Shown: piece after piece, positions 1 to 64,000 of the stretch
How positions within the stretch are numbered: the first letter of the stretch is position 1
How the letters are laid out: each line of letters begins with the position of its first letter
NCBI RefSeq assembly: GCF_000819865.1
Contig: NZ_CDDF01000001.1
Span: 318,036-382,035, forward strand
Reading direction: 5' to 3'
Origin: Aeromonas eucrenophila
Lineage (GTDB): Bacteria > Pseudomonadota > Gammaproteobacteria > Enterobacterales > Aeromonadaceae
Length of the DNA stretch: 64,000 bases
Notes under the pieces: generated by a model
Seen by the model: only the letters and a program-made list of their open reading frames with translations
Database searches by the model: none
Told to the model about the DNA's origin: nothing
Position numbers and translations under genes: made by a program

Positions 1-688
1 GGAAGTGGCTCGCAACGCCAACGACACCCTGTTGCAGACTCGCCAGTCCAGCGAAGAGGCCGCCAACGGCGCCGAGCGGGTGGCCCGCACCATCAGCGCC
101 ATCAGCACCCTGGCCGACGAGATTGGCAACGCCTCCGGCGCAGTCGAGCGGCTGACCCACAATGCCAACCGCATCAACGAAGTGGTCAACGTCATCAACG
201 CTATCTCCCAGCAGACCAACCTGCTGGCACTCAATGCCGCCATCGAAGCTGCCCGCGCCGGCGAGCAGGGCCGTGGCTTCGCCGTGGTGGCCGACGAGGT
301 ACGCACCCTCGCCAGCCGCACCCAGCAGGCCACGGTGGAGATCCAGCAGATGATCGAAGAGCTGCAAAGCGGCACTGGGGCGCTCAACGACATCATGGAG
401 AAGACGGTCGGGCGCGCCGCCAGCAGCCAGCAGCTCATCACCGAGGTGGGGCTGGACATCGACAAGCTGAGCAGCCACAGCGATGCGGTGCTGGAGATGA
501 GCACCCAGATCGCCACCTCCAGCGAGGAGCAAAGCTCGGTGGCCGAGGAGATCACCCGCAACCTGGATCAGGTTCGCCACGAGGCGAGCCGGGTGGAAGA
601 GTCGGCCAGCGCCTCTGTGGCCGGCACCTCCGGCCTCAAGGCGACCGCTACCGAACTCAGCCAGGCCATGACCGGCCTGCGGATCTAG
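1..688 (+). CDS. Methyl-accepting chemotaxis protein, C-terminal part (5' end outside window)
   Basis: Cytoplasmic signalling domain of a chemoreceptor, which controls CheA kinase through CheW. The reading frame is open from base 2, so the gene starts upstream; the GTG at base 5 is internal. The highly conserved hairpin tip is visible ([20 protein letters not shown] followed by [15 protein letters not shown]), flanked by long heptad-type helices ending at GLRI. The ligand-binding and membrane parts are missing from the window, so the stimulus cannot be told. A strong terminator follows directly. Confidence 0.95.
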
Positions 689-713
689 TCGGCACAGTCT
701 CGCAACAATAAAA

Positions 714-740
714 GGGCTCCCCACGGGGAGCCCTGCTTTT
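714..740 (+). terminator. Rho-independent terminator of the chemoreceptor gene
   Basis: GC-rich stem (GGGCTCCC pairing with GGGAGCCC) followed by CTTTT, 25 bases after the stop codon. Confidence 0.8.
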
Positions 741-862
741 GGTCCCTTCTTTACCCCGAGAAACACTCGTTCCTCGGCCTGACGAGCGGGATGAAAGCTG
801 GCTTAAACCCGGCGTTGCCACTAAAATACGCCCCCTCTTCTTTCTGGCATCGGTAAACACCC

Positions 863-2053
863 ATGAGCGCTTACATCTACCTCGTCAAAGGCCGCGAAAA
901 ATCCCTGCTGCGCCGTCACCCCTGGATCTTCTCCAAGGGGATTGAGCGGGTTGAAGGCAACCCCATCGACGGCGATACCGTCGAGATTTACGCCAACGAC
1001 GGCAAGTGGCTCGCCCGTGGGGCCTGGTCGGGCAGCTCCCAGATCCGCGCCCGGGTCTGGACCTTCGACAAAGACGAGACCGTCGATCTGGACTTCTTCC
1101 TCCGTCGCCTCAAATATGCCCAGGAGTCCCGGGATCCGCTGATCAAGCGCCAGGGTCTCACTGGCTATCGTCTGTGCGCCGCCGAGTCTGACGGTCTACC
1201 GGGCCTGACCATCGACCGTTATGCCGACTTCCTGGTGTGCCAAATCCTCTCCGCCGGGGTCGAGTTCCAGCGCGAGCTGATCACCCAAGCCCTGCGTACC
1301 CTCTACCCCGAGTGCAGCATCTATGAGCGCTCCGACGTGGCGGTACGCAAGAAGGAAGGCCTGAAAGAGCGCACCGGCGTCATCCATGGAGAGACCCCGA
1401 CCGAGCCCGTGGTCATCGAAGAGAACGGCGTCAAGATCCTGGTGGACATCCGCAACGGTCACAAGACCGGTTTCTATCTGGATCAGCGTGACAACCGTCA
1501 GGCGGTCTCCAAGTACACCGAAGGCAAGCGGGTGCTCAACTGCTTCAGCTACACCGGTGGTTTTGGCATCTATGCCCTCAAGGGCGGCGCCAGCGAAGTG
1601 GTCAACGTGGATCTCTCCCAGACTGCGCTGGATACCGCTCGCCAGAACGCCGAGCTGAACGGTCTGGATATCAGCAACACCCAGTTCATTCGTCATGATG
1701 TATTCAAACTGCTGCGGGAATACCGCGAGAAGGGCGAGAAGTTCGACGTCATAGTGCTGGATCCGCCGAAGTTTGCCGAGAGCAAGGCCCAACTGCTGGG
1801 TGCCTGCCGCGGCTACAAGGACATCAACATGCTGGCCTTCCAGCTGCTGGCGCCGGGCGGCGTGCTCTTGACCTACTCCTGCTCCGGCCTGATGGAGCAG
1901 AGCCTGTTCCAGAAGATCGTGGCGGATGCCGCGCTCGACGCCGGTCGTGATGCCCAGATCCTGGAGCTCCTGTCCCAAGCTTCCGATCACCCCATCGGCA
2001 CCGCCTACCCTGAAGGCTTCTACCTCAAGGGCCTGGTGGTTCGCGCCCGCTGA
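863..2053 (+). CDS. rlmI: 23S rRNA (cytosine-1962-C5)-methyltransferase RlmI
   Basis: SAM-dependent methyltransferase that makes m5C1962 in 23S rRNA. The 396 residues match the E. coli length. The N-terminal 75 residues look like a PUA domain ([10 protein letters not shown] at about 18-27). The Rossmann core follows: a SAM-binding motif near 225 ([17 protein letters not shown]), the family signature DPPKF near 300 and the SCSG segment near 340 that carries the expected catalytic cysteine. The gene is monocistronic between two terminators. Confidence 0.95.
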
Positions 2054-2078
2054 TCTGCAACACACAGACACCTTGATC

Positions 2079-2109
2079 AAACAGGCCCGCAATGCGGGCC
2101 TGTTTTTTT
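2079..2109 (+). terminator. Terminator of rlmI; first copy of a 30-bp direct repeat
   Basis: Stem CAGGCCCGC/GCGGGCCTG followed by seven T. The 30 bases at 2079-2108 recur exactly at 3573-3602, on the other side of the acyltransferase gene. Confidence 0.9.
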
Positions 2110-2348
2110 ATGCGCTCACCCCCTGATGCGCAACCCCTAACCCACCCCCAGGCGTGCACCACGCCCTATACGTCTGCCTGTTTTTTCTTCGCAAGTGCAT
2201 ATTCATGACAACAATCACACTCATATGACTCTTGTTCGCATACTGTGATCCCGCCTATGACCGCCATGAGTCGAGGCTGCGGGTCCAAGGTGCCTGCATA
2301 ACAACAAAAACGATGTCAGGCCAAGCTGAACATCACAAGGATCCCGTC

Positions 2349-3542
2349 ATGAATCAATCATTGCCGCTGTTGACGCCGCTGCGGGGCATTGCTGCCCTGA
2401 TGGTGGTGCTGTTCCACGCCCGCTTGCTGCTGTTTCCCCAGTGGAAGGAGCCGATCGCCGAGGTGACCCAACTCATCGAGAACGGCTACCTCTGGGTCGA
2501 TCTCTTCTTCATCCTGAGCGGACTGGTGCTGGCCCACGTCTATGGGGAAGCCTGCTGTGGCCCTCGTCGCACCATCGGCTATGGCCGTTTTCTCTGGCTG
2601 CGGCTGACCCGAGTCTACCCCCTCTATTTCGTCACCCTGTTGCTGCTGGTAGGCTGGGAGCTCTACAAGGCCCAGCATCAGATAGGCTTCTTCGCCGGCC
2701 CCCTGTTCAAGATGTGGGAGTGGGAGGGCATGCAGCCCTTCGGCTCCCCCTTCACCCCGGTGGAGGCGCTGCCGAGTGCCCTCTTGTTGCTGCAGGTGGT
2801 GACGGATCATGGCTTGACCTGGAACTTCGCCGCCTGGTCCCTGAGCGTGGAGTGGATAAGCTACCTGCTGTTCCCGCTGCTCATTCCGCTTGCGGTCACC
2901 CGCAGTCGCTGGAGCCACCTCGCCCCGCTGCTGGCATTTATGGTGCTGGCGTTCATCGTTCACTGCCAGGGCACCCTGGATGTCACCAGCGGGGTGCTGG
3001 CAGTGGGACGCGGGGTAAGTGAATTTGTGTTCGGCCTCTGGCTGCTGCCCAGGGTCAAGGCGAGTCGGCAGCTGCCCATGATGGGGCGGGATCTGCCGCT
3101 GTTGCTGGCCTTTGCCCTACCCTGGGTGCTGCTGCAATTTCCCATGACGGCGCCACTGACCCTGCTGCTGATTGGCGCCTATGTGCTGCTGATCTGGATT
3201 GCCGCGGCGCAAGGCGCGCGCCAGAGCCCGCTGCTGCGCCTGCTCGACAATCGCTTCACCAACTGGCTGGGGGATCTCTCCTACTCCATCTACCTCTGGC
3301 ACGTCCTGGTGCTGCTCACAGGCGTAGAGCTCATCCATCATCTGGCTCCCGGTCTTACCGACTGGTGGTATGCCCAGACCAACCCATGGCTGGGAGGGCT
3401 CGCCACCCTGTTGATGCTGACACTGCTGCTCGGCATTTCCTGGCTGAGCTACATCGGGTTTGAGCGGCCGATACAGCGCAGGCTGCGCCGTTGGCAGGGC
3501 ATCAAGGGACTATGGCCGCGACCAGCGAAGCAGGAGGAATAG
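2349..3542 (+). CDS. Acyltransferase 3 family integral membrane protein
   Basis: Multi-pass inner-membrane acyltransferase (OafA/NodX-like family), expected to transfer acyl groups to a cell-surface carbohydrate; the acceptor cannot be deduced. The opening LTPLRGIAALMVVLFHA carries the family's R-G-IA...H motif, followed by some ten hydrophobic segments and a Tyr-Ser-Ile-Tyr-Leu-Trp-His motif near residue 315. An upstream extension to 2232 is possible, but the ATG at 2349 is preferred because AAGGA lies 7 bases before it and homology begins there (397 residues). The gene stands alone between two identical terminators, which suggests a separate insertion event. Confidence 0.88.
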   Translation: MNQSLPLLTPLRGIAALMVVLFHARLLLFPQWKEPIAEVTQLIENGYLWVDLFFILSGLVLAHVYGEACCGPRRTIGYGRFLWLRLTRVYPLYFVTLLLLVGWELYKAQHQIGFFAGPLFKMWEWEGMQPFGSPFTPVEALPSALLLLQVVTDHGLTWNFAAWSLSVEWISYLLFPLLIPLAVTRSRWSHLAPLLAFMVLAFIVHCQGTLDVTSGVLAVGRGVSEFVFGLWLLPRVKASRQLPMMGRDLPLLLAFALPWVLLQFPMTAPLTLLLIGAYVLLIWIAAAQGARQSPLLRLLDNRFTNWLGDLSYSIYLWHVLVLLTGVELIHHLAPGLTDWWYAQTNPWLGGLATLLMLTLLLGISWLSYIGFERPIQRRLRRWQGIKGLWPRPAKQEE

Positions 3543-3572
3543 ACCTGCGCCGTGGTGCTTTCCACCACCATA

Positions 3573-3602
3573 AAACAGGCCCGCAATGCGGGCCTGTTTT
3601 TT
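3573..3602. terminator. Bidirectional terminator; second copy of the 30-bp repeat
   Basis: Identical to 2079-2108. It can serve the acyltransferase gene on the plus strand and the convergent GST gene on the minus strand, where the stem is followed by TTTTA. Confidence 0.88.
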
Positions 3603-3620
3603 ATTGGAGCTCCGCCGATA

Positions 3621-4265
3621 TCAGTCGCGCTGGGGTGCCCCCAGGGGGAAGTAGTGGCGATAGGGTCTCGCCTCGTCCACCACCCGCACGACCGAGGGAT
3701 GAGCCAGCAGGCGGGCGCGATAGGCCCTAAGCTGGGCGCAAGCAGGCGGGATCTCGTGGGCCCAGTCCGCGTAGAAGAGAGAAGGCGCGGCGGCGCAATC
3801 GGCCAGGGTGAAGGTCTCCCCCGCCGCCCAGATGCGTCCACGCAGGCGCTCATCGAGCCAGGGATAAATCTTGTCCAGGATCTCCCGGGCCTGGGCCACC
3901 CCGTAGCTGTCGCGCTCGGCCGCCGGGCGCAGCCTGTCCAGCACCACCTTCTGCATGGGGGTCATCACATAGTTGTCGAACAGGCGATCCAGCATATGCA
4001 CCTCTATGCCCGCCTCCCCCGTCGGCACTAGCGTGCTGGGGCCCGGATGCAACTGCTGGAGATGCTCGATGATGGTGCTGCTCTCGAGCAGGGTATGGCC
4101 GTTGTCCACCAGCACGGGGAAGCGCTGGAGCGGCCAGAGGGCGGCTAGCTCGGCCTTGACCGTGGGGGATTCCAGATTGTGGTACTCGAACGCCAGGGCG
4201 TTTTCGTAGAGCGCGATCAACACCTTCTGGCTGTAGGACGAGAAGGGATGGGCATAGAGTTTCAT
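3621..4265 (-). CDS. Glutathione S-transferase family protein
   Basis: Soluble GST-fold protein of 214 residues. The thioredoxin-like N-terminal domain (MKLYAHPFSSYSQKVLIAL) includes Ser residues where the catalytic Ser/Cys is expected, RFPVLVDNG with the conserved cis-Pro, and LLESSTIIEHL (the ESxxI glutathione-binding motif). An all-helical C-terminal domain follows, with FTLADCAAAP near residue 155. Substrate is unknown; family members detoxify electrophiles or act in catabolic pathways. It is transcribed alone, toward the terminator at 3573. Confidence 0.9.
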   Translation of the reverse strand: MKLYAHPFSSYSQKVLIALYENALAFEYHNLESPTVKAELAALWPLQRFPVLVDNGHTLLESSTIIEHLQQLHPGPSTLVPTGEAGIEVHMLDRLFDNYVMTPMQKVVLDRLRPAAERDSYGVAQAREILDKIYPWLDERLRGRIWAAGETFTLADCAAAPSLFYADWAHEIPPACAQLRAYRARLLAHPSVVRVVDEARPYRHYFPLGAPQRD

Positions 4266-4371
4266 ATCACCGATTCCTTATATTCCGTTGCATTGACCAA
4301 ATTCAGGTCGTTTTTACTTCACCAAATATCATCAAAGCAGATGTAAATTTTGCAGGTAGCAAGCTAAGCCC

Positions 4372-4812
4372 TTATCCCTGCTCCTTGAGGGCGAGCACCA
4401 TGACGCCGCTGGCGATGAGGCCGATGCCGAACCACTCCCGCAAGGAGGGTCGCTCTCCGAGAAACAAGCAGGCGAATATCACCACCAGCACCAGGCTGAG
4501 CTTGTCGATGGGGGCCACCTGGGAGACGTCCCCCAGTTGCAGCGCCCGGAAATAGCAGAGCCAGGACGCCCCGGTGGCAAGCCCGGAGAGGCCGAGAAAC
4601 AGCCAGCTGTGGCCGGAGATCTGCAAGGGGTTGCTCCACTGCCGGGTGAGGGCGACATAGAGGCAGAGCAGCATGAAGATGATGGCGGTGCGGATCAGGG
4701 TCGCCAGATCCGCATTGATCTGCTGAACCCCCAACTTGGCCAGGATGGCGGTCAGGGCGGCGAAGAAGGCCGACAACAGGGCCCAGGAGAACCAGCCGAG
4801 GGAAGAGGTCAT
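4372..4812 (-). CDS. Half-size EamA/DMT transporter
   Basis: Inner-membrane protein of 146 residues with about five hydrophobic segments and one EamA domain (ending [18 protein letters not shown]). Most family members are ten-helix proteins with two fused EamA repeats; this is a single repeat and would need to dimerise. The frame stays open upstream to 5328, but that part is antisense to selD. The ATG at 4812 has AAGGA at a normal distance. Substrate is unknown. It diverges from selD. Confidence 0.85.
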
Positions 4813-5158
4813 GGTGTGCAGTCCTTGCCAAAGAGAAGTGCCCTTAGTTGTAGCAGAGCCCCTGCCGGCCGGTGGGGAAGTCTGTCTGGGCAGCGCAGAC
4901 ACAGCTTCTCGCGCCATTGCCGTGAATTGCGGTTCGGATCCCCCACCCACTTTGTGGCATAATGCCGCGTCCCGTGGCCCTTGGTGGCTCTGGTATGGGC
5001 CCTGGCCCCGATACCCCGTCCGACTCAGCGGTCTATCCACCGCTCTGCCCGCGATGCCTGCCAAGACCACCCATCTTCTGCGATCTATCCGCATCGTGAA
5101 GGCCGTGCCGTTATCCCGTCGTGCGCGCCAACGCGAGCTTGAACCAAGAGGGCTAACT
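4813..5158. other. Divergent intergenic region, eamA / selD
   Basis: This 346-base stretch holds the 5' ends of the two divergent genes. The plus frame is open through it, but no protein homology is apparent and the SelD family start is at 5159. I find no convincing sigma-70 promoter pair, hairpin terminator or repeat. Confidence 0.5.
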
Positions 5159-6196
5159 ATGTCTTCCATTCGTCTGACCCAATACAGCCACGGCGCTGGC
5201 TGCGGCTGCAAAATCTCCCCCAAGGTGCTCGACACCATTCTCAAGAGCCAGATCCCGGGTTTTGACGATCCGACTCTGATCGTTGGCAACAGCAGCAAGG
5301 ATGACGCCGCCGTAGTGGACATCGGCAACGGTCAGGGCATCGTCTCCACCACCGACTTCTTCATGCCCATCGTCGACGATCCCTTCACCTTCGGCCGCAT
5401 CGCCGCTACCAACGCCATCAGCGACATCTACGCCATGGGCGGCAAACCCATCGTCGCCATCGCCATCCTCGGCTGGCCCATCAATACCCTGGCGCCGGAA
5501 GTGGCACAGCAGGTGATAGACGGCGGCCGCCAGGTGTGCCACGAGGCGGGCATTTCCTTGGCCGGTGGTCACAGCATCGACGCCCCCGAGCCCATCTTCG
5601 GCCTCGCCGTGACCGGCATAGTGCCGCTCGATGCCATCAAGCAGAACGACACCGCCGAGGCCGGCGACGTGCTCTACCTGACCAAGCCCCTCGGCATCGG
5701 CATCCTGACTACCGCCCAGAAGAAGGGCAAGCTCAAACCCGAGCACGAGCAACTGGCCCCCGAGGCCATGTGCACCCTCAACAAGATTGGCCAGCGCTTC
5801 GCTGCGCTCAAGGGTGTGCACGCCATGACGGACGTCACCGGCTTTGGTCTGGCCGGCCACCTGCTGGAGATGTGTGAAGGCTCCCGGCTCTGCGCCCGCC
5901 TCGATTTCAATGCCCTGCCGCTGTTGCCCGAGGTGGATCATTACCTCGCCGAAGGCTGCGTGCCGGGCGGCACCCTACGCAACCACGACTCCTACGGCCA
6001 CAAGCTCGATGCCATGGACGATCGCACCCGCAACATCCTCTGCGATCCGCAGACCAGCGGTGGCCTGTTGGTGGCGGTCGGCAAAGAGAGCGAGGCCGAG
6101 CTGCTGGCCATTGCCCGCGAGGCCGGACTCTCCCTCTCCCCCGTCGGGCTGATGAAGCCTCTGGATGGCGAGCGCTTCATCGAGGTCATCCAATGA
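5159..6196 (+). CDS. selD: Selenide, water dikinase (selenophosphate synthetase)
   Basis: Makes selenophosphate from selenide and ATP, the selenium donor for selenocysteine and 2-selenouridine. It has 345 residues against 347 in E. coli. The active-site segment GAGCGCKIS is at 12-20, with the expected catalytic Cys15 and Lys18; the enzyme is the Cys form, not a selenoprotein. [20 protein letters not shown] and the DPQTSGG motif near 290 are conserved. The ATG at 5159 follows a GAGGG at a suitable distance. It overlaps mnmH by 4 bases (ATGA). No selA, selB or selC lies in the window, so the local partner is tRNA selenation. Confidence 0.96.
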
Positions 6197-7323
6197 GTGC
6201 GTTGCCACAGGCGACGGATCTGGCCCGCATCTTCCTCGAAGACGTGCCGCTTATCGACCTGCGCGCCCCCATCGAGTTCAAGGACGGCGCCTTCCCCAGC
6301 GCCATCAACTTGCCGCTGATGACGGACGAGGAGCGCGCCCAGGTCGGCACCTGCTTCAAGCAGCAGGGTCAGGCCGCCGCCATCGCGCTGGGTCATCAAC
6401 TGGTGGGCGGCGCCGTGCGGGCTGAGCGCATGGAAAGCTGGCTGGCGCAGCTGCGCCAGCAGCCCGATGCCTTGCTCTACTGCTTTCGCGGCGGCCTGCG
6501 CTCCCAGACGGTGCAACAGTGGCTCCATGAGGCCGGCGTCACCCGTCCGCGGGTGGCTGGCGGCTACAAGGAGCTGCGCCGCTTCCTCATGGATACTCAG
6601 GACAAGGCTTCGGCCGAGTGCCACTGGACAGTGCTGACCGGCATGACCGGCTCCGGCAAGACCCACATGCTGGCAAAGGTCGCCCAGGCGGTGGATCTGG
6701 AGGGGCATGCCCACCACAGGGGCTCCTCCTTCGGCCAGCTCCCCGGGGGCCAGCCCAGCAACATCAACTTCGAGAACAAGCTCGCCATCGAGCTGCTCAA
6801 GCGCCGCCACCTTGGGGAACATGCCTTCGTGGTGGAAGACGAGAGCCGCCTCATCGGTCGCTGCGCCCTGCCGCTGAACCTCTATGAGGCCATGTGCCAG
6901 GCCCCGCTGGTGGTGGTGGACGTGCCGCAAGAAGAGCGTGCCGAGCAGATCCGCATCGATTACGTACAGGATCTCTGGCAGCGTTACCTGGAGATGTATG
7001 GCGCAGAAGATGGCTGGCCGCTGTTTGCCGCCTACCTGACCGATGCCCTGGCCCGCCTCAAACGTCGCCTGGGGGACAAGGATCATAGAGAGCTGGATGC
7101 GCTGATGCAGGCGGCCCTCGCCGAGCAGGCCCGGAGCGGCAATACCGAGCTGCATCTGGCCTGGATCCGTCTCCTGCTGACCCGCTACTACGACCCCATG
7201 TATCTCTATCAGCTGGACAACAAGCGTGAGCGAGTGCATTTCAGGGGCGACAAGCAGGCCTGTCTCGCCTTTTTTGCAGAACAACACGCCAACCAGGCTA
7301 ATCAGAAGAGTTCGATATGCTGA
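6193..7323 (+). CDS. mnmH: tRNA 2-selenouridine synthase
   Basis: Converts 2-thiouridine at the wobble position of certain tRNAs to 2-selenouridine through a geranylated intermediate, using selenophosphate from SelD. The N-terminal rhodanese domain contains the catalytic Cys97 in YCFRGG, the same number as in E. coli. A P-loop (GMTGSGKT, 150-157) opens the C-terminal nucleotide-binding domain. It has 376 residues. It is coupled by ATGA to selD upstream and overlaps gloC by 7 bases downstream, so the three genes form one operon. Confidence 0.95.
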
Positions 7324-7961
7324 AATTTGAGATTATTCCGGTCACTCCCTTTGCCCAGAACTGCTCCCTCATCTGGTGTGACGAGACCCGCCAGGCGGCG
7401 CTCATCGATCCCGGTGGCGAGGCAGACAAGCTGTTGGCCGCCATCGCCAAACACGACCTCGTGTTGTCGAAGATCCTGCTGACCCACGGCCACCTGGATC
7501 ACGTGGGTGCCGCCGCCGAGCTGCGCACCCGTACCGGCGTGCGCATCACGGGCCCCCACAAGGAAGACGCCTTCTGGCTCGACATGCTGCCTCAGCAGAG
7601 CCAGATGTTCGGTTTCCCCCACACCCCCGCCTTCAGTCCAGATGCCTGGCTGGCAGAGGGAGACAAGGTGGCGCTCGGCAACTGCGAGCTGGAGGTCTAT
7701 TTCTGTCCGGGTCACACCCCGGGGCATGTGATCTTGCTGAGCCGGGCCGAGCAGCTCGCCTGGGTCGGCGACGTGCTGTTTGCCGGCGGCATAGGTCGCA
7801 CCGACTTCCCCCGCGGGGATCACGCCACCCTCATTCGTTCGATCACCGAGACCCTGTTGCCGCTCGGGGATGACATCGTCTTCGTGCCGGGCCACGGGCC
7901 CAGCTCCACCTTCGGCCGCGAGCGGGTCAGCAACCCCTACCTCACCCAGCCGGTCTGGTAG
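7317..7961 (+). CDS. gloC: Type II glyoxalase / MBL-fold hydrolase (YcbL)
   Basis: Metallo-beta-lactamase-fold thioesterase of 214 residues, expected to hydrolyse S-lactoylglutathione. The metal-binding THGHLDHVG motif starts near residue 58; a second His is in CPGHTPGH near 135, an Asp in [15 protein letters not shown] near 155 and a final His in VPGHGP near 198. Short proteins with GGIGRTDFP belong to the GloC rather than the longer GloB group. Last gene of the selD operon, overlapping mnmH by 7 bases, with a terminator 11 bases after the stop. Confidence 0.92.
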
Positions 7962-7972
7962 CACGGCAAACG

Positions 7973-8005
7973 ACAAAGGGCGACCCCATGGGTCGCCCTT
8001 TGTCA
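7973..8005 (+). terminator. Terminator of selD-mnmH-gloC
   Basis: Perfect stem ACAAAGGGCGACC/GGTCGCCCTTTGT with a 4-base loop; the T tract is short and embedded in the stem. Confidence 0.75.
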
Positions 8006-8031
8006 TCGCCGATGCCAGAGCATCAGAATGC

Positions 8032-8056
8032 AAAAAGCCACTCCGGGGAGTGGCTC
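8032..8056 (-). terminator. Terminator of rplY
   Basis: On the minus strand, stem AGCCACTCC/GGAGTGGCT followed by TTTTTG, 24 bases past the rplY stop. Confidence 0.85.
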
Positions 8057-8079
8057 TTCATTCAACCGAACCGACGCAA

Positions 8080-8367
8080 TTAGATGCGTACGAAGTCCAG
8101 GTGAACCAGCTTGTAACGTACAGGGTGACGTTGGATCGCCTTGACGTTTACTTTCACTTCTTCACCGTTGATGACCAGGGTCAGCTCGGAGGAGTAGAAC
8201 TCCGGCTTCTCTTGGGCCAGGATCAGTTTCTTGTGATCCACAGTGATGGAAACGGCTTCTTTACCAGCACCGTAAACGATGGCAGGAACTTGGTCAGCGT
8301 GACGCAGGCGGCGGCTCGCACCTTTCCCCAGGTCAGAACGGACTTCAGCTTGGAATACGAAAGACAT
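8080..8367 (-). CDS. rplY: 50S ribosomal protein L25
   Basis: Short-form L25, which binds 5S rRNA. It has 95 residues against 94 in E. coli and starts [36 protein letters not shown] and the C-terminal [13 protein letters not shown] are typical. The frame is open further upstream to 8421, but the family start is the ATG at 8367. Single-gene unit. Confidence 0.97.
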
Positions 8368-8609
8368 AGTGTTTATCTCTTTTAAGATGAATGTATGGTG
8401 TTGACTGCGACCGGTCAGCACCTCGCAAAACGAGCGCGAATACTAGCATGGGCCCAAGGCGGATACAAGCCGGCGCCCCGCGCTCATCGGCCCCTGTGCC
8501 CAATCAGACTATTTTTGCAGTCGAGACCACGCCGGATCTCAACCAGAGGTTGTCTGCCACCCCACTTTTCCCCTCAGACCAACTGACCGAAGCGCCCGGG
8601 AACATATCC

Positions 8610-9452
8610 TCAGCGCCCCTGATCCAGCCGGGCAAATTGCTGCTGGCGCTGGGCCGGGCTCATGGCATCGAACTGGGCCAGGGTCTCGGCCCGCGGGCAA
8701 TAGAGGCTCTGGCCCGTCTTGACCCTGATCCCCTTGCCCATGCTGGTGCGGTTGTCTTCCACCAGGGCCAGCAGATAGCTGTAGGTATCGGCCCCGCCCC
8801 CCTGGGACACCAGCTGGCTCGCGATGCGCCAGAGGGTCTCGCCCGCCGCGACCTGGTGACAGACCCGCGAGTTTCCTTCTCCTGCCGCCGGCGCCGACAG
8901 GGTCAGGGTCGTCGCTTCCGTCGGTCCGGAGGCGGCGGCAAGCTGCACCTGGGCAGGCTCAGAGGGGGAGACATTCAAGGCTCGATGGCGCACCAAGCGG
9001 GCCAACAGTGGCTCAGGCGACGCCAGCCGACGGCTTTCCTCACCGAGACCGGGCAGGGAGAACTCGGCGATAAAGGGCTGACTCAGCCCTTCCTGTGACG
9101 GGATGGAGGCCGCCATGCCGACGGCCGGATTGACCGGCTGATTGGGCGCCATGCCATAGGCCATCTCGTCGATGCGCTTGAGCCTGGCCAGATACGCCTT
9201 GGAGAGCTGCGCCTCCCCTTCGAACAAGTCGAAGGGCGGCACCAGCCTCGCGGGGAACAGCACCAGCCAGTGACCGTTCTTTTTCTTCTGCTCCAGCGGC
9301 GGAAACTGATTGCCCCGCCACGCCACGAAGATGGGCGGCACCGCGCTGTGTACCGGATAATATTCCGGATTGAGCTGCACCCAGGTTTGTTCCGCGATGG
9401 GTTGATATCCGCTGATGTTGACCAGCGCCACCCCTAACCAGATCCCCAGCAT
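8610..9452 (-). CDS. LysM-like (FimV-type) domain protein, function unknown
   Basis: A 280-residue protein with a short hydrophobic N-terminus (MLGIWLGVALVNISGY) that could be a signal or anchor. A Pro- and Ala-rich middle follows. Near residue 195 there is a LysM-like module (VAAGETLWRIASQL, then KTGQSLYCP) resembling the periplasmic peptidoglycan-binding segment of FimV/HubP proteins. No FimV C-terminal domain is present. AGGAGG lies 7 bases before the ATG. It lies alone between rplY and hrpA. A role at the cell wall is inference from the LysM-like module. Confidence 0.7.
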   Translation of the reverse strand: MLGIWLGVALVNISGYQPIAEQTWVQLNPEYYPVHSAVPPIFVAWRGNQFPPLEQKKKNGHWLVLFPARLVPPFDLFEGEAQLSKAYLARLKRIDEMAYGMAPNQPVNPAVGMAASIPSQEGLSQPFIAEFSLPGLGEESRRLASPEPLLARLVRHRALNVSPSEPAQVQLAAASGPTEATTLTLSAPAAGEGNSRVCHQVAAGETLWRIASQLVSQGGGADTYSYLLALVEDNRTSMGKGIRVKTGQSLYCPRAETLAQFDAMSPAQRQQQFARLDQGR

Positions 9453-9535
9453 CCTATGCCCTCCTGATCCCCTCGTTCACCGACCCCATTGTGTGACGCA
9501 TCGCACAATGGTTCAGAAAACAGACACATAGCAGC

Positions 9536-12500
9536 TTAGCACTGAGCAATCGCATTGAGCACCCGTTTATCGGAAACCGGATAGGGGGTGCCCAGTTGCT
9601 GGGCGAAGAACGACACCCTCAGCTCCTCGATCATCCAGCGAATATTGGCCACCTCGGTCGGGATCAGCTGGGATTTGGGGATCTTGGCGAGCAGCGCCTT
9701 GTAGTCCGCCTCCACGCTCTGCACCTTGAGCATGTAGACCCTGTCCCGGTTTGGATCGATGGCCAGCTTCTCGAGGCGCCGCTCGATGGCGCGCAGGTAG
9801 CGCAGCAAGTCAGGCAGGCGCTGCCAGCCGGTCTCGGTGACGAAGCCCTTGTGGATGAGGTTGCCAAGCTGCTGCTGGATGTCCGACATGGCAAAGGCGG
9901 TGTCGAGCTGCATCTTGCCCTTGAGCCGCTTCTTGATCTCATGGGACAGGGTCAATACCGCCTCCACCTGGCTCGCCACCTCGACCACGGCATCGTTGAG
10001 CTCGGCGCGCACAAACTCCTTGAGCGCCTCGAAACCCGCCTCGTCCCAGGCCAGGCCACCGTGCTGCTCGATGAGCTTGTCGCAGCCACAGGCGATGCAG
10101 TCATCGATCAACTCCGCCACCTTGCCGAAGGGATTGAAATAGAGCCCGAGCTTGGCCTTGTTCGGCAGCTTCTCCTGCAGGTATTTGATGGGCGACGGCA
10201 CGTTGAGCAGGATCAACCGGCGCTGGCCACTCCACATCAATTGCTGCTGGGCGACCGGGCTCTCCACCAGCTGGATGGCGACCGAATCCTTCTGATCCAC
10301 CAGGGCCGGATAGGCTTTCACCTCGAAGCCCGCCCGCTTCTGGCTGTATTCCTTGGGCAACTCGCCAAAGCTCCACAGGGTGAGGCCGGACTGCTCTATG
10401 TCGTCATCCGCCACCTGGGACAGCGTTTCCTGCACGCGCCCGCGCAGGGACCCTTTGAGCGCCTCCAGATCCTTGCCCTCGGCGATGGGTTTGTGTTTAT
10501 CGTCCACCACCCGGAAGGTGAGTTTCAGGTGATCGGGCACCGCTGCCCAATCCCAGGCCTCACGGGGCACTGTCACCCCTGTCATGCGACGCAGCTGACG
10601 CTCCATCTCGTCGAGCAGCGGCCCCTGCTCGGGGTTGATGCTGGCGAGCAGCGCATCGGCGTAGTTCGGCGCCGGCACGAAGTTCTTGCGCATGGGCTTT
10701 GGCATGGACTTGATGAGGGCCACCAGCAGCTCATGGCGCAGGCCCGGGATCAGCCACTCGAAGCCTTTCACTTCGACCTGGTTGAGCAGCGGCAGCGGGA
10801 TATGCAGGGTGACGCCGTCCGCCGCCTCCCCCGGCTCGAACTGGTAGCTCAACTTCAGTTTGAGCCGACCCTGTTGCCAGAAGTTCGGGTAGTCGAGATC
10901 GCTGATGTGGGCCGCATCCCCCTTCATCAGCATCTCTTTCTCGAAGTTGAGCAGATCGGGATCCTGTTTCTGCGCCTCCTTCCACCACTTGTCAAAATGC
11001 CGGGCCGAGATGACGTCTTCCGGCAAGCGGGCATCGTAGAAGCGGAACAGATCCTCGTCGTCCACCAGGATGTCGCGGCGACGGGACTTGTGCTCCAGCG
11101 CCTCCACCTCGGCCAGCAGTTTGCGGTTCTCGCCGAAGAAACGGTGACGGGTCTCGAAATCCCCCTCTACCAGGGCACGGCGGATAAACAGCTCGCGGCA
11201 CTGGGCGGGATCGATGCGGCTGAAGTTGATGAGCCGCTCGTTCACCAGGGTCAGGCCATAGAGGGTCACCTTCTCCTTGGCCATGACGGCGCCATTTTTC
11301 TTCGACCAGTGGGGGTCGCTGTGGTGCAGCTTGATGAGGTGGCCCGCCAGGGGCTCCACCCACTCGGGCTCAATCTTGCCGTTGATGCGGGCATAGAGGC
11401 GGGAGGTCTCCACCAGTTCGGCGGCCATCACCCACTTGGGCGGCTTCTTGAAGAGGCCCGAGGCCGGGAACAGGTGGAAGCGGCCGTTGCGGGCACCGAG
11501 GAACTCAGGCTTCTCCAGATCCTTGTTACCTATATGGCTCAAGAGACCGGTCAACAGGGCGCAGTGCACCGTCTTGAAGTCCGCCGGCTCTGCATTGGTC
11601 TTGAATCCCAACTCCTTGACGCTCTGGCGCAGTTGGAAGTGGATATCCTGCCATTCCCGCACCCGCAGATAGGAGAGGAACTCCTTCTGGCACATGCGGC
11701 GGAACGGGTTGCTACCCAGCAGATCCTGCTGCTCTTTCAGGTAATTCCAGAGGTTCACGAAGGCGAGGAAGTCGGAATCCTTGTCTTCGAAGCGTCTGTG
11801 CTGCTCGTCGGCGGCCTGCTTCTTCTCCATGGGCCGCTCGCGGGGATCCTGGATGCTCAGCCCCGCGGTGATCACCAGCACCTCGCTGAGGCAGCCGGTC
11901 TGGGCGGCACTGATCACCATCCTGGCCAGCCTGGGATCAAGGGGGATACGCGACAACTGGCGACCGGTGTCGGTCAACTGCAGGCGGGCCTCTTGCTCCT
12001 GGCTCCCATGGGGGTTTGGCAACTCACGCACCGCCTCCAGCTCCTTGAGCAGGGTCAGGCCGTCCTTGATGTGGCGCGATTCCGGCGGCTCGACGAAGGG
12101 GAAGGCCTCCATGTTGCCAAGGCCCAGTGCCAACATCTGCAAGATGACGGAGGCCAGGTTGGTGCGTAGGATCTCGGGATCGGTGAAGGCGGGCCTATTG
12201 TTGAAATCCTCCTCGCTGTAGAGGCGAATACAGATACCGTCTGCCACCCGGCCGCAACGGCCCTTGCGCTGGTTGGCGCTGGCCTGGGAGACGGGCTCGA
12301 TGGGCAGGCGCTGCACCTTGGTACGCCAGGAGTAGCGGCTGATGCGGGCGGTACCGGGATCGATCACGTAACGAATGCCCGGTACCGTCAGGGAAGTCTC
12401 GGCCACGTTGGTGGCCAGCACGATGCGCCGCCCGGCGTGTTGCTGGAACACCTTGTTCTGTTCGGCGTTGGAGAGGCGGGCGTAGAGCGGCAGCACCTCG

Positions 12501-13456
12501 GTGTCGCGCAGGTTGAGTTTGCGCAGGGCGTCGGCGGTGTCGCGGATCTCCCGCTCGCCATTCATGAAGATAAGGATGTCCCCCAGCCCTTCGCGGGCCA
12601 GCTCCTCAACCGCATCGAAGATCCCCTGCAACTCGTCGCGCTCGTCCCCGCTCTCCTTGCCATCGCTCTTTTTGTCTTCAAACAAGGGGCGATAGCGCAC
12701 CTCCACCGGATAGGTGCGGCCGGACACTTCGATGACCGGCGCCTGGTTGAAGTGGCGGGAGAAGCGTTGGGGGTCGATGGTGGCCGAGGTGATGATCACC
12801 TTGAGATCCGGGCGCCTCGGCAACAGCTGCTTGAGGTAGCCCAGGATGAAGTCGATGTTGAGGCTGCGCTCGTGGGCCTCATCGATGATGATGGTGTCGT
12901 ACTGAGTCAGCAACCTGTCGTGCTGGATCTCCGCCAGCAGGATACCGTCCGTCATCAACTTGATGTGGGTCTGCTCGCTCACCTGATCTGTGAAGCGCAC
13001 CTTGTAACCCACGTATTGGCCAAGCTCGGACTCCATCTCCTCGGCGATGCGGGCCGCCACAGTGCGGGCCGCGAGACGCCTCGGCTGGGTGTGGCCTATG
13101 TAGCCCTTCACCCCGCGTCCGAGGGCCAGACAGATCTTGGGGATCTGGGTGGTCTTGCCCGAGCCGGTTTCGCCGGCGATGATCACCACCTGATGTTCGC
13201 TGATGGCTTTAGCGATCTCCGCCTGCTTCTGGCTGACCGGCAGGTTGTCCGGGTAGGTGACCTTGGGCACACCGGCCAGGCGGCTCTGATAGCGCGCCTC
13301 GGCGACATCCAGATCGGCGGCGATGGTTTCCAGCACGGCGGTCTGTTTGGCCTCGGGCAGCTTCTTGACCCCGTGCAGGCGACTGGAAAGGCGACGGGCG
13401 TCGAGATTCATGCAGGCAGATAAGCGACGGCGCAACGCCTCGAGAGAGAGAGACAA
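9536..13456 (-). CDS. hrpA: ATP-dependent RNA helicase HrpA
   Basis: DEAH-box RNA helicase of 1306 residues (E. coli about 1300), implicated in rescue of stalled ribosomes. Walker A GETGSGKT is at 95-102, DEAH at 192-195, SAT near 225 and QRKGRCGR near 395. The OB-like and long HrpA-specific C-terminal regions are intact. The start is a TTG at 13456: AAGGA lies 8 bases before it, and the residues after it align with the E. coli N-terminus (LEALRRRLSACM, RLHGVKKL). The next in-frame ATG would cut into that homology. Monocistronic. Confidence 0.95.
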   Translation of the reverse strand: MSLSLEALRRRLSACMNLDARRLSSRLHGVKKLPEAKQTAVLETIAADLDVAEARYQSRLAGVPKVTYPDNLPVSQKQAEIAKAISEHQVVIIAGETGSGKTTQIPKICLALGRGVKGYIGHTQPRRLAARTVAARIAEEMESELGQYVGYKVRFTDQVSEQTHIKLMTDGILLAEIQHDRLLTQYDTIIIDEAHERSLNIDFILGYLKQLLPRRPDLKVIITSATIDPQRFSRHFNQAPVIEVSGRTYPVEVRYRPLFEDKKSDGKESGDERDELQGIFDAVEELAREGLGDILIFMNGEREIRDTADALRKLNLRDTEVLPLYARLSNAEQNKVFQQHAGRRIVLATNVAETSLTVPGIRYVIDPGTARISRYSWRTKVQRLPIEPVSQASANQRKGRCGRVADGICIRLYSEEDFNNRPAFTDPEILRTNLASVILQMLALGLGNMEAFPFVEPPESRHIKDGLTLLKELEAVRELPNPHGSQEQEARLQLTDTGRQLSRIPLDPRLARMVISAAQTGCLSEVLVITAGLSIQDPRERPMEKKQAADEQHRRFEDKDSDFLAFVNLWNYLKEQQDLLGSNPFRRMCQKEFLSYLRVREWQDIHFQLRQSVKELGFKTNAEPADFKTVHCALLTGLLSHIGNKDLEKPEFLGARNGRFHLFPASGLFKKPPKWVMAAELVETSRLYARINGKIEPEWVEPLAGHLIKLHHSDPHWSKKNGAVMAKEKVTLYGLTLVNERLINFSRIDPAQCRELFIRRALVEGDFETRHRFFGENRKLLAEVEALEHKSRRRDILVDDEDLFRFYDARLPEDVISARHFDKWWKEAQKQDPDLLNFEKEMLMKGDAAHISDLDYPNFWQQGRLKLKLSYQFEPGEAADGVTLHIPLPLLNQVEVKGFEWLIPGLRHELLVALIKSMPKPMRKNFVPAPNYADALLASINPEQGPLLDEMERQLRRMTGVTVPREAWDWAAVPDHLKLTFRVVDDKHKPIAEGKDLEALKGSLRGRVQETLSQVADDDIEQSGLTLWSFGELPKEYSQKRAGFEVKAYPALVDQKDSVAIQLVESPVAQQQLMWSGQRRLILLNVPSPIKYLQEKLPNKAKLGLYFNPFGKVAELIDDCIACGCDKLIEQHGGLAWDEAGFEALKEFVRAELNDAVVEVASQVEAVLTLSHEIKKRLKGKMQLDTAFAMSDIQQQLGNLIHKGFVTETGWQRLPDLLRYLRAIERRLEKLAIDPNRDRVYMLKVQSVEADYKALLAKIPKSQLIPTEVANIRWMIEELRVSFFAQQLGTPYPVSDKRVLNAIAQC

Positions 13457-13583
13457 GGTAGAGATTCCTTAAATATGAAGCCCGCGCGGGCCATTCGATA
13501 GCTGGAGCCGATCCTAAAGAGCGGGGGGGAGCGGTGCAAGCCTTAAAGCAAACCGTCGCCGGATAAGGGGGTTACGCCAAATG

Positions 13584-13610
13584 AAAAGAGCAGGCACCGG
13601 GCCTGCTCCT
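13584..13610 (-). terminator. Terminator of the CBS-domain gene
   Basis: On the minus strand, stem AGCAGGC/GCCTGCT followed by CTTTTC, about 25 bases past the stop. Confidence 0.75.
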
Positions 13611-13633
13611 GATGACAGCGGCAATAACCGCGG

Positions 13634-14056
13634 TCAGACCCGCGCCTGGCGCACGAAGCAGGTGCCCAGCTGGGCGTGGATCGCCTGCATCACATTGTGG
13701 CGACTGATCACCCCGAGCAGTCTCCCCTCCTCCACCACCGGATAGATCTTGGGTTTTTGACCCATCATCATCTCCGCCAGGTCCAGGATGCTGGTGTCGG
13801 GGCCCACCGCCAGCACCTCCTTGCGCATCACATCCTTGATCTGGGCCACCTGCTCGCAGTGGTAAGCCTCTTTCAACATGACGGCGATGCAATCCTGCTC
13901 CGACACCCAGCCGATCAGGTGGCCCCTGGCATCCACCACGGGGCCACCGAGCTGGTGACTGTTGAGAAACTTGGTGACCGCGCTTTGCACCATCATGTCC
14001 GCGCCGAACGTGATGGGTTTGGTCTGCATATAATCCTTCGCCTTGAGTGATTCCAT
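13634..14056 (-). CDS. CBS-domain pair protein
   Basis: A 140-residue stand-alone Bateman module. The first CBS domain runs from about 8 to 60 (AVTKFLNSHQLGGPVVDARGHLIGWVSEQD), the second from about 75 to 130 (DVMRKEVLAVGPDTSILDLAEMM, then GVISRHNVMQAI). Such modules bind adenosine nucleotides and usually regulate another protein; no partner is fused or adjacent. The start at 14056 is chosen at the first Met before the domain. Confidence 0.88.
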   Translation of the reverse strand: MESLKAKDYMQTKPITFGADMMVQSAVTKFLNSHQLGGPVVDARGHLIGWVSEQDCIAVMLKEAYHCEQVAQIKDVMRKEVLAVGPDTSILDLAEMMMGQKPKIYPVVEEGRLLGVISRHNVMQAIHAQLGTCFVRQARV

Positions 14057-14095
14057 GACGCTTCCCCCCAACTTGCCTCCCGGGCGGGAGGCGAA

Positions 14096-14116
14096 AGCCG
14101 GACAGGATGTCCGGCT
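14096..14116 (-). terminator. Hairpin after the LuxR-family gene
   Basis: Perfect 9-bp stem AGCCGGACA/TGTCCGGCT with a 3-base loop. On the minus strand it is followed only by TTC, so termination strength is uncertain. Confidence 0.5.
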
Positions 14117-14141
14117 CACTGCAAGCATAGCCTGCCGGGGA

Positions 14142-15227
14142 TCAGGAAATGGACTGCAACAGCAGCAACAACTCGTTCTGGCTGTGGCAATCGGTCTTCT
14201 TGAACACCCCCTTCAAGGTGGAACGCACGGTTTCCACTTTGACCCCTCGCAACTCAGCGATGTCGTTGCTGCTGTAGCCCTTGCTCATCAGCACCAGCAG
14301 CTCCTTCTCCCCTATGGTGAGGGGATAGAGGCTGGCCAGGGCTTCGATGTCCGGATTGAAGGAGTGCTCGGGGTCGCGCAGCACCACCTCTACATAACGC
14401 TCGAAGCGGTTGAGGCCACTCATCAGGGTGCACTGGATCAGCAGCGGCCTTAAATTGGCCTGACGGGGAATGGACATATAGGCACTCGCCCCCGGCAACA
14501 AATAGGCAAAGCCATTCAATATTTCCTTGAGCTGGCGTTGTTGCTCCTTATTTTGCAGAGAGAAAATACCATTGATGGCCCGCAGCTCCACATTTTCATC
14601 TGAGATACGGTTGAACGCCACGTTGGAATAATGAATATGCCCCTTGTCATCGATGATGGCACTGGGCTTATTATGGTTTTTGACCAGCTGTTGCAGCTGA
14701 TAGTTCTGGGTTTCCAGGGCCAGCAGATTCCAATAATGCTGGCTCCAGGCCGCCAGGCCGGAATAGATCTCGGTCAGGGACACAAGATCCCCGGCGCTGA
14801 AATCATCCTGCGCCGCGCCGCGATAACTGCACAGGCTGCTAAGCCCACGCCCCTTGACCCGGCAGACACCGCCGGCGGCAAACTGGGCGCCAAAACTCGC
14901 CAGCAGCCCCGCCGAATTGGAGATGGCATTGGCGTTGACTATCCCCTGGCAGCCCTTGTCCAAATAGTGGTTGAACCACACATCCTGGCGATGGTGTTGG
15001 ACATAGAACTGCTGCTGGGCCTCGCTGAGGCCGCTGGAGAAGAGCCTTATTCCGTCGCTCTTGTCATCGTCCCGCAATAAAAACAGGGACGAACTGCCGG
15101 ACAGGTCGGAACGAAATTGGTCTACGACCAACTTAATGTCAGAATCATTAATACCGCACTCGTATAACTGGCTGATATAGGGCGATATCCTTTCTTTTTC
15201 TAATGCCTTCACACCCGAACTCCACAT
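14142..15227 (-). CDS. LuxR-family transcriptional regulator
   Basis: A 361-residue regulator. The C-terminal 60 residues form a LuxR-type helix-turn-helix (LTIGEKELLVLMSKGYSSNDIA, then VKVETVRSTLKGVFKKT). The N-terminal 280 residues contain a PAS-like stretch (IIDDKGHIHYSNVAFNRIS near 190) but neither a receiver nor an autoinducer-binding domain that I recognise. No adjacent gene is an obvious target. It sits at the edge of the AT-richer stretch that follows. Confidence 0.85.
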   Translation of the reverse strand: MWSSGVKALEKERISPYISQLYECGINDSDIKLVVDQFRSDLSGSSSLFLLRDDDKSDGIRLFSSGLSEAQQQFYVQHHRQDVWFNHYLDKGCQGIVNANAISNSAGLLASFGAQFAAGGVCRVKGRGLSSLCSYRGAAQDDFSAGDLVSLTEIYSGLAAWSQHYWNLLALETQNYQLQQLVKNHNKPSAIIDDKGHIHYSNVAFNRISDENVELRAINGIFSLQNKEQQRQLKEILNGFAYLLPGASAYMSIPRQANLRPLLIQCTLMSGLNRFERYVEVVLRDPEHSFNPDIEALASLYPLTIGEKELLVLMSKGYSSNDIAELRGVKVETVRSTLKGVFKKTDCHSQNELLLLLQSIS

Positions 15228-15732
15228 TCTTATTTTTATTGAAGAGGCATCTTACTCTGCAATGGGAACCTCGAGAAGTAGTCAAATGAACAAAGGTTTT
15301 ATGAGCAATCCATAAATAGTAATGAGAAAAGTACATATGGATGAAGGCAGGGGAAATGTTTAAATCCAAGTTAATGTTTCATATTGCTTTTGTCGTTATA
15401 CAGCTGGTTTGCCCGAGTTTCCTTCCCTCGTACGCAGCAGCGCCGGTGTCTCCCCCTTTATCTTCCCATCAGCAAGCCACCTCTCAGGGCGCCTTTATGG
15501 ACTGTCCCGGCGGAGCAACGTTGGCGTAATGCTGGCATCACTACCGCTCGGCCTGGTCCCCCAGCTCGACCACAGCCGGTTGCCCGCAATATGGAAGAAG
15601 CCTGCAAGAAGTCGGTGGCTTTCACGGCATAACTCTGCATCCAGATAAATCGGTGCGACAACCTGTCCATGTCCGCTCCCGGCCCCAATCACCACAGGGC
15701 ATATCTCGCGGCAAAAAAGCGGCCCCAGATAG
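15228..15732. other. Low-coding region between the LuxR and PAP2 genes
   Basis: About 500 bases, AT-rich near the LuxR gene. They contain one weak candidate secreted peptide (15356-15529) and several overlapping short frames without recognisable homology. No repeat or terminator is evident. It may hold the LuxR gene promoter and decayed sequence. Confidence 0.4.
15356..15529 (+). CDS. Possible small secreted peptide (57 aa)
   Basis: The frame begins MFKSKLMFHIAFVVIQLVC and continues to a plausible signal-peptidase site (SYAAAP), leaving a short mature part ending GATLA. A purine-rich GGGGA lies just before the ATG, close spacing. No homology is recognised. The signal-like N-terminus is the only positive evidence; it could also be the remnant of a longer frameshifted gene. 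Confidence 0.3.
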   Translation: MFKSKLMFHIAFVVIQLVCPSFLPSYAAAPVSPPLSSHQQATSQGAFMDCPGGATLA

Positions 15733-16260
15733 TCAATAGGTCAGGCTGACACCAATCCCCCTGGCATCCCCATCCATCAGCAAGGGGTAGAATGCCAGTT
15801 GTGGGCCCTTGGGGGTGGTAAACAAGTAACTGAAACCGGTGGCAATGGCCGCACCGGCGATCACATCGCGCCAATAGTGGTTATCCGACTCGACCCGAGA
15901 CCAACCGACGGCGCCCGCGGCGACATAGGCAGGCAGACCATAACTCCAGCCATAGCGCATCTGCAGGTAGCTGGCACCACTGAATGCCCAGGCGGTGTGC
16001 CCGGATGGGAAACTCTTGTCCCCCCCATTCGGACGGGTTGCATCCACCGTGTTTTTCAAAATTTCGACGGTTGCCGTGGTCGCCAACAGGGAATATCCGA
16101 ATTGTTCCAGTCCGTCATAATCCCCTTGATACCAGGAGATGCCAGCAGCAACGGCGGGAATGGCAAACTGACCGATATCACCGTAGGTTTCAAATGCACT
16201 GGTGGCATTTGCGGCACCGCTGAGGCCGCATATTATAAGACCGAGAAATTCCTTTCTCAT
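15733..16260 (-). CDS. Periplasmic PAP2-family phosphatase
   Basis: A 175-residue type-2 phosphatidic acid phosphatase homologue with an N-terminal signal-like segment (LGLIICGLSGAANA). All three PAP2 motifs are present: K69...R76-P77, PSGH at 85-88 with His88, and SR(121-122)...H128...D132. It therefore looks catalytically intact. The family includes lipid phosphatases and undecaprenyl-pyrophosphate phosphatases; the substrate here is unknown. It is followed on the same strand only by the low-coding region. Base composition is lower in GC upstream than in neighbouring housekeeping genes. Confidence 0.88.
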   Translation of the reverse strand: MRKEFLGLIICGLSGAANATSAFETYGDIGQFAIPAVAAGISWYQGDYDGLEQFGYSLLATTATVEILKNTVDATRPNGGDKSFPSGHTAWAFSGASYLQMRYGWSYGLPAYVAAGAVGWSRVESDNHYWRDVIAGAAIATGFSYLFTTPKGPQLAFYPLLMDGDARGIGVSLTY

Positions 16261-16732
16261 ATAAACCCCATTTAATGCTCTACCGATGACGTGGAAATGG
16301 CAGTCATGGCCACCTTGTCGTTCGACAGATGTATTGGTGATGAGAAAATATAAAATAATGATTAATCTCTTCGCGTTAACTTAATGAAGCCAGCCAAGAG
16401 CCGATTTAAAAATAGACACGGATACGCGTTTTATTTAAAGCTTGTAAATAGCAACAAGATAAAATGCGTTAATATCAAGAATTTTTACTAAACCCATTAA
16501 CTAAAAACAATGTAGCAGGTCGATGTAAAACCTCAGCTCACTCCTATTGTGAACAGGCAAGCTAATACATTCAGTTAATAACAATATAGTGACGACTCGA
16601 TCATAACCTGACAATGAATTATCTGAGATTAGGGCCATATGCTCCGAACAATTCCAGAGAGTGAAATACGTCACTAAAAGGTCACGGCATTCATATTCAG
16701 GGCAAGCCATTAATGGCTTGCCCTGCCCCTAT
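16261..16732. other. AT-rich intergenic region upstream of the PAP2 gene
   Basis: A 470-base AT-rich stretch with no convincing gene. It contains the 28-bp palindrome at 16698-16725 and presumably the PAP2 promoter. A 69-codon frame at 16501-16710 on the minus strand has no homology I recognise. Confidence 0.5.
16698..16725. terminator. Perfect 28-bp palindrome after the DUF347 gene
   Basis: CAGGGCAAGCCATT followed by its exact reverse complement, 8 bases past the DUF347 gene stop. It would form a strong hairpin in either transcript but lacks a T tract on the minus strand. Confidence 0.5.
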
Positions 16733-17512
16733 TTAACTATCAGAGTCCAACACCACTGTGCCAACGCGCTTATTATTGAGGGTAGACAGGTAGACTAGGG
16801 TGGCGATGGCCACCAATAACGCCGCCGAGGCAGAATAGCGGCTCAACTCCAGCCCTCCTTTGCTGATGGGTTTGTCCAGAAAATCCCCCACTACTGCCCC
16901 GAGGGGACGAGTAATGATGAAGGCAGCCCAGAACAGCAAGGTGCGGGAGACCTGGCTCCAGAAATAGGCTGCGACTATGGCCAGCAGCATGCCCCCGAAC
17001 AGAACAGCGCTGCCTGCATAGCCAAAACCGGCATCATCCGCCATCCAGTCACCCAACGCTGTCCCCAATGTTTGCGAGAACATGATGGTGATCCAGTAAA
17101 ACATCTCCGTTCTGGGGGAAGTAATAGTGCTGGTAGATATTTCCCCCTGGGCGCGATACCACACAACAAATGAACCCAATAATAGAATAAACAGCAAGGT
17201 TGAACCGCCGGCATAACCCATCCCCAACGATCTGTCGGCAAAGTCAGCCATAGTGGTGCCCACTGTCGTCGTCGCGATAATGGTTCCCCAATACAGTGTC
17301 GGATTGTAACTCTTGGCAGAAATCTGAAAATAAACGGCTAACAAGAAAATGACTGAAAAAATAACAGTACCGACCAGATAACCCAAATCCATCGACATGG
17401 TGACCGCATCGCCGCCGGTTTCCCCCAAAGTCGTCGCCAGAATTTTTGTCACCCAGAATACCAGAGTAATCTCGGGTACTTTACTCAATGAGTCTGCGCG
17501 TGGTGTTAGCAT
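16733..17512 (-). CDS. DUF347-repeat inner-membrane protein (COG4705-like)
   Basis: A 259-residue integral membrane protein built of four similar units. Each has a Gly/Asp motif at a membrane boundary: TLGETGGD (about 28), TVGTTMADFADRSLGMGYAG (about 83), TLGTALGDWMADDAGFGYAG (about 150) and PLGAVVGDFLDKP (about 210). This is the DUF347 fourfold repeat, two helices per unit; function is not established. AAGG lies before the ATG. A PmrA-box-like direct repeat lies 59-75 bases upstream of the start, which points to control by an OmpR-family regulator. Confidence 0.85.
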   Translation of the reverse strand: MLTPRADSLSKVPEITLVFWVTKILATTLGETGGDAVTMSMDLGYLVGTVIFSVIFLLAVYFQISAKSYNPTLYWGTIIATTTVGTTMADFADRSLGMGYAGGSTLLFILLLGSFVVWYRAQGEISTSTITSPRTEMFYWITIMFSQTLGTALGDWMADDAGFGYAGSAVLFGGMLLAIVAAYFWSQVSRTLLFWAAFIITRPLGAVVGDFLDKPISKGGLELSRYSASAALLVAIATLVYLSTLNNKRVGTVVLDSDS

Positions 17513-17570
17513 GAGATACCTTCCAATGGTAAGACGAACTCTTCGTCAATACTGAGACTAGAGAGGCATT

Positions 17571-17587
17571 CTTAAGAGACAGTTAAG
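17571..17587 (-). promoter_or_regulatory. PmrA/BasR-box-like direct repeat
   Basis: On the minus strand: CTTAAC, 5 bases, CTTAAG. The PmrA consensus is YTTAAK-N5-YTTAAK; one position deviates. It lies 59-75 bases before the DUF347 gene start, a normal place for an activator site. Assignment to PmrA itself is inference. Confidence 0.45.
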
Positions 17588-18016
17588 GGCGCCATTATTA
17601 TTTCCCTCTCATATGGATACCCACTCGATGTCGTTGACCAACGCCGTGTACGGGCTGGCTTTCTCGCATCCAGCCAGCAGGAAATAAACGCCAATTCAGC
17701 ATGAAGAATTATCCAAATGCCTCGGAAATAACACCAAAGGGATAGGCTTGTTGCCTAAAAAATAATCGCAGTGACAATAGGGCAGACAATCTATTTTGAC
17801 GGCCAGCGTCTGTGTCGCCGAAGCGGTATTGGCAGGCATGATGGGATGGGAAAATCACCACATAGGGAGCCTCGGCAGGCTGGGCAATCAAATCCCTTGC
17901 CGCTGCATCGATGCCATGCAGGCGTGAGGCATCGTTCAGAAGGAGTGCAATAAACTGCAGCTGGGAGCCGATCCCCCGGCAGCGGTGATGCAAAGCGGAC
18001 GGCCGCCGCGCCCCAA

Positions 18017-18050
18017 ATAAAAAAGCCTGATGCCGTGCTGGCATCAGGCT
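18017..18050 (-). terminator. Terminator of the pirin gene
   Basis: On the minus strand, stem AGCCTGATGCC/GGCATCAGGCT followed by a run of seven T, just past the stop. Confidence 0.9.
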
Positions 18051-18055
18051 GGGGG

Positions 18056-18922
18056 TTAATGGGCTACCCGTGCAAAGCGCCCGTTATTGAAGTCGTCGAT
18101 GGCCTGGGCTATTTCCACCTGCGAGTTCATGACGAAGGGGCCATAGCCGACGATGGGTTCATCGATGGGCTCCCCACTGAGCAGCAGCAAGACGGCATCC
18201 TCACGGGTCTCGATCTCGATGCCAGTACCACGGGGATCCAGCAACACCATCTGCGCCTCGCCCACCTCCTCCTGGCCGTTGACTCGCGCCCTCCCCTTGA
18301 GCACCACTATGGCCGTGTTCCAGCCATCGACGGCAGGCAGCTGGACACTGGCCCCGCCATGTAGCCGCAGATCCCACACGTTCATCGGCGAGAAGGTGCG
18401 GGCCGGCCCTGTCTGCCCCGCATAGTCACCCGCGATGATGCGTACCAGCCCCGCCTCGTCGGCCAGCTTGTGCACCGGGATGCTGTCGCTGCGGATGGCC
18501 TGATAGCCCGGGGGCGACATCTTGTCTTTGGCCGGCAAGTTGACCCAAAGCTGCACCATGTCGAGAGTGCCCCCTGAGCGGGTGAACGCCTCGGAGTGAA
18601 ACTCTTCGTGCATGATGCCGGCTGCCGCCGTCATCCACTGCACATCCCCCGGGCCTATGGTGCCGCCCTGCCCGGTGGAGTCGCGATGGGCCACCTCCCC
18701 CTGATAGACGATGGTGACCGTCTCGAATCCCCGATGCGGGTGCTGACCCACGCCGCGAGGCTGCTCACCGGGGGAAAAATCCGCGGGTCCGGCCCTGTCC
18801 AGCAGCAGGAAGGGGCTCAGCGCCTTGCCGTGGCTGTCATACGAGAACAGGGAACGAACCGGAAAGCCGTCACCCACCCAGTGTTGGCGTGGCGCACTGT
18901 AGATACCGATGACTTTTTTCAT
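18056..18922 (-). CDS. Pirin family protein
   Basis: A bicupin protein of 288 residues. The N-terminal cupin carries the metal ligands of pirins (PHPHRGFETVTIVYQG-type motif, here HPHRGFETVTI near 57, and HEEFHSE near 100). Pirins are reported as quercetinase-like dioxygenases or redox-responsive regulators; the role here is open. The start at 18922 (MKKVIGIYSAP) fits the family better than the upstream in-frame codon at 18967. It is divergent from a LysR-type gene, a common arrangement in which the regulator controls the neighbour. Confidence 0.92.
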   Translation of the reverse strand: MKKVIGIYSAPRQHWVGDGFPVRSLFSYDSHGKALSPFLLLDRAGPADFSPGEQPRGVGQHPHRGFETVTIVYQGEVAHRDSTGQGGTIGPGDVQWMTAAAGIMHEEFHSEAFTRSGGTLDMVQLWVNLPAKDKMSPPGYQAIRSDSIPVHKLADEAGLVRIIAGDYAGQTGPARTFSPMNVWDLRLHGGASVQLPAVDGWNTAIVVLKGRARVNGQEEVGEAQMVLLDPRGTGIEIETREDAVLLLLSGEPIDEPIVGYGPFVMNSQVEIAQAIDDFNNGRFARVAH

Positions 18923-19040
18923 GATGATCTCCAAGGTTGTCATTAGCCTGTGTGGCCTTGGATACATTGTGCATATGGAACGACATCATCGGTAGGCGTA
19001 GTATTTGACCTCAGCGTCCTATTTTGTGAACGATGAAGCG

Positions 19041-19961
19041 ATGCATCAAGACCTCAACGATCTCTATTACTACGTCCAGGTGGTGGATAACGGCGGCTTT
19101 GCCCAGGCCGGCAGGGCGCTCGGCATGCCCAAGTCCAAGCTCAGCCGTCGCATCGCCCTGCTGGAGGAGCGGCTCGGGGTGCGGCTTATCCAGCGCTCGA
19201 CCCGCAGCTTTCAGGTCACCGAGCTGGGACAGGCCTACTATGCCCGCTGTCGGGCCATGCTGGTGGAGGCCGAGGCCGCTCAGGCCGTGATTGAATCGAC
19301 CCAGAGCGAGCCTTGTGGCGTGCTGCGGCTCGCCTGCCCCATCGACTTGCAGCATGCCCACGTCGGCAACATGCTGGTGAGTTTTGCCCTGCAGTATCCA
19401 AGCGTCAGCATTCAGCTTGTCGGGGTGAATCGGGCGGTAGACGTGGTCGCCGAAGGGTTGGACATGGCGATCAGGGTGCGGCCCTTGCCGCTGGAAGACA
19501 GCGATCTGGCCATGCGGGTGCTGGGCTATGCGAGCCAGTACCTGGTGGCCAGCCCAGGCTTGGTCGCGCAACAGGGCATGCCAGGGGCACCGCTGGATCT
19601 GCTGTCATGGCCCAGCCTGGGACACGGCCCCTCCCTCGAGGGGCATCACTGGATCCTGCAGGCCAAGGACGGCGCCCACGTGAAGCAACACCACAGCCCC
19701 AGGTTCGCCACCACCGACATGCAGACCCTGCGCCGGGCGGCCATAGCGGGTATGGGGGTGGTCCAGCTGCCCGCCATGATGGTGCAAGAGGCGCTGGCCG
19801 ATGGCAGCCTGGTGCGGCTGCTGCCTGACTGGGCACCGCGGCGGGAGGTGATCCATGCGGTCTTCCCCTCCCGCCGCGGGTTGCTGCCTTCGGTACGCGC
19901 CCTGATCGATCATCTGGTGCACTGCTTCGCGCCCCTGGCGGAAGAGCCACCCCGTCCATAG
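19041..19961 (+). CDS. LysR-family transcriptional regulator
   Basis: A 306-residue regulator. The N-terminal winged helix-turn-helix (LYYYVQVVDNGGFAQAGRAL, then MPKSKLSRRIALLEERLGVRL) is followed by a periplasmic-binding-protein-like effector domain. The ATG at 19041 places the HTH at the usual distance from the N-terminus; an in-frame TTG at 19005 is possible. It diverges from the pirin gene across 118 bases, which is the likely regulatory target. The effector is unknown. Confidence 0.92.
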   Translation: MHQDLNDLYYYVQVVDNGGFAQAGRALGMPKSKLSRRIALLEERLGVRLIQRSTRSFQVTELGQAYYARCRAMLVEAEAAQAVIESTQSEPCGVLRLACPIDLQHAHVGNMLVSFALQYPSVSIQLVGVNRAVDVVAEGLDMAIRVRPLPLEDSDLAMRVLGYASQYLVASPGLVAQQGMPGAPLDLLSWPSLGHGPSLEGHHWILQAKDGAHVKQHHSPRFATTDMQTLRRAAIAGMGVVQLPAMMVQEALADGSLVRLLPDWAPRREVIHAVFPSRRGLLPSVRALIDHLVHCFAPLAEEPPRP

Positions 19962-20048
19962 CGCAATTACCTGATCCGGCAGCCGTAACGGTAGTACCGG
20001 GACCGCTGTCGTCGCCATGGCTCCGCAGCACATGGTGAGGCGCGCAAC

Positions 20049-20080
20049 AAAAAGGCCAGAGCATTGCTCTGGCCTTTTTA
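20049..20080. terminator. Bidirectional terminator between lysR and ybaB
   Basis: Stem AAAAAGGCCAGAG/CTCTGGCCTTTTT with a 6-base loop; A and T tracts on both sides allow use from either strand. Confidence 0.88.
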
Positions 20081-20142
20081 GCAAGATTTCCCCCCACCTC
20101 TGACATGCCAAACAGGCTGCCGGGCACCGAGGTTTCCCTAGC

Positions 20143-20472
20143 TTAGAATGGCAGCTTCATGCCCGGGGGCAGTTGCATGCCGCCGGTCAGCTCGCCCATC
20201 TTGCTCTTGTTCTGCTCTTCCACCCGGCGAACGGCGTCGTTCACGGCGGCGGCGACCAGATCCTCGATCATCTCCTTGTCATCTTCCATCAGACTCTGGT
20301 CGATCTCGATACGGCGCACGCTGTGGCTGCCAGCCATGGTGACCTTGACCAGGCCGGCACCGGCTTCGCCGACTACTTCCATCTGGGCAAGTTGCTCTTG
20401 CATCTTCTGCATGCGCTCTTGCATCTGTTGGGCCTGTTTCATCAGGTTACCCATTCCACCTTTACCAAACAT
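20143..20472 (-). CDS. ybaB: Nucleoid-associated protein YbaB/EbfC
   Basis: A 109-residue homodimeric DNA-binding protein ([21 protein letters not shown], coiled-coil start, then [15 protein letters not shown]). It lies downstream of dnaX on the same strand, as in E. coli. There, recR follows directly; here a terminator ends the unit and recR is not in the window. Confidence 0.95.
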
Positions 20473-20601
20473 AGGTCGTCTCTCGTCTTGAAATCCGGCA
20501 TACAGCGCCGGGCTGTGGGCTTGTTCTGCCCTAAATGGGGGCAGCCATCGTGTTTTTCAAGCGGGGAGCCAGCCCCCCGCATGGGTTTTAACGAAACTAG
20601 G

Positions 20602-23163
20602 TCAACGACTCAGGGGCTCTATGCTCTCGGGGTGGAGCACGGCGCCGAACCGCTGTTGTAAAAATTGTACATGGGGATCTTCGGCCAGATCCCGGGCCAC
20701 CTGCTCACGCACCCCGAGGTAGAGGCGATGCTCGATCTCGAGCGGCGTCTCCCGCGCCGGATCCGTGCCCAGGGTCACCTCCACGCGCACCGCCTGGCCG
20801 AGCTCAGGGCCTATGATCCCGGCCAGATCGGCGCAGGCCTTGTCACTGACCAGATGGCGCTGTTCGGGTTTGAGGACGAGGGACACCAGATCCCCGTTCC
20901 GGGTCATCACCGAGTTGATCGCGAGCTGCCGCAACCTGCCTCCGACCCCGGTGTGGGCAATCAGCTCGGCCCAGGGATCGCCGCAGTTCATCAGCAGGGA
21001 GGATGGGATCAAGCGGGCGACCTCCTCCCCTTCTTCCGGCTCGGCCTCGGCTTCCAGCTCATCCCAGTCGATGGTTTCCATCATCGGAGCCGTGGCGGAA
21101 GGCGCTTCACTGGGCGCGGCAACGGATGCAGGCATCTGCACTGCGGTGGATGCAGGTTGGGCGACCGCGACCTTGGCGGGCGCCCCTTCCAGATCCCAGG
21201 GCGGCAGATCATCGGGATCGGGGTGCCCCTTGAGGGGAGCCGCCTGACGCGGGGCTGACGCCACAGCCTGCGCCGCCATAGGAGGAACACTGACGAGCCC
21301 GTCTCCAAAGCCCTGGCTCAGGTACTCCTCGTAGTCGCTGCCGCTGTCGTCATAGGCATCGAACGGCGGCAGCTCGTCATAACCCAGCGCGACTTCCTGC
21401 TGACCCGGCGATGGCGCGGCTGGCTGCCAAGGCGTGCTCGCCGGCGGTGCGCTCAGTGGCGATGCCTGCGGGGCCGCGGATCTCGGCTCGGGCGCCACGG
21501 CTGGCTTGACGGGTGCCACCCGAGGGGGCGTTGTCGTCGCAACGGCATCGCTTCGCAGCCGGCTGCGCAGCAAGTTGCGCTTGCCGAGCAGGCTCTGCAG
21601 GTTCGAGGCCGACGTCGGTGCTGCAACCGGCTCGGCTGCTGCCTCAGCCTGCGTTATCTCGTCGTAAGCGGTCGTCACAGCCTCATCGGCAGGAGCAATC
21701 ACTGCCTGGACCATGGGGGCAGCATCTAGAGCGCTGCCCGGCTCAACAGGCGGCGCCTCGTATCCCATCTGCTGCGCCTCGCGCAGCAACTCCTCCTGCT
21801 CGGCAAACAGCGGATTGACCGGCCCATCACCGGCATCCTCTCCGTCCTCGCCCATCGCCAACCCGGCGCTGACATGGGCCAGCACATCGGTATCCGGCAC
21901 CGCAGATGGGATTACCGGTTCTACCGGCTTGGCAGGCGCAGGAGTTATCGCGGCGGCGGGGGCTGGCTCAGCCCCGAGGGGCTTTCCCGGCGATGCCAGT
22001 GCGGCCCTCGCCCCTGTCACAAGAGGTGCCGACATGGACGGTGGCAAGGCGGTGAGGCTGGCAGGGTGCAGCACCTCGCGGCGCGGCGAGAACGCCAGCA
22101 TCCGCAGGCAGGTCATCTCAAGGGCGGTACGGCCATCCGGTGCCCAGGGCAGGTCTTTGCGTCCCCCCAGCACGATTTGGTAGCAGAGCTGCACTTCTTC
22201 CGGGCTCATGGCCTGGGCGAGTTGCAACAGGGCGTCCGCATCGGCCCCCTGCTCCTGCACGCTGGCGGGCAGCAGCTGCGCCATGGCGACGCGATGGAGC
22301 AGGGCTTCGAGCTCGGCGTGCAGCTGATCGAAATCCGGCCCCAGGGTGGCGATTTCGGTGATCTTGGCCATGGTCGCCGGGGCGTCCTGGCGCAAGATGG
22401 CCTCCAGCAGCTGGTGCAGATGGTGGTGATCCAGGGTCCCCAGCATGGTCAGCACACTGTCGAGCCGCACGCTGCCATTGCCGTGGGCCAGCGCCTGATC
22501 GGTCAGGCTCAGGGCATCGCGCATGCTGCCATCCGCCGCCTTGGCCAGGGCCAGCAGGGCGCGGGGCTCGAACGGCTGACCTTCCTGATCCAGCACCCAT
22601 TCCAGCTGCTTGGCGATCTGGCTCTGATCCAAACTCTTCAGGTGGAACTGCAGGCAGCGGGAGAGGATGGTGATCGGCAGCTTCTGCGGATCCGTGGTGG
22701 CCAGCAGGAACTTCACATAGGGAGGCGGCTCTTCCAGGGTTTTGAGCAGCGCGTTGAAGCTGTGACGCGACAACATGTGCACCTCATCGATGAGGTACAC
22801 CTTGAAGCGGCCGCGGGCCGGACGGTACTGCACGTTGTCCAGGAGCTCGCGGGTGTCTTCCACCTTGGTGCGCGACGCCGCATCGATCTCCAGCAGATCG
22901 ACGAAGTTGCCCTGATCGATCTCGCGGCAGGTGTCGCAGACGCCGCACGGGTGGCTGCTGATCCCCTGCTCGCAGTTGAGACTCTTGGCCAGGATGCGGG
23001 CTATGGTGGTCTTGCCCACCCCGCGGGTGCCGCTCAGCAGATAGGCGTGATGCAGCCGTCCCTGATCCAGGGCATTGGTCAAGGCGGTCAGCACATGTTG
23101 CTGGCCAACCACTTGTTCAAATGTATGGGGGCGCCATTTACGCGCCAGAACCTGATAGCTCAT
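20602..23163 (-). CDS. dnaX: DNA polymerase III subunit tau
   Basis: Clamp-loader ATPase of 853 residues. Walker A GTRGVGKT is at 45-52, the zinc-binding Cys at 64, 73, 76 and 79, DEVHML near 126 and the SRC motif near 170. A long Pro/Ala-rich linker (about 400-680) precedes the C-terminal tau domain that binds the replicative polymerase and DnaB. The coding strand has no run of five or more A, so the A-AAA-AAG slippery site that makes gamma in E. coli is absent. The start at 23163 is the family start MSYQVLARKWRP. Confidence 0.95.
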   Translation of the reverse strand: MSYQVLARKWRPHTFEQVVGQQHVLTALTNALDQGRLHHAYLLSGTRGVGKTTIARILAKSLNCEQGISSHPCGVCDTCREIDQGNFVDLLEIDAASRTKVEDTRELLDNVQYRPARGRFKVYLIDEVHMLSRHSFNALLKTLEEPPPYVKFLLATTDPQKLPITILSRCLQFHLKSLDQSQIAKQLEWVLDQEGQPFEPRALLALAKAADGSMRDALSLTDQALAHGNGSVRLDSVLTMLGTLDHHHLHQLLEAILRQDAPATMAKITEIATLGPDFDQLHAELEALLHRVAMAQLLPASVQEQGADADALLQLAQAMSPEEVQLCYQIVLGGRKDLPWAPDGRTALEMTCLRMLAFSPRREVLHPASLTALPPSMSAPLVTGARAALASPGKPLGAEPAPAAAITPAPAKPVEPVIPSAVPDTDVLAHVSAGLAMGEDGEDAGDGPVNPLFAEQEELLREAQQMGYEAPPVEPGSALDAAPMVQAVIAPADEAVTTAYDEITQAEAAAEPVAAPTSASNLQSLLGKRNLLRSRLRSDAVATTTPPRVAPVKPAVAPEPRSAAPQASPLSAPPASTPWQPAAPSPGQQEVALGYDELPPFDAYDDSGSDYEEYLSQGFGDGLVSVPPMAAQAVASAPRQAAPLKGHPDPDDLPPWDLEGAPAKVAVAQPASTAVQMPASVAAPSEAPSATAPMMETIDWDELEAEAEPEEGEEVARLIPSSLLMNCGDPWAELIAHTGVGGRLRQLAINSVMTRNGDLVSLVLKPEQRHLVSDKACADLAGIIGPELGQAVRVEVTLGTDPARETPLEIEHRLYLGVREQVARDLAEDPHVQFLQQRFGAVLHPESIEPLSR

Positions 23164-23303
23164 AGATCTCGATGCTGGAAAACGAGGCATTGAGCCGGAT
23201 GCTAACACAAATGCAGGGAGGGCTGTATGGGCGAAGGGTCGTCTTGGGAGGGATCGCTGGATTTTCAAACCGATGCCCAACAAGGCATCGGCTACAAGGC
23301 AAC

Positions 23304-23330
23304 ACAGGCAGGCTGACGAGGCCTGCCTGT
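23304..23330 (-). terminator. Hairpin between apt and dnaX
   Basis: 10-bp stem ACAGGCAGGC/GCCTGCCTGT with a 7-base loop and no T tract; it may be a weak terminator or processing site after apt. Confidence 0.4.
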
Positions 23331-23346
23331 CACTCACGCCTGTGGT

Positions 23347-23892
23347 TTACTCGCCAGCGAGTTCAACCAGCGAGACCACCTTGACGCCAGCGGCGGTCAG
23401 GCGAGCATCACCGCCGAGGGACGGCAGGGAGATGATGAAGGCCGCATCGGCCACTTCACCGCCGGCGCGACGGATGAGCTTGACGGTGGCATCGACGGTG
23501 CCGCCGGTGGCCAGCAGATCGTCAACGACCAGCACCTTGTCACCCGGGACTATGGCGTCGGTGTGCAGTTGCAGGGTGTCGGTACCGTATTCGAGGGCAT
23601 AGGACTCCTCGATGACGGCACGGGGCAGTTTGCCCGGCTTGCGCACCGGCACGAAGCCGAGGCCCATGGCGAACGCAACCGGGGCGCCAAAGATGAAACC
23701 GCGGGCCTCGGTGCCGACGATCTTGGTGATCCCTTGATCACGGTAATGCGCAGCCAGCAGATCGATGGTGGCCTTGAAGGCCTCGGCATTCTCGATCAGG
23801 CTGGTGATGTCGCGAAACAGGATGCCCGGCTTCGGATAGTCGGGGATGGTCTTGATGCTCGCTTCGATAAACTTCAGGGTATCCGGATTCAT
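23347..23892 (-). CDS. apt: Adenine phosphoribosyltransferase
   Basis: Purine salvage enzyme that converts adenine and PRPP to AMP. It has 181 residues against 183 in E. coli. The N-terminal [18 protein letters not shown] and the PRPP-binding [13 protein letters not shown] near 120 are diagnostic. The frame is open to 24393, but that extension is antisense to other signals and lies before the family start. Upstream of dnaX, as in E. coli. Confidence 0.96.
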
Positions 23893-23952
23893 TGTTTGAC
23901 CGCTTATTTTATGAGCCCTGCAGTGGCGTCTGTGTGATGTCCGCCAGGGGGC

Positions 23953-23986
23953 AATAAAAAGGCCCGTCACGCAAAAATGACGGGCC
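23953..23986 (-). terminator. Terminator of ybaN
   Basis: On the minus strand, stem GGCCCGTCA/TGACGGGCC followed by TTTTTATT. Confidence 0.9.
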
Positions 23987-24023
23987 GACTCCATAGCATT
24001 ATTGCTGCAATAGCTTAGGGATT

Positions 24024-24401
24024 TCACTTCTCCATTGCAACTGGCTCCAGCACCGGCAAACGCATTAACCAGGTGAGCAGGATCACCATTATGGCAAGGA
24101 GCAGCAACCGCACCCAGAGCATTGGCACCACCCAGAGCGACACCGAGAAGGAGAGCAGAATGAAGATGATGGCCCGGCGCCGGGCATGGCGACGGATACC
24201 GCGATACTGCTGCCAGTCGGCGATGGGGGGGCCGAACCAGGGGTGCGCCAGCAACCAGCGATGAAAACGGGGGGACGAGCGGGCAAACAGCGCCGCCGCC
24301 AGCAGCATGAAGGGCGTGGTCGGCAGCAGTGGCAACACTATCCCGACGATCCCCGTGGCAAAGGCCAACCAGCCAAGGGCCATCAAACACCAACGCTTCA
24401 T
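24024..24401 (-). CDS. ybaN: DUF454 inner-membrane protein YbaN
   Basis: A 125-residue membrane protein, the E. coli YbaN length, with three hydrophobic segments. [31 protein letters not shown] (in two parts: [17 protein letters not shown] and [13 protein letters not shown]) is the DUF454 signature. Function is unknown. In E. coli it also lies upstream of apt. The start at 24401 leaves a single hydrophobic N-terminus directly after MKRW. Confidence 0.88.
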
Positions 24402-24559
24402 CTGTACTCCTCTAAAATGCACCCACCCCTAGCCTAACAGAGTTGTCCCGACCGCCGACAGCGCCACCGTGGCCGCAAACCTTTGTCAGGAAAAATATGG
24501 CCGTTCCTTGTATCGACAACCCGACTCTGCGCTTTCCCGCCCCTCATATCATCCGGCTC

Positions 24560-24575
24560 TGATGAGCTCATCAGG
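24560..24575. promoter_or_regulatory. 16-bp perfect palindrome between ybaN and dusC
   Basis: CTGATGAGCTCATCAG, in the region shared by the divergent ybaN and dusC genes, 80 bases before dusC. It could be an operator; no regulator is recognised. Confidence 0.25.
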
Positions 24576-24654
24576 CAGGGCAAGGCTGACAGCAAGGTCT
24601 ATTCCCACTACAATCGGCGCTCTTTTTTCCCCTCCACTTCTGTTGGAATAGGTT

Positions 24655-25599
24655 ATGCGCGTTATTTTGGCCCCCATGCAGGGGGTGCTGGATCACCTGA
24701 TGCGGGAGGTACTCACCTCCGTCAACGATTACGACCTCTGCGTCAGCGAATTTATCCGGGTCGTCGATCAGTTGCTGCCCGCCAAGGTGTTCCATCGCCT
24801 CTGCCCCGAGCTGCGCCAGGATGGCAAGACCCGCGCCGGCACCCCGGTGCGGGTGCAACTGCTGGGTCAGCACCCCGAATGGCTGGCCGAAAACGCGGTG
24901 CGCGCCATCGAGCTCGGCTCCCCCGGGGTCGATCTCAACTTTGGCTGCCCCGCCCCCACGGTCAACAAGAGCAAGGGCGGCGCCGTGCTGCTCAAGGAGC
25001 CCGAGACCGTCTATCGCATCGTCAAGGCGGTGCGTGAGGCTGTGCCCGCCCACTTGCCGGTCAGCGCCAAGATCCGCCTCGGTTACGACGACAAAGAGCT
25101 CTATCTCGACAACGCCCAGGCGGTCTATCAGGCCGGGGCCTGCGAGCTGGCGGTGCACGCCCGCACCAAGCGGGAAGGCTACAAGGCACCGGCCCACTGG
25201 GAATACGTGGACGCGATTCGCCGCGCCCTGCCCATTCCAATCACCGCCAATGGCGAGATCTGGAACCATGCCGACGCGCTCAGTTGCGCCCGGGTCTCCG
25301 GCTGCGACGCCCTCATGGTGGGCCGTGGTGCCATCTCCCTGCCCAATCTGGCCAACGTGATGAAGACCGGCTGCGACCACATGAGTTGGGCCGAGGTGCT
25401 GCAGCTGATGGTAAGCTACACGGAGCAGGACTTGGCGAGCGAGAAGGCCGACTACTATCCCAGCCGGATCAAGCAGTGGTTCAGCTACCTCAAGCGAGAA
25501 TATCCCCAGGCAGCCGAGTTATTTCAGGATATTCGTCTGCACAAGGAGACGGGACCTATACGGGAAGCACTGCTGCACGCCGCGAAAACTGTGAGCTAA
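24655..25599 (+). CDS. dusC: tRNA-dihydrouridine(16) synthase DusC
   Basis: FMN- and NADPH-dependent reduction of uridine 16 in tRNA. It has 314 residues (E. coli 315). Assignment to DusC rather than DusA or DusB rests on MRVILAPMQGVLDHLMREVL, YDLCVSEFIRVVDQLLP and NGEIW. The catalytic Cys98 is in NFGCPAPTVNKSKGG and the HARTKREGY motif is near 165. It is divergent from ybaN and stands alone. Confidence 0.95.
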   Translation: MRVILAPMQGVLDHLMREVLTSVNDYDLCVSEFIRVVDQLLPAKVFHRLCPELRQDGKTRAGTPVRVQLLGQHPEWLAENAVRAIELGSPGVDLNFGCPAPTVNKSKGGAVLLKEPETVYRIVKAVREAVPAHLPVSAKIRLGYDDKELYLDNAQAVYQAGACELAVHARTKREGYKAPAHWEYVDAIRRALPIPITANGEIWNHADALSCARVSGCDALMVGRGAISLPNLANVMKTGCDHMSWAEVLQLMVSYTEQDLASEKADYYPSRIKQWFSYLKREYPQAAELFQDIRLHKETGPIREALLHAAKTVS

Positions 25600-25686
25600 C
25601 CGCCCTTTACTTGACTCATGTCATCTTGATAATTCAATCGCTTCCCTATACTGGCCGAGTTTTATAATTCGTCTATGGAGGCTCCT

Positions 25687-26064
25687 GTGTGTGAGATGAC
25701 GCAAGCCCAGTTGGCCGAATGGCGCGAGCGCCTGCTGACTGACTGGGCGCAAGTAAGAGAAGAGCTGATCGATCAGCTCAAGGCCAGTCGGCGAGACGAC
25801 TGGGCCGAGAAGGTGGATCATTGCGAGCGTGATCAGCTGGTGGAGCTGACCAGTCGCCTCGATCTGCCGAAGGTGGAGCAGAGCGTGGCGCGCCTCAAGC
25901 GGATCGATGCCGCCCTCTGCCAGATGGATCTGGGCCTCTATGGCCTCTGCTCCGATTGCGAAGAGCCGCTGGCCGTCGCCCAGCTCGAGCAGGATCCGAC
26001 CCTGCAACGCTGCCCACGCTGTGACGCCCGCTATCGCAAGGGATTCCACGCCCACGAACTCTGA
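25687..26064 (+). CDS. DksA/TraR-type zinc-finger protein
   Basis: A small protein of about 125 residues: an N-terminal helical hairpin (MTQAQLAEWRERLLTDWAQV) and a C-terminal C4 zinc finger (CSDC then CPRC). Family members act in the RNA polymerase secondary channel; it lacks the Asp-rich tip of true DksA that I would expect, so activity is uncertain. Start choice: GGAGG at 25677-25681 sits 5 bases before a GTG at 25687; the ATG at 25675 has no upstream site, and the ATG at 25696 is too far from GGAGG. Confidence 0.85.
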   Translation: MCEMTQAQLAEWRERLLTDWAQVREELIDQLKASRRDDWAEKVDHCERDQLVELTSRLDLPKVEQSVARLKRIDAALCQMDLGLYGLCSDCEEPLAVAQLEQDPTLQRCPRCDARYRKGFHAHEL

Positions 26065-26065
26065 T

Positions 26066-26084
26066 GGGGCACCTTCTGTGCCCC
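26066..26084 (+). terminator. Hairpin after the DksA-like gene
   Basis: 7-bp stem GGGGCAC/GTGCCCC with a 5-base loop directly after the stop; no T tract, so weak. Confidence 0.4.
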
Positions 26085-26211
26085 TCATGACCAGCCCCCT
26101 TCCCTCCGACTTCCCTCCCCCAGCGTCCGTTGCCACATCCGCAGCAGCACTCTGTCTGGATATACTTTCCTTTTATAGTTAACTCACCTGCCACTGACTC
26201 TTCTTGCAATA

Positions 26212-26238
26212 GAAAAGGGAAGCCACTGGCTTCCCTTT
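26212..26238 (-). terminator. Terminator of rnd
   Basis: On the minus strand, stem GGGAAGCCA/TGGCTTCCC followed by TTTTCT. Confidence 0.85.
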
Positions 26239-26325
26239 CGATGATTTATGTTACTCGCCCAATCTCGGTGCTATCTCTCGATGCAAAGTGTTGCACCGGC
26301 GCGGTCGAGTCTTGCAGAGGAGCGA

Positions 26326-27438
26326 CTACTGGGCCAGCAGGTGACCGACCAGTTCATTGCGCCAGCCTTGCAGCAGCATGGGCTTGTCGGCGCGGGCGCG
26401 CTCCTCGTCGCTCATCCGCCAGCTCCAGGTGAAATACTGGTGAATGATCTTCTTGCTCGCTACCAGCTCGGGCGGGATGTTGTGGGCCTTGGCCTTCTCT
26501 TCCACCATGCCCTTGATGCGCTTGAGCTCGGCCTTGTACTGGGGGTAGTCCACCAGTCGGCGAATGGGCTCGGGCCAGCTCTCCGGTGCGCTCTGCTGGG
26601 CAGAGGCGACGATGTCCAGCATCCGCTTGCCGTGGATCTTTATTTCGATCGGCGCCAGTCCCAACTCGTTGAGGTCGCGCAGGGAGGTCGGCTTGCGCTC
26701 CGCCACCTTGAACAGGTGCAGCTCCTTGACCACGAAGTTCAGGGCCAGATCCCGGCGCACCGCCTCCTGCTGACGCCAGGCGGCCAGCTCGCGCAGGATG
26801 GCGAGTTCACGGCGCCCCAGCTGCCAGGCGTTGATGATCTCGAGGTAGGCCTGACGGGGATCGCTGCCCTGGGTCTTGCGGGCGCAGTGGTTCTGGCACT
26901 CCTGCTCGAACCAGGCCTCTTTGCCGCTGTCGCGCAGGGCCGCCATCACCTTGTCGTAGAGCGGCATCAGATAGAACACATCGGCCGCCGCGTATTCCAG
27001 CTGGCGATCGGTGAGCGGGCGGGCCAGCCAGTCGGTGCGGGCCTGATCCTTCTCCAGCTCCACGCCGAGGAACTCCTTGACCAGGGCACCGAAGCCCACC
27101 GAGACGCCATGGCCCAGGAAGGCCGTCGCCAGCTGGGTATCGTGCATCAAATTCGGCAGATGGCCCGCCTGGTGCTGGATCAGCTCCAGATCCTCGCCGG
27201 AGGCGTGCAGTATGGCGATCTGTCCTGCCCGGCCGAGTCGCTGCCAGAGCCCGGACAGGTCCAGGGTCAGGGGATCCAGCAGGGCCAGCTGGTGGCCGTC
27301 ATAGATTTGAAACAGACCGAGCTGGGGATAGTAGGTACGGGTGCGAACGAATTCGGTATCGATGGCCAGGGGAACGTCGGCCAGGGAAGCGAGATACTGT
27401 TCCAGTTCGGCTTGCTGAGAAATGAGTTGATATTGCAT
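26326..27438 (-). CDS. rnd: Ribonuclease D
   Basis: 3'-5' exoribonuclease for tRNA maturation, 370 residues. DEDD-type catalytic motifs: DTEF near 28, HASGEDLELI near 80 and the YAAADVFYL segment near 150. HRDC-like helical domains follow. The ATG at 27438 is preferred over a GTG at 27450. As in E. coli, fadD lies directly upstream, but a terminator between them makes rnd a separate unit. Confidence 0.95.
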   Translation of the reverse strand: MQYQLISQQAELEQYLASLADVPLAIDTEFVRTRTYYPQLGLFQIYDGHQLALLDPLTLDLSGLWQRLGRAGQIAILHASGEDLELIQHQAGHLPNLMHDTQLATAFLGHGVSVGFGALVKEFLGVELEKDQARTDWLARPLTDRQLEYAAADVFYLMPLYDKVMAALRDSGKEAWFEQECQNHCARKTQGSDPRQAYLEIINAWQLGRRELAILRELAAWRQQEAVRRDLALNFVVKELHLFKVAERKPTSLRDLNELGLAPIEIKIHGKRMLDIVASAQQSAPESWPEPIRRLVDYPQYKAELKRIKGMVEEKAKAHNIPPELVASKKIIHQYFTWSWRMSDEERARADKPMLLQGWRNELVGHLLAQ

Positions 27439-27475
27439 CGTTACCTGCACCTTGGTCGGAAGTCGGGACCCGGAA

Positions 27476-27506
27476 AGAAAAAACCGTGGGTTGACCCACG
27501 GTTTTG
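27476..27506 (-). terminator. Terminator of fadD
   Basis: On the minus strand, stem AAACCGTGGG/CCCACGGTTT followed by a T-rich tract (TTTTTTCTTT). Confidence 0.88.
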
Positions 27507-27529
27507 CATGACATCAAGCTGTCTGCCCG

Positions 27530-29221
27530 CTATTGCTTCGCAATCTCCTCGTCGCGCAGCACGCGGCGCAGGATCTTGCCCACATTGGTCTTGGGAAGTT
27601 CGTCACGAAATTCTACCAGTTTCGGTACCTTATAGGCAGTCAGATGTTTACGGCAGTGCGCAATAATCTCGCCCTCCTGCAAGGTTGCATCTTTCTTGAC
27701 CACGAAGATCTTCACCAGCTCGCCGGACACCTTGTGAGGCACCCCCACGGCGGCCACTTCCAGCACCTTGGGGTGCAGCGCCACCACGTCTTCGATCTCG
27801 TTCGGATAGACGTTGAAGCCGGAGACCAGGATCATGTCCTTCTTGCGATCGACGATCTTGAAGAAACCCTGCTCATCGCACACCGCGATGTCGCCGGTGC
27901 AGAGCCAGCCATCCTGCATCACCTCGGCGGTGGCTTCCGGGCGCTGCCAGTAGCCGGTCATCACCTGTGGGCCGCGCACCTGCATCTCGCCGGGGGCGCC
28001 GAGCTCGGTGATCACCGCGCCCTTGTCGTCCACCAGACGAATATCGGTGGAGCAGACCGGCAGACCGATGGAGCCGTTATAGTCCACCAGATCGTAAGGA
28101 CAGACGCTCACCAGGGGCGAGCATTCAGTCAGGCCATAGCCTTCCAGCAGCGGGGTATCGGTCAGCGCCTTCCATTGCTCGGCCACCGCCCGCTGCACCG
28201 CCATGCCGCCGCCTATGGTCAGTTTCAAACCGGTGAAGTCCATGCTCTGGAACTCGCCGTTGTTGACCAGGGCATTGAACAGGGTGTTGACCCCGGTGAT
28301 GCAGGTGAAGGGGTACTTCTTGATCTCTTTGACGAAACCCGGGATGTCGCGGGGGTTGCTGATGAGCAGGTTGTAGCCACCCAGGCGCATGAACAACAGG
28401 CAGTTCACGGTCAGGGCGAACACGTGGTAGAGCGGCAGCGCCGTGACCACGAACTCCTTGCCGCGCTCCAGCACGGGGCCATAGACGCCGAGGCACTGCT
28501 CGACGTTGGCAATCATGTTGCGGTGGGTCAGCATGGCGCCCTTGGAGAGGCCCGTGGTGCCGCCGGTGTATTGGAGGAAGGCGATATCCTGGTTGCTGAT
28601 CTCGGGTTTGATGTATTGCAGGTAGCGGCCCTTGGCCAGGGCCTGGCGCATGGTGCTGGCGTGGGGCAGGTTGTATTTGGGCACCAGCTTCTTGACGTAT
28701 TTCACCACGAAGTTGACGAGGGTGCCCTTGGCCAGCCCCAGGTTGTCCCCCATCCGGGTCAAAATCACGTGCTTGACCGGGGTGTCGTAGACCACTTTTT
28801 CCAGGGTATGGGCGAAGTTGGAGACGATGACGATGGCCTTGGCGCCGGAGTCCTTGAGCTGATGCTCCAGCTCGCGCGGGGTATAGAGTGGGTTGACGTT
28901 CACCACCGTCATGCCGGCGCGCAGGATGCCAAACACGGCGATGGGGTATTGCAGCAGGTTCGGCATCATCACCGCCACCCTGTCACCCTTGACGAGCTTG
29001 AGCTCGTTTTGCAGGTAGGCGGCGAAGGCGCGGGACTGCTCCTCCAGCCGGCGATAGGTGATGGTCTGCCCCATGTTGACGAAGGCGGGCTGATCGGCAA
29101 ACTGGGTCACCGACTCCTCAAACATCTCTACCAGAGAGCCGTATTGGTCTGGATTGATCTCGGCGGGGACTCCTTCCGGATAACGCTTAAGCCAGACTTT
29201 TTCCACGAACTTCTCCTGCAT
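27530..29221 (-). CDS. fadD: Long-chain fatty acid-CoA ligase FadD
   Basis: Activates imported long-chain fatty acids to acyl-CoA at the inner membrane, feeding beta-oxidation (fadIJ lie at 55-58 kb). It has 563 residues (E. coli 561), very similar throughout: [12 protein letters not shown] (P-loop, near 215), [10 protein letters not shown] near 360, [12 protein letters not shown] near 475 and the C-terminal [11 protein letters not shown] lysine motif. The ATG at 29221 is preferred over the TTG at 29296. No FadR operator of the GGTC-N-GACC type is visible upstream. Confidence 0.96.
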
Positions 29222-29403
29222 AACTAGCACCTGTGCGCTCACTGTGTTGCCTCCGTCCCTGTCCACATCTATTTCAATCAGTTGTTTTAAGCTCAAGCTC
29301 TAATGCCGCCATATTTACATAAGGCAACATCGATTAACAGCAAATTAACAACGAGAAAGTGTGAGGGAGAAAGCAAACCTGAAATGATATAAAGCCGCCG
29401 ATC

Positions 29404-30261
29404 CTAACGGATCTGGCAGAAGTTTTCGATACAAACGGCGGTTTTCGATGAATTATCCATATGAAAATGATGATTTCCCTCCACCACTGCCATTTCTATC
29501 TGCCCAAAGGCCTCGGCCCGCTGCTGCCACTGCTGGATCAGGGCCGGGAATCCCTGCTCCCCGCGGATAAACAACACGGGGCATTCGATGGCCCGGATCA
29601 GCGCCTGGGCCTGCCCCTCGCTCATGCGCATCGGCGACAGGTCCCGCAGCCGCGGGTCGCTGCGCCAGTGCCAGCGCCCGTCCAATACCCTCAGCTGTCG
29701 CTCGCAGATGAGGCGCGCCGCAGCGGGCGAGATGTCCGCCACCTTGCAACGGGCCGCCACCGCCTCCTCGAGGGAACCAAAGCCCACCGATGCCCGCTCC
29801 CGGGTACGGCTGCGATTCAAGATGGCGCGGCGCAGTTGCTCCGCCACCGCCTCGTCGGGTTGGCTCAGCGGCCCCAGCCCCTCCAGCATGATGAGGCGCT
29901 CGACCTGTTCGGGAAAGACACCGGCATAGGCGCTGGCAATCAAGGCACCGAGTGAGTGGCCGAGCAGCATGAAGCGCTGCCAGCCGGCAGCCCGGCTTAT
30001 CTGGTGGAGATCGTCCAGCCAGTCGACGAAGACATAGGGCGTCGCCTTGTGATCCGAGTGGCCGTGGCCGGGCAAGTCGACGCAGATGAGGTGGAAATCA
30101 TCGAGATGAGGGGCGAGCGGCAGGAAGCTGGCGCCGTTGTCGAGCCAGCCGTGCAGGGCGATGAGCAAGGGCTTGCCTCGCTGCCCGTTGTCAAGCAGGG
30201 CAATCCGGCGACCGTCCGCCAGTTGCAGACTCTGTTCCTGCATCAGCCCCTCCGTCATCAC
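29404..30261 (-). CDS. Alpha/beta hydrolase
   Basis: Cytosolic alpha/beta-hydrolase fold protein of 285 residues. The oxyanion region LHGWLDNGASF is near 38, the nucleophile elbow GHSLGA near 100 (Ser), the acid region CPVLFIRGEQG near 225 and the His in VVEGNHHFHMD near 260. The family resembles serine hydrolases such as the MEST/ABHD group; the substrate is unknown. It overlaps slp by 4 bases and so belongs to the tsaB-slp unit. This gene is an addition relative to the E. coli order yoaA-tsaB-slp-fadD. Confidence 0.88.
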   Translation of the reverse strand: MMTEGLMQEQSLQLADGRRIALLDNGQRGKPLLIALHGWLDNGASFLPLAPHLDDFHLICVDLPGHGHSDHKATPYVFVDWLDDLHQISRAAGWQRFMLLGHSLGALIASAYAGVFPEQVERLIMLEGLGPLSQPDEAVAEQLRRAILNRSRTRERASVGFGSLEEAVAARCKVADISPAAARLICERQLRVLDGRWHWRSDPRLRDLSPMRMSEGQAQALIRAIECPVLFIRGEQGFPALIQQWQQRAEAFGQIEMAVVEGNHHFHMDNSSKTAVCIENFCQIR

Positions 30262-30776
30262 CAGTAGCGGTGCAGCGACCGTCTCGGCCAGTAGGGATCA
30301 TAGAAGGGATCGTAGAAGTAAGGGTCCGCGTAGCGGATCTCCACCTCTTTGACCGGCGGCCACAGCTTGCTGGCGGTCACCTTGAGCACCGAGAAGCGGT
30401 ACTTGTGCTTGCCTATCGCGCTCTCTTCCGGCGCCTCCAGGGTGCCGAGCACCGTCAGGCTGCGCCCCTTCGCATAGAGACCGGGATCCGCGAAGCCCTT
30501 CATGATGGCGAGAAAGCGCCCCGGGCTCTGCTCGGTCTGCTCCGGTACACCGTTGCTTTTCAGCGGCAGGTAGACCACCTCGATGATGCTCTGATCCTGC
30601 TCGTTGTGCACAGCCGCGATGACCCCGCTCCAGCGCGCCGGCTTGCCGTTCATGCCTTGCAGCGCTGGCTGATAGGCCACCAGCGCACTCTGTGGCTCAT
30701 AGGCCAGCTCCTTGGGCACCGAACTGCAGCCACCGAGCAGCAGCCCCATCAGGCCCAGCATGATCATGCGTTTCAT
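30258..30776 (-). CDS. Slp/YeaY-family outer-membrane lipoprotein
   Basis: A 172-residue lipoprotein: signal peptide MKRMIMLGLMGLLLGGC with the lipobox LLGGC and Cys17. The body matches Slp family features (VIAAVHNEQDQSIIEVVYLPL, then GRFLAIMKGFADPGLYAKGR). The C-terminus is Tyr/Pro/Asp-rich (DPYFYDPFYDPYWPRRS). Slp proteins are starvation- or stationary-phase-induced outer-membrane lipoproteins. It sits between tsaB and the hydrolase, as yeaY does near yeaZ in E. coli. Confidence 0.9.
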   Translation of the reverse strand: MKRMIMLGLMGLLLGGCSSVPKELAYEPQSALVAYQPALQGMNGKPARWSGVIAAVHNEQDQSIIEVVYLPLKSNGVPEQTEQSPGRFLAIMKGFADPGLYAKGRSLTVLGTLEAPEESAIGKHKYRFSVLKVTASKLWPPVKEVEIRYADPYFYDPFYDPYWPRRSLHRYW

Positions 30777-30817
30777 CGTTCTGACTCCTTCGCCGGGCAA
30801 CAGCCCGCGGTTCACAG

Positions 30818-31531
30818 TTATTCGCGACCCGGCAGTTTCTTCCAGGTCACCTTGTCACGCAAATAAACAGGGGTCGCCTGCTCCACCGCGACCGCCTCTC
30901 CCGCCAACCAGGCGGCGCGGGCCAGGGGCAGCATGTCGAGCGCCGCCGGGAAACGCACGGCCTGGCTCCTCACCAGATCTTCGGCCAAATTGGCCAAGGT
31001 TTCACCATAGGTTTCAAAGCCGGTGCCCACCGCCGACCAGGATCCCGTCAGGGTCGCATCTGCGGTCAACTCCGCCACCAGCAAAGACGGCTCGCTCACC
31101 ACTTCCTCCCCCACCAGCTGCATGCACTCTGCCTGCAACTCATAGCGGCCGAAGTAGACCTCGTTCATGCGCGCATCGATGGCGCTGAGCACGCGGGTAG
31201 CCCCTTCCAGGCGATGAACCCCTTGCGCCATGGCTGCCAGGGTGGAGATGCCGATGAGCGGCACCCCAGCCCCGAACGCCAGCCCCTGGGCCACGCTGAT
31301 GCCGATCCGCACGCCGGTGAAGGAGCCAGGGCCGCGGCCGAAGGCGATGGCGTCGAGCTGGTCCAACGATATGCCGGCGTCCTCTAACACAGCCTGAACC
31401 ATGGGCAGGATTTTACGGGTGTGATCCCGCGGCGCTTCCTCCCAACGGGAGAACACCTTGTCCCCCACCAGCAAGGCGGCGGAGCAGGCTTCGGTGGCGG
31501 TATCAACGGCCAGGATCTTCAACTCGTTCAT
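30818..31531 (-). CDS. tsaB: tRNA t6A biosynthesis protein TsaB
   Basis: Partner of TsaD in threonylcarbamoylation of A37 in ANN-decoding tRNAs. It is an ASKHA-fold protein of 237 residues (E. coli YeaZ 231). ILAVDTATEACSAAL is at the N-terminus and GRGPGSFTGVRIG near 66 is the family signature. The start at 31531 is the family start. First gene of a tsaB-slp-hydrolase unit, preceded by the tandem repeats that follow yoaA. Confidence 0.95.
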   Translation of the reverse strand: MNELKILAVDTATEACSAALLVGDKVFSRWEEAPRDHTRKILPMVQAVLEDAGISLDQLDAIAFGRGPGSFTGVRIGISVAQGLAFGAGVPLIGISTLAAMAQGVHRLEGATRVLSAIDARMNEVYFGRYELQAECMQLVGEEVVSEPSLLVAELTADATLTGSWSAVGTGFETYGETLANLAEDLVRSQAVRFPAALDMLPLARAAWLAGEAVAVEQATPVYLRDKVTWKKLPGRE

Positions 31532-31670
31532 GCTCTTTATTCTCTTCACATCAGTCAGTTAAATCATCGGCAGTGCAGTTCCCGCCGGTTATGCAAATCA
31601 GGTTTCAAGGGGTTCTCGGCCCCTCATGAGATCGCCCTATGGCGACGCTCAGGCACGAGGCGAGCCATTC

Positions 31671-31876
31671 CCAGATGACGCGCCACGCTCGAAAAAATTG
31701 CCCAATGCGGCAAGCTCCCGGGTGCTGGGGATACCTTGGGAAGGCTTATTCGTTACGTCCCCAGAAATCTTCCAATCTGCCCAGGGCGCGAGCTCTGGGG
31801 GATGCCTTTGGGAGGCTCAATCGTTACGTCCCCAGAAATCCCCCAATCTGTCCAGATCGCGGGTTCTGGGGATAGC
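31671..31876 (-). repeat. Three tandem copies of the yoaA 3' end
   Basis: Units of 64 bases with a 71-base period. Unit 1 (31813-31876) is the coding end of yoaA including its stop. Unit 2 (31742-31805) is a close copy. Unit 3 (about 31671-31734) is diverged. Read in the same register, unit 1 ends PRTRDLDRLGDFWGRND-stop and unit 2 PRARALGRLEDFWGRNE-stop, each preceded by SLP. Unit 2 can be read from a TTG that overlaps the yoaA stop (TTGA). The third unit keeps SLPKVSP but has lost the rest. Confidence 0.8.
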
Positions 31877-33727
31877 GGGCAGGCTCTTGATAAAGGTGGC
31901 GCCGTAGGGTTTGTTGACCATGCGCGGATCACATATCACCAGCACGCCGTGATCTCTGCGATCACGGATAAGCCGCCCTACGCCCTGCTTGAGCGCGATC
32001 ACCGCCTTGGGCAGCTGGATGTCGGCGAAGGGATCCCCGCCCTTGAGCTTGCAGTCGTCGACCCGCGCCTTGAGCAGGGGGTCGTCGGGGCTGGCAAACG
32101 GCAGCTTGTCGATGATAACACAGGACAATGCGGCCCCCCGTACGTCTATCCCCTCCCAGAAACTGCTGGTGGCCACCAGCACGGCACGGCCGTTGTCCAC
32201 GAAGGTCTTGAGCAACCGCTGCTTGTTGTCTTCCCCCTGCAGCAAGACGGTGCGGCCAATCTCCCGGCGCAGCACCTCGGCCACCTGGCGCATCACCTGA
32301 TGGCTGGTACAGAGGAAGAAGCAGCCTCCCGGCGTCTTGTTGATGAGCGGGATCATCAAGGTCGCGAGCTGCTCCCCCCGGCCAAAGGCGTTGGGCTCGG
32401 GCAGGAAGCGCGGCACGCACAAGCGGGCCTGCTCGGCGTAGTCGAACGGGCTGTCGAGGGTAAGCTCGGCACTGCCGGCGAGCCCGAGCTCGGTCTTGAA
32501 GTGATCGAAGCGATTGTCCACCGTCAGGGTGGCGGAGGTGAATACCCAGGCCACCTCGGGGCGCAGCACCTCGGCGCCGAAGCGATCGGCCACCGACAGC
32601 GGGGTGAGGCTGAGGGTAAAGTGCAGCCGTGAGCAGTCGTACCAGTAAGAGAAGCCGGTCTGGTTGATGGCGAGCACCTCACCGAGCCGGGTACGCAGCT
32701 CGCAGATCCGCTCGAAGGCGTGATCGAGCTGCTCGCCGCGCCCGAGCGCGAGTTTGAGCACCTCGTAGCACAAGCCAAGCGCATCGCCCAGCCGTGCCAG
32801 CGCCTGGGCCCAGAGGGGATGGCGCAACATGTCGCGGGTATTGCCACGGCCCCCGTCCACCCCGAAGGCCAGACGCAGGTCCTGACTCGCGATGGCAAGC
32901 CTGTCCGCCGCCTTGCCAAGCTGCCCCATGTCGTGGGCCTCGGCGCGATAGGCGAGCTGGATATCCTGGGCGAGATCCTGGATGGTGCGGCTGCCCACCG
33001 ACTTGCCGAAGTAGTTGGTAGCGATCTCCGGCAGCTGGTGCGCCTCGTCGAACACATAGACCTGGGCCTCTGGCACCAGCTCGCCAAATCCCGTGTCTTT
33101 GACCGCCATATCGGCGAAGAAGAGGTGATGATTGATCACCACCACCTGGGCATCCATGGCCCGGCGGCGCGCCACCACCAGGTGGCAGTCGTCGTAATAG
33201 GGACAGTCGCGGCCGAGGCAATTCTCGTTGGTGCTGGTGATATGGGGCAGGATCTCGGCATTCTCCTGCAACCCCGGAATGTCTCCCACATCGCCGGTCA
33301 GGGTGGCGGTGGACCAGGACTTCACCTTGACCAGATCGGTCAGCACCTCGGGCTTTTGCAGATGGGACTCGCCGAGCAGGCGATTCATGCGCTCGATGCA
33401 CAGATAGTTGCTGCGCCCCTTGAGCAGGGCCACCGGCGGGGTGTAGGAGAGCGCCCCCGTGATGGTCGGCAGATCCCGGTAGAACAGCTGCTCCTGCAGG
33501 TTCTTGGAGCCGGTGCTGATCACCACCCGCTTGCCGGACTCCAGCGCTGGCACCAGATAGGCATAGGTCTTGCCGGTGCCCGTCCCCGCCTCCACCAGCA
33601 GGCGTCCCCCGCTCTTGATGGCGTGCGCCACCGCCTCGGCCATCGCCAGTTGCGGCGCACGGGCGACAAAGCCATCGATGTGGCTGGCCAGGGGGCCATC
33701 AGGCTTGAACAGGGTCTGTATGGTCAA
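31817..33727 (-). CDS. yoaA: DinG-family ATP-dependent helicase YoaA
   Basis: XPD/DinG-like superfamily 2 helicase, linked in E. coli to replication-fork repair with HolC. Walker A EAGTGTGKT is near 45, DEAH near 228 and an iron-sulphur cluster site is suggested by a Cys near 115 and CLGRDCPYYDDC near 172. The ATG at 33799 would add 24 residues without homology; a TTG at 33727 gives 636 residues, the E. coli length. The 3' end is followed by degenerate tandem copies of itself. Confidence 0.94.
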   Translation of the reverse strand: MTIQTLFKPDGPLASHIDGFVARAPQLAMAEAVAHAIKSGGRLLVEAGTGTGKTYAYLVPALESGKRVVISTGSKNLQEQLFYRDLPTITGALSYTPPVALLKGRSNYLCIERMNRLLGESHLQKPEVLTDLVKVKSWSTATLTGDVGDIPGLQENAEILPHITSTNENCLGRDCPYYDDCHLVVARRRAMDAQVVVINHHLFFADMAVKDTGFGELVPEAQVYVFDEAHQLPEIATNYFGKSVGSRTIQDLAQDIQLAYRAEAHDMGQLGKAADRLAIASQDLRLAFGVDGGRGNTRDMLRHPLWAQALARLGDALGLCYEVLKLALGRGEQLDHAFERICELRTRLGEVLAINQTGFSYWYDCSRLHFTLSLTPLSVADRFGAEVLRPEVAWVFTSATLTVDNRFDHFKTELGLAGSAELTLDSPFDYAEQARLCVPRFLPEPNAFGRGEQLATLMIPLINKTPGGCFFLCTSHQVMRQVAEVLRREIGRTVLLQGEDNKQRLLKTFVDNGRAVLVATSSFWEGIDVRGAALSCVIIDKLPFASPDDPLLKARVDDCKLKGGDPFADIQLPKAVIALKQGVGRLIRDRRDHGVLVICDPRMVNKPYGATFIKSLPAIPRTRDLDRLGDFWGRND

Positions 33728-33892
33728 AGGGGAGTCCCGCGCAAAAGCGGCATTATGCCAAAAGCGCGGGCAAAGCGGGATCGCTAAATCGCGTTGCAAT
33801 GCACCTTCTTGTGCGCGCGACGCCGCTCAAGGTGCAGGGCATCCGCGCTGTGCTGGTGTTGACGGCATGGGAGGCGAGCAAGCGGACAAACC

Positions 33893-34135
33893 TCAGACGA
33901 AGATATCGATCTTGTGCTCGGGATCCGGCTTGTGATCATCGTCTTTGGTCGCCGGCTGATCGCGCCTAGCCTGTGGATGGGGTGGCTGCTGCGACCCCTC
34001 GCCACCGCCGTCGGCACTGGTCTTGCGCAGCTTGTGCTTTTGGCTTATCTGGGTCACCTCCCGCTTGATGTCATCGGGACTCGGGGACGCCGGCGCCCGT
34101 GGCAAGATGGGGAATAACAGGTCCTGACTGGGCAT
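33893..34135 (-). CDS. Small hypothetical protein, disordered
   Basis: An 80-residue frame, MPSQDLLFPILPRAPASPS at the start and DPEHKIDIFV at the end, with a hydrophilic Gln/Pro/Asp/Lys-rich middle and no predicted membrane segment. GGAG lies 7 bases before the ATG. I recognise no family. A good ribosome site and unforced codon use support it; function is unknown. It diverges from the his operon. Confidence 0.55.
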   Translation of the reverse strand: MPSQDLLFPILPRAPASPSPDDIKREVTQISQKHKLRKTSADGGGEGSQQPPHPQARRDQPATKDDDHKPDPEHKIDIFV

Positions 34136-34220
34136 GATGCGACTCCGGCTGAGCTGATTGATTAGTTATCGACCGAACAATCGTTTTCTTGATTTTAATC
34201 CATCAAGTCACATTCTCGGG

Positions 34221-34248
34221 TTGCAATTTCCGTCAAGGTCGGTAATGT
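34221..34248 (+). promoter_or_regulatory. Candidate his operon promoter
   Basis: TTGCAA, 16 bases, TAATGT, about 45 bases before the hisL start. Placed by consensus only. Confidence 0.45.
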
Positions 34249-34294
34249 AAATCGGGCGTCATCTACGACATCTTATTCGTAAAGGATTCATTAC

Positions 34295-34345
34295 ATGAAG
34301 TTCAACCAACTGAAGACTCATCACCACCATCATCATCCCGAATAG
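34295..34345 (+). CDS. hisL: his operon leader peptide
   Basis: A 16-residue peptide, MKFNQLKTHHHHHHPE, with six consecutive His codons (E. coli has seven). AAAGGA lies 8 bases before the ATG. Ribosome stalling at the His codons when charged tRNA-His is scarce should favour the antiterminator over the hairpin at 34413-34446. Confidence 0.93.
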   Translation: MKFNQLKTHHHHHHPE

Positions 34346-34412
34346 TCTTTCAGGAGGTTGACTGCTGGAAGACACTTAACTGGTGACTTCCAAAAGGACC
34401 GCAAGATTCATA

Positions 34413-34446
34413 AACCCTCGGAAGCACACACTTCCGAGGGTTTTTT
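34413..34446 (+). terminator. his attenuator terminator
   Basis: Stem AAACCCTCGGAAG/CTTCCGAGGG followed by TTTTTT, between hisL and hisG. With hisL it makes a classical transcription attenuator. Confidence 0.92.
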
Positions 34447-34474
34447 CGTTTTTGACTAGTAAGGAAATCGAGCA

Positions 34475-35371
34475 ATGGAAACACAACGTCTGCGCATCGC
34501 CATGCAAAAATCCGGTCGCCTGAGCCAGGACTCCCAGGCTCTGTTCAAGAGCTGCGGCCTCAAGATCAACTTGCGCGAGCAGCGTCTCATCGCCCACGTG
34601 GAAAACATGCCCATCGACATACTGCGGGTGCGTGATGACGATATCCCGGGCCTGGTGATGGAAGGGGTGGTCGACCTTGGCATCATCGGCGAGAACGTGC
34701 TGGAAGAAGTGCAGCTCATCCGCGCTTCCCAGGGCCAACCCTTCGCGGTCAAGACCCTCAAACAGCTCGACTTCGGCGGCTGCCGTCTCTCCCTCGCCAT
34801 TCCCGACGACGTGGAGTATCAAGGCCCCGCCAGCCTCGCCGGCAAGCGCATCGCCACCTCCTACCCTGGTCTGCTCAAGCGCTTCTTCGATGAACAGGGC
34901 CTGAGCTTCAAGAGCGTGATGCTGGGTGGCTCGGTGGAAGTGGCGCCGCGCGCAGGTCTGGCCGACGCCATCTGCGATCTGGTCTCCACCGGTGCGACCC
35001 TCGAGGCCAACGGCCTCAAAGAGGTGGAAGTCATCTACCGCTCCAAGGCGGTGCTGGTGCAGGCGCCCAATCCATTGAACGCCGCCAAACAGGCCATCAT
35101 CGACAAGCTGTTGCCCCGCATCCAGGGCATGCAACAGGCTCGCGAAAGCAAATACATCATGCTGCACGCCCCCAAAGACAAGCTCGATGCCATCACCTCC
35201 CTGCTGCCGGGTGCCGAGCGCCCCACCATCATGCAGCTGGCCGGTGACACCAATCAGGTCGCCCTGCACGTGGTATCCAGCGAGACACTGTTCTGGGAGA
35301 CCATGGAGCAGCTCAAGGCCCTGGGTGCCAGCTCCATTCTGGTACTGCCCATCGAAAAAATGATGGAATAA
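34475..35371 (+). CDS. hisG: ATP phosphoribosyltransferase
   Basis: First, feedback-inhibited step of histidine synthesis: ATP plus PRPP gives phosphoribosyl-ATP. It has 298 residues, the long (HisGL) form with the C-terminal regulatory domain ([21 protein letters not shown] near 230). [12 protein letters not shown] and [18 protein letters not shown] (PRPP site, near 170) are clear. AAGGA precedes the ATG at a 9-base spacing. Confidence 0.97.
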
Positions 35372-35383
35372 GGACGGGACATC

Positions 35384-36682
35384 ATGCAGACCCTGATCTG
35401 GAAGACCCTCTCCCCCGCCCAACAGGCCGACGTGCTGACCCGGCCGGCGTTGAATGACGAGGCCGACATCGGCGCCGTGGTGCGGGACATCATCGCCGCC
35501 GTGCGTGGCCGGGGAGATGAGGCCCTGCGCGAGCTCGGCCTGCGCTTCGAACGTGCCCCCCGCGAGCAGTTGCGGGTGAGCGAAGCCGAGACGGACGCCG
35601 CCTGCGCGCGCCTCGGGGATGACATCAAAGATGCCATCAATGCCGCCATCAACAACATTCGCACCTTCCACGCAGCGCAAGTGCAGCCGATTGTGCGGGT
35701 GGAAACCCAACCCGGCGTCATTTGTGAGCTGCGCACCCAACCCATCAGCCGGGTCGGCCTCTATGTGCCGGGGGGCAGCGCCCCGCTCCCTTCAACCGTA
35801 ATGATGCTGTCCATTCCGGCCGCCATCGCCGGTTGCCGTGAGGTGGTGCTCTGCACCCCGTCCCCCGCCAGCGACGAGATCCTGTTTGCCGCCCGCGCCT
35901 GCGGCGTGCGCCAGGTGTTTGCCATCGGCGGCGCCCAGGCCATCGCTGCCATGGCCTATGGCACCGAGTCCATCCCCAAGGTGGACAAGATCTTTGGCCC
36001 GGGCAATGCCTACGTGACCGAGGCCAAAGGTCAGGTCTCCCGCGACTGGCGCGGCGCGGCCATCGACATGCCGGCCGGCCCCTCCGAGGTGCTGGTGATA
36101 GCCGACGAGAGTGCCAACGCGGCCTTCGTGGCGGCGGACCTGCTCTCCCAGGCCGAGCACGGCCCGGACAGCCAGGTGGTGCTGGTCACCACCTCGCCGC
36201 GCCTGGCCGATGCCATCAGCGGGGAGATAAAGGCGCAGCTGACCCGGCTCAGCCGCCGGGACATCGCCGCCAAGGCGCTCGGCTCAAGCCTGGTGATCCT
36301 GTGCGACAGCCTGGATGAGGCCTGCGCCATCTCCAACGCCTATGCCCCCGAGCACTTGATTGTGCAGACCGAGGCACCGCGCGACTTGCTCGACAGGCTA
36401 GAGAACGCCGGCTCCATCTTCTTGGGAGCCTGGACGCCGGAATCCGTGGGAGATTACGCCAGCGGCACCAACCACACCCTGCCCACCTACGGCTATGCCC
36501 GCACCTGCTCGAGCCTCGGGCTCGCGGATTACCAGCGCCGCTACACGGTGCAGGAGCTGAGCGTCGAGGGTATCCAGGGGCTGGGTCCCATCGTCCAGCG
36601 CATCGCCGAGGCCGAGGGGCTCGATGCCCATAAAAACGCCGTCACCCTGAGGCTAAAAGCACTGCAAAAGGGGCTGTCATGA
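35384..36682 (+). CDS. hisD: Histidinol dehydrogenase
   Basis: NAD-dependent four-electron oxidation of histidinol to histidine, the last two steps. It has 432 residues (E. coli 434). VGLYVPGGSAPLPSTVMML near 125, GPGNAYVTEAK near 205, DMPAGPSEVLV near 228 and the zinc/catalytic HGPDSQ and GTNHTLPTYG motifs are present. The end NAVTLRLKALQKGLS is intact; the same stretch recurs in degenerate form in the mini-ORF that follows, whose ATG overlaps this stop. Confidence 0.97.
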   Translation: MQTLIWKTLSPAQQADVLTRPALNDEADIGAVVRDIIAAVRGRGDEALRELGLRFERAPREQLRVSEAETDAACARLGDDIKDAINAAINNIRTFHAAQVQPIVRVETQPGVICELRTQPISRVGLYVPGGSAPLPSTVMMLSIPAAIAGCREVVLCTPSPASDEILFAARACGVRQVFAIGGAQAIAAMAYGTESIPKVDKIFGPGNAYVTEAKGQVSRDWRGAAIDMPAGPSEVLVIADESANAAFVAADLLSQAEHGPDSQVVLVTTSPRLADAISGEIKAQLTRLSRRDIAAKALGSSLVILCDSLDEACAISNAYAPEHLIVQTEAPRDLLDRLENAGSIFLGAWTPESVGDYASGTNHTLPTYGYARTCSSLGLADYQRRYTVQELSVEGIQGLGPIVQRIAEAEGLDAHKNAVTLRLKALQKGLS

Positions 36683-36783
36683 AGATCACCGCCCCAGCGG
36701 GCCGCGATGCCCGCCTAAACAACGCCGTCACCCTGAGATTGAACGCCCTCACCGCCAAGCAGCAACAAAAGGATCTGTCATGA
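36679..36783 (+). CDS. Mini-ORF between hisD and hisC carrying a copy of the hisD C-terminus
   Basis: A 34-codon frame. Its ATG overlaps the hisD stop (ATGA) and its TGA overlaps the hisC ATG (ATGA). It begins MKITAPAGRDARLN and then repeats the hisD end: NAVTLRLNAL and ...KDLS-stop against NAVTLRLKAL and ...KGLS-stop. In E. coli hisD and hisC adjoin directly. The likely origin is tandem duplication of the junction, with the open frame kept so that ribosomes pass from hisD to hisC. Whether the peptide itself matters is unknown. Confidence 0.5.
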   Translation: MKITAPAGRDARLNNAVTLRLNALTAKQQQKDLS

Positions 36784-37877
36784 GCATCGCCAATCTGGCT
36801 CGCCGCGTGGTGCGGGCCCTCACCCCTTATCAATCCGCCCGCCGCATCGGGGGCAATGGCCACGTCTGGCTCAACGCCAACGAGGCGCCGCTGGCCTACC
36901 CCTTCACCATCGAGGGCAGCCGCCTCAACCGCTACCCCCAGTGCCAACCGGCCGCCGTGGTGAACGGCTATGCTGCCTATGCAGGGGTGAACCCGGATCA
37001 GGTGCTGGTGAGCCGGGGCGCCGACGAGGCCATCGAGCTGCTGATCCGCACCTTCTGTGAGGCGGGAGAAGATCAGATCCTCATCTGCCCGCCGACCTAC
37101 GGCATGTACGCCATCAGCGCCGAGACCTGCGGGGTCGGCATCGTCGAGCAGCCGCTGACCCCCAGCCGTCAGCCAGACTGGCCCGCCATCCAGGATCGCC
37201 TCTCCGACGTCAAGCTGGTGTTCCTCTGCTCCCCCAACAACCCGACCGGGGATCTGGTGGGTCGCAAGGGCCTGATCAAGCTGCTGGAGAAGGCTCAGGA
37301 TCGCGCCATCGTCGTGGTGGACGAGGCCTACATCGAGTTCTGCCCGGAAAGCTCGGTGGTGGACCTGCTCGCCCGCTTCCCGAACCTGGTGGTGACCCGC
37401 ACCCTCTCCAAGGCCTTCGCACTGGCGGGCATCCGCTGCGGCTTCACTCTGGGGGATCCCGAGGTCATCGCCATGCTGGCCAAGGTAATTGCCCCCTACC
37501 CCATTCCCGAGCCCATCGCCCAGATAGCGGCCCAGGCGCTCTCCCCCATGGGGCTGGAGTTGATGCAGGAGCGGGTTATCGAACTCAACAAGCAAAAGGC
37601 CATCATCAAGGGCGAGCTGGCGAGCCTCCCCTGCGTGAAGGAGATCTTCGAGGACAAGGGCAACTTCGTGCTGGTGCGCTTCGACGACAGCGCCGCGGTG
37701 TTTGCCGCCATGAAGGCCGCCGGCATAGTCCTGCGGGACTTCTCCAGCAAGCCGGGGCTCGACAACAGCCTGCGCATCACCATCGGCTACCAGGGAGAGA
37801 TGGATGCCGTACTCGAGGTGCTGCGCGGCCTCGGTGCCAACAACGTACCCGCCGACAAGATGTCTGCCACTCGCTGA
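36780..37877 (+). CDS. hisC: Histidinol-phosphate aminotransferase
   Basis: PLP-dependent transamination of imidazole acetol phosphate. It has 365 residues (E. coli 356). NLARRVVRALTPYQSARRIGG, CSPNNPTGDLV near 155, VVDEAYIEFCPE near 180 and the PLP lysine in TLSKAFALAGIRCG near 210 are conserved. The ATG overlaps the mini-ORF stop, so it depends on translation through that insert or on independent initiation at the GGATCT-type site before it. Confidence 0.97.
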   Translation: MSIANLARRVVRALTPYQSARRIGGNGHVWLNANEAPLAYPFTIEGSRLNRYPQCQPAAVVNGYAAYAGVNPDQVLVSRGADEAIELLIRTFCEAGEDQILICPPTYGMYAISAETCGVGIVEQPLTPSRQPDWPAIQDRLSDVKLVFLCSPNNPTGDLVGRKGLIKLLEKAQDRAIVVVDEAYIEFCPESSVVDLLARFPNLVVTRTLSKAFALAGIRCGFTLGDPEVIAMLAKVIAPYPIPEPIAQIAAQALSPMGLELMQERVIELNKQKAIIKGELASLPCVKEIFEDKGNFVLVRFDDSAAVFAAMKAAGIVLRDFSSKPGLDNSLRITIGYQGEMDAVLEVLRGLGANNVPADKMSATR

Positions 37878-37891
37878 TAAGGATGTAACCC

Positions 37892-39024
37892 ATGAAGACC
37901 CCATTTTTGTTTATCGACCGCGACGGCACCCTGATCGAGGAGCCGGTGACCGACAAGCAGGTGGACAGCCTCGCCAAGCTGCGCTTCGAGCCCATGGTGA
38001 TCCCGGTGCTGCGCGAGCTGCAGGCCGCCGGCTACGTGCTGGTGATGGTGACCAATCAGGACGGGCTCGGCACTGCCAGCCTGCCCCTTGAGAACTTCCA
38101 GCCCCCCCACGACCTGATGATGCACCTGTTCGAATCTCAGGGTGTGCACTGGGAGCAGGTGCTGATCTGCCCCCACTTCCCCACCGACGGCTGCAGTTGC
38201 CGCAAACCCAACCTCGGGCTGGTGAAGGAGTACCTCGCCTCCGGTCGCATCGACTTTGCCAACTCCTTCGTGATTGGCGATCGGCAGACCGACCTGCAAC
38301 TCGCCGACAACATGGGCATCCGTGGCATTCGCTATCAGCCACAAGATCATGGCTGGCTCGCCATCCGTGATCAGCTGCTGTCCAAGGGACGCGTCGCCGA
38401 GGTGGAGCGCTACACCAAGGAGACCCGCATCCAGGTGGCGGTGGATCTCGACAAGAGCGGCGGCAACCAGATCGCCACCGGCATCGGCTTCTTCGATCAC
38501 ATGCTGGATCAGATAGCCACCCACGCGGGTTTCAGACTGAAGCTCAAGGTGAGCGGCGATCTGCACATCGACGATCACCACACGGTGGAAGACGTCGGCC
38601 TCGCCCTGGGTCAGGCCCTGCGTCAGGCCCTCGGCAGCAAGCGTGGCATCGGTCGCTTCGGCTTCGTGCTGGCGATGGATGAGGTGCAGGCGGTGATCGA
38701 TGGTCGTCCTCGCCACAGCGATGACGCCGCCCCCCTCACCGAGCTGGATGTGGCCACCGCGCTGGACTTGAGCGGCCGCCCCTACTTCGTGTTCGACTGC
38801 CCGAGCGGCTTTGGCCGCGACAGCGTGGGGGAGATGGCCACCGAAATGGTGCCGCACTTCTTCCGTTCCCTGTCGGACGCCATGGCCATCACCTTGCAGA
38901 TGAAGGTCGGCAGCGGCAACACCCATCACCAGGTGGAGGCGCTGTTCAAGGGCTTCGGACGAGCTCTGCGCCAGGCCATCCGGGTCGAGGGGAGCGAGCT
39001 GCCCTCCAGCAAGGGGGTGTTGTG

Positions 39025-39025
<1 letters not shown>
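37892..39025 (+). CDS. hisB: Histidinol-phosphatase / imidazoleglycerol-phosphate dehydratase
   Basis: Bifunctional enzyme. The HAD phosphatase half ([12 protein letters not shown], zinc loop [14 protein letters not shown]) occupies about 1-165 and the dehydratase half ([42 protein letters not shown]) the rest. It has 377 residues against about 355 in E. coli. The excess is an in-frame insert near residues 270-290, between [10 protein letters not shown] and ALDLSGRPY. The inserted [20 protein letters not shown] partly resembles the flanking sequence. Active-site motifs are intact. Confidence 0.96.
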
Positions 39026-40397
<1,372 letters not shown>

Positions 40398-40412
40398 TCG
40401 GAATTGCTGTGT

Positions 40413-40432
40413 GAGCCCGTGTTTACGGGCTC
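40413..40432 (+). terminator. Hairpin after hisA
   Basis: 8-bp stem GAGCCCGT/ACGGGCTC with a 4-base loop and no T tract; it may reduce rather than end transcription. Confidence 0.4.
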
Positions 40433-40525
40433 CCTACTGGCGCATCGTCGAGTCTGAGCCATCATTTATCCTTTAGTAACAATCGACTCTATACTCGACT
40501 GACCCCTTTGCGTCATGGAGGCGCC

Positions 40526-41635
40526 ATGTTCACAGCCCAAGCCGCCACCATCCTGATCGTCGACGATGCTCCCGAGAATCTGATGGTGCTGACGGATCTG
40601 CTCACCCCTGTCTATCGCGTGCTGGCCGCCCAGGGGGGCGAGAAGTGCCTGCGCATCGCCACCGGCTCACCCCGGCCGGATCTCATCCTGCTGGATGTGA
40701 TGATGCCGGACATGGATGGTTATGAGGTGCTGCGCCGGCTGCAAGCCGATCCAGCCACCAGCAACATTCCCGTGGTGCTGCTCACAGCTCTTTCTGATCC
40801 CCGCAGCGAGGCGCAGGGGCTGGCCCTCGGCGCCACCGACTACATCACCAAACCCATCAACCCCGCCATCGTCCAGGCCAGGGTACGCACCCAACTGGAG
40901 GCCAAACAGGCGAGAGAAGGGCTGCAGAGCCAGAATGCCCTGCTGGAGGCCGAGGTATCGAGGCGCATGGCGGAGAACGACCTGATCCAGCAGGTTTCCA
41001 TCCGCGCCCTCGCCCATCTGGCGGAGATCCGGGATCCCGAGACCGGCAACCACATACTGCGCACCCAGCTCTATGTGCGCCATCTCGCCATCGGTCTGGC
41101 GAGCCATCCCCGTTTCAGCGACACCCTGACCCCCGCCTACATAGAGCTGCTCAGCCGCTCTGCCCCCCTGCACGATATCGGCAAGGTGGGGATCCCGGAT
41201 CAGATCCTGCTCAAGCCGGGCAAGCTGACCGATGAGGAGTGGCCCATCATGCGCACCCACGCCAAGCTCGGCAGCGACGCCATCGAGGAGGCGGAGCGGG
41301 ACATAGATCAGCCCCTGGCCTTCCTCACCCTGGCCAAGGAGATAGCGCACTGGCACCACGAGAAGTGGGATGGCAGCGGTTATCCCGACGGGTTGAACGG
41401 CGACGACATCCCTGTCTCCGCCCGGCTGATGGCGCTGGCCGATGTGTTCGATGCCCTCGTCACCGTCCGGGTCTACAAGCCCCCCATGCCATACCAACAA
41501 GCGAGGAGTCTTATCCTCGCGGGCAGCGGGCTGCACTTCGATCCGGACGTGGTGGCCGTCTTCGATGCCCAGTTCGAGCAGTTCATCGCCATCGCCGAGC
41601 GCTACCGTGACGATCACGAGGTGCCCCATGACTAG
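40526..41635 (+). CDS. Response regulator with HD-GYP domain
   Basis: A 369-residue two-domain protein. The receiver domain (about 1-125) has the phospho-acceptor Asp57 in LLDVMMPDMDGY and TALSDP/KP. A short coiled coil leads to an HD-GYP phosphodiesterase domain with H216-D217 (LHDIGKVGIPD) and G285-Y286-P287 (DGSGYPDG), followed by SARLMALADVFDAL. The residues needed for c-di-GMP hydrolysis appear present. GGAGG lies just before the ATG at 40526. It is inserted between hisA and hisF, together with the hybrid kinase that follows. Confidence 0.93.
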   Translation: MFTAQAATILIVDDAPENLMVLTDLLTPVYRVLAAQGGEKCLRIATGSPRPDLILLDVMMPDMDGYEVLRRLQADPATSNIPVVLLTALSDPRSEAQGLALGATDYITKPINPAIVQARVRTQLEAKQAREGLQSQNALLEAEVSRRMAENDLIQQVSIRALAHLAEIRDPETGNHILRTQLYVRHLAIGLASHPRFSDTLTPAYIELLSRSAPLHDIGKVGIPDQILLKPGKLTDEEWPIMRTHAKLGSDAIEEAERDIDQPLAFLTLAKEIAHWHHEKWDGSGYPDGLNGDDIPVSARLMALADVFDALVTVRVYKPPMPYQQARSLILAGSGLHFDPDVVAVFDAQFEQFIAIAERYRDDHEVPHD

Positions 41636-41717
41636 GCTACCACCGCTCGCCAAGGCCCCGGCCACACCGGCTGAATGCCCCAGGATCCCACCGTCGCCCG
41701 AGGAGCGTCCCGCATGA
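41628..41717 (+). CDS. Possible coupling mini-ORF between the HD-GYP and kinase genes
   Basis: A 29-codon frame starting at an ATG inside the last codons of the HD-GYP gene ([11 protein letters not shown]...) and ending with a TGA that overlaps the kinase ATG (ATGA). The bases before the kinase start resemble the HD-GYP 3' end: GTCCCGCATGAA against GTGCCCCATGAC, giving VPHE against VPHD. The match is short, so this may be chance. Confidence 0.3.
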
Positions 41718-44700
41718 AATGGATTTTCCCCCTGAGCAGGCATCAATGGATAGGCGCCTGCCTGCTGGCCATACTGATGCCCCTGTTCGTGCTGCTGATC
41801 CGGCTCCAGCTGCCCATTCCCGTCGAGGAGCGGCCGCTGCTGGTGCTGTTCATGTTGCCCATCATCGTCTGCGCCCTGCTGGGGGGGCTGTTGCCCGGCC
41901 TCATCAGCACCCTCTGCGTGGCCCTGATGACCGCCTATTTCATTCTGTCACCGCGCCATGAGCTCTATATCGCCTCCGGCCAGGACCAGGTGCAGTGGGG
42001 CCTGCTCGTCGCCAACGGTGTCCTGATCACCCTGCTGAGCGCGGCCATGCACCGCTCCCGCGTCAGGGAGAGCCAGCGCTGGCAGGAGCTGCTGAACACC
42101 CAGTCCCGGCTGCGACAGAGTGAGGATCGCTTTCAGGCCACCTTCGAGCAGGCCGCCGTCGGTATCGCCCTGGTCTCCCCCGACGGCACCTGGCTGCGGG
42201 TCAACCAGCGCCTGTGCGACATGGTGGGCTATAGCGCCGACGAGCTGATGGAGATGACCTTCCAGCAGATCACCCACCCGGACGATCTCTTCATCGATCA
42301 GAGCTATGTCGATCAGGTCCTGGCCGGCGAGCGCCAGCACTATGCCTTGGAGAAGCGCTACCTGCGCAAGGGGGGCGAGGCGTTCTGGATCACCCTGACC
42401 ACGACTCTGGTCAAGGATCTGCAGGGGCAACCGGATTACTTCATCTCCATCATCGAGGACAACCAGCAGCGCAAGGAGACCGAAGCCGCCCTGCGTCGCA
42501 ACGAGGTGATCCTGCGCGAATCCCAGCGCCTGGCCAAGATCGGCAACTGGCGCTGGCACCTGGTTCAGGACACCCACTACTGGTCCCCGGAGATCTTTCG
42601 CATCTACGGTCGGGATCCCTCGCTCCCCCCGGCCGTCTACCCCGAGGTGCAGAACTACTTCACCCCACAGGCCTGGCACACCCTGAGCCAGGCCGTGGAT
42701 CGCTGCCTGCAGGATGGCGCCCCCTACGAGTGCGATGCCGAGGTCATCACCCCCAGCGGGGAGGCCGCCTGGATCATCGCCCGTGGCACTGCCCTGCGAG
42801 ACGAGAGCGGTACCATCGTGGAGCTGTACGGCACTGTGCAGGACATCACGGAGCGCAAGCTGGCCGAGCAGCAATTGCGACAGCTGTCCCTGGCCCTGGA
42901 GCAGAGCCCGGACGGGATCTTCATCACCAATACCGAATCGCGCATCGAATATGCCAATGCCGCCTTCCTGGCCGCCAGCGGTTATACGGAGGAAGAGGTG
43001 CTGGGGCAAAGTCCTCAGCTGTTCGACTCCGGCCTCACCCCGCCCGCCACCCATGTCGCCCTGCAGGATGCCCTCAAACGCGGCCAGCGCTGGCACGGGG
43101 AGTTCATCAACCAGCGCAAGGATGGCAGCCACTATCAGGTGCTGGCCTCCATCTCCCCCATTCGCCGGGATAACGACCAGGTGACCCACTTCGTGACGGT
43201 GCAGGCGGACATCACCGAGAAGAAGCAGCTCGGGGAGGAGCTGGATCAGTATCGCTTCCACCTGGAGGAGATGGTCAGCGAACGCACCCAGCAACTGGCC
43301 CAGGCACACCAGCGCGCCGAGAGCGCCAACCAGGCCAAGAGCGCCTTCCTCGCCAACATGAGCCACGAGATCCGCACCCCCATGAACGCCATTCTGGGGC
43401 TCACCTACCTGCTCAAGCGGGATGCCAAGGAAGCCGGCCAGCACGATCGGCTGGAGAAGATAGACAACGCGGCCCAGCACCTGCTCACCCTCATCAACGA
43501 CATCCTGGATCTCTCCAAGATCGATGCGGGCAAGATGCTGCTGGAGTGCCACGACTTCTCTCTCGTCGCCATGCTGGACAACGTCTGCGCCCTGATGGAC
43601 GAGCAGGCCAGCGCCAAGGGGCTCGCCATCCAGATCGATCTCGATGGCGCCCCGGTCTGGCTCAACGGCGACATCACCCGCCTGCGCCAGGCGCTGCTCA
43701 ACTACGCCGGCAATGCCATCAAGTTCACCGAGACCGGCACCATCACCCTGCGGGTGCGGATGCTGCGCAAGCTGCTCAGCGGCTACCAACTGCGCTTCGA
43801 GGTGGAGGACAGCGGCATCGGCATCACGGCGGTGCAGCGCGAGCGGCTGTTCCAGGCCTTCGAGCAGGCCGATGTCTCCACCACCCGCAAATACGGCGGC
43901 ACCGGTCTCGGGCTGGCCATCACCAGCCGTCTGGCCAAGCTGATGGGAGGCGAGGTAGGGGTCGAAAGCACGCCCGGCAAGGGCAGCTGCTTCTGGTTCA
44001 CCGCGCAGCTCGCCCCGGGCAAGAGCATTCCCCTGCCACCGGTACTGCCGAGCCAGCCGAGGCAACCCTTCTTCTCCTCCTACCCGGCTCGCCTGCTGCT
44101 GGTGGAGGACAATGCCATCAACCGGGAGGTGATCACCGAGCTGCTCACCGGCAGCGGCCTCGTCATAGAGACGGCGGTCAACGGGCTGGATGCGCTGGAC
44201 AAGATCCGCCACCAATCGTTCGATCTCATCCTGATGGACATACAGATGCCGCTGATGGATGGTTACAGCGCCACCCGCGCCATCCGGGCCCTGCCCGATC
44301 AGGATCAGGTGCCCATACTGGCGCTCACCGCCAGTGCGTTCGAGGAGGACAGGAAGGCCTGCGAGGCCGCCGGCATGAACGACTTCATCACCAAACCCGT
44401 CACCCCGGCCAGGCTGTTCGAGGCGCTGCGGCAATGGTTGCCAGCGGATACCCCCGCAACCTCGCCTCAGCGGCCCGCCGAGCGCTGGTGCGCCCCCCTC
44501 GCCCGGCTGCAGGAGATGCCCGGCTGGGATCTGGTGCAGGGCCTGGCGGCGCTGCAAGGGGATCAACAGAAATACCTCAGGCTGCTGCGCTTCTTCGCGG
44601 TCCAGCATCGAGGAGACACCGAACGCCTGGCCGAATGCCTGGCAAAGGGGGATCGCCCCTGTGCCATTGGCCTGGCCCACAGCCTGCGCGGCGCCGCCTC

Positions 44701-45133
44701 GACCCTGGGTCTGACCAGCCTTGCCGAGCAGGGGTTGCAGCTGGAGCAGGCCTTGCGGGCACAGGAAGAGGATCTGCTGGCCGCCCTGATCGCCGGCATA
44801 GGCCGGGATCTGGTCGAGCTTGAGCTCCGGCTGGGAGCCGAGGATGAGCAGACGGACATGGTTTCCCCCCTGCCAAGCAGCCACTGGCAGCAGCAGTTGC
44901 TGCGCCAGCTGGAGGCGCTGCTGGCCCAGAGCGATACCGCCGCCATAACCCTGTTCGATCAGCACGCCGGCGCCATGCTTGTCGGCCTTGGTGAACAGGG
45001 CACCCTGCTCGCCCAGCAGCTGAAGGGGTTCGACTTCGACGGCGCCCTGATCACCATCAGGGGGCTGAAGCAGGTGGAGAACAACCTGCTGGCCTTCCAT
45101 TCGGAGGGATCCGGCGCCATCACCCGACATTGA
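41714..45133 (+). CDS. Hybrid sensor histidine kinase (PAS, HisKA, HATPase, REC, HPt)
   Basis: A 1139-residue inner-membrane kinase. N-terminal helices (about 8-120) resemble the KdpD-type DUF4118 membrane domain. Three PAS units follow, near 140-255 ([15 protein letters not shown]), 275-390 and 395-510 ([14 protein letters not shown]). The phospho-acceptor His551 is in [11 protein letters not shown]. ATPase boxes include EDSGIGI and GTGLGLAI. The receiver has Asp842 ([12 protein letters not shown]) and the HPt has His989 ([12 protein letters not shown]). It ends in a phosphorelay HPt that could pass phosphate to the HD-GYP regulator beside it. The ATG at 41714 has AGGAG upstream. Confidence 0.93.
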
Positions 45134-45165
45134 GGGGCGGCGCAGAGAGGAATGCGGAGAAAGGG

Positions 45166-45196
45166 TTGGATCGGGGCACGAGGTCGTGCTTATAGT
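45166..45196 (+). promoter_or_regulatory. Possible promoter for hisF-hisI
   Basis: TTGGAT, 19 bases, TATAGT, in the gap between the kinase gene and hisF. The spacing is longer than ideal. If real, it would let hisFI be expressed apart from the attenuator-controlled genes. Confidence 0.3.
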
Positions 45197-45319
45197 GTGG
45201 GCTCTTTGCCCCTAGGCCCATACCGGCGCCATGCCAGCCCGCTTTATCCAGGATCACGAGAAAGCCGGCATCACCCGGCTGAATCGATTGTTAACCGTGC
45301 TTTACATGGAGCAACGAGC

Positions 45320-46093
45320 ATGTTGTCAAAGCGTATTATCCCCTGTCTCGACGTCAAAGACGGCGTCGTGGTCAAGGGAGTGCAGTTTCGAAATCACGAA
45401 GTGATGGGGGGCATAGTCGAGCTGGCCCGCCGCTACGCCAGCGAGGGGGCCGACGAGCTGGTGTTCTATGACATCACCGCCTCCAGCGACGCCCGGGTGG
45501 TGGACAAGAGCTGGGTGAGCCGGGTCGCCGAGGTCATCGACATTCCGTTCTGCGTCGCCGGCGGCATCAAGAGCGTGGAAGACGCGCGCCAGATCCTGGA
45601 GTTTGGCGCCGACAAGGTCTCCATCAACTCCCCCGCTCTGGCGGATCCGACCCTGATCACGGCGCTGGCCGAGCGCTTCGGCGTGCAGTGCGTGGTAGTC
45701 GGCATCGACTCCTACTTCGATGCCGCCATCGGCGAGTATCAGGTCAAGCAGTTCACCGGCGACGAGAGCCGCACCCGCACCACCGCCTGGACCACCCTGG
45801 AGTGGGTCAAGGAGGTGCAAAAGCGCGGCGCGGGTGAAATCGTGCTGAACGTGATGAACCAGGACGGCATGCGCCAGGGTTACGATCTCGAGCAGCTCAA
45901 GCTGGTGCGGGCTCTGTGCAAGGTGCCGCTCATCGCCTCCGGTGGCGCCGGCACCATGGCACACTTCCTCGATGCCTTTACCCTCGCCGACGTGGACGGT
46001 GCCCTGGCGGCCTCCGTGTTCCACAAGGGCCTTATCCCCATTCCCGAATTGAAACGCTGGCTGAAAAACGAAGGAGTCGCCATCCGTGAATAA
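45320..46093 (+). CDS. hisF: Imidazole glycerol phosphate synthase, cyclase subunit
   Basis: TIM-barrel cyclase, partner of HisH, 257 residues (E. coli 258). [20 protein letters not shown] and the paired catalytic Asp (CLDVKD and NVMNQDGM) are conserved, as is the [10 protein letters not shown] region. GGAG lies 8 bases before the ATG. The frame is open upstream to 45152 but the family start is 45320. It is separated from hisA by about 4.9 kb. Confidence 0.97.
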
Positions 46094-46721
46094 CCAAGCT
46101 GTAAACAACCAGACCCCGCTGGCCGAGCGCCTGGATTGGGCCAAATGTGAGGGAATGATCCCCGCCATCGTCCAGCACGCCGCGAGCGGTCAGGTGCTGA
46201 TGCAGGGCTTTATGACCCGCGAAGCGCTGGAAAAAACCCAGGCCACCGGCCAGGTCACCTTCTTCAGCCGCAGCAAGCAGCGGCTCTGGACCAAGGGCGA
46301 GAGCTCGGGCCATGTGCTCAAACTCGTCGCCATCAGTACCGATTGTGACAACGATTCCCTGCTGATCGCCGCCGACCCAGTGGGCCCCACCTGCCATTTG
46401 GGCACTGTCTCCTGCTTCGATGGTCATCCGCTCCCGCCGCTGGGTTTCATCGCCGAGCTCGAGCAGATCCTGGCGGCGCGCAAGGGCGCGGATCCCGCCA
46501 CCAGCTACACCGCCAGCCTCTACGGCAAGGGCACCAAGCGCATCGCCCAGAAGGTCGGTGAAGAAGGGGTTGAAGTGGCCCTGGCCGCCATGGCCAAGGA
46601 CAGGGAGGAGCTCATCAACGAGTCCGCGGACCTGCTCTATCACCTGACCGTGCTGCTGCAAAATGAGGGGCTGGGCCTGCAGGATGTGGTGCAGCGCCTC
46701 TATGAGCGCCACACCAAGTAG
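46086..46721 (+). CDS. hisI: Phosphoribosyl-AMP cyclohydrolase / phosphoribosyl-ATP pyrophosphatase
   Basis: Bifunctional HisIE for the second and third steps of histidine synthesis, 211 residues (E. coli 203). The cyclohydrolase half has [33 protein letters not shown] and CDNDSLL; the pyrophosphatase half has [19 protein letters not shown]. The start is GTG at 46086, overlapping hisF by 8 bases. Last gene of the his set, with a terminator 20 bases after it. Confidence 0.96.
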
Positions 46722-46740
46722 TCTTTGAACTGAACAAAGC

Positions 46741-46766
46741 AAAACGGGCCATTGGCCCGTTTTTTG
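46741..46766 (+). terminator. Terminator of the his operon
   Basis: Stem AAAACGGGCC/GGCCCGTTTT with a 3-base loop, running into TTTTTTG. Confidence 0.92.
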
Positions 46767-46917
46767 TGCCCGCAATTTGGGAAGGGCAAGTCACTGTGCG
46801 GCTGACTGAAGCTGACCTGAACAAAGGGTCCTTTTGACGCCGCAGATGGGGGCTGCCCAGCAGGAATATTCCTCTCAATAATGGCGCTACCGCTTTCCCT
46901 CCACCGTCAGAGGCCTT

Positions 46918-47217
46918 ATGAGCAAATATCAGTTCTTCCACCAGCAGCAAGATCCCGCCAGCGTCACCTTCCTGCCGATGTCCTCCCCCACTTTCTTGTC
47001 TGAAAAGGCACAACTGCTCGAACAGGGTTTCGAGGTGGTGGGAGATTACATAGACGCGGCAGATGACCAGGAGGCCATCGAGAAATTCAGGAGCGGCATG
47101 ATTGAACCGCTCTCCGAGTACACCAAGGCCACCGAGGCAGGGGGACTCTACCATCTCATCTCGGGCATTGGGGAATCGATCGGCAAACACCTGAAGGGGA
47201 CTAACAGCCCACGCTGA
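46918..47217 (+). CDS. Small hypothetical protein
   Basis: A 99-residue soluble acidic protein (MSKYQFFHQQQDPASVTFLP, then EKAQLLEQGFEVVGDYIDA and IGESIGKHLKG). No family is recognised. AGAGG lies before the ATG, codon use is normal and a terminator follows, so it is probably a real gene. Confidence 0.65.
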   Translation: MSKYQFFHQQQDPASVTFLPMSSPTFLSEKAQLLEQGFEVVGDYIDAADDQEAIEKFRSGMIEPLSEYTKATEAGGLYHLISGIGESIGKHLKGTNSPR

Positions 47218-47280
47218 TGGCCCTGCTGGTAACAGCAACCCTATACCGATACGGCTGATAGTCTCCTCCTAATCTCCCAA

Positions 47281-47310
47281 TAAAAGAACGGGCCTCGTCC
47301 CGTTCTTTTA
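47281..47310. terminator. Bidirectional terminator
   Basis: 12-bp stem TAAAAGAACGGG/CCCGTTCTTTTA with a 6-base loop, shared by the small hypothetical gene and the convergent acyl-CoA ligase gene. Confidence 0.85.
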
Positions 47311-47326
47311 TTGCATGTACGACCCG

Positions 47327-48949
47327 TCACTCCAACTGCTTGCGTAGCATAAACTTCTGCACCTTGCCGGTGGAGGTCTTGGGCAGCGGGGTGAAGATGA
47401 TGCGCTTGGGGGCCTTGAAGTGGGCCATCTGCTCACGGCAAAACGCGATAAGCTCAGCCTGGCTCAATTCCCTCCCCTCCTTAAGCTTTACGAAGGCGCA
47501 GGGCACCTCCCCCCACTTCTCGTCCGGCATGGCGATCACCGCCGCCTCGTCCACGTCGGGATGGCGGTAGAGCACGTCCTCCACCTCCAGGCTGGAGATG
47601 TTCTCCCCGCCGGAGATGATGATGTCCTTGGATCTGTCCTTGATCTCCACGTAACCGTCCGGGTGCCAGACCGCGAGATCGCCGCTGTGAAACCAGCCCT
47701 CCGCCATCGCCTCCACGCTGGCGGAAGGATTCTTGAGGTAGCCCCGCATCACCACGTTGCCACGCAGGAAGATCTCCCCCAGGGTCTTGCCATCCTGGGG
47801 CACCGGCTCGCCGCTGACGGGGTTGGCGACGCGCATCTCCCCCTGCAGCGGCGAAGTCACTCCCTGGCGCGCCTTGAGCCGCGACAGGGCGGCGGCATCC
47901 TGCCCCTCCCAGCTGCGCTGGGGCTCGCACACCACGCAGGGGCCATAGGTCTCGGTCAGACCATAGGTGTGGGTCACCGATATCCCCATGGCTTCCATGC
48001 CGGCGATCACCGTCGCCGGTGGCGCCGCCCCAGCCGTCATCACCTGAATGGGGTGATCAAGCCCCACCTTCAGCGCCGGATCGGCGTTGTTGAGCATGTT
48101 GAGTACGATGGGCGCCGCGCAAAAGTGGCTCACCTTGTGCTCATGCAGCGCCTGGTAGATGGCCTGCGCCTGCACGTGGCGCAGGCAGACACTCACCCCG
48201 GCGATGGCCGCCAGGGTCCAGGGGAAGCACCAGCCGTTGCAGTGGAACATCGGCAGGGTCCACAGATAGACCGGGTGTTTGGGCATGTCCCAGGAGAGCA
48301 CGTTGTTGATGGCGTTGAGGTGGGCACCGCGATGGTGATAGACCACCCCCTTGGGGTTGCCGGTGGTGCCCGAGGTGTAGTTGAGGGAAATCGCTTGCCA
48401 CTCGTCGCGCGGCAACCAGCCTGGCTCCTCGCCATTGCCCCTGGCGATAAAGTCCTCATAGCTGAGCGCGCTTATCAGCTCACCTTCCCGATAGAGGGGA
48501 TCGTCGATGGCGATGACCAGCGGCTTGTACTCGATCAGCGCCAACGCCTTGCGCACCACGGCGCCGAACTCCCGGTCCACCAGCAGCACCTTGCTCTGGG
48601 CGTGCTGGAAGATGAAGGCCATGGACTCGGCATCGAGCCGGGTGTTGATGGTGTTGAGCACGGCGCCGCTCATGGGCACCCCGAAGTGAGCCTCGAACAT
48701 CGCAGGCACATTGGGGGCGACGATGGAGACCGTATCCCCCTCACCTATCCCCAGTCGACGCAGGGCCGAGGCGAGCCGACGGCAGCGCTGCTCGGTCTGG
48801 GCCCAGCTCTGGCGCAGGGGGCCGTGGATCACCGCCGGATAGTCGGGGTAGACCCGGGCCGCCCGCGCGAGGAAGCTCAGGGGCGTCAGCGCCTCGAAGT
48901 TGGCGGCGGTTTTATCGAGGCCTGTCTCGTAGATGTTCTGCTCTGTCAT
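47327..48949 (-). CDS. Acyl-CoA synthetase (AMP-binding, AlkK/DmdB-like)
   Basis: A 540-residue adenylate-forming CoA ligase. YTSGTTGNPKGV near 190, HTYGLTETYGP near 325, GWFHSGDLAVWHPDGY near 420, ISGGENISSLEVEDVL near 447 and the C-terminal catalytic Lys in PKTSTGKVQKF are all present. This subgroup (AlkK, medium-chain and methylmercaptopropionate ligases) acts on short to medium acyl acids; the exact substrate cannot be read off. It is distinct from FadD at 27.5 kb. Single gene, no FadR-type site seen upstream. Confidence 0.9.
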   Translation of the reverse strand: MTEQNIYETGLDKTAANFEALTPLSFLARAARVYPDYPAVIHGPLRQSWAQTEQRCRRLASALRRLGIGEGDTVSIVAPNVPAMFEAHFGVPMSGAVLNTINTRLDAESMAFIFQHAQSKVLLVDREFGAVVRKALALIEYKPLVIAIDDPLYREGELISALSYEDFIARGNGEEPGWLPRDEWQAISLNYTSGTTGNPKGVVYHHRGAHLNAINNVLSWDMPKHPVYLWTLPMFHCNGWCFPWTLAAIAGVSVCLRHVQAQAIYQALHEHKVSHFCAAPIVLNMLNNADPALKVGLDHPIQVMTAGAAPPATVIAGMEAMGISVTHTYGLTETYGPCVVCEPQRSWEGQDAAALSRLKARQGVTSPLQGEMRVANPVSGEPVPQDGKTLGEIFLRGNVVMRGYLKNPSASVEAMAEGWFHSGDLAVWHPDGYVEIKDRSKDIIISGGENISSLEVEDVLYRHPDVDEAAVIAMPDEKWGEVPCAFVKLKEGRELSQAELIAFCREQMAHFKAPKRIIFTPLPKTSTGKVQKFMLRKQLE

Positions 48950-49598
48950 CGGGTTCCTTCCTCATATGTGGCACAAAGCGGGTGAGTCCGGCTGGCTGGC
49001 CTGTTGCCGGAAAACGGCCCTGGGCCTCATGCCCGGGCGGATGTCCCATGGAAAGAGAGGGTATCAAGGGGGATCCGCGACAGGTATTAGCAAAACGTCT
49101 TAGCCGACTATCCGCCTGTTGCACCTGGGGATAACGGCAGGCACCAGTCCCTCTCTTTTCATCCGATGAAGCATGTCGTGATATTCAATCTCACCGATAA
49201 AGAATAAAGCCAGGCTGAAATTGAATAGGTTGAAGGCACCATGCAATATAGACACTATTATTTTTCACTCACTATTTATCGTCTATTACTTGCATCAATA
49301 GCCAGCCGAATATTTATGCCATGAAGTGGTCAATGATATATTTTCAATATTCAAAAGCTGGTATTTTCCCACCCTAAAATCTGTGAGCCAGCCCATAAAG
49401 CGGGTGGGTTCCCGTGTTCATCCCTGTCGCCGAGCGTTATGGTTGCACAGTAAAACAATAATCCACACCTTCAATATCAGGCCAGATTTATCGCCACCTA
49501 GCGCGAAAAATGCAGTGAAATAGCGCACTCCGTATGACGAAAAACCCTATCGACCCGATATTCCGCCGAGCCAGAATCTGCTTACCAAGGAGCGTTTT
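48950..49598. other. Long intergenic region before the YfcC gene
   Basis: About 650 bases, GC-rich near the ligase and AT-rich from about 49140. It holds the promoters of two divergent genes. A 65-codon frame (49326-49523) lacks a ribosome site and homology. I find no clear FNR, CRP or FadR site and no repeat. Confidence 0.5.
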
Positions 49599-51125
49599 AT
49601 GTGCGCCGAGCCGAATATGCAATCACGCAGACAATTCCCCACCGCCTTTACCATCCTGTTTCTTATTATGTTGCTGGCCATTGCGCTCACCTGGATCATT
49701 CCAGCCGGGGCCTATTCCAAGCTCTCTTACAATCCGGGCAGCGCCACATTGATGGTCAATGATCCACAAGGCGAAATAAGCCAGGTACCCGCCACCCAGG
49801 CCGAGCTTGAAAAACTCCATATCAATATCGGGGTGGCGCAATTCACCAGCGGCACCATCCGCCAACCCATCGCCATTCCCGGCACCTACCAGCGGCTGGA
49901 GCAAGCCCCCAAGGGGCTGACCGACGTGGCGGTGAGCATGGTCAAGGGCACCATAGAGGGAGCCGACATCATCGTCTTCATCCTGGTGCTCGGCGGGCTC
50001 ATCGGCGTCATCAACAAGACCGGCGCCTTCAGCGCAGGCCTGGTCGCCCTGTCGCGCAAGACCCGGGGCAACGAGTTCATGTTCGTGGCGCTGGTCTGCT
50101 TCGTGATGGCGCTCGGCGGCACCACCTGCGGGCTGGAAGAGGAAGCGGTCGCCTTCTATCCCATACTGGTGCCCATCTTCCTGGCGCTGGGCTATGACGC
50201 CATCGTCTGCGTGGGGGCCATCTTCCTCGCCGCCTCCATGGGCACCACCTTCTCCACCATCAACCCCTTCTCTGTGGTGATCGCCTCCAACGCCGCCGGC
50301 ATCCCCTTCACCGAGGGGCTGATCTTTCGCGCCATCGGCTGTCTGGTAGGGACTCTGGTGGTCATCTCCTACCTCTATTGGTACTGCAAGAAGATCAAGG
50401 CCAACCCGGCCTTCTCTTACACCTATGAGGACAGAGAGAGCTTTCGCGCCCGTTTCCTGAAAGAAGGCTCGCTGGATGAAGCCGTCCCCTTCACCCTGCG
50501 CCGCAAGATCATCCTCAGTCTGTTTATCCTCGCCTTCCCTCTCATGGTGTGGGGCGTCTCCATGGCGGGCTGGTGGTTCCCACAGATGGCGGCCTCCTTC
50601 CTCACCATCGCCATCATCATCATTTTCATCTCCGGGCTGAAAGAGAAGGAGGCGGTCGAGGCCTTCACTCAGGGCGCCTCCGAACTGGTGGCCGTGTCCC
50701 TCATCATCGGCCTGGCGCGGGGGGTCAACCTGGTGCTGGATCAGGGGATGATCTCTGACACTATCTTGGCTTACGCCTCCGATCTGGTCTCCGGCATGCA
50801 CGGCGCCGTGTTCGCGGTCGCCCAGATGCTAGTGTTCACTCTGCTGGGGCTGGTGGTGCCCTCCTCCTCCGGGCTGGCGGTGCTCTCCATGCCCATCATG
50901 GCCCCACTAGCGGATACCGTGATGATCCCGCGCTACATCGTCGTCTCGGCCTACAACTGGGGGCAGTACGCCATGTTGTTCCTGGCCCCCACCGGGCTGG
51001 TGCTGGTCACCCTGCAGATGCTCGGCATCCAGTTCAACCAATGGATCAAGTTCGTGCTGCCCATGGTGGGCTTCGTGCTGGGCTTTGGCGCCCTGATGCT
51101 GGTGGTGCAGGTGATGATGATCTGA
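49599..51125 (+). CDS. YfcC-family (DcuC/ArcD superfamily) transporter
   Basis: A 508-residue inner-membrane transporter with about twelve helices. The N-terminal FPTAFTILFLIMLLAIALTW and IIPAGAY motif, then NKTGAF, CFVMALGGTTCGLEEEAVAF, SMGTTFSTINPFSV and GLVVPSSSGLAVL are YfcC family signatures. Members are annotated as basic amino-acid antiporters or short-chain acid carriers; the substrate here is unknown. AAGGAG lies 7 bases before the ATG. Monocistronic. Confidence 0.92.
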   Translation: MCAEPNMQSRRQFPTAFTILFLIMLLAIALTWIIPAGAYSKLSYNPGSATLMVNDPQGEISQVPATQAELEKLHINIGVAQFTSGTIRQPIAIPGTYQRLEQAPKGLTDVAVSMVKGTIEGADIIVFILVLGGLIGVINKTGAFSAGLVALSRKTRGNEFMFVALVCFVMALGGTTCGLEEEAVAFYPILVPIFLALGYDAIVCVGAIFLAASMGTTFSTINPFSVVIASNAAGIPFTEGLIFRAIGCLVGTLVVISYLYWYCKKIKANPAFSYTYEDRESFRARFLKEGSLDEAVPFTLRRKIILSLFILAFPLMVWGVSMAGWWFPQMAASFLTIAIIIIFISGLKEKEAVEAFTQGASELVAVSLIIGLARGVNLVLDQGMISDTILAYASDLVSGMHGAVFAVAQMLVFTLLGLVVPSSSGLAVLSMPIMAPLADTVMIPRYIVVSAYNWGQYAMLFLAPTGLVLVTLQMLGIQFNQWIKFVLPMVGFVLGFGALMLVVQVMMI

Positions 51126-51363
51126 TGACCGCCGCCCAGATCGGGCTCCCCAGGGCTTAAGTCCGGCTCTGCACCGGCAGGGATCACCCAAGCCTTCTGC
51201 CAGGCCTTGTCGCCAAAGCCCGACACCTTGTGGGCGGGGACACTTTTGGTGGAGTCAGAGGTTGTCGTGCCTGCGCGCGGCCTGCCTTGTTCCTCCACGA
51301 CGTTGTGCCAAGATGACCGCAAGCTCGAACAGCATCAGATGGTGCATCTCAGGAGAACGCAAA

Positions 51364-51903
51364 ATGAACAAATCCATGTTGGCAGGTGTCGGGATCGGTA
51401 TCGCCTCTGCGCTGGCCTTGTCGGCAGCAGCCAGTGGATCCCTGTTTTCATCCCAGCCCCAGTTTGCCGAGGTGCTGGCCAGCAAGCCGGTGACCGAGAC
51501 CATCAAGACCCCCAGACAGGAGTGTCGCAACATCGCCGTCACCCACCGCAAGCCGGTGCAGGATGAGCACAAGATCCTGGGTACCGTGGTCGGCGCGGCC
51601 CTGGGTGGCGTGCTGGGCAACCAGTTCGGGGGCGGTAACGGCAAGAAGGTGGCCACCGTCGCCGGTGCCGCCGCCGGTGGTTATGCGGGCAACCAGGTGC
51701 AAGGCAACATGCAGGCCGGTGATACCTACACCACCACGGAGCAGCGCTGCAAGACGGTGCAGGACAGCAGCACCCGCACCCTGGGCTATGACGTGACCTA
51801 TCGTCTCGCCGGCCAAGAAGGGGTGATCCGCATGGAAAAAGAACCCGGCCCCACCATCCCGGTCAAGGATGGCAAGCTGGTACTGAGCAACGCGCAGGGT
51901 TGA
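51364..51903 (+). CDS. Glycine-zipper 2TM-domain protein, copy 1
   Basis: A 179-residue envelope protein. The N-terminal MNKSMLAGVGIGIASALALS is a signal or anchor; a glycine-zipper segment (GTVVGAALGGVLGNQFGGG, then VAGAAAGGYAGNQ) lies at about 77-118, followed by a Cys-containing domain (EQRCKTVQDSS, GYDVTYRLAGQ). Such proteins resemble the SlyB/Rickettsia 17-kDa antigen family. There is no lipobox. AGGAG precedes the ATG. Copy 2 lies 813 bases downstream. Confidence 0.88.
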   Translation: MNKSMLAGVGIGIASALALSAAASGSLFSSQPQFAEVLASKPVTETIKTPRQECRNIAVTHRKPVQDEHKILGTVVGAALGGVLGNQFGGGNGKKVATVAGAAAGGYAGNQVQGNMQAGDTYTTTEQRCKTVQDSSTRTLGYDVTYRLAGQEGVIRMEKEPGPTIPVKDGKLVLSNAQG

Positions 51904-51930
51904 ACCTCCGTTAGGAGCGCCCTGCCATGG

Positions 51931-51964
51931 AAAAGGCCCACCCTGTCAGGGGTGGGCCTTTTTT
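51931..51964 (+). terminator. Terminator of glycine-zipper copy 1
   Basis: Stem AAAAGGCCCACC/GGTGGGCCTTTT followed by further T; similar to the one after copy 2. Confidence 0.9.
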
Positions 51965-52176
51965 CATCTGCGCCCTCTCGGCCATTCTCTCACCTCATTC
52001 CCCGCCCAGGCAGTCTCCCTTGGCTCGCTTGTCGCCAATCACCGACAGCGCTTTGACAGGGCGACTTTCCCTGTCGTCAGCCTCTGTCGCAATTGGTGAG
52101 CCCTTCCCTTGAGTGACGAAGGCAAAAAATCCAACAATGGCTCACAACTGACTAATTAAATATTAGAGAGAGTGAG

Positions 52177-52716
52177 ATGAACAAATCCATGTTGGCAGGT
52201 ATCGGCGTCGGTATCGCCTCCGCATTGGCCCTGTCCGCCGTCGCCAGCGGATCCATGTTTTCCGCCGAGCCCCAGTTCGCCGAGGTGCTGGCCAGCAAGC
52301 CGGTGACCGAGACCATCAAGACCCCGCGCCAGGAGTGCCATAACGTCACCGTCACTCACCAGCAACCGGTGCAGGATGAGCGCAGGGTCGCCGGCAAACT
52401 GGTCGGTGCGGCGATCGGTGGCGCCATCGGCAACCAGTTCGGCGGTGGCAACGGCAAGAAGGTGGCGACCGTGGCCGGCGCCGTGGCCGGTGGCTATGCA
52501 GGGGGTCAGGCACAGGCCAACAGGCAGGCCAAAGACACCTACACCACCCAGGAGCAGCGCTGCAAGACGGTGCAAGACAGCAGCACCCGCACCCTGGGCT
52601 ATGACGTCACCTACAGCCTCGCTGGCCAGCAGGGCGTGATCCGCATGGAGAAAGATCCCGGCCTTACCATACCGGTCAAGGACGGCAAGCTGGTGCTGAG
52701 CACGGCGCAGGGGTGA
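52177..52716 (+). CDS. Glycine-zipper 2TM-domain protein, copy 2
   Basis: Same length and layout as copy 1 and nearly identical in the segments QFAEVLASKPVTETIKTPRQ, NQFGGGNGKKVATVAGA and RCKTVQDSSTRTLGYDVTY. Differences cluster in the middle (VQDERRVAGKLVGAAIGGAI). It has its own upstream region (an AT-rich leader with AGAGAG) and its own terminator, so the copies can be expressed separately. Confidence 0.88.
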   Translation: MNKSMLAGIGVGIASALALSAVASGSMFSAEPQFAEVLASKPVTETIKTPRQECHNVTVTHQQPVQDERRVAGKLVGAAIGGAIGNQFGGGNGKKVATVAGAVAGGYAGGQAQANRQAKDTYTTQEQRCKTVQDSSTRTLGYDVTYSLAGQQGVIRMEKDPGLTIPVKDGKLVLSTAQG

Positions 52717-52743
52717 ACCTCCGTTTGGAACGCCCTGCCATGA

Positions 52744-52776
52744 GAAAGGCCCACCGTCGAGGTGGGCCTTTCTCAT
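52744..52776. terminator. Terminator of glycine-zipper copy 2
   Basis: Stem GAGAAAGGCCCACC/GGTGGGCCTTTCTC; it may also serve the convergent AEC gene. Confidence 0.85.
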
Positions 52777-52799
52777 TAAACCGAGGCATAAACAGCCGC

Positions 52800-53702
52800 T
52801 TATCCGCCAAGATGCAGCGCCAACCAGACCGCCAGCGGGATCACCAACACCGAGAGCGCATTGCCGCCGAGCACGATGCTGGCCACCTTGTCCGGCTGGC
52901 ATTGGTACTGCTCACAGAGCATGTAATTGAGCACCGCCGGTGGCAGCGCCACCGAGAGGGTCAGCAGCGGGATCCACTCCGGTCGCAGCGGCAGCAACCA
53001 GACTGCGAGCGCGAGGGAGAGGCCCCCCGCCAACAGATAGAGCAGGTTGCATTTGAGCGCGAGCCCGAGATGGCCGAGCTCCCCTTCCATCAGCCGGATG
53101 CCAAGGGCAAACAGCATCAAGGGCACCGACAGCTGACCGAGCAGGGAGGCGCTGGTCACCATATAGCCGGGCAGCGGGATCTGCAGGTTCGCCACCAGCA
53201 GCCCCGCCAGCGCGGCCCACAGCATGGGGCTGCGCAACCAGAGCCAGCGGGAGTCACTGCTTCCCTGGCCGCCACTGCTGGAGAGGATGAAGATACCCAC
53301 CGAGAAGTGCAGCAGATTGGAGAGCACGAACAGTATGACGATGGCGCCGAGCTCCTGTTCGCCAAAGGCCAGCACCATCAGCGGGATGCCGAGGTTGCCG
53401 GTGTTGCGAAACATGGCGGGCAGAATAAGCGCCGCCCGCGCTATCTCCTTGAATCTGAATAGGGAGAGCAACAGGCCCGGCAGCAGGATCACCAGGGTAC
53501 CCGCCGCGACGAGCGGCAGATGCTCCCCAAGGGCCAGCGGGTATTTCACCAGCGCCGAGAACACCAGCGCCGGGGTGAACAGCTCTATGTTGGCCCGGTT
53601 GATGTAACCGAGCTCGGCCCCCGCCCGCAGCCGGCCGTAGAGGGCGCCGAGGCCCACCACCGCAAACACGGGAATGACGATATCGAGCAGGGTCGCGAAC
53701 AT
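52800..53702 (-). CDS. AEC-family transporter
   Basis: A 300-residue membrane protein with about ten helices in two five-helix halves. IVIPVFAVVGLGALYGR at the start, FRNTGNLGIPL near 100 and LPPAVLNYMLCEQY near 258 fit the auxin efflux carrier family, which in bacteria exports or exchanges organic acids. Substrate unknown. It lies 8 bases after yaeQ on the same strand, so the two are probably co-transcribed. Confidence 0.9.
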   Translation of the reverse strand: MFATLLDIVIPVFAVVGLGALYGRLRAGAELGYINRANIELFTPALVFSALVKYPLALGEHLPLVAAGTLVILLPGLLLSLFRFKEIARAALILPAMFRNTGNLGIPLMVLAFGEQELGAIVILFVLSNLLHFSVGIFILSSSGGQGSSDSRWLWLRSPMLWAALAGLLVANLQIPLPGYMVTSASLLGQLSVPLMLFALGIRLMEGELGHLGLALKCNLLYLLAGGLSLALAVWLLPLRPEWIPLLTLSVALPPAVLNYMLCEQYQCQPDKVASIVLGGNALSVLVIPLAVWLALHLGG

Positions 53703-53710
53703 GTGACGGC

Positions 53711-54268
53711 TTACAGCTCCCGGGCGGGGCGGCCCATCAGCACCACGGGGTCGAGGGTGACTTCCTGGGTGCCATTGCTTACCCAGAGCTGACCATCGGA
53801 GATGGTGCAGGTGAGGTGCATAGTACGCTCCACCATGGCGGTCAGCGGCAGGGTCTGGCTGTCGGAGAGCTCGATGACGCTCAAGTTGTCATGCTGGCTG
53901 AGCTTGCCCTGGTTCTGCTTCCACCAGACGCTGGTGCCGCGCCCGCCGTAGAGATAGAGCACCACTTGGCGGGAGCGGTTGCAGGCTTTTTTAAGCCGCT
54001 TCTCGTCGGGCTGGCCCAGTTCAATCCAGAGCTCGATCTCGTCGGTGTAGTTCTTGCACCAGAGCTCAGGCTCATCATCGGCACTGAGCCCCTTGGTGAA
54101 CTCCAGCCGCTCGGTGGCGTGCCAGGCGAAGGCGGCCAGCCGGATCATCATCCGCTCGTCGGTTTCGGAGGGGTGACGGGCCAGGGTGAGGGAGACATCC
54201 TGATAGAGATGGCGATCCATGTCGGACAGACTGAGCTGGGCCTTGAATACGGTTGCCTTGAGAGCCAT
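53711..54268 (-). CDS. yaeQ: YaeQ family protein
   Basis: A 185-residue protein with a PD-(D/E)XK-like fold (E. coli YaeQ 181). MALKATVFKAQLSLSDMDRH, HPSETDERMMIRLAAFA, WCKNYTDEIELWIELGQPDE and GRPAREL match the family over the full length. Function is unsettled; in E. coli it compensates for RfaH loss in some settings. It probably starts an operon with the AEC gene. Confidence 0.93.
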   Translation of the reverse strand: MALKATVFKAQLSLSDMDRHLYQDVSLTLARHPSETDERMMIRLAAFAWHATERLEFTKGLSADDEPELWCKNYTDEIELWIELGQPDEKRLKKACNRSRQVVLYLYGGRGTSVWWKQNQGKLSQHDNLSVIELSDSQTLPLTAMVERTMHLTCTISDGQLWVSNGTQEVTLDPVVLMGRPAREL

Positions 54269-54384
54269 AGAAACCTTGAATAGCTGAAAATGGGCGGGAG
54301 CGCCTGAGATTGCGCGCCAGTGTAATCAAAATCGGCGCCAGGTTCGACCACCTTGGTGAAACCCTTGCCATGGGAAGGGGCGCA

Positions 54385-54417
54385 CAAAAACAAATGCCAG
54401 TCCTGAGACTGGCATTT
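54385..54417 (-). terminator. Terminator of the TIGR02808 gene
   Basis: On the minus strand, stem AAATGCCAGTC/GACTGGCATTT followed by GTTTTTG. Confidence 0.88.
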
Positions 54418-54438
54418 GGCGTTATGAACGAGAGTGAC

Positions 54439-54579
54439 TCACTTCTCGGCGGGCTTGACCCCGAAGGCATTGAGCAGCAAGCAGCAGGTCACTGCCACGG
54501 CCACGAACCCGCTCAGGAAGATAAAGGGCATGGCCCCGTATCCCAATATGTTCCAGATGGTTTGTTCAAGCAGACTCAT
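54439..54579 (-). CDS. TIGR02808-type short membrane protein
   Basis: A 46-residue peptide, MSLLEQTIWNILGYGAMPFI then a hydrophobic span (FLSGFVAVAVTCCLLLNAFG) and VKPAEK: one transmembrane helix. It matches in length and pattern the TIGR02808 family, which in Vibrio and Photobacterium lies by the nap genes and in Aeromonas does not. AAGGA precedes the ATG at a 6-base spacing. No nap gene is in the window. It has its own terminator. Confidence 0.82.
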   Translation of the reverse strand: MSLLEQTIWNILGYGAMPFIFLSGFVAVAVTCCLLLNAFGVKPAEK

Positions 54580-54806
54580 AGTGTGTCCTTCATCCAGTGA
54601 AATGGGTGTTTCCGTTGGCGGCGGGGATGCCCCGCTCCTGATGCCGTTATTTGAACTCAACCGGCGCCTAACGCCTATGCCACCAAAGTAATAAATGGGG
54701 CACTTGTTTGCGCTAGATCAATAATTTACCCCCTATTGACCCGACTATCTGTTTGCCCAGACGCTCCTGATGCCCTCCGTTCAACGATAGCCCAGGAAAA
54801 GAGAGC

Positions 54807-54841
54807 AAAAAAAGAGAGGCGACCCGGGTCGCCTCTCTTGA
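54807..54841 (-). terminator. Terminator of fadIJ
   Basis: On the minus strand, stem AGAGAGGCGACC/GGTCGCCTCTCT followed by TTTTTTTG. Confidence 0.92.
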
Positions 54842-54876
54842 TCATCCTGTTCATGCCGCGCGGGCATGCCCCAGGG

Positions 54877-57027
54877 CTATGGGTAGAAACGCAGCTGCTC
54901 CGCCGCCATCGCCTTGAGCCGCGCGCAGGGGGCGAATCTCTCCCCGTGGCGCTTCTGATAGTGCTCGAGGCGGCCGACCAGATGGGCGATGCCGAGGCTG
55001 TCCATGTAGCGGAAGGGGCCACCCAGGAAGGGCGGGAAGCCGATGCCGAAGATGGCGCCGATGTCGCCGTCACGGGCCGAGGCTACCACACCGCCATCGA
55101 GCGCCATGGCCGCTTCGTTGAGCATCAGCAGCACGCAGCGCTCGGCGATCTCCGAGCGGGCCAGCTTGGGCGATGGCGACACCCCGAGCACGCCGTAGAC
55201 GCTCTCATCCACCGTCTTCTTGCCTTCCTTGCCGGTGAGCCGGTTGCGCGGCGCCGCCTTGCCGTAGAGGTAGAAACCCTTGCCGTTCTTGCGGCCCTTG
55301 CGATCGTCTTGCAGCAGCTTGTCAAACGCCTTGGGCGCCTGGAACTGCTCGCCACCGAGCTCGCGCTCGAGGATGGGGGAGATCTTGGCACCCACATCTA
55401 TCCCCACCTCATCGAGCAGGGTGATGGGGCCAACCGGGAAACCGAAGTCCAGCAGGGCGCCATCCAGCACTTCCACCGGTTCCCCTTCCAGCACCAGACG
55501 CGCCGCCTCGTTCATGTAAGGGGCGAGGATCCGGTTCACGTAGAAGCCGGCCTCGTCTTTGACCACGATCGGGGTCTTGCCCTGAGCGCGGGCGAAGGCC
55601 AGCGTCGTGGCCACCGTCTCGGCACTGGTGCCGGCGTGGGGGATGATCTCGGCGAGCGGCATCTTGTCCACCGGGCTGAAGTAGTGCAGCCCCACAACTC
55701 GCTCAGGATGGGCGGCGTTTGCCGCGATCTGATGGATCGGCAGGGAGGAAGTGTTGGAGGCAAACACAGTGTGTTCGCCGCATTCCCGCTCAACGTCCTG
55801 CACCATCTGGTGCTTCAAGGCGAGATCCTCGAACACCGCCTCCACCACCATGTCGACCCGGTGGAAACCCGAGTAATCCAGGGTGCCGGATAGCATGCTC
55901 ATCTGCTTTTCCAGTTCGCTGCGCAAGATCTGACGACGTTTCAGCTTCTTGGCCAGCAGATCATAGCTGTAACGCATGGCATTGCCGATGCCGGCACTGG
56001 CCACATCCTTGATCCGCACCGGCACCTTGGCCTTGGTGGCGGTGACGAAGGCGATGCCGCCCCCCATCAGCCCCCCGCCGAGCACGGCGGCATGGGTTAT
56101 CTTGCGCGGGGCGGCGCCCTGATAGCTCACCTCTTTCTTCATCTCCGTGGTGGCGAAGAACAGGGAGCGCAGGGAAGCGGATTCGGGGGTCATCACCAGC
56201 TCGCCGAAGTGGCGGGCCTCGGCGATGAGACCGGCCTGCATCCCCTCCTCCACGCCGATGCGCACCACCTCGAGGATCCGCTCCGGCGCCGGGTAGTTGC
56301 CACGGGTCTTGGCCTTGACGCCCTTGCTGGCCTGATCGAACAGCACCTTGCGACCGAGCGCATTGGTCTCCAGCAGCTTGCCCTGCAGATCCCGCTTGAG
56401 CGCGTGGCGCGGCTTGCCCTTCTTGGCCAGCTTGATGGCGGCCTCCAGCAGGATTGACTGGGGCACCACATCGTCCACCAGGCCGAGTTTCTTCGCCTGT
56501 TTGGCGCGCACCTGCTTGCCGGTCAGCATCAGATCCAGCGCCTTGGCGACCCCGATGAGGCGCGGCAGACGCTGGGTGCCACCGGAGCCCGGCAGCAGGC
56601 CGAGCTGCACTTCCGGCAGGCCCAGCAGCGTCTTGCCGTGATCCGTGATGACCCGGCCGTGACAGGCCAGGGCCAGCTCCAGCCCGCCGCCGAGGCAGGG
56701 GCCGTGGATGGCGGCGATCACAGGGATGCTCAGAGCCTCGATCTCGGCGAATACCGCCTGCCCTTCCCGGGACAGGGTCTGGGCATCGGTGGCGCTGGTA
56801 CAGGCCGCCAGCATGGCGATGTCAGCGCCGGCGATGAAGGAGTCCTTCTTGCCGGAGACCACCACCAGGCCGATCAGATCCTTGTTGGCTTTCACCTCGG
56901 CCAGCACGGTGCGGATCTCGGCCGCGAAGGCGGCCTTGAGGGTATTCATGCTCTCGCCTGGCACATCCATGGTCAGGATGCCGATGCCGTCCTGGCGAAT
57001 ATCCAGTGCAAATGTTGCTGTGTTCAT
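54877..57027 (-). CDS. fadJ: Multifunctional fatty acid oxidation protein, alpha subunit
   Basis: Enoyl-CoA hydratase / 3-hydroxyacyl-CoA dehydrogenase / epimerase of the second (anaerobic-type) beta-oxidation complex, 716 residues (E. coli 714). The crotonase half has [19 protein letters not shown] near 112 and a catalytic Glu in [16 protein letters not shown]. The NAD-binding [16 protein letters not shown] is near 310 and the [17 protein letters not shown] signature near 440. The ATG at 57027 has GGAGG 8 bases upstream; an ATG at 57045 overlapping the fadI stop is possible. Confidence 0.96.
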
Positions 57028-57041
57028 CTTGCTCGCCTCCA

Positions 57042-58352
57042 TCATTCCACCTCCAGCACCATGGCCACACCCAACCCGCCCGCCGCACAGGCGGTGTTGA
57101 GCCCGAGGCCCCCGCCGCGACGACGCAGCTCGTGCAGGGTCTGGGTGATCATGCGGGCACCGGTGGCGGCAAAGGGATGGCCATAGGCCAGGGAGCCGCC
57201 GAGCACGTTGAATTTATCCATGTCCACCTCGCCGATGGCACTGTCACGGCCCAGCTTGTCGCGAGCAAACTCATGGCTTGCAAACATCTTGAGGTTGGCC
57301 AGAGTCTGGGCGGCGAAGGCTTCGTGCATGTCGATCAGGGTCAAGTCGGCCAGCGTGATGCCGGCGCGGTCCAGCGCCAACGGGGTGGCGTAGGAGGGGC
57401 CCATCAGCATGTCCTGCCACACATCTATGGCGGAGAAGGCGAAGCTGCGAATGTAGCCGAGGGGTTCTAGCCCCAGCTCCTTGGCCCGGCCTTCGCGCAT
57501 CAGCAGCACGGCGGCGGCGCCGTCGGTGAGCGGGGTGGCGTTGGCGGCGGTGACGGAGCCGTGCAGCCGGTCAAACACCGGCTTGAGCTTGGCGTAGCTC
57601 GCGAGATCTGAGCTCTCGCGAATGTTGTTGTCCCGCTCGAGCGGTGACTTGTAGGGGGGCACGTGGGCGGTGAAGACCTCGGCATTGAGTTTGCCATCTG
57701 CCCAGGCCTGGGCCGCCAGGCTGTGGGAGCGGTGGGCCAGGGCGTCTTGCGCCTCCCGGCTGATGCCGTGGCTCTTGGCCATCTGCTCGGCGGTCTGCCC
57801 CATGGAGAGGCCGGTGGAGTACTCGGCCACCGCCGGCGGCACCGGCATCAAGTCTTTCAAGCGCAGGCGGCGCAGTATATTGAAGCGCTGCTGGAGATTG
57901 CGGGCCTTGTTCAAATCCACCAGGGCACGGGCCAGGGACTTGCTGACCCCGATGGGCAGCACAGAGGAGGAATCCGCGCCGCCGGCGATGGCGATGTCGA
58001 CCGTGCCGGCCATGATGGACTCGGTGACGTTGGCCACCGCCTGGAAACTGGTGGCGCAGGCGCGGGACACGCTATAGGCGTCTGTGCTGACACTCATGCC
58101 GGTGCCGAGCACTATCTCGCGGGCGATGTTGGGCGCCTCCGGCATCTGCACCACCTGGCCGAACACCAGCTGATCGATGAGCTTGGGATCGAGATCCGTG
58201 CGGGCGAGCAGTTCGCTCACCACCAGTTTGCCGAGATCCACCGCGGGCACGCCATGAAAGGCGGTGGCCTGCTTGGCAAAGGGGGTGCGCAGACCCGCCA
58301 CGACGGCAATCCGTTCGCCCTGGCGCGTCGTCAGTTTCAATGGCTGTTTCAT
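57042..58352 (-). CDS. fadI: Acetyl-CoA C-acyltransferase (thiolase) FadI
   Basis: Beta subunit of the same complex, 3-ketoacyl-CoA thiolase, 436 residues, the E. coli length. The acylated Cys99 is in [10 protein letters not shown], the His in [13 protein letters not shown] near 390 and the second Cys in [10 protein letters not shown] near 422. AAGGAG lies 6 bases before the ATG at 58352. Co-transcribed with fadJ; a FadR-like operator sits about 36 bases upstream of the start. Confidence 0.96.
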
Positions 58353-58387
58353 CCTGGCTCCTTGGTTCAACGAGAAGGTTAAAAGGG

Positions 58388-58405
58388 AAGAGGTCTGACC
58401 TCATT
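58388..58405. promoter_or_regulatory. FadR-like operator
   Basis: AAGAGGTCTGACCTCATT; the core GAGGTC-T-GACCTC is a perfect inverted repeat and keeps the GGTC-N-GACC centre of FadR sites. It lies upstream of fadI and also 143 bases before the divergent moxR. Confidence 0.7.
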
Positions 58406-58547
58406 GCGCCACATCTTAACAATCCACTCACAACTTTCATACGGCTGATTGAAACTAAATTGTCACCATCTTGGCCCCTCGCCTCGCCCTCTTGGGGGAT
58501 CTGGGGTATAAAAAGAGCAACTTCTATTAAAACAACGGGTTCATTCC

Positions 58548-59498
58548 ATGGCAGCGGCCGGATTCAGAGCGCTTAGGGACTATCTTGGCAGTCAGGTTCT
58601 GGGACAGGGCCCCCTCATCGAGGGGCTCTTGATCGCCTTGCTATGTGAAGGACATGTGTTGATCGAGGGGGCGCCGGGTCTGGCCAAGACCCGGGCAGTC
58701 AAGGCGCTGGCCGGCGTGGTGGAGGGGCGCTTTGCCCGCATCCAGTTCACCCCGGACCTGTTGCCCGCCGATCTCACCGGCAGCGAGGTGTTTCACCCGC
58801 AAGATGCGAGCTTCGTGTTTCAGCCCGGCCCCCTGTTCAACCACCTGGTGCTGGCGGACGAGATCAACCGGGCCCCGGCCAAGGTGCAATCTGCCCTGCT
58901 GGAAGCCATGGCCGAGCACCAGATCACCGTCGGCAAGAAGAGCTGGCGTTTGCCGCCGCTCTTCATGGTGGCCGCGACCCAAAACCCCATAGAGCAGGAA
59001 GGCACCTACCCCCTGCCGGAGGCCCAGCTCGATCGCTTCCTGCTCAAGCTGATGGTGGATTACCCCAGCCCCGCCATGGAGCTCGCCATCTTGCAGCTCA
59101 ACGCCCGCGGCGAGCAGCTGCAACCACCGTCGATGACCCTGAGCCAGGACGCGCTGCTGGCGGCGAGAAACGAGGTACTGGCCGTGCAGATGCAGGCGCG
59201 CCTCGAGCACTATCTAGTGCAGCTAGTCTGCGCCACCCGCCCCGGCAGCGGGCTCTGTCCCGAGCTCGAACCCCTGATCGCGGTCGGTGCCAGCCCCAGG
59301 GCCAGCATAGGCCTGGCGCGCGCCGCCCGGGCCCGGGCCTGGCTCGCGGGACGGGACTTCGTGCTGCCGGAGGATATCCAGCAGCTGGCCCCCGCCGTGC
59401 TGCGCCATCGCCTCATTCCCAGCTATCAGGCCCTGGCCGACAACCTCGATAACGAGGCGCTGATCTCACTGCTGCTGGACATGATCCCATGCCCATGA
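58548..59498 (+). CDS. MoxR-family AAA+ ATPase
   Basis: A 316-residue AAA+ chaperone-like ATPase. Walker A GAPGLAKT is at 41-48, Walker B LVLADEINRAPAK near 104, sensor 1 ATQNPIEQEGTYPLPEAQLDR near 142. In Bat/CoxD-type operons MoxR is thought to remodel or load cofactors onto partner proteins together with von Willebrand A proteins, which follow here. The 3' end (NEALISLLLDMIPCP) is repeated in degenerate form 113 bases downstream. Confidence 0.93.
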   Translation: MAAAGFRALRDYLGSQVLGQGPLIEGLLIALLCEGHVLIEGAPGLAKTRAVKALAGVVEGRFARIQFTPDLLPADLTGSEVFHPQDASFVFQPGPLFNHLVLADEINRAPAKVQSALLEAMAEHQITVGKKSWRLPPLFMVAATQNPIEQEGTYPLPEAQLDRFLLKLMVDYPSPAMELAILQLNARGEQLQPPSMTLSQDALLAARNEVLAVQMQARLEHYLVQLVCATRPGSGLCPELEPLIAVGASPRASIGLARAARARAWLAGRDFVLPEDIQQLAPAVLRHRLIPSYQALADNLDNEALISLLLDMIPCP

Positions 59499-59611
59499 TC
59501 CTCTGCCGGCCTGAGTCATCTCCTTCTTTCTGCCCCAGCGCTCAAACACGGGTGATACATCCTGCCGACGAGGCATGTATCACGCTGCTGGATACCTTAC
59601 CTTGCCCCTGA
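59495..59611 (+). CDS. Mini-ORF after moxR carrying a copy of the moxR C-terminus
   Basis: A 38-codon frame. Its ATG overlaps the moxR stop (ATGA). It begins MILCRPESSPSFCPS and ends DEACITLLDTLPCP-stop, compared with NEALISLLLDMIPCP-stop in moxR. The TGA overlaps an in-frame CTG (CTGA) of the DUF58 gene, the position that corresponds to the ATG in the parent junction. It is best explained as a duplicated moxR/DUF58 junction; a function for the peptide is not implied. Confidence 0.45.
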   Translation: MILCRPESSPSFCPSAQTRVIHPADEACITLLDTLPCP

Positions 59612-60498
59612 CGCAACACGAGGATCCTCGCGCTCATCCCGACATCGCCTTGCCGCTGACCCGGCTGCTGGCCATCCGGCTCTGGGCGAGACAAGGGCTC
59701 AGGACGCGGGTGCATCAGGCGAGGCAGGGACGGATAGGTCGGATGCCGGGCTTGAGCTTTCGCGAGCTGCGGGCCTATCAGGCCGGGGATGAGGTGCGCC
59801 ACATCGACTGGCGGGTGACAGCCCGGCTCGGCCGCCCCTACACCCGACTCTACGGCGAAGAGCAGGAGCAGGCCCACTGGCTGCTGCTCGACCTCTCCCC
59901 CGCCATGTATTTTGGCTCCGGGCCTCAGCTCAAGGCCCGCCTCGGCTGCGAGCTGGCCGCCGCCCTGCTCTGGCAGGGAGAAAAGCAGGCCAATACCCTG
60001 GTCTACCATGGGATGGCCCCCAAAATAACGCACCAGCGCGGCTCCCTGGTGCCCTTGCTGCAGACCCTCTGCCAGCAGTACGAAGCCGGGCTGGCGCGCA
60101 CGCCACTGCCCTCATCCCTGGCCCAGACCCTGACACACCTGAGGCTGCCCCAGGGCGCCAGGTTGACCCTCATCGGCGATCACAACCCCTGTGACGAGGC
60201 CCTCGCCGAGCAGTTGCAACTGCTCGGCCACCGCCACGACATTCACTACTGGCAAATTCGCGATCCCCTGGAGGCGAGCCTGCCCACACAGGGGCGACTG
60301 GCGGTGCAAGCGGGCAAGCGCAGCGGCTGGCTCGACGCGGGGCTGTCCGCCTTTCGCCAGCGCTATCGGCAGGCGGCCGAGCAGCAGGCCGAGCGCAGCC
60401 AGCAGCAACTGTTGCCGCTGGTGCAGCGCTTGTATCGGCTCGACAACGGCCTGAGTCTGCAACGCCAATGGCAGGAGGGTGGATGCCGTCTGCTCTGA
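59575..60498 (+). CDS. DUF58 domain protein
   Basis: Soluble protein of up to 307 residues with the DUF58 signature GLSFRELRAYQAGDEVRHIDWRVTARLGRPYTRLYGEE near 57 (cited here as GLSFRELRAYQAGDEVRHID and WRVTARLGRPYTRLYGEE). It is usually the second gene of MoxR operons. The start is uncertain: the ATG at 59575 overlaps the duplicated moxR end; homology begins only near DPRAHPDIALP (codon 18), and a CTG or TTG start near 59602-59608 would fit the junction. Coupled downstream to the DUF4381 gene. Confidence 0.88.
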   Translation: MYHAAGYLTLPLTQHEDPRAHPDIALPLTRLLAIRLWARQGLRTRVHQARQGRIGRMPGLSFRELRAYQAGDEVRHIDWRVTARLGRPYTRLYGEEQEQAHWLLLDLSPAMYFGSGPQLKARLGCELAAALLWQGEKQANTLVYHGMAPKITHQRGSLVPLLQTLCQQYEAGLARTPLPSSLAQTLTHLRLPQGARLTLIGDHNPCDEALAEQLQLLGHRHDIHYWQIRDPLEASLPTQGRLAVQAGKRSGWLDAGLSAFRQRYRQAAEQQAERSQQQLLPLVQRLYRLDNGLSLQRQWQEGGCRLL

Positions 60499-61049
60499 GC
60501 GCCCCCTCTGCCGCGACCCTCACAACGGATCAGGCACCGCTGGATCAGGGGCGATTGCACGAGATCCAGGCCCAGTTGCGCGACATCCACCCTGGGCCTG
60601 AGCTCGCCAGTGTTGCCGATCCTCGCCTGCTGGCCTGGGGTTGGCTTCTGATCACGGTGCTCGCCCTTTTGCTGATCGCTACCCTGGCGCTGACCCTGTG
60701 GCGCCAGCGGCGCTGGGCACGTCAAATAGACTGGCAAGACGCAGATCTGGTGCCCAGGCTGCAAGCCACGCTGCGCCAGGCGGCGCTGGCCCGCTGGCCC
60801 GAGGCGCGCACCCTGCAAGGAGAGGCCTGGCTCATTTGGCTCGATAAAAAAGGGGGCAGCCGCTTTGCGGATCTGACAGAGCATTGGGCCGGCTGGCTCT
60901 ATGATCAGCAACAGCCTGATGCCCGACAGCGGGCCTTGCTGCGCCGCGCCTACCTGCGCTGGGGGCGTCGCTGCGTCAGCTCGCCACGGATACTGCCGCA
61001 GGGTCAGGGGCGACGAGCCTCCGGCCAGGGCCGAAGAGGCGCCTCATGA
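60483..61049 (+). CDS. DUF4381 domain membrane protein
   Basis: A 188-residue protein with one transmembrane helix near 55-75 (LLITVLALLLIATLALTLW), preceded by LHEIQAQLRDIHPGPE, the DUF4381 pattern of Bat operons. The cytoplasmic tail is basic. The ATG at 60483 lies within the end of the DUF58 gene with GGAGG upstream, so the two overlap by 16 bases. It ends in ATGA with batA. Confidence 0.85.
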   Translation: MPSALSAPSAATLTTDQAPLDQGRLHEIQAQLRDIHPGPELASVADPRLLAWGWLLITVLALLLIATLALTLWRQRRWARQIDWQDADLVPRLQATLRQAALARWPEARTLQGEAWLIWLDKKGGSRFADLTEHWAGWLYDQQQPDARQRALLRRAYLRWGRRCVSSPRILPQGQGRRASGQGRRGAS

Positions 61050-62044
61050 TCCTCGCCTGGCCCTGGTTTGCCCTCGCCCTGGTGCTGCCGCTGCTGGTGC
61101 GCTTCGGCCTGCCCCCTCTCTCAGGCAACCGGCACGGCCGCACCCGGCTAGTCCACGGCGGCTTTCCCCTGCTGCTCCCCCAAGCCGGCCAGCCACTCTG
61201 GCGCATGACCCTGTGCTGGTGCGCCCTGGTGCTGGCCCTGTGCCGCCCCCAATGGCAGGTGGAGCCCCTCATTCACTACCAGACCAGCCGGGATCTCATC
61301 CTGGCGGTGGATCTCTCCGACAGCATGCGCACCCAGGACATGCTGGACGAGGGGGAGCAGCGGGACCGGCTCGGCGCCGTGCGCCAGCAACTCAAGGCCC
61401 TGATAAGCACCCGTCCCGGCGATCGCATCGCCCTGATCGTCTTCGCCGATCACGCCTACCTGCTCTCCCCCCTGACCCAGGAGACCAAGGCGCTGCTGAC
61501 CCTGAGCGATGAGCTCGATTTTGATCTGGTGGGGCGCACCACGGCCCTCGGCGAAGCCATACTGCTGGCGCGCCAGCATGCCGATCCCGCCAGACCCACC
61601 GCCCTGCTGCTGGTCACCGATGGCCGCAACACCGCGGGCAATGCGGATCCCTTGCGCGAGGCCAAACTGGCCGCCGCCGCGGGGATCCGGATTTACCCCC
61701 TGGGGGTCGGCGCCGATCCCGGCACCTTCGCCCAGCCGCAGGAGAGCGCCGATCCCAGCGCCGAACTGGATGAACCCTTGCTGCAACAGCTGGCGGAACT
61801 CGGTCAGGGCCGCTATTTTCGCGCCCGCAGCCAGGCCGATCTGGAGGCCATCAACCAGGCCCTCGATAGCCTGGAGCCGTTGGCCCGCCCGCAGACCCTC
61901 TATCGTCCCAATCAGGAGCTCTATCCCTGGCCCCTCACGCTGGCTTGGCTCTTGCTGAGCTGGCCGACCCGGCTGAGCGCCCTGGCACCAGCGTGGCCCA
62001 GATGGCGACGCCCCAGCCCTTCAGAGGAGCCGCCCCATGGGTGA
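61046..62044 (+). CDS. von Willebrand A membrane protein (BatA-like)
   Basis: A 332-residue inner-membrane protein: N-terminal hydrophobic segments, a VWA domain with the MIDAS motif DLSDSMRTQDM near 90 and LVTDGRNTAG near 190, and a C-terminal helix (LTLAWLLLSWP). The DxSxS metal site is intact. BatA-type proteins form membrane complexes with BatB and BatD in stress-tolerance operons such as that of Bacteroides. Confidence 0.9.
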   Translation: MILAWPWFALALVLPLLVRFGLPPLSGNRHGRTRLVHGGFPLLLPQAGQPLWRMTLCWCALVLALCRPQWQVEPLIHYQTSRDLILAVDLSDSMRTQDMLDEGEQRDRLGAVRQQLKALISTRPGDRIALIVFADHAYLLSPLTQETKALLTLSDELDFDLVGRTTALGEAILLARQHADPARPTALLLVTDGRNTAGNADPLREAKLAAAAGIRIYPLGVGADPGTFAQPQESADPSAELDEPLLQQLAELGQGRYFRARSQADLEAINQALDSLEPLARPQTLYRPNQELYPWPLTLAWLLLSWPTRLSALAPAWPRWRRPSPSEEPPHG

Positions 62045-62053
62045 GTGCCGGGA

Positions 62054-63601
62054 ATGTCCATCATGGAGTTGATGCTGCTGCGCCCGCTCTGGCTGCTGGC
62101 CCTGCTGCCCTGGCTGTGGCAGGGATGGCGCCGTCGTCGCCAGCCCACCCTGCTCGCCCCCGCCATGCAGGCCTATCTGCTGCCGGGCCAGGATCGTGGT
62201 TTCCCCTGGCTCTGGCTCGCTTGCCTGCCCCTGATCTTGGCCTTGAGCGGCCCGGCCCTGCGCCAGCAGAGCCAGTCCATCGAGAGCCCCGCCCTCGACA
62301 TCTGGCTGCTGGATCTCTCCGATTCCATGCGAGCCGAGGATCTGCCGCCGGATCGGGCGACCCGGGTGCGGCTGCTGCTGCAAGACATGCTGGACGAATC
62401 CTCGAGCACGGGGGCGAGCGAGGATCGACACCCCATCGCCCTCATCCTGTTCGCCGACGATGCCTATCTCGCCATGCCCCCCAGCCGGGATCATCAGGCC
62501 ATCTCGCTGCTGCTGCCAGACTTGCGCCCGGCCATCATGCCGCAGCTGACCTCCCGCAGAGGCAGTGCCCCCGAACGCGCCGTCGTGCTGGCCCTTGCGC
62601 AGATCCCCGCTGGCCAGAGCGCGCGGCTGCTGCTCGTCACCGACGGACTCTCGGCGGCTCAAATCGAGCGTATCGCCGAGCTGTGGCCCTGCCAGGGCAC
62701 GCTGTTCTGCCAACAATCCACCAGACCTCGCCTCGATATTCTGCTGGCCAATGGGGGCAAGGCCACCGAACTGGCCCCCTCGCCCACCGCCAGCCAGGGG
62801 CTCGGCAGCGCCCTTGGACGCAGGCTGCCGGCGCCCGATGGGGCAACCATGGCACAACTCGCGACCGATCTGGGAGGGCGTCTGCAGTGGCTGCAGGCCG
62901 GGATCCCACGGTTTGCCCCCCTGCCCACCAGCCAGACGCTGACCACAGATCAATCCCGGGATCTCGGCCCGTGGCTGCTGCTCCCCTTGCTGCCGCTGGC
63001 GCTGCTGGCCCGCATCGGGGCGCACTGGCTGCTCTTGCTCGGCCTGGGAATGGGCCTGCTCGACTCGCCGCCGCTGCAGGCAAGCGCGCCCCTTTCCGAT
63101 CCTTTACTACAGGAGCAACAGGCCCGGCAGGACTACCGGCAGGGGCACTATCAAGCGGCCGCCCGCGGCTTTCAGGACCCCGTCTGGCAGGGCAATGCCT
63201 GGTACAGGGCCGGCGACTACGCCCGGGCCGCCTCGGCCTATGCCCGCGTCAACAGCGCCACCGCCCACTACAACAGAGGCAACGCGCTGGTCCGGCTCGG
63301 GCAGCCAGGCGCCGCCGAGCAGGCTTATCTCGCCGCCCTTACCCTCGAACCCGGCCATCAGGATGCCCTCTTCAATCTGGCCCTGCTGCGCACACCGCCG
63401 CAAAGCGCCTCACAGGAACCCAAACCCAGCGAGACCCCCAAGCCTTCGGCCACAGAGCCACCCTCTGCAGCACCGGAGCGCCCACAGCCCCCGGCTCCCC
63501 CAGTGCTGCTGCTCGAGCAGCGCCTGCGCAAGGAGGCGCAGCGCCGCGCCCTGGCCAACACAGCTGACTCCTCATTCATCAAGCCCGAGGAGTCCAGGTG
63601 A
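62054..63601 (+). CDS. VWA and TPR membrane protein (BatB/BatC fusion)
   Basis: A 515-residue protein. N-terminal helices (LLRPLWLLALLPWLW), a VWA domain with MIDAS DLSDSMRAEDL near 95, another helix near 315 (LLLPLLPLALLARIG), then TPR-like repeats at about 355-445 (YRQGHYQAAARGF, YRAGDYARAASAYARV, LVRLGQPGAAEQAYLAAL) and a Pro-rich tail. This combines BatB and BatC in one chain. The ATG at 62054 is chosen with GGTGAG upstream; 62063 is also possible. Confidence 0.88.
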   Translation: MSIMELMLLRPLWLLALLPWLWQGWRRRRQPTLLAPAMQAYLLPGQDRGFPWLWLACLPLILALSGPALRQQSQSIESPALDIWLLDLSDSMRAEDLPPDRATRVRLLLQDMLDESSSTGASEDRHPIALILFADDAYLAMPPSRDHQAISLLLPDLRPAIMPQLTSRRGSAPERAVVLALAQIPAGQSARLLLVTDGLSAAQIERIAELWPCQGTLFCQQSTRPRLDILLANGGKATELAPSPTASQGLGSALGRRLPAPDGATMAQLATDLGGRLQWLQAGIPRFAPLPTSQTLTTDQSRDLGPWLLLPLLPLALLARIGAHWLLLLGLGMGLLDSPPLQASAPLSDPLLQEQQARQDYRQGHYQAAARGFQDPVWQGNAWYRAGDYARAASAYARVNSATAHYNRGNALVRLGQPGAAEQAYLAALTLEPGHQDALFNLALLRTPPQSASQEPKPSETPKPSATEPPSAAPERPQPPAPPVLLLEQRLRKEAQRRALANTADSSFIKPEESR

Positions 63602-64000
63602 TCCCCGCCTTGCGCCTGCGTATCGGCGGCCTGGGCCACCGGCTGCTCCTGCTGCTCTGCCTCTCGTTGGCGGGCCAGGCACTGGCCGCGCCGCCACGGG
63701 CCGAGCTGTTGCCGGGGGCGAGCGACGGCGACTGGCTGCTCATCATCGAAGCCGACGGGCAGCTGCGCGGCGATGAGCTCAGCCTCACCCCCCTGCTGCG
63801 CCAGTTCGCTGTGGGTCGGGTGACAATGAGCCGCGTCACCACAGAGGTCCGCAGCCTGACCCGCTGGCAGATCCCGCTGCATCGGGTGGCCAGTGACGCC
63901 AGACAGGTGCCCGCCCTCATGCTCGGCTCCCAATCGACACCGCCCTTGCCGCTACCCAAGCGCACCGAGCCACAGACATCCGCCGGAGCGGCCATTGGGG
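63598..64000 (+). CDS. BatD-like protein, N-terminal part (runs off the window)
   Basis: The GTG at 63598 overlaps the batB stop (GTGA). The first residues form a signal peptide (LLLLLCLSLAGQALAAPP) followed by ELLPGASDGDWLLIIEADGQ, LSLTPLLRQFAVGRVTMSRV and WQIPLHRVASDA. BatD proteins are periplasmic immunoglobulin-like proteins with a C-terminal anchor; only 134 residues are visible. Confidence 0.8.
   Translation, partial: MIPALRLRIGGLGHRLLLLLCLSLAGQALAAPPRAELLPGASDGDWLLIIEADGQLRGDELSLTPLLRQFAVGRVTMSRVTTEVRSLTRWQIPLHRVASDARQVPALMLGSQSTPPLPLPKRTEPQTSAGAAIG

Follow-up and report, generated by a model that had tools for sequence, protein, structure and literature searches.

Why do hisD and hisC of Aeromonas eucrenophila, two enzyme genes that are joined by an ATGA overlap in relatives, have a short open reading frame between them, and what might such a frame do? 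The original prediction placed a 34-codon mini-ORF between the two genes, with ATGA overlaps at both ends, and the ORF coordinates in the window (the whole 64,000-nucleotide stretch of DNA analysed here) bear this out (Table 1).

Structure of the hisD-hisC junction

Compared with an ATGA-joined hisD-hisC pair, the window has 101 extra bases and, as had been stated, they form an uninterrupted frame. The claim that the segment repeats the end of hisD also stands. In a local alignment, the insert and the hisD 3' end score 45, while the maximum of 2000 dinucleotide shuffles is 29. A repeat search identified a stretch of 32 nt with 81% identity, and a 42-nt pair that is 71% identical and spaced by 101 nt. 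The likeness of the insert to the hisC start is not significant (score 18, shuffle mean 15.6).

Table 1. Features of the hisD-hisC junction, in window coordinates
Feature	Position	Strand	Basis and remarks
hisD	35384..36682	+	ORF list; Pfam PF00815, 2.2e-164; alignment with E. coli HisD 1k75
hisD 3' end (copy 1)	~36600-36682		Duplicated donor segment; C-terminus NAVTLRLKALQKGLS, then stop
GCATCGCC in hisD (R-I-A codons)	36600..36607	+	Inferred left breakpoint microhomology
Shine-Dalgarno-like AAGGGGC, 5' of mini-ORF ATG	36668..36674	+	Anti-SD duplex -7.0 kcal/mol (window)
ATGA overlap, hisD/mini-ORF	36679-36682
Mini-ORF, 34 codons (copy 2)	36679..36783	+	Translation MKITAPAGRDARLNNAVTLRLNALTAKQQQKDLS; overlaps hisD at its start and hisC at its stop
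Copy of hisD 36632-36663 (NAVTLRLNAL)	36718..36749	+	81% identity at the DNA level
Shine-Dalgarno-like AAGGAT, 5' of hisC ATG	36769..36774	+	Anti-SD duplex -5.4 (window); encodes KD of the QKDLS tail
ATGA overlap, mini-ORF/hisC	36780-36783
hisC	36780..37877	+	ORF list; Pfam PF00155, 5.9e-57; start within the ATGA common with the mini-ORF stop
GCATCGCC at hisC start (S-I-A codons)	36784..36791	+	Inferred right breakpoint microhomology

When both strands are counted and nested starts are taken separately, the window contains 17 ATGA-ORF-ATGA chains of 15-80 codons, and only in the mini-ORF chain do the flanks on both sides have at least 100 open codons. Elsewhere, on the minus strand (57274-57042), short frames of 41 and 36 codons are ATGA-chained and are followed by a frame of 722 codons. 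The mini-ORF peptide has no Pfam match at E 0.001. An Rfam scan of 33800-41000 at the gathering score matched only the his leader and found no RNA element at the junction, and the reading of the insert as an RNA element was dropped. The histidine operon leader (RF00514, 80.5 bits, 34321-34449) lies before hisG, encodes a leader peptide with six histidine codons and is ordinary. An antisense frame of 420 codons (36642-37904, minus strand) is open across hisC and the mini-ORF, and in all six genomes with the insert one antisense frame runs open through the mini-ORF; the open antisense frame is probably an effect of composition. Further downstream, the his operon is interrupted (40398-45319) between hisF (45320-46087) and a gene that we take to be hisA, a label given from its sequence without a family search. 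Inside this split Pfam identifies two products, an HD-domain response regulator (40508-41635) and, after it, a hybrid PAS/histidine-kinase protein (41675-45133). The distance from the hisA-like gene to hisF is 5.0-7.7 kb in 14 of the 36 genomes with both matches listed and 38-137 bases in the others.

Distribution of the insert

The junction was searched for in 37 genomes of the genus and matched in 36; the unmatched genome (G030) is 80% complete. The mini-ORF is not peculiar to the window genome. It is found in six of the 36 species, namely that of the window (G000), A. lusitana (G017), A. molluscorum (G019), G036, G025 and G003, and appears to be old, probably of single origin and repeatedly lost or exchanged. 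In 27 of the 36 genomes hisD is joined directly to hisC by ATGA, without an insert. All 33 main-clade genomes have ATGA before hisC, the upstream frame being either hisD (27) or the mini-ORF (6). In the three earliest-branching genomes (G009, G027 and G029; loci L033, L035 and L036) the hisD stop lies 13-14 nt before hisC, with no ATGA overlap and with a separate SD-like site. This non-overlapping gap shows that coupling by ATGA overlap is dispensable in the genus.

Outside Aeromonas, 65 loci were examined, 59 of which have a hisC match at most 1.5 kb after hisD. The nearest hisC start is at -4 from the hisD end in 30 of these 59, including most Citrobacter, Enterobacter, Kluyvera and Buttiauxella loci, and the same holds for all three genomes sampled from another genus in the family. 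The claim that hisD and hisC adjoin in E. coli was checked on relatives of E. coli and is to this extent supported. Frames of at least 10 codons linking the hisD stop to the hisC start occur in two of the 59 loci. One (L086) has 11 codons and stops short of the likely hisC start. The other, in a Balneolaceae MAG (L102) with a gap of 99 nt, is 36 codons long, shares 8 nt with the end of hisD and joins the hisC start through ATGA; it is not copied from the hisD end, and the gap contains a GC-rich inverted repeat. It is possible that this is an independent relay frame, in the sense proposed below. Relay-like frames at the hisD-hisC junction may extend beyond Aeromonas, although this single case may be chance. 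No paper on the insert was found among the titles and abstract openings from literature searches, and a search on Aeromonas hisD/hisC gave nothing on topic, judged from the listing.

Frame integrity and selection

The inserts of the six genomes are 101, 98, 86, 113, 113 and 113 nt long, every length being 2 mod 3. They encode peptides of 29-38 amino acids, the frame is unbroken and ATGA is present at both ends in all six. The length differences, which require at least three changes, are multiples of 3 throughout. The original prediction proposed aligning this junction across the genus and looking for frameshifts or stops in relatives; with one genome per species, none is found in the six carriers. 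Parsimony on a tree fixed by hand gives 83 substitutions in the mini-ORFs, for which 1.7-3.4 stops are expected without constraint and none is observed.

A comparison of synonymous with nonsynonymous change had also been proposed, and its outcome differs between parts of the frame. N/S ratios were calculated as NG86 proportions over the 15 pairs of insert genomes. For the whole mini-ORF the ratio is 0.41 in frame 0, compared with 0.92 and 1.37 in the shifted frames and with 0.16 over the last 150 codons of hisD. The unique codons 2-14 have a ratio of 0.59 (0.63 over three non-overlapping pairs), which is not significantly below 1 (Fisher p 0.29); their shifted frames give 1.20 and 0.96. The NAVTLRLNAL segment of the mini-ORF has a ratio of 0.23, or 0.20 over the three pairs (Fisher p 2e-5), and hisD has 0.07 over its own NAVTLRLNAL. 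The mini-ORF is under constraint, weaker than that of hisD and chiefly in the hisD-homologous part. Conservation of the frame in the 3' part may date from periods when this DNA served as the end of hisD.

Proposed translational coupling of hisC

We hold with moderate confidence, as the best explanation of the whole, that a single duplication of the junction produced a mini-ORF that acts as a termination-reinitiation relay from hisD to hisC, that its peptide is incidental and that the duplicate is unstable. Ribosomes ending hisD would restart at the first ATGA, translate the roughly 30 codons of the mini-ORF and, on terminating there, restart once more at the second ATGA to enter hisC. The relay would keep hisC coupled where, without it, the roughly 100 extra nt would break the coupling. 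By analogy with known gene pairs, relaying termination-reinitiation from hisD to hisC is likely to be the function of the mini-ORF, and the peptide is probably incidental. One E. coli study (PMC10666635) describes three pairs with a native 1-nt overlap in which a 38-nt gap cut reinitiation by 80-90% in two cases and abolished it in one. In the two pairs tested for it, the final 15 nt of the gene upstream were enough for reinitiation, and in one of the pairs there was some direct initiation too. If this gap effect applies to Aeromonas, an untranslated gap of 97 nt would be expected to uncouple hisC, an effect not expected of an open frame that has a new ATGA. The original prediction was of a junction duplication that kept coupling through an open frame. 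The duplication and the frame, open in all six genomes, are found, and the coupling itself is argued by analogy.

The SD-like sites of the mini-ORF in the six genomes have predicted anti-SD duplexes of -5.7 to -8.3 kcal/mol, and those of hisC range from -5.2 to -5.5 kcal/mol throughout the main clade (33 genomes), whether or not the insert is present. Predicted folding of the start regions in five of the six genomes ranges from -9.8 to -22.3 for the mini-ORF, compared with -6.5 to -8.6 for hisC, and in G019 the two starts fold alike (-10.2 and -10.8). The more folded mini-ORF start in five of six genomes suits dependence on translation arriving from hisD. The hisC SD is about equally strong with and without the insert, which suggests that hisC might start on its own.

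If it does, the duplication could be a harmless neutral passenger, with hisC starting from its own SD, a frame that is open since it was born in phase, and pieces lost or exchanged before they decay. The lack of significant constraint in the unique part of the mini-ORF fits this reading, as does the higher overall ratio compared with hisD. The SD and local folding of hisC resemble those of insert-free genomes, and 30 of the 36 genomes do without the insert. The unbroken frame in all six carriers, in spite of the substitutions and of length changes that are all multiples of 3, speaks against it, and so does the retention of an SD-like site 5' of the mini-ORF in all six. We consider a neutral passenger unlikely, although it deserves to be taken seriously.

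A functional microprotein is improbable. The peptide resembles a HisD C-terminal tail without the AHK histidine, and it could in principle bind HisD or HisC and tune the enzyme; the low N/S ratio of NAVTLRLNAL is in agreement with such a role. However, this constraint may stem from interchange with real hisD ends, and the N-terminal part is weakly constrained. In G036 the segment reads STVTLKLTAL, with four of ten residues changed, and a peptide that is missing from most of the genus and matches nothing in Pfam is a poor candidate for such a role. The relay remains the reading that we prefer for the frame.

Origin of the mini-ORF by duplication

In all six mini-ORF peptides the stretch that begins with Met and closes with the Ala of GLDA (or its counterpart) is exactly 11 residues long. 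All six also have one extra codon before NAV, lack the His of the HisD AHK (AHKNAV) and have a T-[AT]-P motif in common. In the 1k75 alignment this His corresponds to residue 419 of E. coli HisD, which we take to be a zinc ligand; a literature search for a zinc-ligand role of His419 found no supporting paper. The common extra codon and the missing histidine make one origin most likely, and from this sequence evidence the insert most likely arose a single time during the evolution of the main Aeromonas clade. On the rpoB+gyrB tree of 36 genomes the insert is scattered and needs five changes, all forced by well-supported branches, compared with a mean of 5.7 for shuffled labels; the hisD and hisC trees also need five each, of which five and four are forced. 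This scatter, together with a microhomology that could create a hotspot, would be compatible with several independent duplications at one site instead of a single origin, but the derived codons and the motif shared by all six disfavour this, and we regard it as very improbable.

The duplication register in the window is hisD CGC ATC GCC and hisC AGC ATC GCC, which have GCATCGCC (8 nt) in common, in the same codon phase and encoding Ile-Ala in both. At 120 other offsets in the window genome the longest run is 6, none reaching 8. Runs of at least 8 nt at this register are found in 14 of the 36 genomes. Three insert carriers have shorter ones (7 in G025, 6 in G019 and 3 in G003), and G018 has a 9-nt run at another offset. 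We suggest that a tandem duplication of the hisD-hisC overlap, in which the repeated unit was about 83 nt long and the 8-nt same-phase match probably served as a guide, would have fused the start codons of hisC in frame to the 3' end of hisD, the copy being the mini-ORF with its own SD-like site. By hand count, the two microhomology sites are 83 nt apart in G026, which has the shortest tail among insert-free main-clade genomes, and the shortest insert, 86 nt in G036, is what a unit of 83 nt would give once the extra codon is added. Codons 2-6 of the present mini-ORFs have no clear resemblance to either parent. The same-phase GCATCGCC at the two ends of the unit would by itself give a mini-ORF that is in frame and flanked by ATGA on both sides. 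There is no need to suppose, as was originally suggested, that the frame was born to preserve coupling, since an open frame would follow mechanically.

Probable loss or exchange of the copy

Vertical descent from one gain would need 14 losses. Given one origin and a patchy distribution, losses, exchange or both must have happened. Insert presence and absence appear, from the sequences at the junction, to interconvert by deletion between copies or by recombinational exchange. The duplicate would be unstable, as recombination between the copies or exchange between species would restore the clean hisD-hisC overlap. Tail length is one indication. In the insert genomes hisD has 5-6 codons after NAL and the mini-ORFs have 10, 9, 5, 14, 14 and 14, while, in the 27 main-clade genomes that lack the insert, hisD has 5 (1 genome), 9 (6), 10 (2) or 14 (18). 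The longest exact stretch between each mini-ORF and the best of 30 insert-free hisD ends is 22, 48, 19, 27, 52 and 15 nt, and with the hisD of its own genome 17, 8, 9, 11, 10 and 8 nt, shorter in all six, in a comparison of mini-ORF 3' ends that pits the best of 30 genomes against one. The G019 mini-ORF is matched still more closely by another mini-ORF (27). When genomes are compared over the 60 nt of hisD that end at NAL, G025, G003 and G019 each have an insert carrier as their nearest genome and not their own sister species, with the insert-free G033 a close second for two of them.

In a mosaic test over 10 codons, copy 1 followed by copy 2 fits better than the reverse in 18 of 27 insert-free genomes, and the test segment is nearer to copy 2 than to copy 1 in 18 of 27, with mean identities of 0.80 and 0.79. 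The rows are not independent, and the test was set aside as weak evidence of direction. The two copies show no sign of concerted evolution inside a genome, the identity of copy 1 and copy 2 being 0.74 in the same genome and 0.75 between genomes. We speculate, while thinking it rather doubtful, that the mini-ORF and the 3' end of hisD can stand in for one another, the duplication being ancestral to the main clade, the freed copy evolving length variants and repeated precise deletions giving most living species a HisD tail derived from the mini-ORF. If this were true, the coupling relay would be a side store rewriting the end of an enzyme.

Comparison with known coupling systems

The closest natural parallel in the literature consulted is with the mycobacterial interspersed repetitive units (MIRUs) that carry coupling ORFs, in which a small ORF is coupled by a -4 overlap at the insertion site (PMC12548453). 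Like these, the mini-ORF is a small ORF that overlaps both neighbouring genes. MIRUs are described there as apparently mobile and repetitive (PMC12548453), whereas the Aeromonas insert arose from the junction itself by local tandem copying and is not dispersed. A search with the mini-ORF peptide (E up to 1) in the 37 genomes of the genus gave matches that, among those listed (31 of the 37 genomes), all lie at the junction or at the hisD end, with one match in the window genome itself; a MIRU-like dispersed repeat was rejected, no further copies being among the listed matches. ATGA termination-reinitiation pairs, as two studies present them, have a 4-nt overlap with an SD-like site near the stop, as here (PMC6728339; PMC10666635). 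Unlike such pairs, the Aeromonas junction has two overlaps in series around a frame of 29-38 codons copied from the end of the upstream gene. Coupling uORFs, bicistronic designs and nfORF boosters likewise use a short ORF to deliver ribosomes to the next gene (PMC12548453; PMC13255528; PMC5995908). However, bicistronic designs are synthetic constructs and a uORF lies ahead of a gene, whereas the mini-ORF would be a natural relay between two enzyme genes.

These results suggest a one-step route from an overlapping gene pair to a new coupled small ORF, in which same-phase microhomology would supply the frame, start, stop and SD ready-made. The six species with the insert and the 27 relatives without it, with an identical ATGA before hisC, form a natural experiment that asks whether open frames are selected for by coupling. 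They also advise caution, as a small intergenic ORF that is conserved may be a relay and not a microprotein. The mini-ORF between hisD and hisC most likely illustrates, in nature, how a small gene can be retained because of where it lies and not because of its product.
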